Below the pieces are notes generated by a model, which saw only the letters and a list, made by a program, of their open reading frames with translations, ran no database searches and had not been told where the DNA came from. The position numbers and the translations under genes are program-made. A DNA stretch of 64,000 nt from Chondrosia reniformis (taxonomy: Eukaryota > Porifera > Demospongiae > Chondrillida > Chondrillidae). The stretch is from positions 3,808,001 to 3,872,000 of the forward strand of contig OX359199.1 of NCBI GenBank assembly GCA_947172415.1, given 5' to 3'. Positions 1 to 64,000 of this stretch are shown one piece after another (within the stretch, counting starts at the first letter, position 1; each line of letters opens with the position of its first letter).

Positions 1-658
1 CCTTTATCTACCAATGCAAACTAAACAACACTGCATCAGTCACTTTTATACATGCACCAAAACCAGTCAAGAAGTAATATATATACCTAATTCAGTGATT
101 AGTGAAGGGAAGCTCTAGATTATGTACAGCTGTAGCTTCTGATCAGAAATTTGGCTTCAGTAAGCCTACTAAAACATACATTGCCACCATCACCCAATAT
201 TACAGTCACAGCCTGTTAAAGTCCAAAATGCTTCTCCACTGACCCAACAACAAATTTAGTTAGGGACTAAAATGGGCTAAAGATTAGGAAATCACAATGG
301 CTACTATCAAACTTAAGATTAAGGAATTTCACGCTCTTACATACACACATACATATGTACTGAGTGGAGATGAACATACTATGCATATATACGTACGTAC
401 GTATCAGCTAAGCTAGCCCACAAATGCTTATTATCATACATAGGAATAAAACGCAATCCATGCACTTCCATATACACACATATACATATATATGAATAAT
501 CTAATACAACATTTTCCTACATGCTACGTATGCCTACTTTGTAATAAATTATATATGTACACATGGCCATACCTATACATACATATACGTACATATGTAA
601 GTCTGCATGCAAATATAAGCAGTGGATTACAGTATGAATCCATACTAACCATACTTAC

Positions 659-718
659 TAGGATGGTTGTCATGGGAGTCATTTTCCAAGGACATCTCAG
701 TACCACTATCATGGTCAT
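659..718 (-). CDS. Internal exon of an unidentified gene (candidate)
   Basis: On the minus strand a CTCCTAG acceptor and a GTAAGTA donor bracket 60 bases. Read in phase 1-1, they give an acidic, Asp/Ser/Asn-rich peptide beginning DDHDSGTEMSLEND. Both splice signals are good and the frame is open, so it looks like a real exon. A second, weaker candidate lies upstream on the same strand, starting at 998 after TATTTAG (peptide RRPLFPIEQSIVCLLDL), but it lacks a convincing donor. Both could belong to the gene whose first exon is near 4985. The peptide is not recognised and no function is proposed. Confidence 0.4.
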
Positions 719-3700
719 CTAGGAGGCAGAGAAGGGTGAAAGGTGACTAAATTAATGAATACTTAGTTCCTACATGAAACTAAACCTTTGTAGTTTGTTA
801 GCTGCATAATTACATCCATATATATGTAAGCATAAATAGGTTTACATATATAGGTTTAAGTTTATGTGCTTAGTATACACATTGCTTAATTAAACATGGC
901 TAATGGCCTCTGGGAATAACACATTGCTCTTCCTTCGGAATCCCTGACAAGTCAAGAAGGCATACGATAGACTGCTCTATTGGAAACAAAGGCCTCCGCT
1001 AAATAATACACAGTTGAGCAAATTGCGGTTTTAATCCAGTGATGACTTCTTAATAAAGGTTAAGATTATGACAACATTAAAGAAGAAAGTAATATACAAG
1101 AAGTACATACTTGCAATTCATTCTAAAAAAGGTACTCTTTCACAATGAATTACTTAAAAAGTACGTACTATAAACAAATTAAATAAAGTAATTATGCAAT
1201 AGCACCCTGAACCCATAGTTTGTTAACAGTTAGGCATATCTGACACTACAATGGCTATTGATGACACCAAGGGACTAGCTAGCATACCATTACCTGACAG
1301 AGAGTAACAAGCTAGATATTTCTGATTTGTGTACATAAATGCTGTCTCTTATTGTAGCTTATGCTGGGTATATATATATGTAGATATACGTAAAGACTCA
1401 GGCTAAAGTACGTATTACTTCATTGATAAAGGAGTATATATATTGTAATTATAGGGATGTCCCCATTTTTGGCTTTAGGAATTTAAATTGTATGAAAAAT
1501 GTTAAAGTACACATCTATACAGATTTGATAGGTTAAAAGGATGCCAAAGGCTTCCATACCTAACAAAGATGGCAAAGAAAATTCAACTGTTATGAGTTGG
1601 CTATGAAACTTCACCAACTGTAAGAGCAGATGAATTTTATAGAACACTGTGCAAAAATGAATTTTTATGTAATCAAGCAAGGTGTTCTCATTTGAAGGAT
1701 AATTTAGCATAAAATAATAAATATCTAAGATTGCATAAATGTCCCCCCCTCTATGCAGTCCTGTTATGGTCAAAGGGCTTGACTGCCTTTTCCTAATACT
1801 TTGACTGAAATGGAGCTCTTTCAATCTCAGGACAATTTGGGCAATGAGATGCTCACAATGTCTTTAATTTGATGCTGAAGGGGATTTTATTTCAACTATG
1901 TATATAACTGAAGAGCAACTCATTTGAAATACTAGGATTTTATTTCAACAATGTATGAAATACGTACTAGGCATTACTGGTGGTGATTGGTCCTGTTTTA
2001 CAAAATGACATACTGATATTCTACTGTAAATGTTTAGCTACTTTGAAATAACTGTGTAAACAATTTTGAAAGCTCTTCAAAATTAAAACAATTAAGTTCA
2101 AGCAAGCTTTAGAATTTTTCCATAACCTTTTGTGAACTAATGATTGACTTTAGCAAAAAGTGGGCAGGTGTTGTTCAATGCTGTAAATTGCGGGCATGTG
2201 GTGCTATGTGAAGGAAGCCAGAGAAACTTCAGTTCAGCTCTGAAACAAAGTTCTACTGAATTTCAACAGCTTCTCAAGCACATTTCATCATGTCTACCTT
2301 CAAAGCAGGACTGCCATATAATACATATGTTCATACAAATGTTACATTTGCACATAGCGACATTTGGTTAAATTATCTACTGTTCTTTATAATTTTGAAA
2401 TACAAGTGTGAGTTAAACTCGTGAGGCTGCCGTCCCCTCACACTCATAATTTTAACAATTATGTACAGTGTAAGTCAACTATATAGAGTACCTATTATCA
2501 CCCACACAGTCTACTCCAGACTTTCCTTCAGATCATACACACCATCTATAATGTTAGTATAGGTAAACCATGGGTTTCATCAGAAAGTGATCTGTAATGT
2601 AAAGTACATTGTTTAACTATTACAGACCAATAGTGAAACTGAGTTGGTCCATTGAATGTGTTTCTGGTGATAAAGCAATCCCATTTTAATTTGCTCTTCT
2701 CTCTTTGCGAAAGTGGATAGTCATAGCCAAATAATCAAGCTAACCAAATAGCAGTCTCATCAGAAGGATGTAGAGCCCTGTACTTCACACCAAAAAGGCT
2801 ATAACCATACACATTCCGCATACACTTTAGGCAAAGTCATTTACAAATTAAAAGCTCAGTTATCTGCTCTTCTTTCTGACTGTGATGCTATTTCGAGTAT
2901 TCATCAAGAAAACTTTAAGAATAATTTCTAACAAGTACGTACTATCAATGAGAAAAGGGGGAATACAAATTGAATAAAATCATTCAAAAAAGAAATTGGA
3001 AGCAGGGATGATAGTACCTGCAACAGTGACTGTCACACATCCAGAAAACAAGATAGTGATGGAATGGGAAGGCAAACCATGCAAAAGTGGCATACTGAAA
3101 CTTAATTAATTACTTATTCTATGTTTGGGTTCATCATCCCTACTTCTGCTATCATAAATGCATCCAAACATAGAAGTGATGTGCATGGTTAATATTAAGT
3201 TTCAGTATGCCACTTCTACATGCTTAGTCTTACTATTCCATCACAGTCTTGTTTCGATACTTGGTTTTCCAGATGTGTCAGTCACTGTTGCAGGCACTGC
3301 CATCCCTTCTTCTAACTTAAATACTTCAGATAGAGGTATGGCCAGCAATAATGTTCCATAACAGAGGTCAAAGTCCATGATAAAATTTTATATATCCATT
3401 AGCAATAAATACATTTCCTAATTGTATGCCAGGGTCTAGTAAAGGTTAGTTCCATTTCATCACTTGAGGTAATCAATTAATCCTTACAATTACTGGATAT
3501 CTTAGAAGCCTACCTAGGCAGAAATTTGAACAGTCACTGGCATTAACTAAAAGGGCTGCCCAGGCAGAGACGAAACCAATCAGTCTAATCTAGGCAAGCG
3601 TACTCAAGTCAAACAATGTCACTTTCCTTTAAAGTCAATCTACAATGTACATATAGACTAAGAAAACTGCTCTAGTGCCCTTCTTAACAGACATTCAACT

Positions 3701-4966
3701 GTACTCTCTCCTGCAGGTTGGATACAACTGTGAGGTAACATTCCGATGACACAGACGTACCGTACATAATACACACAATGTAAGTGGAAAGGCTATCACA
3801 TTATCCTTACACTTGTACCTATTCATGTGTAGTAGGTGTTAAAGGTGTTGCAACTCACACTTTAATGAGCCATATATCTCGTATCTTTAAAGGTGTAATA
3901 TACAAAATGTCATGAATGAGCTACAATAGTTGGTTTTGAACCAGGGATGCATAAAAATAGAATTACACAAAGTTTAAAACATTTAGGAAAACCTTTCTGA
4001 AGGGAGCCTGTAGTAACTTGAGAAGGTATGTAAAAATAGGACTGAAGCCCAGAAAGAGGCAGTAGAATCCATCCAACTGACCATAAACACAAGTATACTG
4101 ACTAGGAGAGCTGCCCCAGATCCTGTGAACCCACCCACACACTGCACTGTAGTTTCTATTAAAACAGTGCGGAACCTAAGGAAGTCTACCTAGCTGAAAG
4201 GGTTACATGAACACCATTGCACAGTGCACATGAAAATGATATAAATAGTACTTGTCTAAGCACAGATAATGAAATATTACAGGGCATTCAAATATAACTT
4301 TTAATAGCCACCATATTGCATATTTAAGGACTGAACTTTATTGTATACAAATAAAATGAACATATAGTGGTTCATGAATTATCCATTAACAGTACCTAAT
4401 ATAAATTATTTTCCCAGTTCTATGAACTCCATTATTCAGACAGCGATTCCTCTGATTTTGTATTTCAATTTACAAGACAAGTTGCGGTTGGCGGAGCATA
4501 CAACATTTGCTAATTCAATCGTCCTTTCAACATACACTTACACAAACCCTTCCCACATAAACTGTCAGAGAACAAGTACAGTAATTCAATAAACCTGGTC
4601 GCCTCATCACAGACTTAATCAGACGCAACATAAGGCTAGCCGAAAACCATCGTGTAAACCACCAAATTGTATTATAATTCGGAGGAGTGGATTGGGCATT
4701 AACCCATGTAGTATCCAAAAGAAGAATATAATATATTAATAGTCCTCAGGTACTCTAAAAACCTCTGCGCATGGAAGCTATTTGTTCTATTGAAAATCAT
4801 AGTAGTTCCGAGTTGTGTTTTATAGTCATCGCAGCGCCTACAACTGTACAAGGAAAAATTCTAATATTCCGTACTGTTGACTATTATATATTTAGTACGG
4901 CTAAGCCAAATCTAGCTATTTCCCTTTTATAGCGACTATCTCACTTTAAACGGTCTAATCACTTAC
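719..4966. other. AT-rich stretch, probably introns of the gene starting near 4985
   Basis: Apart from weak minus-strand exon candidates (998 downward; about 1740-1850, with a peptide including EHLIAQIVLRLKELHFSQ) and the foldback repeat at 2865-3340, I see no supported gene. Short open frames on both strands lack splice logic or recognisable domains. Confidence 0.4.
2865..3340. mobile_element. Foldback MITE, family A, copy 1 (partial)
   Basis: About 90 bases at 2990-3080 (containing ACCTGCAACAGTGACTGTCA) are matched in inverted form at 3229-3330 (TCAGTCACTGTTGCAGGC). An inner inverted pair follows, with CCATGCA..GTGGCATACTGAAACTTAA facing TTAAGTTTCAGTATGCCAC. The central part, with CATCCCTACTTCTGCTATC, recurs in the copies at 14518, 28700 and 34542. 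No coding potential is seen, so this is a non-autonomous element. Confidence 0.7.
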
Positions 4967-4985
4967 CTTGCATGTCATCCGACAT
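4967..4985 (-). CDS. First coding exon of an unidentified minus-strand gene (candidate)
   Basis: The sequence reads ATG TCG GAT GAC ATG CAA G followed by a consensus GTAAGT donor, giving MSDDMQ and ending in phase 1. The upstream 150 bases are richer in G+C than their surroundings, as expected for a promoter and 5' leader. The rest of the gene would lie towards position 1. I could not chain exons with confidence, so the product is unknown. The start is proposed only from the ATG-donor arrangement. Confidence 0.4.
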
Positions 4986-5776
4986 ACTGTAGATCCTTGA
5001 ATGCTACAAAATTAAGTGAAGGGCGGCAGAGGGAGATGATAGGCTGGTACTGCCGACGCGGTCTCTGTCGCTTCTAATCTATGTTGAAATAGAATGGCGT
5101 ATAGCCCACTGCCTCGACAGATGGTTCTAAACGCGTGGGCGTTAACGGAAGTGACTTTTACAGTGTGCACGCATTAATTACCATTCCCACACTAAATTTG
5201 AATATTGCGTTGTGGTTAAAGTTCGAGGCTGCACCTGCACCCTTTATATAATAGTATGTATATGTGTTTGTATTTTACGTCATCATGACATCTATATGTG
5301 TATATATACTTGGGTCGGTCTCTCCAGTAAAACGCTCTACATGCAAGCAATTTCCTTCCATATAGGAGATTTCATAAAATTATAAATAACTATCATTTTT
5401 ACTATACATAATCATATATACATGTATACAGTGTACGTGTAGACATCAAATATTCTGTATATATTGTCATTGACAACAAAATCCTTCACTATTATACATA
5501 CCATATACACTACACATAGTAGCTACAATTAAAATGAAGCGATCACAAAATTTCAGTCAATTGGCACATTACGTTTCTGTCACAAGTGTCAATGTCTGTT
5601 ATTTACAAAAATATCTAAGTTTTAAAGTTAGCTTGTTCTGTGCTGGGATTTGGAGTCCTCCATAGAGATCAAATATGAATAAGGTTCAGTACTATGATAA
5701 TACAAATATATTAAGATTGAATGTAATAGAAAGGTCTTTAAAGTGAAAAATATTTAAATGCAAGACATCTGAAGTC
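4986..5776. other. Intergenic stretch between the unknown gene and RBM45
   Basis: It holds the promoter side of the candidate gene at 4985 and the 3' flank of RBM45. At 5226-5250 there is a lone sequence (GGCTGCACCTGCACCCTTTA) resembling one end of the TTAA-flanked MITE at 33769. Nothing else is seen. Confidence 0.4.
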
Positions 5777-8700
5777 TCATTGCTGGGTTTTCTTTTGATT
5801 TTCTGGTGGAGGATCTGCCAGCATGACTTTCATTTGTACCCCATATACCTCCATTCCATTCAGGGCTGTTATGGCTGCTTCAGCTGAAGCTCTGCTTGTA
5901 AACTTGGCATACCCAAAGTTACGACTTCGCACAATCCATACATCCGTAAGCATCCCAAATCTACTAAAGACATCTCTCAAGATTTGTTCTGATGGAGGAT
6001 GAGGATTACATATGAAGAAAACACGTCGGTCAAATTCAGAAAGGGAGTGTCTTCTCTGAAGACTACCAGTTGGGCGTACTGGGGACAGTGAGCGGTGATG
6101 AACAGGCGAACGCAAGGGCGACACAGGGGCTGAAGGAAAATGATAAATAGGTTCAGGTGTAGGACTTGGAGGACCAATTTTAGTAGGAGCAGGAAGGGGA
6201 TCTTCTGCATACTTCACTATCAGCTGTTGGCCAGGAGGGTACTCAAACCCATTTAGTTTCTCTTTGGCATAAACTGCAGCTTGAAGGGAACTAAAGGTAA
6301 TCAAGGCCCATCCTTTGGATTCCCCATTAGGGTGAGCTTTTAGATCACACATCTCCATTCCAGGTACAAGATCAAAGAGTCGTGCAAGCTGTTCTTGTGT
6401 GACAGTGGGAGAGACTATGCAGCGGAGACGTACTCCGACTGGCCCTTCCATAGAGGCAATGTCGTAAGGTAGATTATGAAAGCTTTGTGTGGGGCTAAGG
6501 CTTGGACCATCATGGGAATTAACTCCAAAATTATCCTGTAAAGGCATCCTATTCTGAAGTTTAGATGCTTCTGCAATAGCTGCATCGCGAGCAAATTTAG
6601 CAGCTTTTGGCTCTGCAAGAATTGCTTTTAGGCTTTTGTCACAACTTTCCATAGCCAAAGCGCAGGTGGAGGCTTTAGTAAATTTCACGTACCCAAATCC
6701 TTTGTTCTCACCAGTTTCTCTGTCCCTTACAATACTGCAGTATTCCAAATCTCCAAAGTGATCAAAGTGTTTTGTAAGATCTTCCTCTGTATAATCCTTT
6801 GGGCATACTACAAACAGTCTAGTGCGAGAACTTGTATCATTAAAGTCAACCTTCTGTGTAGAATTCTTAGCAGAGGCAATCAAAACCTGAAATGAAAAAC
6901 AAAATTGTAAATAACATAAACTAGGTTTTCTAGATGTGGTTGCTAGTTATACCTCAACGTAAACTACACACAGACATATGTACATAGGTATTTTAGCCTA
7001 GTATGGCAAATATCTATACATATGCAGCTACTGACTAGAAGACACTATCAATTGGTAACCAGATATATAAAAAGTGGGCTAATATTAGATTTATCAACCA
7101 GGAAACAAGATTTGTCAATTAAGGGTAGGAATCTATTACTGGAACAAATGAGTTATATATATGCAGAGAAATTCAAAAACTGAAGTGATTCTACAGAGTG
7201 TAACAAATCAATCACAAGGAACCCATCAAAAGAGTTTACTTTGGTGAACCTGGTTCCTATTGATAATTAGGTCATAAAAAAGATTAACCATATTCCATTC
7301 CCTTACAAAGGTGTTACACAATGTATCATTCAATTAAAGCAAGAATCCTAATAAATCTAATAATGTTTTGTTTTCAGAACATGTTAATTCAATTCATTCT
7401 TGTAAATACAACACATTCACTCGCTAATCAACCATAGAAAAACATTAAGTTGCACCTTATACGTACAAACAACCAGAAGTGTAAATACAAACACAGTGAT
7501 CACTCATATAATGTCCAACTTTGGAGGTGGATTTTATACAGTTTCACCTACGTATAGGAAATATCTAAGAAAAAAAAGTACTATGTTGTTGTGGGATAAA
7601 AATGAGGTTAATAGACAATTCGGGACACTTTAAAGAGAACTATTACACTTACAAACTAAGGGAAAAAGTAACAGAGAAGTCACCATATGAAGATCAAACT
7701 GAGGAAATCACTATTCACTAGTTAGGTTTTGTAGGTATGTCAGTAAGCCATTGAAATATTACTATGATAGTGTATACATAGCTATGCACTAAACATGTGG
7801 CAGTACTCACCTAACCTAGCAATTACTAATTTAACAGTCAGATCATAATGCTGCTGCTCATCACTTTAAGGCCAACCCTCATTGAAAGAATGGACTGCGG
7901 ACATGTACGTACATAAACACATTAAGGGTGACAATGAAGATCACCAAGTGTTGTAAAGGAAGCAGAAAGGCTTGTATACGTACATGTACTTTAATGAGTA
8001 AGCACTTTGATGCTATTTAAAGATTAGATAAACAGATACGTATATATTTCCCTTGGTGGAAGAGAGGTTTCAGTTGGTCATATTAATGCTGAATTTAAAA
8101 CACTAACATAAAGATACATTGCCTTAGACCATGTCTATCATTACAGGCATTCAGTAGTTATTATTTCAAGGATACATTGCAACTAAGTACCCAAATACTA
8201 GCAATCCCTCATAGAAGATCAAAATGTTTAGTGAGATCCTCAAAATTGGTCAGGCTTTTGTTTAGCTAGAAGAGAACACAGAAGCAGTACAAGGTGATAT
8301 GCATATATAGAAAGAATGATAAATTATCTAGCTGATTCTAATGTACATACAGACTAATTCCTGCAACATAATTGCATGCCTAGTTGCTAAAAGTGGAATT
8401 AGTTATCTTTTCCTACCAGATTATCAGGCAGTGTGAATTGTACTTTTTACAAAATTCAGTTAGAGAATACTTTTGTTACATTTTCTTACTGTAACAAAGC
8501 CAACTTTAGTATGAATGTTATGCAAAATATAAAAGAATCTTGATTTATGTAGTCCATTCTTTCAATGAGGGTTGGCCTTAAAGTGATGAGCAGCAGCATT
8601 GTGATCTGACTGTAACCAAGGAAATGAGGATATTTTGCAGAAATGGACAAAATTGTAAAAGGTGCCTTTCATAAGCTAGGACAGAAGGCCATGTCATAAA

Positions 8701-11700
8701 AGTACTGCACTTCAGCTAATTCTATTAGACTGAGTGGGGACAGACAGAAGTCAACAAAATCAAAGCACAGCACCCAATGAATTGTGCATAAAAGTGTGAC
8801 ACTAAGATATATTCTGAATAACATGAATTCAAAACTCAGTAAATAGGAAAACACATATACGTATGTAGTAGACCTAGATCTAGGCAGTATCTTTAGCTAC
8901 TTCTTCAGCAGGAGGAGGTTATCACCTACATGGCCTTAGGGAAGATCCAGTTGTTCAGGTGATGGCCAGACCATCTTTTTCTATCAAATAAAATATGTCT
9001 TACATTAACTATTAATCAGCCAAAACTCTTATACAAAAGACAGAGATACCACTATCCTTTAGATGGTATGATAATACATACTTACATACCTACATACTTA
9101 TTATTATGTACAAGATATCTACTTATTACTACATACGTACATGGTATTATCCTTCATGTAAATTGACTGGCAGATAGTATCTTTTTTGATTATTGTGACA
9201 ATGTTATGTACTATATGGGTAACCATTATTAAAATCCTTACACCTGCCTATTGACAACTTTCGTACATGACCTAGTAAGTCATGCAGATTAAATGCATAT
9301 GTATGTACATGCTTGGTATCACAATGTTGAAGTGTGATGCTGCAAAACAATCCAGCAAACAAATTCTTAAAATACATTTAGAAATTGCAAATTGTGAATA
9401 CAGGTTGAATAACTGTTAACTCTTAAGTATTACATTATATTAGTTGCCGTAGGGAATACAATTTACCAAGAATTTCTCTACTAAAAGCAGTTAACTAGAC
9501 AGTTACCATTTTAACTTTTATTCCAGGTAAATCAAGACTATTCAATTACCAAATGAAAACTGGGGTAATGATAAAAATTTACAAAGTTGTTGGGTTTTTG
9601 TAAAGTTGGGAAGGACCTGGCATCATTGTGGCTCACTTGTGTTGAGGAGTCATCCTAGATGAGGATGCATTAACCCAGGGACTGTTCATGTCTTATGTAC
9701 ATAAAATACTGGCTGCACAAGGTAAACCAGTTTTTCCTTCTACATATGCATTTGAAAAAATGTGGCTTGTATCTACAATTCATTTTGATTAAACTCAAGG
9801 GACATTGCAGCATGAGTTTGACTGGATAACACATTTAGTCACATCTCAAATAACATTTAAACTGTCAACCATTACCCTCACTTTTAAACCTGGCGTAAAT
9901 TTTAACTGGGCCTCAAAAGATGTCTCAGTTTATCCCAACTTCTAAATGACATCACGGAGGCCTACAGCAGAGCACGGCTGGACAACCAGGGTTAGGTTCT
10001 GGATAATATGCTTGTCACATAACAGACTTACGTAAGTATTGCGACAGAATGTGAATTAGTGTATTACTTCCAGCAAATCCCATACGTGGCTTTGCATATC
10101 TACGTATCTATGTACAATCTCATTAATACAGTATATTAAGTATAGTGTTTGTAATCCTTAGCAAGAAGAGCAACATGTTACAAAAATATAAATTTCAATG
10201 TGTATATGTACTTTACATGGACATGCTTAGTGCAAATTAATGGATATTGCAATAAATTCAGCAAATTCTTTGAAAGTGATGGCAAACTATTTCTATTTTG
10301 TCCAACAGATATATAGCACAGATATATAGCACCCCTGGTAGTCATGGAGAAATAGGAAAATGAAGGGTTATAAAGAAGAGCCTATCTACAGATTCCTATA
10401 TAAATACGACTTACGTACTTAACAAGAAACCTAACAACAAGTGCTCACTTGGTACATCTCTAATGCACATGTTAGCGAGGATCTACTGTATCCCAATATA
10501 ACTGCCCATTACCTGGCTCACACATAATAATTTCAGGCTCGTAATGCACTTCTTTGAACAGAACTATAAGCTGTAATAGTGAGCAGTGATGGGAGATATT
10601 TGAAGTTCAGCTTCTTCTTCCATAAAAACACACTTAAGGCACTAAAGGTTTGTTAACAGCCTAGCTTACACTCACTATACCTCTTTGGTGTTCCGCCTAA
10701 TGAGTCAGCGAGTCAGCATTATACCCCCACTTATGCTGCTGACAAAAGGACCTGTCACAGATTGTAACCTAGAAACTAACAATTTTCAAATACAGCATTT
10801 TGCATCTTGGACCATCTCCTAAGTTAGTATATGATCAAAATGTATGTATCCTCACATGCACTACCTTCCCAAATCAAATATGTAAAGTTAACACAGGTAC
10901 GTAGTTATCAACATATTGGCATGTAGGTATATCTAGTTACCTTGTAATTCTTAAACAAGTCAGTGTGTCCAGTGGGCAGAAGCTTATAGGTGGGTGGTGC
11001 TACATCCTAAGTGGGTGGGGCCTAGGCTTAAGTGGGTGGGGTTATGGCTTAATTGGGTGGAGTTACAGCTTAATTAGGTGGAGTTACAGCTTCACTGGGT
11101 GGGGATACTTCCATCCATCCACTCACCAATCAACCAATTCAACTACCAGCCTCTTCACCTATCTATCCATCCACCCACCCTCCCAATCCATCCATCCACC
11201 CACAGATCCATGCAATCAACCAATCAGTACCAGTCATGCAACAACTGGGGGTTGTGTAGCCACCATAATTAAGTATATCTAACCACTATAATTAGATTTT
11301 CTATGCAGTATTGCTATAGTATCAACTTCAAAACATACAAAATATCTGCCAAGGAACACAACTATGTACTTCAAACCTCTTTTCACATCCTACATGTAGT
11401 ACGTATATACATCTACCAATCATTGCATGAAAACTGAAGAGAAATCCTCTATGATGTACTAATATAAAACCCTTTTATAAACTACAAATGGCAGTCATGT
11501 CTCCACCTAACCACCCAGGCCTTCATTCCTCCATATAAAGCCCACCCTGCATAAGGCCCCCATTTTGTGCTCACACATTCACCTAATGATTCAACAAATG
11601 ATTTTGAGACAAGGAGAACACAAAACCCGTAATTCGATAGACATGCAACTCAAATGAGTCAAAACACTCAGGTAATCAACTAGTAATACGAAATGATTTT

Positions 11701-12017
11701 TTTATGATATGGATAAACAGAATTACACATCTTATCAAGAAGGATGTTTGAAAGTATACCTTTATCGGTTTAAGTTCTTCTCCAATTGTTTTACCATCAA
11801 GACTTTCGATTGCTAAGGCGGCCGACGACACTTTATCGTACTTAACGTAACAGATACCCTTATTCTCCCTAGTCCGTCGGTCCTTCACCATCCAAACGTC
11901 TTCCACATTTCCGTACTTTTCGAATGCCGCCTTAATGTCTTCTTCTTTGTGATTCTTACTGCACACAACAAATACTCTTGAAAATGGTGGATAATCGGCG
12001 TTGATCCGCTCTCCCAT
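5777..12017 (-). CDS. RBM45: RNA-binding protein 45 homologue, four RRMs
   Basis: There are two coding exons, 12017..11760 and 6886..5777, joined in phase 0 (KPIK|VLIAS). They give about 455 residues, close to vertebrate RBM45. Four RNA-recognition motifs are visible at about 13-90, 107-185, 237-315 and 373-444. RNP2/RNP1-type segments include RVFVVC with KGICYVKY, RLFVVC with KGFGYVKF, and RVFFIC with NFGYAKF. A proline/serine-rich linker (TPEPIYHFPSAPVSPLRSP) sits before the last RRM. In animals this family binds GAC-containing RNA, is mainly nuclear and can oligomerise. I chose the ATG at 12017 (MGERINAD) because it opens RRM1 directly; the longer frame upstream starts only with GTG. The 4.9-kb intron holds repeats. 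The stop is TGA at 5779-5777. Confidence 0.93.
7838..8613. mobile_element. Non-autonomous element with about 65-bp terminal inverted repeats in the RBM45 intron
   Basis: The left arm contains GTCAGATCATAATGCTGCTG and continues through CAACCCTCATTGAAAG. It is found almost unchanged in inverted orientation at 8548-8613 (CTTTCAATGAGGGTTGG ... CAGCAGCATTGTGATCTGAC). About 650 bases without coding potential lie between the arms. This is the layout of a MITE; I could not fix the target-site duplication. Confidence 0.7.
10965..11225. repeat. G-rich minisatellite facing a C-rich (CCATCCA) array
   Basis: From 10965 to 11105, units of about 25-27 bases carry GTGGGTGGGG or GGTGGAGTTA followed by GGCTTAA/CAGCTT. 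From 11106 to 11220 the strand bias flips to CATCCATCCAC and CACCCACC repeats. Short frames across it only translate the repeat. It lies within the RBM45 intron. Confidence 0.75.
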
Positions 12018-12312
12018 ACCCGATATTGTTTGTATCACCAGAGATTAAGCGCTACAACTAGCTTACAACTTAGTCTTTGGTCAGTCTGCTCGATCTACAG
12101 ACGTTGACATCAGCTCAGAGGAAATCGATTGCGACCTTTCAAGTTTAACCCAATACTGGCTAACTAGTCTACCCGCAATCGGCAGCCATTTAAAATCCCA
12201 CTGTTCTATTACGTCATCAAATTGATGGGTCTAAAATAGCAATCACCTAACTGAAGATGACATCATCAAAGAATCATGCACAAGAGTTAAGTCATGCGAA
12301 TCGTTTTTTAAT
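12018..12312. other. Short intergenic spacer holding the RBM45 5' region
   Basis: A gap of 295 bases lies between the RBM45 start codon and the stop codon of the AF10 homologue on the same strand, so the RBM45 promoter must lie here or inside the neighbour. No TATA-like box is convincing. Confidence 0.5.
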
Positions 12313-15300
12313 CTATGAGTCAGAGAGATTAGTTTCTGATGTCGCAGAAGTGTCGTGTGTCCAGCCTGAGGTGGTCCACAGAGGAGTGGTGTAGTCCTGT
12401 TTTGGATAGTGCAGTGTTCCAACTAGTGTTGCTGCTTGGGGTAGAATGGGCCATGTATCCATTGGCTTATTCTGGCTGATGGCAGGCCATGCCTCCAAGT
12501 GCTGGTTACTGTAGGTTGCAGCTACATGAGATACCTGATGCAGGTCACCCATCTTCAGAGAAACAGGGTCTACCATCAAGTTATTTCTGCTACTTTCACT
12601 GGTTTCTTTAGGCACAAAGTCTTTCTTGTCACCATGCATGCCTTGTAGATCAACTACAGAAGTAGATTGTAGATCTACGTTTTGTGTGGAGGTCATTCCA
12701 TGGCTCCCATTTGACAATAGGGGCAAATTATGTTGCAGGAGGTTTTGAAGCCTACTCTTTGTTGACAAATAAAAATCCTTCTGGGATGTCAACTCTACAA
12801 TCTTCTTTTCCATATTTTTATTTTCCTCCTGAAGCTGAGCCAGCTCCTCCAGTAGAGCTGCAGCTATCAAAAAGCAAGTAACACATTAATAAACCAGTAA
12901 AGCATTCTGTACTTCTGTGAATATAATTGTATACAGTAACAGGTAGATAACATTCATCAAATGAATCTCCAACCTTTTAAGAGGGGTACACTTCACCTAG
13001 GAATATCTAATGCGTTTTACTGTCAAGGACCTATATGCTGACATAATTTAAAATCTAAGTAACAGCAAATGTCTAGTTTAGCAGCCATCTAATTTATTCC
13101 TTCTATTGAGAAGGTATACAGCCAATTGGTAGAGTAAAACATATCTATTAAACATAGGCTGCTTTAGATTTTACCAAATGAGTATACACTCATGTTGTTT
13201 AATATATCTGTAGTATGTTTAACTTTTAAAGGTCTGATCTTTTTTGTAATTGAAAGTGTAGCATATTAGACTACCAACTTGAAACATAATAGTAAAAGTA
13301 TACATTGCTCTAATAGATATGATCTTAATCACTCACTGACATCACATTTAAAAATAGGAAGTGCAAGGTCTACCGATTACAAGGATTACTCATTCTAGTA
13401 GCCTAGGAGGGAGACACAAATGAGATATTGGTGAGACAAAATTCCAGTGCTCGATGCCTCAGCACTGACTACAGAGGCCAATAATCCTGGCCTCTTATTG
13501 CTTCATTTGTCTATCCCTCTAAGAAATGCATGACGATCAAACATTTGTGACATGACTGTCTCTTGGAGGATTACCATTTGGCTGCAGTGAGCTATTTCTT
13601 GAAATAAACTCCATACTCTGTTCCCATTGTGCTTTTAACAAATCATCTAGAGTCTGTGGAGTAAATGTCTGAGTGCCATCAAAACCTCTGGGCTTTGATC
13701 TTGCTGATGCAGAGCTAGACACCCAAGTATAATGATAAAAGGTATGCAGGTATTTTAGGGTATATACATACACGCACAAGTGTAATCTCCGTCTAACTGA
13801 CACTGTTTTCCCATACATTTTTATAAGTATTTAAAGCATCGATCATTCATTTTCTTACATTACATTACTCTTACATCAGAGTGGTGGTTACTTCAGCATA
13901 AACGTTTTACAAGGCAAATTTAAGAGTCATTAATACTCACTAGAATATATTACCACCTCTATCCAAGTGGATTTAATTCTACTTGTTCTTGGGGAGTGGG
14001 TGGGTGTGATGAAACTACATCTCTTACTTTGTAGCAGATTAAAGTTTAAGCGTTCAGGTTTAATATCTAATTGTAGGTATGGTCTCATTTGCTGAGTGGT
14101 ATAAATGACCAACAATCACTACTTAAGAGGCAATAGGCTGGTAGCTCCTATATAGTCACTCCTTCCACCAGACTGACATCATGTGAATAGGAGGGGAACA
14201 ATTTTGTAATACCTACAGCCACCATGTGTGTATCTGTGGTCTCTAGACTTCACTCCCAGGATGCTGATATGAGAGTTCACCCCTACTGATTTCTAACAAC
14301 TGTGTTTTCAATAAGTATAATTTTGACATTGACAACCTTCTTTTAAAAGGCTATTACATATGTACCTACTAAACGTGATCTATACTGTAATTGGACTATA
14401 CAATAGACCAAATTACTAAGATAAGACTGCAATGAAATCTAATCACAATTGGAGTCAAATACACATACTCGAGCTAAACAAAATGTGTGTACGTCTTTAT
14501 GTCACTGTACACTCTAAGTGGGGTTGGCTGAAAAATGGCCGCCATATTCAATGTATTATCAATTAACACTTAATAAATCAACATTTCCAATATTTGCCTT
14601 TTTTTTCAAATGAACTAACGCTAATATGTTGGTAGATAAAAGTTCTAAATTGTCATTAATTTTTTTCGAACTAGGGGATAGGCCATCTAAGTTTGAAAGA
14701 GCTCTATAGAATTTAAAGCATGTTATTTAAAAAAATTGGTCTTTTCGGTTGCCATTTTATATAGTTTCAGCTGTATTCTCTTGACTGTGATGTTATTTCA
14801 ACTTATCAGTAAGAAAACTTCAGAACAAATTCAATCAAGTAATATTAACAGGAAAAGGCAGTAAAATAAAAACATTTAAAATTAAAATTAGAAGTAGGGA
14901 TTGCATGGATGGGAGGATACAACATATAGAAATTGCATACAGAAATTTAAATTACAGTACATATCCATCCATATGACTTCAGTGATTGGGCACACCATCC
15001 CTACTTTAGCTATCCATGGTGTGTCAAAACACAGAAGCGATGTGTATGGATAAGTAACTTAAGTATGCGACCCCTACAGGGTTAGACGAATCTCTCATGA
15101 TCACTGTCTCATTTAGATACTTTTTCCAGATGTGCTATTCATCGTTGCAACACTGGCCATCCCTACTTCTGACTTTATTTTTTCAATGTTTTATTTTAAT
15201 TAGACTTCAACTAAAGAGACTCCGCTTTACGAAGTTCATACATTGACCATTACAGGCATTAGAGCCTATTAAATTTTACATTAAACAGGGTGAAAAGTTA

Positions 15301-18300
15301 AATATCACAGGGCTGCGATGCAATATTTCACAGGTTCTGTTTACATTTCATAGCCCTGTGAAATTAAAACCTTAAATCACAGCCCTGTAAATACATATGT
15401 GTACATATGTACATTTACATATCCAAGTAGATCTAAACAAAAATTTCACCTTGTTTTGACAGCAGGGGTTTGCTTAGGGACAATCCCTGTTTTGTTTCTT
15501 GTCACACCAGACACCCCTCCTCTGCCTCTGAAGGATAAGCCTGGCTTCCCCTTACGTCCACTCCGAGCACCAGCTTCAGAAATAGAGGTTGTACAAGGTA
15601 GTTTTTCCTGTATGTCAAACAAAGTGGGTACGCACAGCTACACAATGAAGTCACTATTATCCTTTATTTTGTCCCATTAGAGGTTTTATCAAATTGTAAT
15701 ACAAGACATTTATGTGTGATAAATGTTTGTGTTGAAATATTTCCATGGTCTAAACCAACCCCACTTCTTTGTTTAAAAATATTTCATGGCTGGCCCAAAC
15801 CATGAACATTTCTCACACAAACTTTTACTCGTTCATTTGTTCGTGCAAATCTAAGAAAATTCCTAAATTACGTTATTATCTCCATTTTAATATCAGTATA
15901 CGTACATACAGTACATACATTCTACATTCTGAGTAAGAGAATTCATCTTTTTTATCCATACAGCAGTTTCATTTTAATATAAAGCCACTGCATGTATCCA
16001 TAAATGCACTTAAACATGACAAATACTATGCTGGTGTAAAGTGAACGAAGCATTGCCTGCTATGGAAAGTGAACGAAGCACTGCCCTGGTATGGAAAGTG
16101 AACTAACCATAGATTTAATCTTCTTCTTGAGGATAGGCTTTTCCTCCTTTCCAACACGAGCAGAGTCACCTGCTTGTGGTAATACTAAGTTTCCTTCATC
16201 TAACAAGGTAGACACACAAATCCAAATCAGGCAACAATATCCAGCATCATTATCATAATCAAACAGGAGGTGGATAGGTATGTACATCAAAGATCAATGG
16301 TACTGTCAGATATGGGTACGTACATGTAGACACAAGTCTGAGCTAGAATAAGCAGAAATGACAATGGGGACACTTCAGAACATACAAAGTCAGGTCCTAT
16401 GAAAGAAACTGGTAGGTCTATAAAATATTAGCAGCAAAAACTAATGTACAGAAACAATGTAGTATTTACATCATGAGTCAGCATTTATATCATAGAGGCA
16501 GCAATTTGAGATTAAATTATCATGTTATATTCCAATTACCAGACAGTGAAAGCTACTTCACACATCCTTGAATGTGGTATACTTTAGGAAATGTCTTCAT
16601 TCCTAAATGCTACACTACATATTTTACTCAAATTTATACATTCACTACTCACATTTACTAACTTCTACTTTTGGAAACTATTTACGTATGTACTGGTTTA
16701 AATGAAAACAGCCTCACGTACATATATAAGAATGTGAAAACTAATTCATGTGCCAAAGTGTGTCACGTTAATGCTTATTCTTACCCAAATGAACACTGCT
16801 AGATATTGAAGCCACCGAGGAAAGGGATGGAGAAAATGGCTGAGTGATAAAGGACTCGTCATCTTTTGACTTCAAGGTGGTGGCATCCATTAATTCATTA
16901 GTAGTGTCATTTCCTTTTACACTCAGCTCACTCTCTGTTTCACTACTCTCAGAGGTACTACTGTTGGAGCTACTGCTGTCCTTTTTCACAGGATCAAGGA
17001 ATGAATCTGTCTCCTCAACTCCACCAGACTTCACTGAAACACTTTCACCTTCAGAGGGTTTCATTGGAAGTACTTGGGACTCTTCTATGATTGGAGGGCT
17101 CTTTTGAACTTCTGCTTGCTTGTCCAGGGCATGAATTGGCAAAGATCCTATCTCAGAAGTGTCACTGCACTCACTTGAAGAAGAAAGCTTTCTCCTCTTT
17201 GCTCTGCGTTTTATGTTGGTAGGTTTAACTTCCTGAGGCTCTACTTTTAAGGGTGGAAAGTCAGAGGTTGGTTTCACAGGAGTGCCACTTGATACAGCAG
17301 ACGGTGAGTCGACAGACAGAGAGTGGGCTCTAACAATACCATCTCCGGTTGCTCTCTTGTCGGATCCTTTTCTTTTCCCCAACTGCAAGCAGTAATCAAC
17401 ATAACAAATTTATAATAATCTTTAACTGGTAATTCACTCCAAAATGTCAGTCAGCAAGCCCTGCAAGTCCCCAATATAACCACCATGTATAAATATTGTG
17501 TAAGGGGATCACCATTGTACAGTTACCATTAAAACTTGTCTACAGGACGATCAATACATACAAGCTGCACTGTGCTATAAGTAAGGCTTTACTGTTACTT
17601 TACAGTCTACTTAGTAGCTATAGAAATCTTACCACTAGCTTCTTCTTAAAGTGAGTTTCACAATATCCACAGTAGATAATGCAAGAGTTATCTCTTGGGT
17701 CAACTTCTTCACACAATAAACCAACTTTCTGTCCACTGATATCAACAAACACAGAAAAATGATAACCCACATGTGCATATGAAACAAAATCTTACCAGGT
17801 CACATGGAAACTAAGTCTACAACTCTGTTTGTGGCATGTCATACAAGCCCCATAGCCAGAGCTTGATTCATTTCCTTTTTCCTCACACACATAGCATGTC
17901 TACATACAAACAATGTTGATTTAGTAAAGTAGTGACTCAATTACTTCTAAGTTGTACAATCAACAGGATCATACCTTAGTAACAATTGTACGGTCTAGCA
18001 ACTACTGTCAATTTAACACCTCAGGATACCCATGAAATTGCTCCCCCCAGCCATTTCGGGAATTACCTCATTCATCTCCCTGGGGGCGTTTCTTGAAAGA
18101 GACAAAATCATGTCCCATGTATGTTCTCCATGGTCCCAGTGCTTCATTCCATGGAGTCTTGTGATATCCACTTCATTTACCACTACACCATCACCTTACC
18201 AAACCATCTTTATAAAGCCCAATGGGTAGTAATTTTAGTAAGTGTGAAATTGACAGTAGTTGACCCCCTACTACTCTTTGCCTACAAGATGATGAGGTAC

Positions 18301-19236
18301 GTACTAGGGCTAGACTGGAACAAAGCCAGCTACTACAAAAGCATGTGATAGATCACAGCTAGCCATTATATAGTACTAGTTCCTAACCTTAGATAATCTC
18401 TCCCTTGGTATTTTTGTTGTCAGTATTGGTTCCATAGTAGTTGTATCTTCAAAGACGACTTCGGGTATGTAGAGTGCACAAACCACATGGGCCCATCCAC
18501 CTTTATCAGTTCTCTTGTATGCGCCTTCCCTGTTTGGACACAACTCACATTTCTGTAACAAAATGGAGTGCAAATGGTTTATACATTAATAGGACTTCGG
18601 TCCCTAAGTAAACATAAGACTTTGGTCAGCTTAAAATATTATTTTCCAGTGATCATTCGTTTCTCCATCATAGCCTTGGCATAGGCTTTGTGAATTTAAC
18701 TTTCTTATTTCAAATATGCTAATACAGTTAAATTAGATTCAGTAAATGATTTGAGTCACTAAACGACCACAAAGTAGGAATAGAAGTGTAAAATAGGCAC
18801 ATTGTGATCATCAATTTATCAATATCCAATTCATTTCGTGCAGTCACATAACAGTTAAGTTACTTACTACTTTGGCTGTTCTCTCTTGCGAGGTACATTT
18901 CGTACAATACCAATACCCAGAGCTTGGCAAGTTCACTATTCCGTAACATGCTGAACGGCAAAGGTTGGCATTTATCAGACAATAATAACCATGAAAGGTT
19001 TTCCTAAGCGTATGCCAGTGAAGACTAAAGACTATTTGAGCGTGATCTAGAAGCCTGAAGCTGTAAGGAGGTTGGCATGTTAAACTAATGAGGAATAAAA
19101 TGGCTACACCACGGGATCATCTGGAAAACTGACCTTGATGAACCGTCACCTTACATCCATGTCCCGAGCATGAGACTAGTCCATTTCCGAGATCTGACTT
19201 GGTCCCTAGACACACACAGCAAGGTACATCTCCCAT
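12313..19236 (-). CDS. MLLT10: AF10/AF17 family chromatin reader (PZP module plus OM-LZ)
   Basis: Ten exons join with consistent phases: 19236-19134, 18950-18868, 18552-18388, 17899-17796, 17735-17633, 17382-16785, 16199-16108, 15607-15450, 13714-13575 and 12863-12313. They give 698 residues. Residues 6-186 form a PHD finger, zinc knuckle and extended PHD module; [20 protein letters not shown] is the AF10/AF17/BRPF signature. The middle is Ser-rich and basic. The segment [17 protein letters not shown] and a leucine zipper at about 516-555 ([20 protein letters not shown]) match the octapeptide-motif/leucine-zipper that recruits DOT1L. The family reads histone H3 and supports H3K79 methylation. 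MLLT10 and MLLT6 arose by vertebrate duplication, so the symbol means the family ancestor. It is shorter than human AF10, mostly in the middle. An additional small exon cannot be excluded. Confidence 0.93.
14518..15190. mobile_element. Foldback MITE, family A, copy 2, in an AF10 intron
   Basis: It begins near TTGGCTGAAAAATGGCCGCC and contains GAACTAACGCTAATATG, GAAGTAGGGATTG and CATCCCTACTTTAGC. It ends near CCATCCCTACTTCTGAC. The same blocks recur in reverse order and orientation at 28700-29415 and in the interrupted copy at 34542-37175. It is non-coding. Confidence 0.7.
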
Positions 19237-19404
19237 CTTAAAGACTGAAAGAGTGCTGAATAAAAAACAAGGTTGATCCTTTATACGCCCAGAGCGATTA
19301 GGCCTACTTAGGGTATTTCCCTAATAGGGTCGCAACTTTTCTATAAAGGGCTGCGGTTTGTTGATCGTCAGCGGTTTTGTGCAGATAAGATACAGTAGTA
19401 AGAA
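19237..19404. promoter_or_regulatory. Bidirectional promoter interval
   Basis: 168 bases separate the divergent start codons of the AF10 homologue (minus) and the LU-domain gene (plus), so both 5' leaders and core promoters must share it. No TATA box is clear; the segment has several CpG dinucleotides, unlike the flanks. Confidence 0.6.
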
Positions 19405-20521
19405 ATGCTTCGCTTAACCATATTTTATGCAATCACACTTTGTAAGTTACAAATGCGTTTTTATCATACTAAAGTCGCTATATGAGCTACGCTTAATGCA
19501 TTTATAGTTGCTGCATCAACAGCGTTATTGTGTCGCTGTGGGGTCGAATCAGGAGGAAAGTTTCAGCCTTGCAACGGGACAACAGAGTGTAACATAACTG
19601 CTACTGTTGGTTCCTGTTATTATAAAGAAAATATGACAGGGACTTCCAGGACGAGATTTGGTTGTGATCAATCGAACGATAGCTGTAACAATGCATCAAA
19701 CGATTACTGCTGCAAAACAGACCTGTGCAACGAGCGAAGACGACCAGGTATATACACGAGCACAAATTTGCCACTACAATAGCTTTCGTGTGGTATGTTG
19801 CATTTTCAAGTGAACATATACGTACACGACCTATTTACTTGCCTACTTCGCAGAGGAAACTGACGTTCCGCTGATTCTCGACAGCATGTGTTTGTGCTAT
19901 GGAAACAATAAATGCTCTGACGGAATCTGTTTTAAAGCACCGGAACATGACTGCTATGCGTCACTCATATTCAAGGGTAATAAAACGCAGTTCAAAGCTG
20001 GCTGTGCCGTAAAATCATGCATAGAATTAAGAAAATCAAGAAGGGTGAAAGTATGCTGCAGATTTTCCTACTGTAACGCCATGTATCCCGAGTCAACACT
20101 TCAGTCTCTAGCAAAAGCGTCAAGAAATAACGCAACACTTACTATGGATCAATTCAATAGTAATGACATATACAGGCATATATATATATATATATATATA
20201 CAGTGCAAGTTACAATATACTATATATATATATGACATTGTATAGTATATTGTTTTGTTAGGCTGCTAATTACGTATAATTAACTGTTATATACATACAG
20301 GAACGAGAGCTACCAAAAAACAAGTGGTCACAGAGGAAGTAAGCCCAACAAATCACAGATTGCAAATTATAAATATCACCAAGACTACTACCGATTACAA
20401 CCCTATCTTTTCATCCAAGAGCAGTCCTTCCAGCAGTGCAATTATGCCAAGCAGACTCCCATTAATCCTTTCAGCTGTCTCTACATTCTTTAGCTTGCTT
20501 TTCAGCTTTAACATGTTTTAA
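19405..20521 (+). CDS. Secretory protein with two LU/activin-receptor-like domains and a GPI-type tail
   Basis: Four exons (19405-19441, 19508-19747, 19854-20159, 20301-20521) join in phase to give 267 residues. Residues 1-18 are a signal peptide (MLRLTIFYAITL...). Domain 1 (about 21-87) runs from CRCG to CCKTDLCN. Domain 2 (about 105-167) runs from CLCYG to CCRFSYCN. The CxC opening and the final CC-x4/5-CN are hallmarks of the Ly6/uPAR and activin/TGF-beta receptor ectodomain fold. A Ser/Thr-rich linker leads to a hydrophobic C-terminus (LPLILSAVSTFFSLLFSF) with no cytoplasmic residues, typical of a GPI-anchor signal. There is no kinase domain. It could be a decoy or co-receptor, but that is inference. 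Several NxT/NxS sites suggest glycosylation. It is head-to-head with the AF10 homologue. Confidence 0.85.
20162..20235. repeat. (TA)n microsatellite in the last intron of the LU-domain gene
   Basis: Runs of ATATATATATATATAT flank CAGTGCAAGTTACAATATAC. It is simple intronic sequence next to the exon 3 donor at 20160. Confidence 0.8.
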
Positions 20522-21888
20522 ACATGCATTTTTGCTTTCTTTAATTTTCAATTTTTCATTTCTTCAATTTCCTTATGTGTGATTTTAATGAATACACGAT
20601 TGTAGTCTTTTTAGCAAAAAGAACAGTAGCTTCCAGTTTACATAAATGCGTACATACGAAAACATTACATATGATTATGCAATCAAACTACCACTACCTT
20701 TTTGAGTTCAATTTTAGTACTTTTAAGTAACTCACCTGTCAAAATCATTCATAGAACTATTCATTATAATAAACATGTTCATTTACATCAACTTTCAACT
20801 TAATATTGCAACACAGGACTTTACATGTACAGGTCTCCATTCAATTATTAATTCCAAATATGAAATACTACTGTCTGTGGAAAACTTCAGGTTTTTATGA
20901 TGTTAACATTAATTAAGGATGTTTAACAGAACTGAGTAGATAGCAACACTTAATTAAGGGTCACTATCCCTTTGTTTATACATATAAAAAGCATACAGCT
21001 ACTATACATTACAGCTGCTACACACACTACAGCTACCAAACTCCCTACCTCTATCACAATGCAGCTACTACACGTATTACAACTATTACACACACTACAG
21101 CTACTCTGCATACAACAGCTACTACATACTAGTAACTACTAATTGGTAAATTAGTGGTTTGCACATTTCCATTATCCTAACCTGTCTATTCTTGCCCATG
21201 CAAATAAGGACCCACAATTGTTGAACATCAGTCTGTAGTTAGTACCCATATAGTGTGCCCAGAGTCACTCAGACTTTATTAAGTTGGGATCAGACTGCTA
21301 ATCTCTTACCTCATATAGTTATATTGGTTCACTGTATCAATATATTCTTAGTGCAGGGGCCAAGCAGGAAGCAGTTTCAGAATTGTTTTTTGTTTTCCAA
21401 AACTAACTAAACCACAACATTTTTTGCCTAGCATGCAGAGAAGAAGGATGTCAAAACAGTACTCCCTCTTAACCACAGGAATCCATGGAAAGCAAATAAT
21501 AAATTGTACCACCCCTGGCTGCATGTTTAGCATCTACTACCTCAGGTGGCCTCAGTGCAAGATCTTAGCAACACACCATGCAGTCAACCTCTGTGTGATG
21601 GACACACCTTGCAGTCAACCTCTGTGTGATGGACACACCATGCAGTCAACCTCTATAATGGACATACCATGCAGTCAACCTCTATAATGGACATACCATG
21701 CAGTCAACCTCTCTATAATGGACACACCATGCAGTCAACCTCTCTGCGATAGACACACTAGTCAGTATGCCTCTCTTGTGGGTCTAGTAATAGCAATAAT
21801 GACAAATGAAGCTAGAAGTACTGTAAATAAGCATATAAGTAATTGTCTACAACAAGCAGTTCTATCTAGTATATTGTCTTCCCTTAAT
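20522..21888. other. Intergenic region with two tandem repeat tracts
   Basis: This is the convergent 3' flank of the LU-domain gene and PSMD11. It has imperfect CAGCTACTACACACA-type repeats at about 20998-21130 and a minisatellite at 21578-21755. No gene is seen. Confidence 0.5.
21578..21755. repeat. Minisatellite, about 28-32-bp unit
   Basis: About six units contain CATGCAGTCAACCTCT followed by GTGTGATGGACACAC or ATAATGGACATAC. Open frames across it are only repeat translations. Confidence 0.85.
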
Positions 21889-28447
<6,559 letters not shown>

Positions 28448-28699
28448 TTTCGTTGATGACGTTTTACAGCGATGCAGTTGCCATTTTTATTCTTAAGCTA
28501 TGGTTACATCATAAAAAAATTGCGCAACCCCAATGTAACCCTTGTAAATTTGTATGGAAGGTCCTGCAAATTTAAAGGTATTAGTGTACGTATATCATTG
28601 TCAAGCTTAACCAAACAAGTAATCAGGAAACCACATAGGTAAATTAAATTATACTCTAACATAATTCATAATTGATTGAATTATAAAGCATTTACAAAA

Positions 28700-29415
28700 A
28701 AGATGTTAGAAGCACTGTTAAGTAATTTAACCTGTGTTTGGGTGCACCATTCCTACTTCAGCTTGGTGCGCCCAACCACAGAAGTGTATGGTTAAGTTAC
28801 TTAAATTTTCGTATATATGCAACTTCTGTATGATTAGCTTTATCAAATATCGGTGTCTTGTTTCGTTACTTTTTGCAGATGTATTAGTGAACACTACAAT
28901 TCCTACTTCTAACATCATTTTCGTAAATGTTTTTTATTTACTGGTATTCCCCTTTTTTATTAGTTGCTTTATTAAAATCTCAAAATAACATCTTAGACAA
29001 GAGAAATATGCCGAAACTATGATCTCTAATTAAAAAATGGAGTCCGAGAACACCACAATTTTTGCTTTTCACAATAAACATGCTTCTTGTAGAGCGCATT
29101 CAGATTTAAGGCTGTCTAGTCCCTAGTTTGGAAATATTTATGACGATTTATAACTTGCATAAGTTCGCATATTAGCGCTAGTCTATTCAATAAAAGAAAA
29201 AAAATGAATTTTGGAAATGGATCTATACCTGGTTAGCCGATTTTTGATCGCTGTAGAGCATGTAGAGCGTCGAAACATGTTTTGACATTTAGGAAATCGT
29301 GTATTAATGGCTGCAAACAACCGAATATAACCGAAAATCACTTCGTTGGTCATTTATGAGGTGTTACTTGCTAATACATTGGATAGGCGGCCATGTTTTT
29401 CGGCCATTCCTACTT
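28700..29415. mobile_element. Foldback MITE, family A, copy 3
   Basis: It contains GTGTTTGGGTGCACCATTCC facing GGTGCGCCCAACCACAG, then ACTTTTTGCAGATGTATTAG, ACATGCTTCTTGTAGAGCGC, GCATATTAGCGCTAGTCTAT and, at the end, GGCGGCCATGTTTTTCGGCC. The interrupted copy at 34542-37175 is very similar, and the copy at 14518 is in the opposite orientation. It lies just upstream of PSMD11. Confidence 0.75.
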
Positions 29416-30035
29416 AGAGAGTTAGTAATCCCGTACTCTTGTATAATCCTTTAAGTTTAGTGTAAAAAACATATTGTGTACTTAATACACATGCATCCAA
29501 TTTATATACTGTCTTTATTATAACTCAATTGATATATAATGTTTATGGTTAACTGATAAGTGCAGTGATGTCCACTAAACGAACCTTTGCATTATGGATA
29601 AAAACACCTTGCTAATGTACCTATTTACATGCCAATTAAGGTCTCACAATATGGCCTTTTCTAAGGTCTTTTAGATGTAGCATATAAGAAAATGGTAGAT
29701 TATTCATATTATAGATTTCCATTAGCAGTCACTGTATAGAAGACCCCCAGGGTTGAAACACCTGACTAAAGTTTTACAACAAACCAATGCTCAAAAAGTC
29801 GAAGTATAAATCATCCAAAAGATAAGTTTGACACAGTAATAAGGAATCCTTATTTTATTATAGATTTCTATTAATTGTACTAATCAAATTAACCAACTGG
29901 GCATTCTCCTATATACATCATGTAATACATTCACTTCCATGGATATTTCCAACTACACATAAGTACAGTATAATTATATACATTCTGATAGGCTTATTTG
30001 TTGCAATCATGATGATATATATTTATATATATATG

Positions 30036-30116
30036 AAGTTTATTGAGCAACAGCAACATTAAATCTTTGGAGTAGAACATTCCAAAGATTTAATGTTGCT
30101 GTTGCTCAATAAACTT
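30036..30116. repeat. Perfect 36-bp stem hairpin
   Basis: The arm at 30036-30071 (AAGTTTATTGAGCAACAGCA...) is exactly complementary to 30081-30116, with a 9-base loop. It is the size of a minimal foldback element, and no coding role is seen. Confidence 0.9.
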
Positions 30117-31569
30117 TAACATTCTGTTATATACTAAATATTGCCAATCTACCAAATCAAATAGAAGCCAAACATTCTTGTATATATTGTTGAGTAGTCA
30201 TAAGTCATATCAACAGACATACATAAGCAGCTATAGGATTCCTCTCCATTAATTCCCTCTGCCTTGTTTCCTATAGTATAATTAATGATATACAGTCTTT
30301 TAACATGTACAGTCATGGTTTTCAATACACAAAACAACTTGCGGTGTATATATGCATATATACTCCGTTGCCGGGGCAACCGCCTGTGTTTAAAGTTCGT
30401 AACCATGATATTACAGGATTTAAGAAGCTATATACTGCATGGGCTTCTTATACATCCTGTTATATCCCTGCCCAAATATGGTAAACTAAGACATTTCTAC
30501 TTGGGGGTGGACAATTCTCCTTAAATTTAGGACAGTTGGAGTAGTCAGGGCAAGACTATTCTATGAATTCGAAGTCATCAGTATTTAAGCTAAACCAACC
30601 AGACACTAGATGAGCCATCCTGAAAGTCCAGCCAAAATAATGATAAGAAGAGTATATATCACTCATACCACGGAACGTGCCCTCGTGACTCGTACGTATA
30701 AAACCCATATACACCTCAGCACCGTGGTATAACTAATACATGTATACTGCAATCTGTTCGAAGAACTCTCTACTAAACACTGTAAAAATGTAGTGACAAT
30801 ATTTACACCAAATATGGTGGTAATAGCCACAGTCATAATATCCATCCCAGTGGAAATATGTTGGTGAATATTACCACCAACATTAAAATACATGGGGTGT
30901 CAAAGGATCTCAAGAGATATAAAGGAAAAGGTCACCCAAAGCAGACATAATGACTATATACATGCAGTTAAAACCTTGTTGTTGCTTGGGGTGTGTACAT
31001 GTAGGTCGCAGTTTATGACACTTTTGTATGGCTGTTAGTAAGTTAAACATGAACATTTGAAACGTATATAGAAAGAAAGTGCAATCTTCCTAGAACATTT
31101 GGACACAAAGAGTCCTTAGCAAGTATATTACAAACACAGTTTATTTAAAATTTCGGATTACACAAACTAGCCCAAGCAGTATATTGGCTTTGACTGAGTT
31201 ATTTTACGTAAAAACATGGCTATGGCAAAGAAAGACTTCAAATAAAGTTCATATTCCGTACAAGAACTTAAAAGAACGTCAATCGAAGGTGCAAACACGA
31301 TCAAGTTTAATATTCTACAATTAAAAGCTAAAGGACTTGTTTAGTTGGGATGCAATGATTTTGAGTTATATACTGGTTGTCTTGGTTCACTGAAAAAGCC
31401 AACCCAACTTAGAACACTGACAGTTTTGTGGGTCTAAACCTTGCCTTTACAGGCACATCTATATTATATAGATTATTTAGATTAGAGTATGTTATGATGA
31501 TGAGTATGTTATGTTCCACATAACTTGTGACCTACATGGAAAGTTATGTTTCAAATGACTAAGTAATAT

Positions 31570-31721
31570 TAAAAGGATTTAGCGAGGTAGCTGAACCATT
31601 GGAAGATGGTTTCCTATTGGAACTACGTACTCTATGCGAAGCTTGCCTTAACAAATATCCTTGTTCATTTGATGTAGATTTGTGCAGGAGCATCTTGTAC
31701 AAGCTGAATATTGGCAGGTTT
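31570..31721 (+). CDS. Exon-like fragment, unidentified
   Basis: After GGATTTAG an open phase-2 frame reads EVAEPLEDGFLLELRTLCEA and continues CLNKYPCSFDVDLCRSILYKLNIG to an AGGTTTCC donor-like site. Helical periodicity and the LRTLCEACLNKYP.S segment faintly recall the C-terminal helical part of SET-domain (Rubisco-LSMT-like) methyltransferases. I cannot confirm that, and no neighbouring exons were found. It may be a pseudogene fragment. Confidence 0.25.
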
Positions 31722-31795
31722 CCTTTAATCTGGCTAAATACAGGGAAGATTGTATCTTCTTGCCAGACATCAACAATGAAAATATGTGTGATATC

Positions 31796-31837
31796 ATAGA
31801 TTATATATACTTACGTACGTAAGTATATATAATCTAT
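31796..31837. repeat. Perfect 42-bp palindrome
   Basis: Each 21-base half (ATAGATTATATATACTTACGT) is exactly complementary to the other, with no spacer, centred on ACGTACGT. It could extrude as a cruciform. Confidence 0.95.
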
Positions 31838-32270
31838 AGTGAGATTCAGTAATTCAGTATAATAGTCCTCCTTAATTGGCTGTGCATACGTATATACGTA
31901 CGTACATACGTACACACAGTACATACACAGTACATACTTAAAAGTCCTAAGAGTTTATCATGAATAATATCACACCATTTTCACAATGCCATATGAAAAA
32001 TTTAATACACCAATTTCCTACATGCTGTGCCTATCCTGTTTGGCAAAGATACATTCTGATCAATCTAAACAAGTTTGGGATGGTCATGTTAGGCAGAGAT
32101 ACAATGGTACAGCCCAAAGAGAGTGAAGTACATTGTTCATGATCAGTGTCAACTCTGTTATGGATGGGGAGGTGTATTATGAAAGCAGTAAATATAAAAT
32201 TTGGACAATGCAATACATCCATGCAGTTAATCATTTGTCTCTAGCCTGAACAATTTATCACAAATTTATT

Positions 32271-32314
32271 ATTCCAACGTTTCAATAACTGTACAGGGAT
32301 CATCATCAGGGAAT
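32271..32314 (-). ncRNA. Hammerhead-ribozyme-like motif (stem II decayed)
   Basis: Minus strand: ATTCC, then CTGATGA, a 19-base stem II region (GATCCCTGTACAGTTATT), GAAA, the palindrome ACGT with T as residue 17, then GGAAT. ATTCC pairs with GGAAT as stem I. The 3' side of stem II no longer complements GATCCC, so this copy is probably inactive. Confidence 0.5.
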
Positions 32315-32673
32315 GAAAAAACAGTGTTGTTGTGGCATATATAGCTAGCAATTAGCATTAACTGAGCACACCATGAACACTGGTCATGAGGTAGATTGGC
32401 CAAGTGCCATGGTTTTGGACTCCTATCAGGCTTTTTACCAAAGATCGTACCTGAAGTCTTGGTACATCCGCAAGGAGCGAGCCCCCCTAAACAGGGAAGC
32501 TGGTCCACTTCCACCTGTATACCTGGCTCTATTAAATAGCCAGTAATTACTTATACTGCTTATTACTTATCATTAACCACACACAATTAATTGTTTTAAT
32601 TGTTTTGATCTGGTTTGAACTGGTTAACACTTCATTTTGCTAGCTATATATGTCACAACAACACTGTTTTTTC

Positions 32674-32717
32674 ATTCCCTGATGATGATCCATGTATAGG
32701 TATCGAAACGTTGGAAT
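32674..32717 (+). ncRNA. Hammerhead-ribozyme-like motif
   Basis: Plus strand: ATTCC (stem I), CTGATGA, GATCC-ATGTATA-GGTATC (stem II with one bulged base), GAAA, a palindromic ACGT stem III, T17 at the expected cleavage site, then GGAAT closing stem I. A very short palindromic stem III is characteristic of the dimeric hammerheads reported from Penelope-like elements. Confidence 0.55.
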
Positions 32718-32768
32718 AATAAATTTGTGATAACTTGTTCAGGCTAGAGACAAATGATTAGCTGCATG

Positions 32769-33764
32769 GATAACCTACTTAGCCACACAGGCCTATTCAA
32801 AGATAAATGCAATACATATTAATGACAATAACTGAAATATACAAATGTTCATTGTAACCTTTGTTTAGGCTTTGTAAAAGTACGTACGTAGCTCCAATTA
32901 CATCCATAAATTGCAACGGTGACTTTGAGAGAAATTGTTATATTGTTAATATATACGTATGGCTTTTAATGTAGAAGTCAATAATTATTAATTATGTGTA
33001 AAGATTCTGCTTACACAGCCTCTAACTAAATTGTTAAGCATAAATCCATGATTCACATATTCCTTTTCCTAATCCTTTCTATTCCTTGCAATATATATAT
33101 AGACAATATACACTGATAGGTAATAGATCATGTGTAGAGAAAGAGGTATATAGTGATTGGTATTGCAGAGCTGTCTTCAGTTGCTGACACTTTGCCACTG
33201 AGATGTGATTGCAGCAGCAATAATCATTCCATCTTTAAAGTTATACTCATGTCAATCTCATTAGCTATAAAGGAGATACATTTAATCTTGAGCAATCTGG
33301 TTGATAGTGACTACATATGTAGATTATATATACTACTTATTGAGTATTTTCAAATGAGGGACAGGACAAGCAGGTTTATGCAATGAAGGACAGTCCACTT
33401 TGTCAAGAAGTAGGTATGGTTGTGCAGTACATCTGTATACGTTGGCTCACATTACACCTTTTAAGATCCAAAGTCCAGGCAATTTGTTATACATACTATT
33501 TTTCTAGTGGTAAAGACTACAAGTTAATCTGGTAATGGTACTACTTGTGTCAGCAGCAGATTCAGGGGTCTACACCCCCTTCTGAGTTTGAGTTTGTACT
33601 AGGCATATTTCCAACTTTTGGCTAAAATACCAGCCAAGCTGCCTCATGTACCTTCTCTCTGTCACACTCCTATATAACCTAGCCCCCTTAAAATTTTTTA
33701 GATCTACCACTGAATGTATTGCTTAATCATTATATTAGTTTTGTCATTTCAGGACTGGATTGGT
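32769..33764. other. Intergenic, nothing supported
   Basis: AT-rich sequence with TACGTA motifs. The plus-strand frame at 33153-33386 has no recognisable domain or splice context. Confidence 0.4.
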
Positions 33765-33768
33765 TTAA

Positions 33769-34537
33769 GGTGGCGGGTGCACCTAATTATCGCTCCTGCA
33801 TATTCATAGCTTCAGTGACCACAAATGATATTCATAGCGCAACCTGCCGGTAATAGGATCTACAAAAAGGGTCGCTTTTTTCATGTCGGTCGATAGTCTG
33901 TGGGCAGGTTGAGTGGGAGAAGAAATTTCCAGATCAAAGCTAGCGACAAAAGCGCGATGGAATACTGAAATATTCTACTTGAATTCGTCCACTTCCGCTG
34001 ATGACGTCACTACTGTAGTATAATCAAGTGGGATTATACTCTGTAACTTTATTTTACTGTCTTATTCCTGCATGCTTTATTTCATGTGCTTGAAAGTTTG
34101 TACAACTGTTCACTGTCACCCATGCTTTGATCACACGAGAGGAATTTCTCTATGAAGTACTGAATAATGAGAAAATGGCAGCATAATGGATACTTCTATA
34201 CAATGAGAATCTGTTTAGCCTATTTCCTGCCGTATTCCAGGAAATCCCTCTCGTATAGGCATGAAGTACTTCCTAAAAATGCAATTAGAAGCCCAGCCGG
34301 CGAATTACAGGGGAAAATGGCTGTACTAGGCGGTAAAAATACCTTCGTGGTTGGCTTCTTTTTCTACGGAATTCTCAGGAAGCAGTTGGCTTACAGCGTA
34401 AGAAACGTCGGTAAAGGTAATATAGATGTACAAATCCTACTGTGTATGGCTATATGTAACGAATTTGTTCGATGCACAGCACGAATGGAAGCAAAGAAAT
34501 GTTTTGTTATTTTAGCGTGAAAGGTGCACCTGCCCCC
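33769..34537. mobile_element. piggyBac-like MITE with TTAA target duplication
   Basis: The termini GGTGGCGGGTGCACCT and (inverted) GGGGGCAGGTGCACCT match at 14 of 16 bases, and TTAA flanks both ends (33765-33768 and 34538-34541). TTAA duplication with short terminal repeats is the piggyBac pattern. The internal frame at 34167-34520 shows no transposase similarity. The right edge abuts the family A MITE that starts at 34542. Confidence 0.75.
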
Positions 34538-34935
34538 TTAATGTGTATGGTTAAGTTACTTAGATTTCAGTATACAGTGGAACATGCCTAATGTGGTCAC
34601 CCAAGGGAGACAAACTTGCTGGCTGTAATACACAGGTGGCTGTATTAACAAGGTTCTCATTAATATTCATTGACAAAACACAAATTTGCATAATTGTTAT
34701 AGTTTTACCAAATACAAGATACATGATCATGAATAAAATATGGACATATGGGTAAGTGGAATGGTGTATAATATACTAATGCACTTTATACATGTTCTAT
34801 GTTGTGCTGTCCAAATTGAAAAAAACTCCAACAGTGTAGATTGCCTTGTGCTCTTGATGTTTAGCCATTGTTAGTCATTCAGGCCTTGTATGACTGATAG
34901 GAGGTCTTCAGCAAGACTTTCTTTTCCTTTTGTGG

Positions 34936-36052
34936 TCAAAAATGGAGCAAGTCATGTGAGATTCTAATGGCTTCATCAAATGTGTGGATGGTGTAATTGT
35001 TCACTTCCGCACTTGGGGTATCATTTTCACTACCTGCACCATCATCAACATCATTGTCACTATTATCCTCAAGTTCGATATGGCTATTGGATGACAGTTC
35101 TCCACTGATAGCTTCTTCACGCAACTGTGTACACAGATCTTCCATTGTTGTTCCTTCTGGCACAGTGGCATAAGCTGGCATGTCTTCCTCAGCTTGAATG
35201 TATTCCTGGGCAGAAATCGTTGGGTTAATGTGGTGAACTAGCTCCTCCAATTCGTCAACTTCAGTGAAGGGATCTGAAAGATGGTCTGTTTCGCCCACCA
35301 CCACGCACAGTTCTTGAAGCACTTAATGATTGTGTCTTCTTTGACTTTGTGCCATGCAAGTTTAAGCAGTCGAATGGCAGTCAGGATATCCACTGACTTG
35401 GCTATGTCAAATGCGGACAAGCTGGCTGACGAATTAATTGCTGCTAATATATGTTTGATCAAAAGTGCCCTCTACTGGCACTTGAAGCTTTGAATTACTC
35501 CCGCATCGAGTGGTTGCAGACGAGATGTGGTATTCACTGGAAAGAATACCACTTTGATGTTGGAAAATGTGGAGCTGTCTTGATAATCCCGAGGATGGCA
35601 AGGAGCATAATCAAGCAGAAGAAGAATGTGGCGGTCCTTGGGGAACACTAGCAGACTCTCCACCAACTGTGAGCATTTTTAAATTGTGGCGAGCTTTGAA
35701 TGACTGGAGCCAACCATTGGATGCCTTGAACCGGGAATTCTCGAGTCGTTCAGCAATCAAATGGGCCTCCTCCTGGAGCATTTGTCCTTATATGGGAATA
35801 TTCCTTTCCAGACCAAGCCAGTACCATTTGTAAACAACATCATCAATGTCCAGAAATTCAGTTCTTCTTGTCTTCATTTCCATTCTTTTCAAAATCTTTA
35901 AGAATCTCCTCCTTGGCTTTCAAAATTGACTGAATCTGTGTTCTGCCACAGCCAAAACGTTCTGCCAAAATTTGAGTTCCTTCTTTTGGGTGGCTCTTTT
36001 GGTACCTGATCACCTCCACACGTTGTTTCAAAGTCAATTCTTTTAAAGGCAT
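34936..36052 (-). pseudogene. Tigger/pogo transposase, internally deleted and frameshifted
   Basis: The ATG at 36052 opens a CENP-B-type N-terminal helix-turn-helix (MPLKELTLKQRVEVIRYQKS ... RFGCGRTQIQSILKAKEEI). The second DNA-binding helix region follows in another frame (EEAHLIAERLENSRFKASNG). At about 35650 the sequence jumps from LTVGGES to HILLLLDYAPCHP, so the segment with the first catalytic Asp is deleted. The remaining catalytic Asp residues are in LLLDYAPCH and QPLDAGVIQSFK. The end is an acidic tail (SHIELEDNSDNDVDDGAGSE). Several stops and frame changes rule out activity. Confidence 0.85.
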
Positions 36053-36135
36053 GTTAGAGGCACGAGTGTAGCTATAACGAAACGTGTTGGCGTGCAAGTA
36101 TAGCAGCTGCTGCTACCTAATCAAGCTTCGGCAAT

Positions 36136-36393
36136 ATGGCTGCAAACACCACTTCTGTATCTGTTTTTCACTTTATCTACGCATCCTTTATTCATGAGTT
36201 CCATGATTATAAAGACTTGTGGACACCGGAGCCAGGAGTAGTTTTAGAGGGGAAAGCAGAGCCGTCCAACCCATATGACCCAATGGCTATGGCGGTAAAG
36301 AAGAACGGAGAGGTTGTAGGTCACGTTCCAAGGTCATTAGCTCGATATACTCACTTTTTCCTCCTCAGACAAGGGAACGAGATTGTGTGTTAG
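36136..36393 (+). CDS. HIRAN-domain ORF carried by the Tigger element (truncated by a stop)
   Basis: The ATG at 36136 opens MAANTTSVSVFHFIYASFIH, and the frame continues EPSNPYDPMAMAVKKNGEVV and GHVPRSLARYTHFFLLRQGN. The P-x-NPYD-x-x-A-x-x-V...VG-H-x-PR-x-LA pattern is that of HIRAN, a DNA-end-binding domain known from HLTF and Rad5-type proteins. A TAG at 36391-36393 ends it, but the same frame continues plausibly (VTGSPVNRGIGLRHG), so the original was probably longer. It is transcribed away from the transposase, between it and the right terminal repeat. The domain call rests on motif recognition; its role in transposition is unknown. Confidence 0.65.
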   Translation: MAANTTSVSVFHFIYASFIHEFHDYKDLWTPEPGVVLEGKAEPSNPYDPMAMAVKKNGEVVGHVPRSLARYTHFFLLRQGNEIVC

Positions 36394-37189
36394 GTCACTG
36401 GCAGCCCTGTGAATCGTGGCATTGGTCTCAGGCATGGTTCGATCGACACCAGAACATTGTAAGAAGGCTGCAAGAGTCAATGAAGGAGTAAAGGAGACTC
36501 TTTAGAATATTTTAGTGATAAATAGTTGTCATTTATTTACTTTCAAATCTGTATGGACGCATTACAGAGTAGAGAAATCCCTTCAGGGCCACGGAAAGGC
36601 GACCGCTATACGCATTACGCCGGTGACTGCATTTACAAGGTGTCGATGTGTATTTCAATATGGTGGATTGTTCGGGAGTATACGTTTGCAACCAGAAAAG
36701 GGAGGTGACCGCTTTAATAAAGTGACCGCTTACTCAGGTTCCACTGTACTGCAACTTCTGTATGATTAGCCTTATCATATAATCACTGTCTTGTTTCGTT
36801 ACTTTTTGCAGATGTATTAGTGAACACTGCCATTCCTACTTCTAGCATCATTATTGTAAATGTTTTGTATTCCCCATTTTTCTTCTTAATATTATTTGTT
36901 TTAAATTGATTTGAAAGTTTCCTTGGGGTAAATCTCGAAATAAGGTATTTGACAAGAGAAACATGCTGAAAACCCATGATCTCTTAATTAAAAATGGCAT
37001 CCGAGAAGACCACAATTTTAGTTTTCACAATTAAAATACTTCTTGTAGAGCGCATTCAGATTTAGGGCTGTCTATTCTCTTCTTAGGAAATATTTATGAC
37101 GATTTATATATAACTTGTATGTGCCCGCATATGTTCGCATATTAGCGCTAGTCTATTCAATAAAAGAAGAAAAAATTGCATATATACTG

Positions 37190-37285
37190 AAATTTAAATA
37201 ACTTAACCATACTCTTCTGTGTTTGGGCGCAACAAGCTGAATTAGGAATAGTGCGCCCAAACACAGAAGTATATGGTTAAGTGTC
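37190..37285. repeat. Isolated hairpin from MITE family A
   Basis: ACTTAACCATACTCTTCTGT-GTTTGGGCGCA faces TGCGCCCAAACACAGAAGTA-TATGGTTAAGT with a short loop. It is the central stem of family A standing alone beside copy 4. Confidence 0.85.
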
Positions 37286-37298
37286 CACTGATACTCAC

Positions 37299-37400
37299 AT
37301 ATTTGATGAATGCACGTATGTAGTTCATGTGAACCCTCTTGGTGTCATGGTCATCCTGACGATGATTGTTCCCACTCAGTATTACCAGATGGTCCTTAGT
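37299..37400 (-). CDS. Orphan internal exon, unidentified
   Basis: A minus-strand acceptor (TTGCCTAG) and a GTGAGT donor bracket exactly 34 codons in phase 0-0, encoding TKDHLVILSGNNHRQDDHDT followed by KRVHMNYIRAFIKY. The composition and splice signals look genuine, but the partners are missing: MITE and Tigger sequence occupies the downstream side. It may be a remnant of a gene destroyed by the insertions, or part of one with long introns. Confidence 0.45.
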
Positions 37401-37610
37401 CTAGGCAACCCAAAATCAAAACACAAATATATAAGTGCTATACTATCTCTGTCTTAGTGACATGCTAAATTGCAATACAAAACAGAAAACATAATAAATT
37501 GTATGCATTGTTCATCTTATATTACGGCAATAATCATCGATAACATATTATATCAGGAATTCCTCTAAATACAGGCAATCTTGTATGTACTTTAGCTTCT
37601 GGGGTTACTG

Positions 37611-37660
37611 TTGGTTTAGATGGTGTAGATAATGTAGATGGTGTAGATGGTGTACAGAGA
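37611..37660. repeat. GATGGTGTA short tandem repeat
   Basis: GATGGTGTAGATAATGTAGA-TGGTGTAGATGGTGTA units. A separate (GATA)n tract lies at 37901-37920. Confidence 0.8.
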
Positions 37661-38051
37661 CAGTACCAAATCAGATCAGAGTAAAAGTAGGCAAACAATA
37701 CACCATCTCCAACTCTTAGATTCTACACCATCTGTAAAGGTTCATCGCATAACAGCTATTACACAATAGTCACCATTAAGACACATCTACCAACGTTATG
37801 TATAAATACAATGTTTTTGGCGGCTTTTGAGAAAGGATGGATAAGCGGTGCAAAATCACCACTGCAGTAAGGGCAAGGCCCCCTTTCGAGTTAGTGTTTA
37901 GATAGATAGATAGATAGATACCGTACACATGTTTAATTTTCTCACTACCTACACAAATCCAGTGAACTAAAACTTGCGAAGTATACTTTTGGTGAGTTTA
38001 CCATTCTTTGGTTGCATGTGCATAATAGGCGGGGAACTTCTGCTCTTCTAG

Positions 38052-41000
38052 ATCATGTGTTCACGGCAACTTCGGGAATCAGTCATGTCTCTAACAGCAT
38101 AGGAAAGCCGATGGGGAAGTCATTTCTAGAAGGATTTAATGGTAGGGATTATGCCAAATATAGCCTCAATTATATAGTTTAAACTTTATTGTTTATTCCT
38201 TTTAGGAACCATCTTTGCCTATGGCCAAGCTGCCACTGGTAAGACGCACACTATAATGGGTAGCGAAACAGAACCTGGCATAATACCATCCGCCATAATG
38301 GAAATGTTTGGTTATATTGCTGAAATGGTGAGTTAATTGCACTTAATATTATCAAATTGACATACTTGGAAACACATGTACATTTCAGTCAGAGAAATGA
38401 GAATTTATCATATGGCTGTCCTACCTTGAACTTTATAACGGAGGGAGACAGGGAATTGTGCACAACAGCATTGTACCATACATTAATTCTTTTTCGTGCA
38501 TGTACCCAATGCCTTGTATTGATCTTACTGTAGCCATAAATGTAAACCAAACTGCAACTTCATTTTACATAATAAAAGAGATACAACACTTGTGTAATTC
38601 TAATTTACTTGCTAAATTAGATGCTGACTGACCTTTTGGATGCTACACCGAAGATAATTTCAATAAGGACTAATTCAAGGGTAACACAAATACTTGTGTA
38701 AACATGTCTTGGTATTCAACTTTTGATGTGTATAAGTATGTAAATTTCACTATAGGGTAGAAATTTGAATTGTAACCTCTCAGAGTTTGTAGTTCAAAAC
38801 ATTCAAGAAGCTTTAGAATATATAAGAACAGGAGAAGGCACGTTTTACTATATCCTAACTGAACGCATGTCTACATGGTTTACAAAAAACCCTAGTGATA
38901 TTGTGTGTATATGTATAATTCATAGATGCTAGAAGGGTTGCTTCTACAGTAATGAACGACCGAAGCTCCATATCCCATGTTATCTTTAGGCTAATGCTGG
39001 AAAGCCAGGAGATAGGTGGGGATATGATTAAGATATCAGAATTGGTGAGTTGAGTTTTACTGTTTGATTATTGATATGGTTATACGTACGTATGTACACT
39101 AACTCAGCTTTTATATGCATTTGATTTCCTTAAAGTGTAATGTCCGTAATGTAATGGTAGTAGCTTTACTAACACTGATTGTATGTAGAACCTTGTTGAC
39201 TTAGCTGGAAGTGAAAGGCTCCAAGGGTCCACTCAAAGTGACAGATTCAAAGAAGGAGTTAGCATTAATCTAAGCCTCCTCCGCCTAGGCTGTATAATCA
39301 ATCAACTTAGTAATGGAGAAAGGTGTGTATGCATTTGTGGGGAGACTCCTACTGAGGAAGCATTCATTTTGTGTAACCCTCATACACCTCCACCTGTGTG
39401 TACAGTAAGCAAGGGTTGTGAATATGTAAATCTTGTAATGGCCTGATTGGCTAGGTAAATCTGACATGCTTAAATGTGATCACACTAGCCATATAATTTA
39501 ATAGCTTACAGCTACCTTAATTACTGTGTGACAAGAAAAGCACTCTAGACTAGATAAATGAGGTAGGATACAAGGATTTCATCTAGCTTATCTTTGACTT
39601 GAGTGTCTGAAGGCACAGTCTGCATGGTCTCAAAGATTGCTTTATATTGTGTACTTACGTACATACGTATGTGTGCCACTGTATTACATTTATATTTATT
39701 GATATATAGTGGTATTGCCTTCAGAGGATCTCAGCTTACCAGGCTCCTTTAGAATTCGATTGGTGGCAATGCTAAAACATCAATCATTTGTACGATAGCT
39801 CCAACCATGTCTAAAGAAACGCTGAACACGTTGAATGTTAGTAACTGCATGCATATGATGGGTGACAGGTGGTGATGATATTGTTATTGCTGTAGAAGAC
39901 TAATTAATGTATAGGTGGTAATGTTAATTGAGAATGTCATTTGAAATCAGATCTAAGGCTGTCCATTCTTCTACAAACACAACAACAATATCTCCACCAC
40001 CTGTCACAAATCAACTATACTTAAACACTAGTTTATTCCTCCTCAGTTATAATTGCTTATGAAGGCCTTTTGTTGAAATGTTCTAAAGAATATCTTGATG
40101 GCTGAACCTCATTAATCTATAATTCATTATGATTGCAACAAATACTTCATATCATTCATACAAGAATTTTGTTTAAATAGACCGTGTTACTATAGCAATA
40201 CTACTTTTGATGAAGTTCTTTGATAGACCTTATCAAACAGTGGTGTATGGATAATTTCATTTGTTCAATTGTGTATGTAGTTTGCTTCCAGAGCAATGAA
40301 CATTAAAAAGAAGCCAAAAGTGAGAGAGGTACTCACGGATGAGGAGTCTCTTTCTAGACGTCTGGACACCCTTTAAAAGGAAATTGATTATCTGAATTTG
40401 AAGTGTGAAAGCAAACATGAATCTGATTCAGAAATCATTTTAAAGGTAACTATTTGAACAAATTTTTAACCTTTGTAGGTGTATGCTCTGTCAATGTTCT
40501 TTAGATGCTACATGTATGCGTATGTACAGTAGTGATTGAAATCCCTTAATCATACTAAATGCATGTTCTGCTATGGTAATATTTACTAGTGTGATTAAAT
40601 TGTGGTACTTGTCTGAGTGCTATAATCAACAAATATGCTACAATACTTTATAATTCGTGTAAATTAACATTTGTTAACTAGTAATATGTATGTATTATAT
40701 TTGAAGGAGTCACTTACATCAAAAGATGCATGTCGAAATATTGATGCAATAGAGGGAAAAGGCAGAATTAGAGCGAAAACTGGAATTGGTAAAGATAGTA
40801 GTGTTAACCATGCATATATACATATATACATTCCTACTTTACATTGGTAATTGTTAAGGAATAATGTATATAGTGTAGGTACGTGTATATGTAGTGCGTT
40901 AGAAGTCTGTTATGAGCACGGTATATGTACATATGTACGTCTCAAATGCATGTATATGTATATAATATGTGGTGCAATTGTAATCATATCAGATGTATGT

Positions 41001-41326
41001 TAGAGTAAGGTTGCATATTGTATCCAGATCCTTGGAAGAAACGAAACCAAAGTTTCAAAGCAAGCCCTCAGAAGAACATCATTTATCTCCATATTCAGTG
41101 AAATAATCTTTGAAAGTGGTGATGAATTAGATGACATTTCAGGGTCACCAGAGAAGAACACTGACAACTGCGTAGCTACTCAAACTAATTTAATGCCAGT
41201 TGTAGACACTTCTGATGCTACTATAGAAACGGCCTACCCCAATCCTGAGTTGAAAGTGGCAGCGCTCATGAAGCATTTAACCGAAAAAGACAACATTATG
41301 AGTGACATGAAAAAGGACATGAAAAG
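38052..41326 (+). pseudogene. Kinesin-7/CENP-E-like motor, interrupted by in-frame stops
   Basis: Exons: 38052-38141, 38206-38327, 38389-~38473, 38621-38680, 38756-~38837, 38926-39044, 39189-39322, 39710-39836, 40281-40445, 40707-40788 and 41028-41326. The motor is recognisable: FDHVF-like start, P-loop GQAATGKT, switch I NDRSSISH, switch II DLAGSE, then NSIGGNAKTSIICTIAPT and the neck region FASRAMNIKKKPKV. Human CENP-E is the closest match I recall. Three exons contain stops: TGA at 38398, TAG at 39750 (Q of LLQNS in relatives) and TAA at 40374. The first motor exon (VRVRPL region) was not found. Splice sites are otherwise well kept, so inactivation seems recent. Downstream coiled-coil pieces are at 42262-42529. 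Confidence 0.85.
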
Positions 41327-41727
41327 GTAGTATTTTATATATACAAGACAAGATTTGACCATAGTGTACATGATTTGTGGTGTTATATTTCTGGCGGTGA
41401 TATAATTGGATCCCTTCCCTTAATCAGTGTAGGGGGAGATTTGTTTGTATAATAAACAGTCTTTTTTCTTATCAGTAGATTATTTGGTGACATATAGGGG
41501 CAAAACACAGTCTCTATCAAATGTGTGCGAGGGACAATGGATTTTGTTGTCTTTGTAGGTATCTTAGACAGGTGTGACCATTCATTTAAGCACTGAACCA
41601 AATGTTGACAGGCAACTACCCGCCGTATATACGTAAACTGTTTCAAAAATTCCCTGCATTGTTTCTGTTAAAATACAAGCTTAAAAGACTAAAGCAGAAC
41701 CATCTCAAAGATACGTTTGGTGCAGCA

Positions 41728-42800
41728 TTATTATTCTTTACTTCAGGCTTTTTAAACGGAGAAAAAGGAACAAACCAAAATAATTGCAAAACCTGAAGAA
41801 AAAGAGCCTTTAAGTCAAATACAGTGCACTGTAGTGGTGCATACTTAAGTATGTATATACTTAATAAATCTCGGACTGGGGGTTAATACATGTATATAGA
41901 ATAGAATAGAAATAGCAAATGTCATTTCAAGGTCCACCAGCCACGGCCAATAGGACTGTACCCGTTTTGTAAACCAATAATAAAAAAAAACAATAATAAT
42001 AAAAACAATTTCACTATGTATATCAGTCAACGCAATTATAATTGAAATATAGTGGAATAGACATGAAAATTATTTATGACCCACTTCCTCAGACTTTTTT
42101 AATTGGCAGATTATGTAGTGTAAATTGCATGTTAATAATTAGTTTGTCCGCAAAAAGGCTGATTAATGGGGTTGGTGGATTATCCAGATGACACAACATT
42201 TTGTTTTGTACGTACTAACTTATACACTTTAGTCCTAAGGCAACAGCAGTATAGTGAATTCTTGTATATTGGAGACTGAACAGCTTAAGAAGTTAATTGT
42301 TGATCATGAAATGGGAGTAACAAAGCCAGACAAGTTGAGACTACGATTTGAAAATGACCTTGACGAACAAGACGATAAGCTTGAAGTATACATGCACATT
42401 TTACGTATTGCCAACTTTATAAAGTTGATTTTTGTGTATTATTATTCTTTACTTAAGGCACCTGAAACAGAAAAATGAGGAAGCCAAAAAAATTGAAAAC
42501 ATCATGTCCGAAATTGATGAAAAAAACTGATAGTCAAATACAGTACACTGTACAGGTGCATACTAAAGTATGTATATACTTGTACCCCAGGCGATGGCAA
42601 CGGACGGCATTTGAATGAGTAATAAGTCCCTGCCAAGGGGGTAATACATGTATATAGAATAGAATAAAAATAGCAAATGTCATTTCAAGGTCACCTGTTT
42701 ATACCAGCCATGGCTGAAAGTGCTGTACCCATTGTAAACCAATAATAACAATAACAATAACAACAATTTCACTATAACAATCAATGAATTGATTGATATA
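41728..42800. repeat. Diverged tandem duplication, about 0.7 kb offset
   Basis: 41728-42050 and 42438-42800 share TTATTATTCTTTACTT, TCAAATACAGTxCACTGTA, GTATGTATATACTT, ATACATGTATATAGAATAGA, CAAATGTCATTTCAAGGTC and TTGTAAACCAATAATAA in the same order. In between, a plus-strand frame (42262 onward, ILETEQLKKLIVDHEMGVTK) and another at 42459 (HLKQKNEEAKKIENIMSEID) look like coiled-coil exons of the kinesin-like gene. Confidence 0.75.
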
Positions 42801-45800
42801 GTGAGTCTCATATATACTCATATATATGATACTCAGCAGAATACTTAGAATAGACTGTTTTCCTAGACATATGACTAAGGGAAACCCCATAGATCTTTAG
42901 ATAAAATTTAATGCCATTTTCCCATTCACCCCTAATAATTGTTTTCTAACATTTTGTACATCTTCTCAGATTTTTCTCTCTTAACGTGCTATACCTTGAT
43001 GCTCAATTTCTTATTAGGAAATGTACAAAGATACACTGGTACCTTATGGCTGTTCCTTAGGGAAGGCTGCCTTATAGTGATCATCACGTAACAAGCGCTA
43101 ATTAGTAAAGAATTTTGGTTTTTTAATCGTTTGAGTGAATGCGTTATTTAGCATTAGCGGTTACAGGATATAACTATGTATATAGACGTAAGGTAGTAGG
43201 GGGGGCTAAAGGCTTTCTTTGGGGTACATTGGTCTTAGTGATGTATCTCTCTGACCATAAGTCCAACTAACTTGCATTTTACAAGCAATATAACTAGGTA
43301 AATTGCGCATGATTTGGTGTCAACCATAATTTGATTGGCTACTCTGTTACCGAGATATTTTAATTTAAAGTCGAAAAATGTCACCTCAAAAAGTGTCAAA
43401 TAGCTCCACAAAAAAGCTATCTACTTCTGCATAAATGAGCTGAGAAGCACCAAATTTGGTATATATAATCTACAAGCATGGGTTCCAGGACTACGGGAGC
43501 GAATCGCCATTCTCACTTGTATTCTGGAATAATTCCTGTTTTCCAAAAAATCGCAATATCTTCGTCAAAACTTCGAGTACTCCAATTCGCTCCTGTCAGT
43601 TTGTGCACGCTTTGGGTGCCTTTACAGGCAAGTTGTCCGCGTTCGAATCGGTTGCAACGTAACAGACTAGTTAGATTTGCCACACCTTCGTTAACACTGA
43701 TTCTATACAAATTAATTACGGAAAAAACGGTCTTACCATATTTTCCCCTTAAACAAACATCAAATCGTAGAATTATCCATACGTACTGTATACAATAATC
43801 AGTTAGTTTAAAGGCCAGCGACTATAACGTTTATTCACAAGAGGAGAAAGTTAACTCGGTCGAATTTGGGCCCCATTAATTGTTGATTTCACACCTAATT
43901 TATCTATCACCTCCGTAAGTGTTTCTGATTGAATCTGCTATGCCGAAAGTAAAGAAGAGAGTCACTCAATATCAAGTAGGCAATTAACGCTTAAAATTTA
44001 ACACAAGATAACGCTTTCTTATTCCTTTAATAATTCAAGTTTAGAAGTAGAGACGGGTTTAAAAATCTAGATATGAAAAATAGACCACTAACCTAACCTC
44101 TGTACCAAAATTCGTGTCGTTTTGATTTAGACACGATAGCCCCCCTGCTACCTTAAAACAGCAGCCATATGTTGGCTTAATTGATTTGCATATGGTTTAT
44201 AATCGTCTCGCTTCGTATCATGTCTTATAATCGTCTCAGTTCGTATCTTATTAATGTCTTATATAATCGTGAAAACGGCTTTTCAGGGCCTCTAGTAATA
44301 CATTGCATAGTAGCTATAACATGATTCATTTCGCTAGCTAGCGTCGACTACTTAGTTTTATGCACCACTTGTTAACGAATAAATCGTATGCAGCAACTCT
44401 TGCAAAGCCGCAGTTGAACTTCAGAGCAACCTAATTAGCGATTGATATTACTCTTGGCTTTTTGGGGGGCATAATCTTCTCATTAATTACTATTGTAGAT
44501 GAATATTTGTGATCCTTAGTGTGAATAACACCTTACAGCGATCCTCAACCACTTGCGTCAACGTACAGTATACAAGTATATAATATCCCAGTTACACATC
44601 TTAGGATTTGTGCAACATTAACATCCAGCTATAAAATTTCACCGTTTGCATTACAAAAGTGTAAATCAAACAATGAATATACTTATTTGCTTATGAATAT
44701 GATTTAAATGTTGAGAAATGGCGTCTATTGCAGAAGTGAGGGAAGATTATGCGCTTAAGTTAGAAGATCCTCATAGTCATGTAGTAAACTTCATTGGATT
44801 CAGTGAGTGTCATTTAGTAAGAATTAAGAAGTCTGTTGGCGTCTGAGCTTTATTTCCTAAGATATGAAAGATTGAATAGCATTTACTAATCTATTAAATA
44901 ATAATATAAAGCGTAAGCCCTTTTTAACACTTTATATCTTCGATATTGGTTGTTCAATCTTGCTCAAATTTTAGACTTCACTGACATTTAAATAAGCGCT
45001 TCGATGTATACCGGTTTAAGGTAGCAAATCATTTCTTCTATAACAAAACATCTTATAAAAGTGTTTATGAAAAACCGTGAAAACACGCAGATCACTCATA
45101 TGGAGCCTGTGTAGTGATAGTTCCCATGACAACCTTTATGATGTAAAACTTGATTACAAGCGCTCCTTAAGAGATGAAGAGGGACTCACTAGTGGAACAT
45201 GTCCACACTTCCAATAAAAGTTGCTAACTAACATTCTTTTTTAATTTATTCTATATTACTTTAAAAACATTGTATCGCTAAACAAATTATATAGAATTGA
45301 AGCGCTATTCTTTCTTAATATTTTGGCTACAACAGCATCACGATTGCAGGTTTAAAGGAGAAGGTAAGCGGCCGTAAGTGATAGGTGCCAAATCGCCAAA
45401 AATGTTTTATTAGACAGTGGATAATACAAATATAGAATAAATGGTGACACCAATCTATGAAGGATAATGATATCTAACGATTGTATGTATACTCCTTTTA
45501 AATTCCAATTATAATCGAAAACGTATTTTTGTACCTTTATCGGGCGCCTCTAGTACTTCATATCTCAGTTAAGCAAGGGAATATTCCAGGAGTATACCTA
45601 CAACTTTTAGACTGTTACTTACAGAAGAGATTGATGTCAAAAAATGGTTAGATATACAATCCTCCACTGTCTAATAATCGGTTCGTTTTCCATTTGTCTC
45701 TTCTCCTTCGAGTAATGGTATTGTCATGTGATTATCAGCCAAAATTAGTAGTATAGCTTAGCCATCATACAATGACGTCTTATGACGTTGCATATACATC

Positions 45801-46476
45801 CAAATATTTGGTAACACGTTATACAAACATTAGACTTCCGAAGTTGATATGTCAAGTAAGGCTTCTCGGTAGCGATACAGTTTCCTTGATCGAAGTTTTT
45901 TGTTGTCGTAAGAGGTAAGTGGAAACAGTAGAGTATAAGCTGGTATTATGAGACAGAGGATATTATGAGACACTTCAGTGAAAGTTGATCAAATCTTGTT
46001 CACCTGTAGTTCTAACCACTAGCTAACTGCACCTAAAATAGTTCGCTCTGTACTGGTGGGAGTGGCTGTCCAGCCCTGTTTGAACTTTAAACTAATTACT
46101 GCAATCACATGGCAAGTGACCTTGAACTCGAGAACCCTCTCTAGAGCATGGTAAGCATTCTATGAGAATTTGTGTGCGTATTTCTTCTAAAAATTTGCTC
46201 CCTGCGCCCGCTTGACTCGACAGAACTATCTAAGTAAACCTTGGGCAACCTTACGCTAACGTATTTATGTAAGGTTCTGTGGAATTATGATAGCAATTTC
46301 CTGTTGTCAAACCTAACTGTAGCTGTATATATATATAGGCATTGATTGAGGTTGCAAGGTTATATTAGTCATAGTCGGATGAAATCAAACCCTACAAGTG
46401 CGAACATATTTATCAATATTCTCATTGACCATTGTTGTGTTACTCTACTTCATATTCATTAACACACCTACCATAG
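42801..46476. other. Gene-free region
   Basis: I see no supportable gene. It contains a small MITE at 45408-45677. Frames at 43456-43798 overlap each other on both strands without domain similarity. Confidence 0.45.
45408..45677. mobile_element. 270-bp MITE with perfect 15-bp terminal inverted repeats
   Basis: TTATTAGACAGTGGA at the left end is repeated exactly in inverted form (TCCACTGTCTAATAA) at the right. There is no ORF inside. Confidence 0.6.
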
Positions 46477-48460
46477 ATGGCTGCTAAATGTAAGCAATAG
46501 AGTGATGTGAGCATGGCTGCTGCTGTTGAACAGGTCCAGAAGCAAGAATTGTCACTAAGAGAAGCATCGAGATTGTACAACATTCCCTTGGAGACACTTA
46601 GAAGAAGAGTGAATGGAACAGTGGCAATAGATTTTCGACCTGGACAAAGAATGGTCTTTACAGAAGATGAAGAGACAAAACTAGCCGATTACCTACTTCA
46701 AATGAGCGAAATGGGGTATGGACTGACCTGTGAAGGAGTAATGGGAATGGCTTATTCAATCATTGAGAGAAGCAAACAACCACATCCATTCCAGAATGGA
46801 AGTGCAGGAAGGGCTTGGTTTGAAGGGTTTATGAGGCGAAAGCCCTACCTGACAATAAGGTCCCCTCAGTCATTGTCATATTGTTGAGCTATCTCTGCTA
46901 ACAAAGTAACCATTAATGACTTCTTCGGTAAACTAGGGTCTCTTTATGGAAAGCTTAATCTGATATCAAAACCAATGCAAATCTTCAATTGTGACGAGAC
47001 TGGAGTAACAGTTGTTTTCAAGCCAAACAAAATCATTGCAGAGTTAGGGAAAAAACATGTGTATGCCCTATCAGCTGCTGGAAGGGGGAAAACACATACC
47101 ATTTTGTCATGTGTGTCAGCAGCTGGATTTATGGTACCCCCAATGATAATCTACCCACGCAAAACGTGTGTGCCAGATAAGCTGAAGGAAGGAGCATTCC
47201 CCAACACCCTGTTAAAAAAGAGTGAGAGTGGCTGGATAAATTCTGAATTGTTTGTCGAATGGTTTACATTTTTTCTAAAAAGCATTCCACCAGTTCGTCC
47301 TGTTTTGCTAGTACAAGATGGCCATAGCTCTCATGTTTGTATTGAATTGATTGAGATGGCACGTGCCAATGATGTGTGCCTATTATGTTTGCCAGCTCAT
47401 ACCTCACACATTCTCCAACCATTAGATGTTGGGGTTTTCAAATCGTTCAAATCCAATTTCAACAAAGCTTGTGGTAACTACATGAAACAGAATCCGGGAA
47501 GGGTCATCACCACTGATACATTGACCTCAATTGGGGGACAAGCATATCCAACTGCATTCACTACAGTGAATATCTTGAGTGGGTTTAAGAAGACAGAAAT
47601 TTATCCTTTAATCCGAGCTCAGTTGATGACCAGCAACTGGCACCATCTAATGCACTCTCAACTCTTACCACTACAGCTACTTCGAATTTGCCAGAGCAGC
47701 CACTTCCAGAGGATGTACCAAGTGACAAACAGCCTGCCCTTTTTTCACCAGAGAAGGAGAAACGCTTCACACAATGGTTTGAGGAAGGCTACAACATTCT
47801 AGATGAATAATACATTGCATGGGTTAGAATTAATCACCCCGAACACTACTTAATTAGGTGTTGGTAGTAGCTCAAATGTGTCGGCTACTTCAGGTACAAA
47901 TCATATGCTTGCGACCAAGACATCTAGCTGCCCAAGTTCTCTAGATCAGCAGTCTAAAAATGACATATTAAGTGACATTCTCGTCCTGCCCTAGCCTAAA
48001 GACAAGTCTGGGCGGAAAAGAAAGGCTGGTATCAACCAAAAAACGGTTTGTCTTACTGATGATGAGGTTTTTGATGGTCTAAAGGCTGAAGACTAAAAGA
48101 AGAGAGAAAATAAGCTGAAAAGGATTGAAAGAGAACAAATTCGTGAGAAGAAAAAGGCTGAGAAAGAGAGATTAAAAAAAGAAAAAGAAACAATAGGAGT
48201 TGGCAAAACAATCAAGAATGGCAAGTGAAGGTCCAGAAGAACTGGACAGAATGCTCAGTGGACTCACTCTTGATGGAAATGATTCGGATCATGCAGTATG
48301 CCCGAAATGTGGTCTACTATACTCAGCCGATTAAGAAAACCTATGGGTCTATTTTGACAAGTGTTCTTCGTGGTACGATTTTAAATGTACCGAGTTAAGA
48401 AGTCAGAGACACCTCCCTCCCACTTATATTTGTGAATCCTGCAAAAAGGTTCAACTTTAG
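46477..48460 (+). pseudogene. pogo/Tigger-type transposase with C-terminal PHD finger, broken
   Basis: The frame opens at 46477 (MAAKCKQ, TAG at 46498, then SDVSMAAAVEQVQKQELSLR) with a pipsqueak-type helix-turn-helix (EASRLYNIPLETLRRRV). A TGA at 46885 follows SPQSLSYC. The DDE_1 core shows NCDETG, VQDGHSSH and LQPLDVGVFKSFK, so all three catalytic acidic residues remain. A +1 shift near 47610 moves the tail (DQQLAPSNALST) to another frame. It ends with a Lys/Glu-rich stretch and a zinc finger, CPKCGLLYSAD-stop-ENLWVYFDKCSSWYDFKC...YICESC, resembling a PHD finger. Such PHD tails occur on some animal pogo transposases. Terminal repeats were not identified. Confidence 0.85.
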
Positions 48461-50478
48461 TGTGTGACCCTTAATTGGAACACCTGTCCACTATTTGTAC
48501 AAGTATGATTGTTTTTAATGTTAAATGTTTTATGATTTTAGATACATATGGATGTGTGCATGAAGTGTAGAAAATTTGAAGTGAATACATTGAGTAACAA
48601 TGGAGTTATTACATTTTGTGATTTCCTGTTTCATAATAGCACCGGTTACTCTAAGCATATTGCATGTCTACTAATATCTATGTAATTAACAATGGCGAAA
48701 ATGTGTGAGCAATTAACGAAGTATAATCAAAAGAAAATAGAATGTTTCGGTTATGTAGGCCTTTATTGGCCCTCCTCCGTGTTGGCCTTCCTCCACTATA
48801 CTATATGAATTGCTCATAAGTTTTCACAATTGATAATTTAACATCGATAACGACTAGTGATGACTCGTGACGTTTCAGTGGCTGGTGCTCCACTTCATGC
48901 GCAGGTCACATGCTAGAGACATTTCCGACTGGAATATGAAACCTCTGTAGACGCTAATATGACGATTTACAAAAATCGGAAATTCGTAGACATGTTTCAC
49001 ATGCTCTCCCAAGGGCCAAGCGAGGAAGAGGGAGGCCAAAGCTGTCGGAAGATGAGAAACAGCAACGCAAAGACCTTTGAAATCTTAAGCTGACGAAGAA
49101 CAAGAAGGAAGAACCAGAGAAGGTAGTGTACGAAGTGACATACTTTGTCAGATGATGACCTGTTTCCATCAGTAACCATCAATCCACATATTGTACGTTG
49201 GTTGTGTTCCAGAATCCATGTTTTATCCATACGTACATACATAGTATAACGTATCAATTTTGTCTAATGTGTAGAGCTGGAGAAGGATCGTTTGGAGAAG
49301 CAGCTACAACCAAAGCAGAGAGGGAGAAAGAAATGTTGTAAGAGGGGAACACTGAAGAATGTCAGTGGAATTCTACAAATATAAAGACGTTATCATGTGG
49401 TTGACCTTCATGTAGGACTTGCAGTATATAAAGAGTAAATAATGTGTTATATATTTGTTTTTAATTATTAATCCATTAAAAATACATTCTCATTTAATGT
49501 AGTAATCATGCATCATTGAACAGGCATATTCTCCACTGTTTCACCTCCAGCTCTAATAACTGATCATGATATGTTGTATTAATATTAGGGAGGGATCAGT
49601 TTGGTAATGGTATGTAATTGTTATGGATGGCTGACTAGCTACTTGAGTATATATAGTTCTGCTATCTCCACACTGTCCAAATAACAAGCATCGTATATAT
49701 GAATGCGTCCAACTAACTGAGAGGAGGTTATTAGACTCTCTTATATTGCAAAATTATTTATACTACTATATAGACTATATGTAGATGCTATAGTTTATTA
49801 GCTATAAAGTAAACACACGCCACAATGAATATGGTAACTTTATCAACAACAAAACATATTATTTTCCTCGGTTTATAACAAGTACACAGCTCATGAAATA
49901 TGATGAAATATTTATTAGAATTGTTTTCAACATATACTCCTCTGATTGTCCGACTATTTGTGGACCATAATATAAGAGAATTTGGGGCTTCTCCTTGAAC
50001 TAAAGCGTCTGCTTTACACACTTATGTACTCCATAGAATCTAATATCTGTAGTACGTATACTATTGGACTAATTCCGAGTCAATTTTGCAATTGGTTTAC
50101 TGGATATGCCTATCAAATACCATGACTGAAGGTGTTTTTAGTGCTTTGTCACAATTTCTTGTTCATGTTTGCTTTGAGTTGGATTTTGGAGGTATGAAAA
50201 TTTATACAAAAGCAGATAGATCTGTCACTAATCCACGTTTATGTTCATTTAATTGCTTTACAAGTTCAGTTGAAATGATCACTCTGACTGATCTACCTGA
50301 TGAATTGTGTTTTGGAAAGACTTATTAGATTTACTGTATGCATCCTGTACTAAATGTGAGTAGCTATAGAGGATAAATAACTACTGATTTTGCTTTATTG
50401 CATAATAGTATTAATATGGCGAATCTAGGTGTAGTAGTAAGCTAAGGGATTTTCCTTTAGGCTTAGCGATTTCGAAAA
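48461..50478. other. Gene-poor stretch
   Basis: At 49010-49078 a plus-strand frame reads AKRGRGRPKLSEDEKQQRK, with an AT-hook-like core (RGRGRP); a later piece at about 49277 (LEKDRLEKQL) may belong with it. Neither forms a full gene. Otherwise nothing is seen. Confidence 0.35.
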
Positions 50479-50836
50479 TGGCTGCGGAAGGTACGTACCT
50501 ACCACTATTATTAGTGGTGTATGTGCACCAATTGATCAGTGTTTGTTAGTACTTGGTATCACTACAGATTCCTACACCCAGTCTTGACGATGCTTATATG
50601 CCTAGATAAATGAAAGGAATTACCCCATTTTTCTTGGCCAGAATACAGCCATACTGCTGGAAATGTCCATGTCCAGTAACTTGGCACATAACCTTCTCAA
50701 GGTCATCAAGGCTTGGATTGATGGTGACAGGAAGCTGGTGGATGGGGTAGAAGTGAGCCCCACTTGGGATTATCTTCTGCAGGCCCTCCAGAACCCATTC
50801 ATTGACAAGGCAGATATGGTCTTATCCATTTGTGTA
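50479..50836 (+). CDS. Partial gene: start exon plus death-fold-like exon
   Basis: ATGGCTGCGGAAG precedes a GTACGT donor at 50479-50491. After TTGGCCAG, an exon from about 50642 to 50836 reads MSMSSNLAHNLLKVIKAWID and continues VSPTWDYLLQALQNPFIDKA, ending at a GTATAT donor. The W-x(n)-P.W..L..AL pattern and helical character resemble death-fold domains that are abundant in sponges. The domain normally begins earlier, so a 5' helix is missing. A repeat starts 50 bases downstream and no later exon is found, so the gene is partial or broken. Confidence 0.4.
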
Positions 50837-50884
50837 GGTATATTACGGTACATATAGTGAATGTCTCAGTATATTACCAACCCC

Positions 50885-51425
50885 AACAAAAGTATACTTT
50901 TATATATATATATATATATTTTTCCTTGCAATTGTCCATGTGTAGGAATAAGGAGTGTTATATATTATGCATGTTTAAATACAATCAAGTACTACACAGT
51001 GCAAGTTACAAATGTAGACACAAATGCAAGTGACTCCCAAGATAATCACATTGAGGTATATAATATAATACGGATGCGAATGACTCCCAAAATTATCACA
51101 ATCAGGTATATTAAACGCTACAAGATTAAATTCTCAACTGCTGCATACAGAGTATTGATTATTGGCTGAGACCCCTTGCATGAGACTGTAATTTTGCTGC
51201 ATGATAATGGCATGCAGATGATCATCTTCAGTCTATACTAAAGTGTGAAAAGGTATTGGAAGGCCGTCTGTTTAACCGTATATGATCTGTAGAGACTACT
51301 ATTCTGTATGTAGCAGTTGAGAATTTCAGTGTGGCTAAAGTCTTGTGGCGTTTAATATACCTGATTGTGATTATTTTGTGAGTCATTATATATATAAGCC
51401 CCCTTATAGAAGGGCCATGGGGACT
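50885..51425. mobile_element. Dispersed repeat, copy 1 (second copy at 59785-60460)
   Basis: Shared blocks include CTTGCAATTGTCCATGTGTA, TTATGCATGTTTAAATACAA, ATTATCACAATCAGGTATAT, TTGCTGCATGATAATGGCAT and GAGAATTTCAGTGTGGCTAA. Internal inverted segments (ACTCCCAAxATxATCACA and its complement) make it foldback-like. Frames inside are repeat translations. Confidence 0.75.
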
Positions 51426-51954
51426 TACAGTACAGATTGAAACTGACTAATACTCTTCCATACAGCTACTATAGTAAATGTGATTAAATTTTGATGATTA
51501 TTGCTTGGCTAGTAGTTAATGTACAACATCTTTTGGTTACTGTGTTAGAAACCTGTATATAAGAAACTGACGACACCGCAGTCAGCAGTGTGTAGGAAAC
51601 TGTACTAGGTTTAGCAACCTTTGGAAAAAGTAATACTACTGATATCATCCTGGTCAAATTCATACAACACAATTAATGCAGCAGAGAATACGTATATAAG
51701 AAACTACCAATAAAATAGCTAAATTTACTATTGAGTTTTATCTTTTAGCCCTCTATCATGCAGTTATCTCTCAATAACCATCTGTAATAGAAATGTATGT
51801 ATATATATTTGAATGGATCATGTCTGTATATATAAATAGGTTGCGATGATTTAATTAAGTATACCACTTTCCTATTATATCATAACATGCTTCTATATAA
51901 AATAACATTTGAAGGAAATACTTTGAAGACTGCTATGTATTCTAGGTATTTTTA

Positions 51955-54427
51955 AGGGAGATATCTGGTGCCCTAGTCTTTACAGAATTGAATCCTAAAA
52001 AGAAGAGGACTGATATTAAAAGCAAAAGAGAGGAAAAAAGCTCAAAGTAAAGTAACCTTATACGAAATGATTAAAGAAAAAAAGTTGAAGGACTACCCAA
52101 GTACGCCAACACCAAGTCCAAAGAAGGTTTTACCACAAGCTGAGAATAAGAAAGATAGACACAAAAGGAAGGTGGGCATATTAGATTAACTACAGATATT
52201 AGATAACTTTCACAAGTCAGAAGGAACTGTTAAACCCCTAATAATAGCCATTGTTGAGAAAAATGTATCTTTAGGTAACTGAGCTCTATGTTTCCCCTCA
52301 TAATGAGGCAACTCCCCTATTAATACTTAGTACCACATCAGCTGTACGGGGATCAAGTGTTGCCTTTGGATACAACTTTAGTGTACTGAATAGCCCACAC
52401 GAAGTAACCAAAATTAAACCAGAGCTACAGATTCCTTTGGCTTAAGAGGATTCATCTTTCCATTCAGATTATTATTTCAGACTTCAATGGTAATGGAACT
52501 GATGAAAGATTACCTGCTTCTTTTACCACATTTCAAATGAGTGTTGCTATTGCTATACATGGTGTGGGAGGAATGCTAGTGCATTAATAGCCAGCTTTAT
52601 AGTTAACCATATAGGACGATAAATATTAACACAACATCACAATATAAGGAGAGCATATAATTATGTGTCATTCAGTAGCTTGTGTTATTCCTTGCAGGAA
52701 GAATTCCATGCTACTAAACAATATACCCATCATAGTAGGTGGACTGTTAGAGACAGTGGCTGTTCATCCGTTTATCCTCATAATTGGCCGATTTGGAGTT
52801 GGCCTGAACAATGGTCTGTTGAGAATAGTAACCTCTAATACTGTGTCTCCATATCTAATATATACATATATACTCACTCATTATATACCTCATAAAACAA
52901 GCAATGTAACGATGGTATATATGTATATAAACCCTATATCTACAGGCATTGGTACTATCAGTTATAATATCCAGAAACATGCATATTCATGATTTGTATT
53001 TCCTATTTGTGGTTAATGAATTTCATTAACACATCATGAATAAAAATTGTTATAATTAGGTGCACCCACCACCTATATATACAATGAACCACAAACATAA
53101 AAGTATATGTAATTGACATATGCCTTAATCTTATTAAAGCAGCTATACAGCCAGCATTCTACTTAACTGACAAAAATGTATGTATACTACATATATGTAG
53201 GTGCTAGAACTGTACTAGTACCAGTGTATCTCTCTGAAATATCCCCTCTAAGATGGAGAGGAATAATTACATCAGCACATCAACTCAGCACAGTGGCAGC
53301 AACATTATTGGTCGACATATTATCATTACAGGAAGTAAGTCATATCAGCTTTAAACCACAACTGTAATTGGAAGGGTGTTTTGTATCCTTTAATGCATGC
53401 AAAACCAGCTATTCACTGTTTTAGTTACATAAATTCTTCACAGAAGTGTTGCAGCATAATAGATATATTTATGCAAAGGATATGAAATGTACAATTTGTA
53501 TATCCATTTTTGGACATGTAAGTATACTTATGTCAAATTAGTCAGTAACTCTTCTTCCACCTAACCATAGATCCTCGGAAAAGCATTGTATAGATGGAGG
53601 ATATTACTGGGACTAACTCTGTTGCCAGCTGTTTTTCAACTACATACTAACATTGCCATTTTGTCCAGAGAGTCTAAGACATTTGTACATATATAAGGAA
53701 GATACAGAGAAAGCTGAGAGAGGTATACAAACTTAAAGCTAACATTTACAGTTAGTAACTTATCTACGTATGTACATATCTTATATATACGTTATATTTG
53801 ATTTTTGTATTTCTTACCATAATCTGTGGGTTTAATTACATATAACTTTAGGGATGATAAGAAGAACAAAAGATCTTAGCAAAGAATTACAATATTACGA
53901 AAGGGATAAAAGAGAAATTCAAGGAAAAGCAAAGTTTAAGTGGTTAGAAATAGTCATGAATGGTGGCATGAGAAGGGCCCTTTTCACAAGTATTGGAATT
54001 CACCTTTCCCCACACTTGGCAGGAATAGGAGTAGTATGTGGGATTGTATATACGTACATTTACAATAAAACTTACCAATATACTTGTCAATACATGGAAA
54101 ATTAACTAATCAGCAGTTAAGATTAATACGTATGTACTGTATGTGTATATATGCATAAAATTTAAAATGTTCAGTGATTTGGGGATCTACATATACATAC
54201 ATGTACTGATCAATTGAAAGCTAGGTATATGACAGTACGCACATGTAATTAAAGACTGGCTGGCTAATAAACATATTGGTGTATACACAGTATTATCATT
54301 TGCAAGCTCTCTCCTTCCCTTATAGATACTCTACTACAGTACAGCTATTTTCAAAGCAGCTAAAGTTCAGTCTGAGTTAGCCACCGTTTTTACTGGAATA
54401 GCCTTACGGCTATCAACCATTTTTGTA
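51955..54427 (+). pseudogene. GLUT/SLC2A-family sugar transporter, frameshifted and 3' truncated
   Basis: Recognisable pieces in order: a basic N-terminal exon ending 52171 (KDYPSTPTPSPKKVLPQAEN), exon 52275-~52445 (PLLILSTTSAVRGSSVAFGY, with NSPHEV), exon ~52482-52581, exon 52697-52813 (GRKNSMLL and GRFGVGLNNG), exon 53201-53334 (VPVYLSEISPLRWRG), exon 53571-53722 (PAVFQL, then after a +1 shift LPFCPESLRHLYIY), exon 53852-54033 and exon 54326-54427 (ILYYSTAIF). These are GLUT signatures of the first seven or so membrane segments: GRK loop, PxYxSEIxP and PESPR-like. The later half is absent; the sequence after 54427 becomes repeats and a retrotransposon fragment. The second exon has no good donor. 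I judge it non-functional. Confidence 0.75.
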
Positions 54428-54592
54428 GTATGTTAAACACACATGTGGAACAGTATATGTATGCATGTCTAGTAATGTATACTTTAAGTATCATTCGGAA
54501 GGTTTCTGTGTGTCTAGGTTGCTGCATTATATAATGATATGGAAACTCCACTAGCCTAAAAAATATCACTGGACCATATCGAAGTCACTTAA

Positions 54593-54632
54593 TTCAAACG
54601 TTTCGGCCCAATCCTGGGCCCTCATCAGTGAA
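54593..54632 (-). ncRNA. Hammerhead-ribozyme-like motif, Penelope-element type
   Basis: Minus strand: TTCA (stem I), CTGATGA, stem II GGGCCC-AGGATT-GGGCC (five GC pairs with one extra G), GAAA, a palindromic ACGT stem III, T17, then TGAA closing stem I. The core matches the hammerhead consensus CUGANGA...GAAA. The self-complementary ACGT suggests action as a dimer, as described for hammerheads of Penelope-like elements. No reverse transcriptase of that class is adjacent. Confidence 0.6.
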
Positions 54633-54684
54633 AGATAATGTTACAAAAATGGCAGATGTTTATATACACATGAATGTTGTAAAT

Positions 54685-54825
54685 TGGTGACAGGGGGTTA
54701 GGAGAGGAAGTGAATGCTAGTAATAATAATAATAAAATAGGTGTCAGAGGTGAGGAGAGGGAGTGAATGATAATAATAGTAATAATAAAATAGGTGACAG
54801 GGGGTGAGGAGAGGAAGTGAATGAG
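54685..54825. repeat. Three-unit tandem repeat, about 55-60 bp
   Basis: Units read GTGACAGGGGGTTAGGAGAG-GAAGTGAATG with (TAA)n between them; the second unit has GTGTCAGAGGTGAGGAGAGG. Confidence 0.85.
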
Positions 54826-54834
54826 AGACCGCTC

Positions 54835-55836
54835 TATCCACTTGGAAACGTGGCCTACCGGAAGATACACCCCTGCCCCCTTGCAGTTTACGTGGCCGTC
54901 AGAAGTCATGGGACCAACCCAGAGTTGAACAGCTTTACCTATCCCTCCTGTCCAACTGTGACAATGACATATCTAGGGCCCATCTTCTTGCAGCTGCCTC
55001 AAAGCATTCTGGAGCTTGGCTTAATGCCCCTCCAGTCTCCTCCCTTGGTCTGCAAATGTCCAACGAAACTATTCGCATAGCTGTGGGCCTACTGGTGGGA
55101 GCTACCATCTGTCATCCTCACAACTGCGAGTTTTGTGGCAGGGAGGTCGACCAGCTTGGCCATCACGGTTTATCATGCAGATACAGTCAGGGCCGCCTTG
55201 CTTGACACAATGCGTTGAACAGCATCATCCATCGCTCCTTGGGTGCAGCAGATTCCTTCCCGCCTGGAGCCATCTGGTCTCCACCACTCAGATGGCAAAT
55301 GCCCCGATGGTGTCACTATGACCCCATGGTCAGAAGGCAAGTTCCTTGTCTGGGACGCCACTTGTGTAGACACCTTTTGCGAGTCCTACAAGCACAAGTG
55401 TGCCTCAGAGTGTGGAGCAGCTGCAGCACATGCTGAAGGAGAAAAGGCCGGCAAGTACTCCAGCTTTGACCGTGCCTACTCCTTCCAGCCCATTGCAATT
55501 GAGACCTCAGGCTCAGTTGGCCCCAGCACCATGTCTTTCCTGAGGGTTTTTGGCCATCGTTTGAAGACGACCACAGGAGAGCCTCAGTTTCTTGCATTTC
55601 TATTGCAAAGGCTCTCTGTAGCCATCCAGACTGGGAATGCCATCTCAGTGTCAATTGGGCTCCCTTGGGCCCACCTCTTGACTTGTTTTATAAGTAAATG
55701 TGTTATTAGATCACTTTTCATGGATAATTATTTAATCTTTGTGTTTCCTGTATTATTTCATCTAGTATTTTATTGTATATGGACACTTAGGCCTTTTCTT
55801 TTCTTAATCCTGTTACCTCATTCATGCTCTAATTAC

Positions 55837-55877
<41 letters not shown>

Positions 55878-55880
55878 TAT
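54835..55880 (+). mobile_element. 3' fragment of a non-LTR retrotransposon, inactive
   Basis: The frames read GAWLNAPPVSSLGLQMSNET, then a zinc-binding segment CEFCGREVDQLGHHGLSC, a TGA after GRLA, and after a frame change CPDGVTMTPWSEGKFLVWDA and TCVDTF. It continues SFDRAYSFQPIAIETSGSVG and TGEPQFLAFLLQRLSVAIQT. This is the conserved C-terminal tail, after the reverse transcriptase, of a widespread class of animal LINE-like elements. A (TAA)n tract at 55842-55880 is a typical 3' tail. The 5' truncation and shifts rule out activity. Confidence 0.8.
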
Positions 55881-56521
55881 CTCTATTGAATTTTCGAATT
55901 CACCATAATATTTGCACACACTAACCCATATAGCTATAGGGTAGTACCTCAGCATTATATAATTATAATATGTACCCTACATAGACACTCAGACGTATAT
56001 ACCTATATAGATCTGTAATAGCTATTTGACTAACGAACGCAAAGTACCTATATATACGTAAATAGTTAATAGTTCTGCTTTGGCCATGCAGGAGCTTTAT
56101 AACACAATATATGCAACTGCAGATTCACATGTTTCCACGACCATGCACAGTTATACATAATTCATTGAGAAAAGATGCATTTACTTGTGGCGTATACAAG
56201 CTTATATAATTAAGGCCTTTTAATATAACCTACCAGCAAAATTCCGGGTCTTTCACAGGTGCTCGATCTAGCTACGTATACGTATATACACACTCAGGTC
56301 ACATACAAGTCATAAATTCATATTACGCATGCGCATGCATGGAGCATTTTGATTAGTCCAATTGCATATGCCATAATTTATGGCATATGTAATTGGAACA
56401 ATCAAAATGGTCATATTTTCAAGGATGCCTATATATTATATAAGCATCCTTGAAAATATGACCACATAAATATCGTGAAATAATTAATGCTGATCATTTC
56501 ATGCAAACAAGTTAGCTAGTT
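55881..56521. other. Intergenic with two adjacent hairpins
   Basis: AT-rich sequence. At 56343-56462 two stem-loops follow one another (separate entry). No gene. Confidence 0.45.
56343..56462. repeat. Two adjacent long stem-loops
   Basis: The first has arms CATTTTGATT(AGT)CCAATTGCATATGCCATAA and the inverted TTATGGCATATGTAATTGGA...AATCAAAATG. Directly after it, GTCATATTTTCAAGGATGC faces GCATCCTTGAAAATATGAC over a 15-base AT loop. Confidence 0.9.
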
Positions 56522-59500
56522 TTACAAAAATACAAATGTTAGCATGATATCAAATAAAAAAACTGATGACCAACATATAAGCAGCACTTGAAGATAGGGA
56601 AGCAATTTTTTCTTTTCTCCAAAAGATGAAGGGCTTTCATCAGCATCAGTACATTCTGGTATTTGTGTCTGTAGAGTAGAAAATTAGTAGTATAAAAATA
56701 AAAGTTGGTAACAAAAATCTACATAATTTACATGAATGAAGAGAAATTCTACTATGTCATTTGTCCATCTTTATTCCACTAATTACAAATTTAGTATTAT
56801 ATATGCATGTGTCTTTTAGGAAAACATATGGATTTGACCAGTTCTGCTTGACTGAATGTTGGTTTAAATTCATATATATACTGATTCAGAAGTATCAGAG
56901 CCTTACATCACCCTCAGAAAGTAAAACTCCAGGCTTTAGAAAGACATTAAAAATAAATTAGCCCATTTTCTTGCATAAGGTATTTAGCAATTTCAGTTTA
57001 ATTTTGGGAGCACACAATTGCAACTTAGCAATAATTGCCTTCTCGCACAGGGGCAAATAAACATATTATGTACTACATATATACATACTTGGAACTCAAC
57101 GATTGTGTAGTCACAGTTACTGCTATTCACAGGGAAGCTTAAGTTCAAATCTGCTTGATATGCATCCAATTGCCACTAAATAGAAAGCTAAACAATTAAT
57201 GCTCGACTGAATGTCAATTTAAATTCATATAGTGAATTATCACAAACTTACACTAATTTCTATCACCTTCTGAAAGTCTACTGATTTAATAGTGATTATT
57301 ATACATATGTATATAATATTTTTAATACACTTTCCAAACAATGTGCATATAAAAATATTATGTTGATCCTGAATGAAACATTGTACATATGTACCTATGG
57401 TGTCCATGCAAAATATTAAATCACTGATATTGACATAAACAATATATTATAAACAATATATTACAAACAAACAAAAATGTAGCAAACAACGTATGTACGC
57501 ACATTGCATTGTATACGACCTTACGCAATGGATCATTGGAATGTTCCAAATCTTCACTCCTTGAAAAGATCTAATATATATACATGTATATGCAAATTCT
57601 ATAAGAGCTTCTAGAATACATATACATGTACATGTACAAAATAGCTCCTAATGAGTAATCAAAAAATGTTACAAGGTGCTCTTGGTAATTATACATCATT
57701 GCTACAGCATTCAAGTAGCCTGGGATCGAAATGGCAAAAAGAAGTTCGTGAAATTTGCTTTGAGGCCTAGGATTAAATAAATCGCTGGTAGCTAAGAAAA
57801 CAAATGTGCTAGATTTACTACACTTCTTGATTAATGCTGTATATTCTATTAATCAGGAATCACATCATATCGTACATGATAGATAATTCCCCCATTATCC
57901 AGCATGGTAATTAGGTATACGTATCTTTATATATATAACTTGTACTGTATATATATATATATATGTATAAGACAAGGGTAGCAACTGGAAGTACGTATGT
58001 ATATAAGAATAAAACAATACAGGCAGCACCACAGCTATATACTAGAAAAACAGAATAAAGAAAGTAACCAGTACTCCTCACAAATCTATAGGTCTATAAC
58101 TGATATGAGCTAATTTGTCAGCTACAAAATAAAAGGGAGTAAATATCAAATTTTCTAAGTTATATTAGGTGGTGGCATGTTACATGTCACATAATAATCC
58201 CACACATACGTACATGGTACTCACTTTTATACCAATAAATTTCTTTTCATTACACTGAGAACATCCTCTTTCATTGCACAATTCACAGACTTGATGTTCA
58301 CACTTGCATACTACTACTACAGGTCTGTCCTGTATGTAACAGTCCTGACACAAGTGGACTTGCACTTCATACAAAAATGCTTCTCTTTCGCTTGCTATAT
58401 ACAGCACAAATGTATTTAAATATGCCATAAAACGTTATGTTAAAGTACTGATTTACTGCTATATACCTACCTTAAATTTCAGAGTCACTGGATCACCAAG
58501 CATTTCACTACATATTGGACATTTCTTATGATCATTGGAGCAAGTTGAACAGAAGGGATGGCCACAAGTAAATATGACTTCTCTCAAATTCCTATTACAC
58601 TCCTGACAGTACAGGTCATTTGATGGGCATCCATTAGATTCTGTACAACAGCTACAGGTCTATAAAAATGTCTTGTAAATGCATACATAGCCATGCTTGA
58701 CATTATAGAGTACTATGAATGGTAATGTGTTATATTCAGCAAATATTTAGTTAGCTTGTAAACATCATATATACTGTACATTACCTTCCACCTCACTCCA
58801 ATTCAAACTAGACAATTTGTATAGCATGTCACAATAATAAACAATCGATTACTATTTGACAAAAAAGGAATTAGCCAGGCTGCAGATAAATACATTCACA
58901 TATTACAAGTTAATCCCATTGCATACATTTGGATTGTGGAAAAAGAATAAAATTATTGTAGCAGCTTTTGATTATACCTCAGTATATATGGTTTCAAACT
59001 TTTCATTAGGAACGTTTCTAGCTATAGGGGAGAGATTCCTATGAAAGTTTAGTTCTGCATAAGTTGTTCTGGCCTCTTGCTGATTTATCTTTGACATTTT
59101 TTGGGAGTTCTAAAGAGTGACCAAGTTATTAAATACTTAATGACTATATTTTAAATGCATTATGAACTTACTGTTTTAACTTTTTTCTGCTACAATAACA
59201 ACAGATTGAAAGAACAATCACATACAATATTGCAACTCCTACAAATATTCCCAACACACTCCCTAATGGCTTGGATAAATCACCTGGTAGTGCTTGACTA
59301 GGAGCTTCTGAAAGTGCAGAATATCATATAAGATGTTAATAACATTTTATATATATATATAGCTTACCAAAAGTTGGGTCTTAACATACGTACGGATATA
59401 TGTAAACCAGGCTTACCATTTTCTTCTTTTGTATTTGAGGATAAAGTAGTTACATTCATTACTGCTGGTTCACTTCTAATTGATCTGTTTTTTTGCAAAG

Positions 59501-59731
59501 GCAGTGATGGAAATTATATATTGTGTTTCTGGTGGCAATCCCTCAAACTTGTAGTTCGTGTTTTCTGTATAGTAAGTCTTAGACGTCCTATTATTTATAA
59601 TGTTACATTCATACTCAATTTAATTCTATTAAAACAGTCTTTATTTATCAAATTGGCCCCTGATGTCCAATTACAAACTATGAAATCAATGGAGACGTCA
59701 TCTTCAAGGATAAAAGGTGAACTGAGCACTT
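56522..59731 (-). CDS. Candidate receptor: FN3 - transmembrane - ITIM-like tail - RING - RING-like, with frame damage
   Basis: Exons read 5' to 3' on the minus strand. 59731-59417 is an FN3-like domain (EVLSSPFILEDD ... YKFEGLPPETQYIISITAFA). 59307-59172 has a membrane span (LGSVLGIFVGVAILYVIVLS) then CCYCSRKK. 59109-58978 is a tail with TTYAEL, which fits an ITIM. 58659-58467 is a C3HC4 RING (CQECNRNLREVIFTCGHPFC). 58394-58225 is a second Cys-rich RING-like unit (CQDC...CKCEHQVCELCNERGC). Last exons 57175-57089 and 56668-56522 end in a hydrophobic segment and TAA; pieces at 57791 and 57559 may lie between. Single-base shifts occur at an A7 run in the FN3 exon, earlier in the same exon (after MNVT) and at an A6 run in the ITIM exon. 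These may be mutations or assembly errors. RING and membrane exons join in compatible phases but could belong to two genes. Confidence 0.55.
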
Positions 59732-59784
59732 CTGGTGCAAAGAGAAATAGGAAAGCCTAATATCAGTAACAATTAATACAAAAT

Positions 59785-60460
59785 ACTATATATATATATA
59801 TATATATTTACTTGCAATTGTCCATGTGTAGGAATAAGTAGTGTTATATATTATGCATGTTTAAATACAATCAACTCCCAAAATAATCACAATCAGGTAT
59901 ATTAAACGCTACAAGACTTTAGCCACACTGAAATTAATGATCCTGGGGCCTTTATGTCCCTGTGTGCAAGTTACCAAATCGTCTCTAACCCTGTTGTTTA
60001 TGTGAATGCATGAAAGCAACCAATGGTACTCCTAGCTCACGCTCAAGGCAAGTCAAAAATGTGGTGATTATTATCTGAGACCCCCTGCATGAGACTGGAA
60101 TTTTGCTGCATGATAATGGCATGCAGATGATCATCTTCAGTCTATACTAAGGTGTGAAAAGGTAATTGGAAGGCCATGTGTTTTAACCTTATATGATCTG
60201 TAGAGACTACTACTCTGTATGCAGCAGTTGAGAATTTCAGTGTGGCTAAAGTCTTGTAGCGTTTAATATTCCTGACTGTGATTATTTTGGGAGTCATTTG
60301 CATCCGTATTATATTATATACCTCAGTGTGATTATCTTGGGAGTCACTTGCATCCGTGTATAAATTTGTAACTTGCACTGTGTAGTACTCGATTGTATTT
60401 AAACATGTATAATATATAACACTCCTTATTCCTACACATGGACAATTGCAAGTATATACA
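59785..60460. mobile_element. Dispersed repeat, copy 2 (foldback)
   Basis: Same blocks as 50885-51425. The ends are inverted copies of each other: CTTGCAATTGTCCATGTGTA at the left and TACACATGGACAATTGCAAG at the right. It sits directly upstream of the FN3 exon and may have separated that gene from its 5' exons. Confidence 0.75.
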
Positions 60461-60699
60461 AGGTTATGAACAGGAAGCCATACGTTAACATAATTTCTGA
60501 AAACAATATAGGGGCGCCTCTGGTGCCCCCAAAAAAATTAATAAGAGAGAATGAACACATCATTATTTTGAAATTTACAGAAAATCAAGTGATGTGTTAT
60601 AAAAAAAAAGTATCAGCAAGATCACAGTGTCTCAAATATAATGAAATATCTATATGAATGAGTCCTGGCATGCTACCATAGAAATGTACACTATAATTA

Positions 60700-60925
60700 A
60701 ATTAGAAGGGGTAATCCATGGGGTGGATTTTCTAGAAAAAAGTATGGTTTGTGAGGTGGAAATAGATATCTTGCTAGCATCTTGAAGAATTCTTCTAGTA
60801 ACCACTCTTTGTGGATTATTGCAGGTGTCTTTAATAAATCGATCCAGTGCATTTTGAATGTTAATACTCCAGTGTCCTAATGAGCCGATTTCTAGTGTAT
60901 CGAACATTACAGTATATGCTTTCAT
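60700..60925 (-). pseudogene. C-terminal fragment of a non-LTR reverse transcriptase (candidate)
   Basis: The frame reads MFDTLEIGSLGHWSINIQNA and DASKISISTSQTILFSRKST. The EIGSLGHW motif followed by an A.KISIS(S)..I..AR-like segment resembles the end of LINE-type ORF2 proteins found in sponges. It is a short remnant beside the (AAT)n tract. Confidence 0.45.
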
Positions 60926-60936
60926 CTTTAGATTTG

Positions 60937-60938
60937 CC

Positions 60939-60974
<36 letters not shown>
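60937..60974. repeat. (AAT)n microsatellite
   Basis: About twelve AAT units. It is possibly the tail of a LINE insertion near the KNL1 promoter. Confidence 0.9.
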
Positions 60975-60976
<2 letters not shown>

Positions 60977-61135
60977 TACATATGTTAGGAGCTAATTGGG
61001 ATTTAAAACTTATACGGGTGGTGTTGTGCAGCAGCGGAACCACAGGACCTAACCTTAGTCGCCTAAAGTGGAACCACCCTTAATTAATGGTTGCTATGAC
61101 AACATTTTGAAGGGCGCGAAAGAGCTTATGTGAAA

Positions 61136-64000
61136 ATGGAGGAAAGCAATACGTAAGTACAGTAGTAAGTTCGCAGAGATACTCGGATAAAGGAACCGGC
61201 TACTTGTTAATAACTTGTAAATTTAATCTGACTGTTGTTGTATCTTTGCTTATGAACAGGCTGGCCGCGGATGGAATCACGAAAGACTCGAAAGGGTCTC
61301 CTGGGAAAAGGCGACGATCATCTGTACGTCTTTTTTTAGATTCCTGATATTTCATATCTTACTGGTTACATTATATTTTGGAACATTTAGTTCGTGTCAT
61401 GAAAGTCGCGAGTAGACCACCATCTACTGTATTATATGATTATCCAAAAAGTGTACAACTTTTGTGTTTTCTGTTTCTGTGTAGATTCTAAAAAATGCTC
61501 TGCAAACTCAAAATGAACAGGTAAATTTCATTTGTTAATTACTTTAATAACTATAGTCATTTATCTACATGTGTGCATACTTCTTCTTACAGCCAAGTCA
61601 GCATGCCACTCAATTCAAGTCAGTCTAATAGTACTTGTTGACACTTATATATAGGCCTATATGTGTGTATATTATCTTATAAAACTTATCATTTATTTAT
61701 AGCAAAAGGCGTGTTAGCTTTTCTGGTGTTATTGGAGTTAGGTATGTTAGTGTATAGAGTATATATACGTAGTTCAAAATTCAAACACCTAATTATTCAA
61801 GTCAATCTTTGTGTTTATTTCAAACAGTTCAATGTATTATTTGCATTCTTTGTTCCTTTAATTAATAGGGAAATTCATTCAGGTCAACATTCCAACAAAC
61901 TGAATAAAATTCCAGAAGCAGTAAGTCATATCATACACATTTACATACACGTGGTAATCTACTTTTATATAGTTAGTACGTATGTATATCTAATTTAATT
62001 TCATAACAAATGCAAATATGTTAGTATATAGTATTATAGACTTTGAGCCTTTTGACCTTTGAAATAGAAATTTTAGGTTGTCAGCCATTGCATGCGCAAG
62101 TAACAATGCCACTACTTGGCAAACTCTTTGATCTTGACATTTGCATTAGAACACTAATGCTTTATATAGAACAAGTGTTTCTTTAAAATTTTGGAATACA
62201 AGCTTTAACACTTTCTGTACATGTGACAAGGCCCGCCAGACTCTATGGCATTTATGTCCAACCAATTATTGTCTCCCAGTCCTAGAAGATGAAGTAATTT
62301 GAGTTAACAACTATGGGGCTGCCACCTCCATACACAAATTACATACTTGGCCCCTTTCTTGGAATTAACTACTATATAGACCTAGTCTTTACAATCCAGA
62401 AACCATACTCTCAAAATTGTAAAGAACACTAGAAGAAAGCTTAGTTAATTTACTTTTGCTTCCCAAATGCCACCATTTGCAAATTAAATGTAGTAAAGCA
62501 AAATAGTGGTTGCTGTGGCAACCTATAAAACTTCAAGGGACAATAGACAGACAACTGACCCACCCATTATAGGGTCCACCAGTTTGATATGCTTTGATGG
62601 TAACTTAGATAACTAGTTTTAACTTAATTAAGTGTCACAAATGAAACACTTGTGGTTTCATCATTGAAGGCTACACTCTAAGTGAGCCACTAATTTCCAT
62701 TCTAAATTAAAGCCATTTATTATACATAACAGTGATTACATACGTATTATAGTGATGTACGTATATTCAAGCATCTATTTCCAGCAAAGTTTTATCCTCA
62801 TTTAAGTAGTGGTGTTTACATTCTAAGGGAGGCTGACTGCTCGTACATACGCATATAACAAGGGTTCATAAGTTAAGAAGAACCTGTGGAGTTACTGACA
62901 TGGCATGGTGAAAAAATGATCAAAACTTTAGTGTATTATACGTATGTACATTATGTGGTGTGATAGAATGTATCAGACATCGAACTACATACGTATATAG
63001 GCCCTATTATTACGTATGTTCAAAGAACTATTTACTATATTAATTTCAGGAAGTAATACCTGCAGTATGGTCAGACTATTGTAGCACAACGTCCACACAA
63101 AATGAGAAGCTAGTGGCAACAGACTCTATAGAGAGTTTGGATGAAGGATCCTTCCATGCTTGTGAGGATGAGGATGTGCCAATATCACGACATCTGGATT
63201 CTACCTCTCTTCAGGAGTTTGGTGGTAGCAGCCAAGAAATTAATGATTCAGAGGAGATGGAACTAACTGGAGTTCCAGATTTCAGACCAGCATGTGCTGA
63301 CCAACAGAAAGCTTCATTTGTTCAGGAAGATGCCCTAAGCCTCAGTTTGCTAATGGAAGAAAAAGAAACCCTACATTTGAAAGGATTCAGAAATGAAAAT
63401 CAACCTGAGGAAGTACAGCTTGGGAAGGAATGTACATCAATACAGGAAGCCACTGGAATCAATCCTGTTTCTCAGACTAATATTGAACTTGGGGTGCCCT
63501 CCAGCAGATCAGTATTTGATAAAGGAGAAGAAAATGTTTCAAGGGATACCAGTGCCACTTTTATGATTTCTGCCATTAAACCTACTCTTTCATTTTTTGC
63601 TTCACCTGAAGCAAGTTATGTTTCTGAATCTAGCCAGCTTGCAGCTCCTCCCAGCATAAAGCCCAACAAAATTACAATCCCTATGGACACTAGAGATGAG
63701 GCAGCCCTAGAAGATCCTACAAAATGCTTAGAAAAGGATTCATCCAGTATTTGTTCTCCTGTCAAGCAGCCATTACCTCAAACAGTAGCAAAGCTACCTA
63801 GGCTTGACTTGAGAAGAATTAAAGGTGTTAAGACTACCAAGTCGAAAGCAAGAAAGACCTATGTGGTTGGTAAAAGTCTTAAGAAAGGCACCACGGCTTA
63901 TATGACACAGCAGACTGAGGTAAATGCATCTACCATTGCACAGCAATCTAAAGCCAATGTATTCTCCATTACACAGCAACCTGGGGCCAGTACATCCTCC
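61136..64000 (+). CDS. KNL1: KNL1-type outer kinetochore scaffold, N-terminal part (runs off window)
   Basis: Exons 61136-61152, 61260-61323, 61485-61520, 61593-61618, 61703-61741, 61869-61920 and 63050->64000 join in phase. They give 395 residues to the window edge. Residues 27-30 are SILK after a basic GKRRRS run, and residues 51-54 are RVSF in NKRRVSFSG. These are the two PP1-docking motifs of KNL1, in the same order and nearly the same spacing as in vertebrates. A MELT sequence (EEMELTGV) lies at 148-151; MELT repeats, when phosphorylated by Mps1, recruit Bub3-Bub1. The rest is acidic, Ser/Thr-rich and apparently disordered, ending in Gln-rich near-repeats (TQQTEVNAS, AQQSKANVFS, TQQPGASTSS). 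The start ATG precedes a GTAAGT donor after five codons. The C-terminal RWD region would lie outside, so the family call rests on the motifs. Confidence 0.75.

Follow-up and report, generated by a model that had tools for sequence, protein, structure and literature searches.

Gene content of the chromosome 11 segment

The window is the whole stretch of DNA analysed, 64,000 nucleotides of chromosome 11 (C11) of the sponge Chondrosia reniformis, positions 3808001-3872000; coordinates below are those of the window unless a chromosome is named, and C1 stands for chromosome 1. Its minus strand holds a duplicated segment (55965..59792) homologous to C1:8470568-8474608, in which seven exons were assigned by homology to the chromosome 1 gene: FN3, transmembrane (TM), tail, RING1, RING2, and two 3' exons, e7 and e8. 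The minus-strand order FN3, TM, tail, RING1, RING2 proposed in the initial annotation is thus present in the window.

The FN3 exon (59417..59731), identified by Pfam and alignment, differs from the parental exon by indels and an early stop; its C-terminal half matches Pfam fn3 at E = 0.0022 and 18.6 bits, against a cut-off of 25. The TM exon (59172..59307) is 89% identical to the chromosome 1 TM exon and has a 7-nt deletion near its end, so that it no longer joins the tail in phase. The cytoplasmic tail exon (58978..59109; 82% identity to the chromosome 1 tail exon) encodes the hexapeptide TTYAEL and, at the exon end, the motif TIYTE|V. This second tyrosine motif and the Ig domain predicted in the related genes were absent from the initial description, as were the reading of the tail exon to a stop after Val and its possible in-phase skipping. 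The intron between tail and RING1 (58660..58977) reads GAG|GTATAA...TATAG|ACC, with a weak donor; the length of 318 bases and phase 0 on both sides that had been given for it are exact. The RING1 exon (58471..58659; 89% identity to the parent) is open, in phase 0-0, and encodes all eight C3HC4 ligands; it scores 30.2 bits with Pfam zf-C3HC4_3 (cut-off 27), and its sole in-frame ATG lies 3' of the last zinc ligand. The RING2 exon (58225..58394) is 1 base shorter than in the parent, with its first fifth and its core in different frames, and no Pfam model reaches its cut-off on the core. Two RING-type units had been claimed here; the first stands, whereas the second is frame-shifted and falls below every cut-off. 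The short 3' coding exon e7 (57089..57175) was placed by homology to the parent, and the last exon, e8 (56522..56668), has lost the parental stop and reads on to a later TAA.

Origin and state of the segment

In blastn, window 55965-59792 aligned to C1:8470568-8474608 in three co-linear pieces with 84.6-89.2% identity including gaps; the introns are 87-96% identical to those of the parent without gaps, and dS is about 0.10. Because the introns are retained, the segment is a duplicate made at the DNA level, and a processed retrocopy is ruled out. Signal and Ig exons are absent, since homology stops at 59792, inside the intron that separates Ig from FN3 in the parent. A fold-back (inverted-repeat) element of about 650 nt (59805..60458; arms of 68 nt at 96% and 71 nt at 92% identity) adjoins this 5' edge and occupies the place of the parental Ig-FN3 intron, Ig exon, and signal exon.

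Relative to the parent, the alignment gives indels and an early stop in FN3, the loss of 7 nt in TM and of 1 nt in RING2, and a terminal exon without the parental stop. With the exons joined at the homologous splice sites, every one of the three frames is interrupted somewhere in the seven exons, and tail and RING1 are the only exons still joined in one open frame; the window copy therefore cannot encode the proposed receptor. Judged from its sequence, the segment is a pseudogene, a duplicate of a chromosome 1 gene that is truncated at its 5' end and broken in frame. Of the FN3-TM-ITIM-RING receptor proposed for this DNA, the domain order is real in the open frames of the chromosome 1 paralogues described below; the copy for which it was proposed is truncated and broken. 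Sequencing or assembly error is an unlikely source of the broken frames, as the copy, 84.6-89.2% identical to its parent, carries several scattered indels and QV 69.8 is reported for the assembly, odChoReni1.1 or GCA_947172415.1 (14 chromosomes, 117.37 Mb; PMC12181767).

The dN/dS ratio between the window copy and the chromosome 1 gene (A) is 0.66 overall, 0.84 for the receptor exons, and 0.49 for the RING and later exons; by unit, it is 0.42 for RING1 and 0.80 for RING2. The retained splice sites, the open frame shared by tail and RING1, and the ratio of RING1 would suit a copy that is itself functional, giving a short product from inside the tail exon into RING1 or a regulatory transcript. 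We consider this very improbable: the FN3, TM, and RING2 frames are broken, the terminal stop is lost, and neither a signal nor an Ig exon is present, while the RING1 ratio rests on 11 substitutions, could arise if only the parental branch were constrained, and is not matched by RING2.

Related genes on chromosome 1

A RING2 search of the genome (117,379,552 bases in 15 contigs) gave nine matches at E<=1, made up of seven RING2 loci and two cross-hits to RING1 exons. Six of the loci lie inside 49 kb of chromosome 1, at 8439.9 (C), 8448.5 (F1), 8451.6 (F2), 8472.9 (A), 8484.1 (B), and 8488.4 kb (F3), and the seventh is that of the window. A tail exon is recognisable upstream of RING2 in five of the seven (A, B, C, F1, window), and an Ig-FN3 ectodomain in three (A, B, C). 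F1 is a fourth chromosome 1 locus that retains TM-tail-RING-RING; at F2 and F3, RING2 was found with no recognised tail.

Continuous spliced frames were obtained for A (493 aa to the stop), C (563 aa to the stop), and B (489 aa, its 3' end not settled). The order is signal, Ig, FN3, a second Ig in C only, TM, tail, RING1, RING2, to which A adds two short 3' exons. Exon junctions in the three models have GT donors and AG acceptors. The Ig exon of B has no AG at the place usual in the family, and its model takes an in-phase AG that lies 18 nt upstream; hydrophobicity and the fit of the donor were the only guides to the signal exons. FN3 of C exceeds the Pfam cut-off of 25 (45.2 bits), and those of A (21.5) and B (24.2) fall below it. 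The Ig domain of A reaches 18.8 bits against a cut-off of 30, and no Ig model was reported by Pfam for full-length A and C at E<=0.01; Ig of B was assigned by its 84% identity to Ig of A, and the second Ig of C by eye.

The proposed domain order is thus borne out as that of a gene family, whose members A, B, and C give open spliced frames including a likely signal peptide. These three genes appear to join Ig-type outer domains, inhibitory-type tyrosine motifs, and ubiquitin-ligase-type domains. With a probability of roughly three in four, the window segment is a broken duplicate from a small sponge IgSF family whose open members A, B, and C encode single-pass ITIM-like/RING receptors.

RING-type units

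The eight-ligand C3HC4 spacing is complete in six of the seven units checked (RING1 of A, B, and the window; RING2 of A, B, and C), and one zinc ligand is missing from RING1 of C. The Pfam cut-off of 27 is passed by RING1 of the window, as given above, of B (29.5 bits), and of C (27.3 bits); RING1 of A and RING2 of the window, A, B, and C remain below the Pfam cut-offs. A RING1 profile matched solved structures in the PDB with E-values from 1.8e-8 to 8.4e-6 (MIB1 RING3, BIRC7, BIRC2/3, RNF4, XIAP). The third RING of MIB1 and the RINGs of the IAP (BIRC) proteins are its closest matches there; RING2 has no significant match in the PDB. MIB1 and the IAPs are cytosolic proteins, unlike the predicted sponge membrane receptor.

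The RING exons look constrained between paralogues: pN/pS is 0.076/0.305 for RING1 and 0.067/0.299 for RING2 of B and F1, and 0.054/0.242 for RING2 of B and F2. Between pairs of A, B, and C, pS of the RING exons is near saturation (0.70-0.91), with pN of 0.26-0.49. A search with RING1 of B returned 16 matches at E<=1: five family RING1 loci, three cross-hits to RING2, and eight weaker RING-like matches elsewhere. A dispersed element as the source of the RING exons is unsupported, the close relatives that these searches found lying only in the 49-kb stretch of chromosome 1 and in the window.

Tyrosine motifs of the tail

The strict ITIM consensus is [SIVL]xYxx[ILV]. Two strict matches occur in B (IAYATI and VLYAEV, the second of which needs a Val that is encoded past the tail donor, when the donor is read through) and one in C (VIYNEV alone, with the same need). 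A and the window have no strict ITIM; TTYAEL and TIYTEV, the latter again dependent on the read-through Val, fit only the wider form [SIVLT]xYxx[ILV]. TTYAEL, reported initially as an ITIM-like hexapeptide, is therefore present in the tail exon and ITIM-like in the wider sense but not the strict one. Two wide-form motifs, the read-through Val being counted in the second, arose in 0.2% of 20,000 shuffles of the 45-residue window tail.

When the tail donor is read through, Tyr+3 is Val; a stop follows at once in A and the window, and after 2 more codons in F1, 3 in C, and 14 in B. Splicing to RING1 exchanges this Val for Thr (A), Ser (B), or Pro (C), so that the second motif is spoiled and the first retained. 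Val follows automatically from any phase-0 GT donor, and only its placement at Tyr+3 is informative; common descent may explain part of that placement. The pattern Y-x-E|GT(A/G) after an open frame of at least 15 residues occurs at nine sites on the minus strand of 64 kb of chromosome 1, of which four are the ends of the tails that precede RING1 in A, B, C, and F1. As the other five are not, the pattern as such is not specific.

Tyrosine motifs of this kind would have plausible readers of the SHP type in the same genome, since SH2-SH2-PTP-like arrays occur there: the order was found twice, in partial matches, on C3:9106746-9116518.

Predicted joining of receptor and RING exons

The junction of tail and RING1 is phase 0|0 in A, B, and C, and also in F1, where another acceptor AG is used. 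On C1 it lies at 8473792|8473382 in A, 8484884|8484834 in B, and 8440493|8440362 in C; a direct junction of TM and RING1 would lie at 8473989|8473382 in A. The corresponding tail-RING1 intron of B measures 49 nt, less than any of the other 20 modelled, of which the shortest has 62 nt, and contains GTAAGT, a TACTAAG branch-like site, a pyrimidine run, and AG; its donor has the top score among the 21 junctions compared. The tail donors of A (1.76), C (1.40), F1 (1.40), and the window (3.38) all score below the 18 reference junctions (4.63-10.78). Neither AATAAA nor ATTAAA occurs in the tail-RING1 introns of A, B, C, or the window; AATAAA lies about 165 nt past the RING2 stop of C, and ATTAAA about 350 nt past the stop of A.

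The predicted fusion rests on genomic sequence, and the tail frames may end just past the exon, so the RING exons could form a separate gene, lying by chance on the same strand 3' of the receptor. Such an arrangement would fit the in-frame ATG near the start of RING1 in B and the RING2 exons of F2 and F3, which have no recognised tail. It is nevertheless improbable, given that order and phase are common to A, B, C, and F1 and that tail and RING1 of B are just 49 nt apart. Moreover, the open frame of RING1 has no in-frame ATG in A and C, and the candidate ATG-GT mini-exons in the introns of A, C, and the window have donors that are, by eye, far from GTRAGT.

Harder to set aside, though in our judgement still rather unlikely, are alternative C-termini. 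Each gene would then make either an ITIM receptor, with the tail read to the stop after Val, or a TM-RING ligase that omits the tail exon, and a polypeptide with both ITIM and RING would, at least for A and C, be rare or never made. Being in phase 0 at both ends, the tail exon forms a symmetric cassette, and direct joining of TM to RING1 keeps the frame in A, B, and C; together with the weak tail donors of A, C, F1, and the window, this means that ITIM and RING could be alternative ends in A and C. Read-through, moreover, completes the second motif with Val at +3 and soon stops (0-14 codons). Against these points stand the short intron of B with the strongest donor of the set, and the absence of a canonical poly(A) signal from the four introns (A, B, C, window). 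A retained-intron form, having its stop upstream of later junctions, might also be lost to nonsense-mediated decay.

B thus favours the joined form, and A and C are compatible with either form; a predicted polypeptide that joins ITIM and RING is well supported for gene B only. Depending on splicing, each gene could make a receptor with both motifs, a RING receptor with one motif, or a RING receptor with none. We put forward, as a tentative and on balance unlikely extension, that a splice-switched inhibitory receptor evolved within a very large IgSF cluster: the 5' splice site of the cassette overlaps the +3 Val codon of the terminal tyrosine motif, and one gene would give an inhibitory receptor with both motifs, a receptor that combines a motif with RING units and acts in cis as a ubiquitin ligase, or a membrane RING ligase free of motifs. 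Written GAG-GTA, a YxE-V motif already forms a splice donor, and the RING exons may have been captured by this route.

Proposed function and comparison with known systems

For the joined form, the ectodomain (Ig, FN3, and in C a second Ig-like exon) would most likely bind a ligand or discriminate self from non-self. The tail tyrosines, in two ITIM/ITSM-like motifs, would upon phosphorylation recruit SH2 proteins, for example SHP-type phosphatases; the RING part, reached by phase-0 splicing, would bind E2 enzymes and ubiquitinate the receptor or its partners. The net effect would be inhibitory signalling coupled in cis to down-regulation. The predicted product would be a recognition receptor of an inhibitory or self-limiting kind, in which tyrosine signalling is linked in cis to ubiquitination. 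If transcripts confirm the joined form, an early-branching animal would have tyrosine-based inhibition and ubiquitin ligation in one receptor; in vertebrates, these two off-switches reside, to our knowledge, in separate proteins (the receptor and a recruited SHP or Cbl-type ligase).

KIR, LILRB, SIGLEC, PECAM-1, and PD-1 are vertebrate inhibitory Ig receptors with ITIM or ITSM tails, and the predicted sponge proteins would resemble them in the single membrane pass, the Ig/FN3-type ectodomain, and the two tyrosine motifs of the tail. In contrast to strict ITIM receptors, the motifs of A and the window carry Thr at -2 and are ITSM-like. We know of no RING domain in this vertebrate class. LILRB is described as an ITIM-bearing inhibitory Ig receptor (PMC11999971).

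A second likeness is to the PA-TM-RING ligases, which share a receptor-like ectodomain, one membrane span, and a cytoplasmic RING. RNF43/ZNRF3 and GRAIL/RNF128 belong to this group. The predicted sponge receptor differs from them in its Ig/FN3 ectodomain, its tandem RING-type units, and its tyrosine motifs, and no Pfam model for a PA domain was found in full-length A and C at E<=0.01. The predicted Ig/FN3-ITIM-RING arrangement is a domain combination new to us, composed of receptor and E3 kinds that are known. A narrow search of titles and abstract openings in the openly licensed literature retrieved no description of an Ig/FN3-ITIM-RING receptor or of the C. reniformis cluster.

Genomic setting of the family

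A search with the Ig exon of A gave 179 candidates, of which 150 matches were listed, some of them pieces of one exon. Among the matches listed, at least 120 lie on chromosome 1, at least 106 of them in C1:8.31-9.46 Mb, so that many linked paralogous Ig-domain genes are found on this chromosome. Such a setting recalls the Alr genes of Hydractinia, described as a linked IgSF receptor family in an early-branching animal (PMC11067881); the sponge genes differ in their RING tails, and the sponge cluster is known here from one assembly. The very large IgSF cluster on chromosome 1 of C. reniformis is a candidate recognition locus in sponges.

Four other receptor stretches (three on chromosome 1, one on C10; 18 kb inspected by eye) contain no RING, and the genome-wide RING searches place none there; within reach of these searches, the RING tails therefore seem to have arisen locally, in one 49-kb stretch of chromosome 1. 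Tails were recognised in three of the four stretches (L072, L074, L075) and differ in type, reading NPAY(I/V)PIEM...TYV.

On chromosome 1 of Chondrosia reniformis, matches to the Ig exon of gene A (the paralogue from which the window copy derives) form a very large group on both strands of C1:8310000-9460000. Of the 150 matches listed (best 150 of 179 candidates, some being pieces of one exon), 106 fall in this interval; FN3, TM and varied tyrosine tails were found in those members of the cluster that were read. The cluster may thus be where this sponge encodes receptors for recognition, or even allorecognition.

Two consecutive exon arrays resembling SH2-SH2-PTP, the domain order of SHP-type phosphatases (candidate readers of receptor tail tyrosine motifs), are located at C3:9106746-9116518 and, judged from partial sequence matches, are possibly SHP-type phosphatase genes of the sponge. 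Among the matches listed, many linked Y_phosphatase-like exon matches lie on C6 (about 0.61-1.26 Mb) and on C13 (about 1.65-1.96 Mb), which suggests large tyrosine-phosphatase gene clusters.

Beside gene A, long open frames (L007/L008, C1:8467301-8470568) read by eye like a putative LINE endonuclease and reverse transcriptase; the first of them begins at 8470568, the very position at which gene A and the window copy cease to be homologous. A fold-back element (window 59805-60458) adjoins the 5' edge of the duplicate; its arms, in inverted orientation, are 68 nt at 96% and 71 nt at 92%. A related piece of 82 nt (window 60453-60534) is found at C1:8477.6 kb, the surroundings of which also match window 24.1 kb.

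Plus-strand open frames in the window include one at 53167-53367, by eye like a sugar-transporter (MFS) exon, and those at 54825-55842, with a C-x2-C...H...C-type end, which, again by eye, look like putative remnants of a retroelement reverse-transcriptase region.
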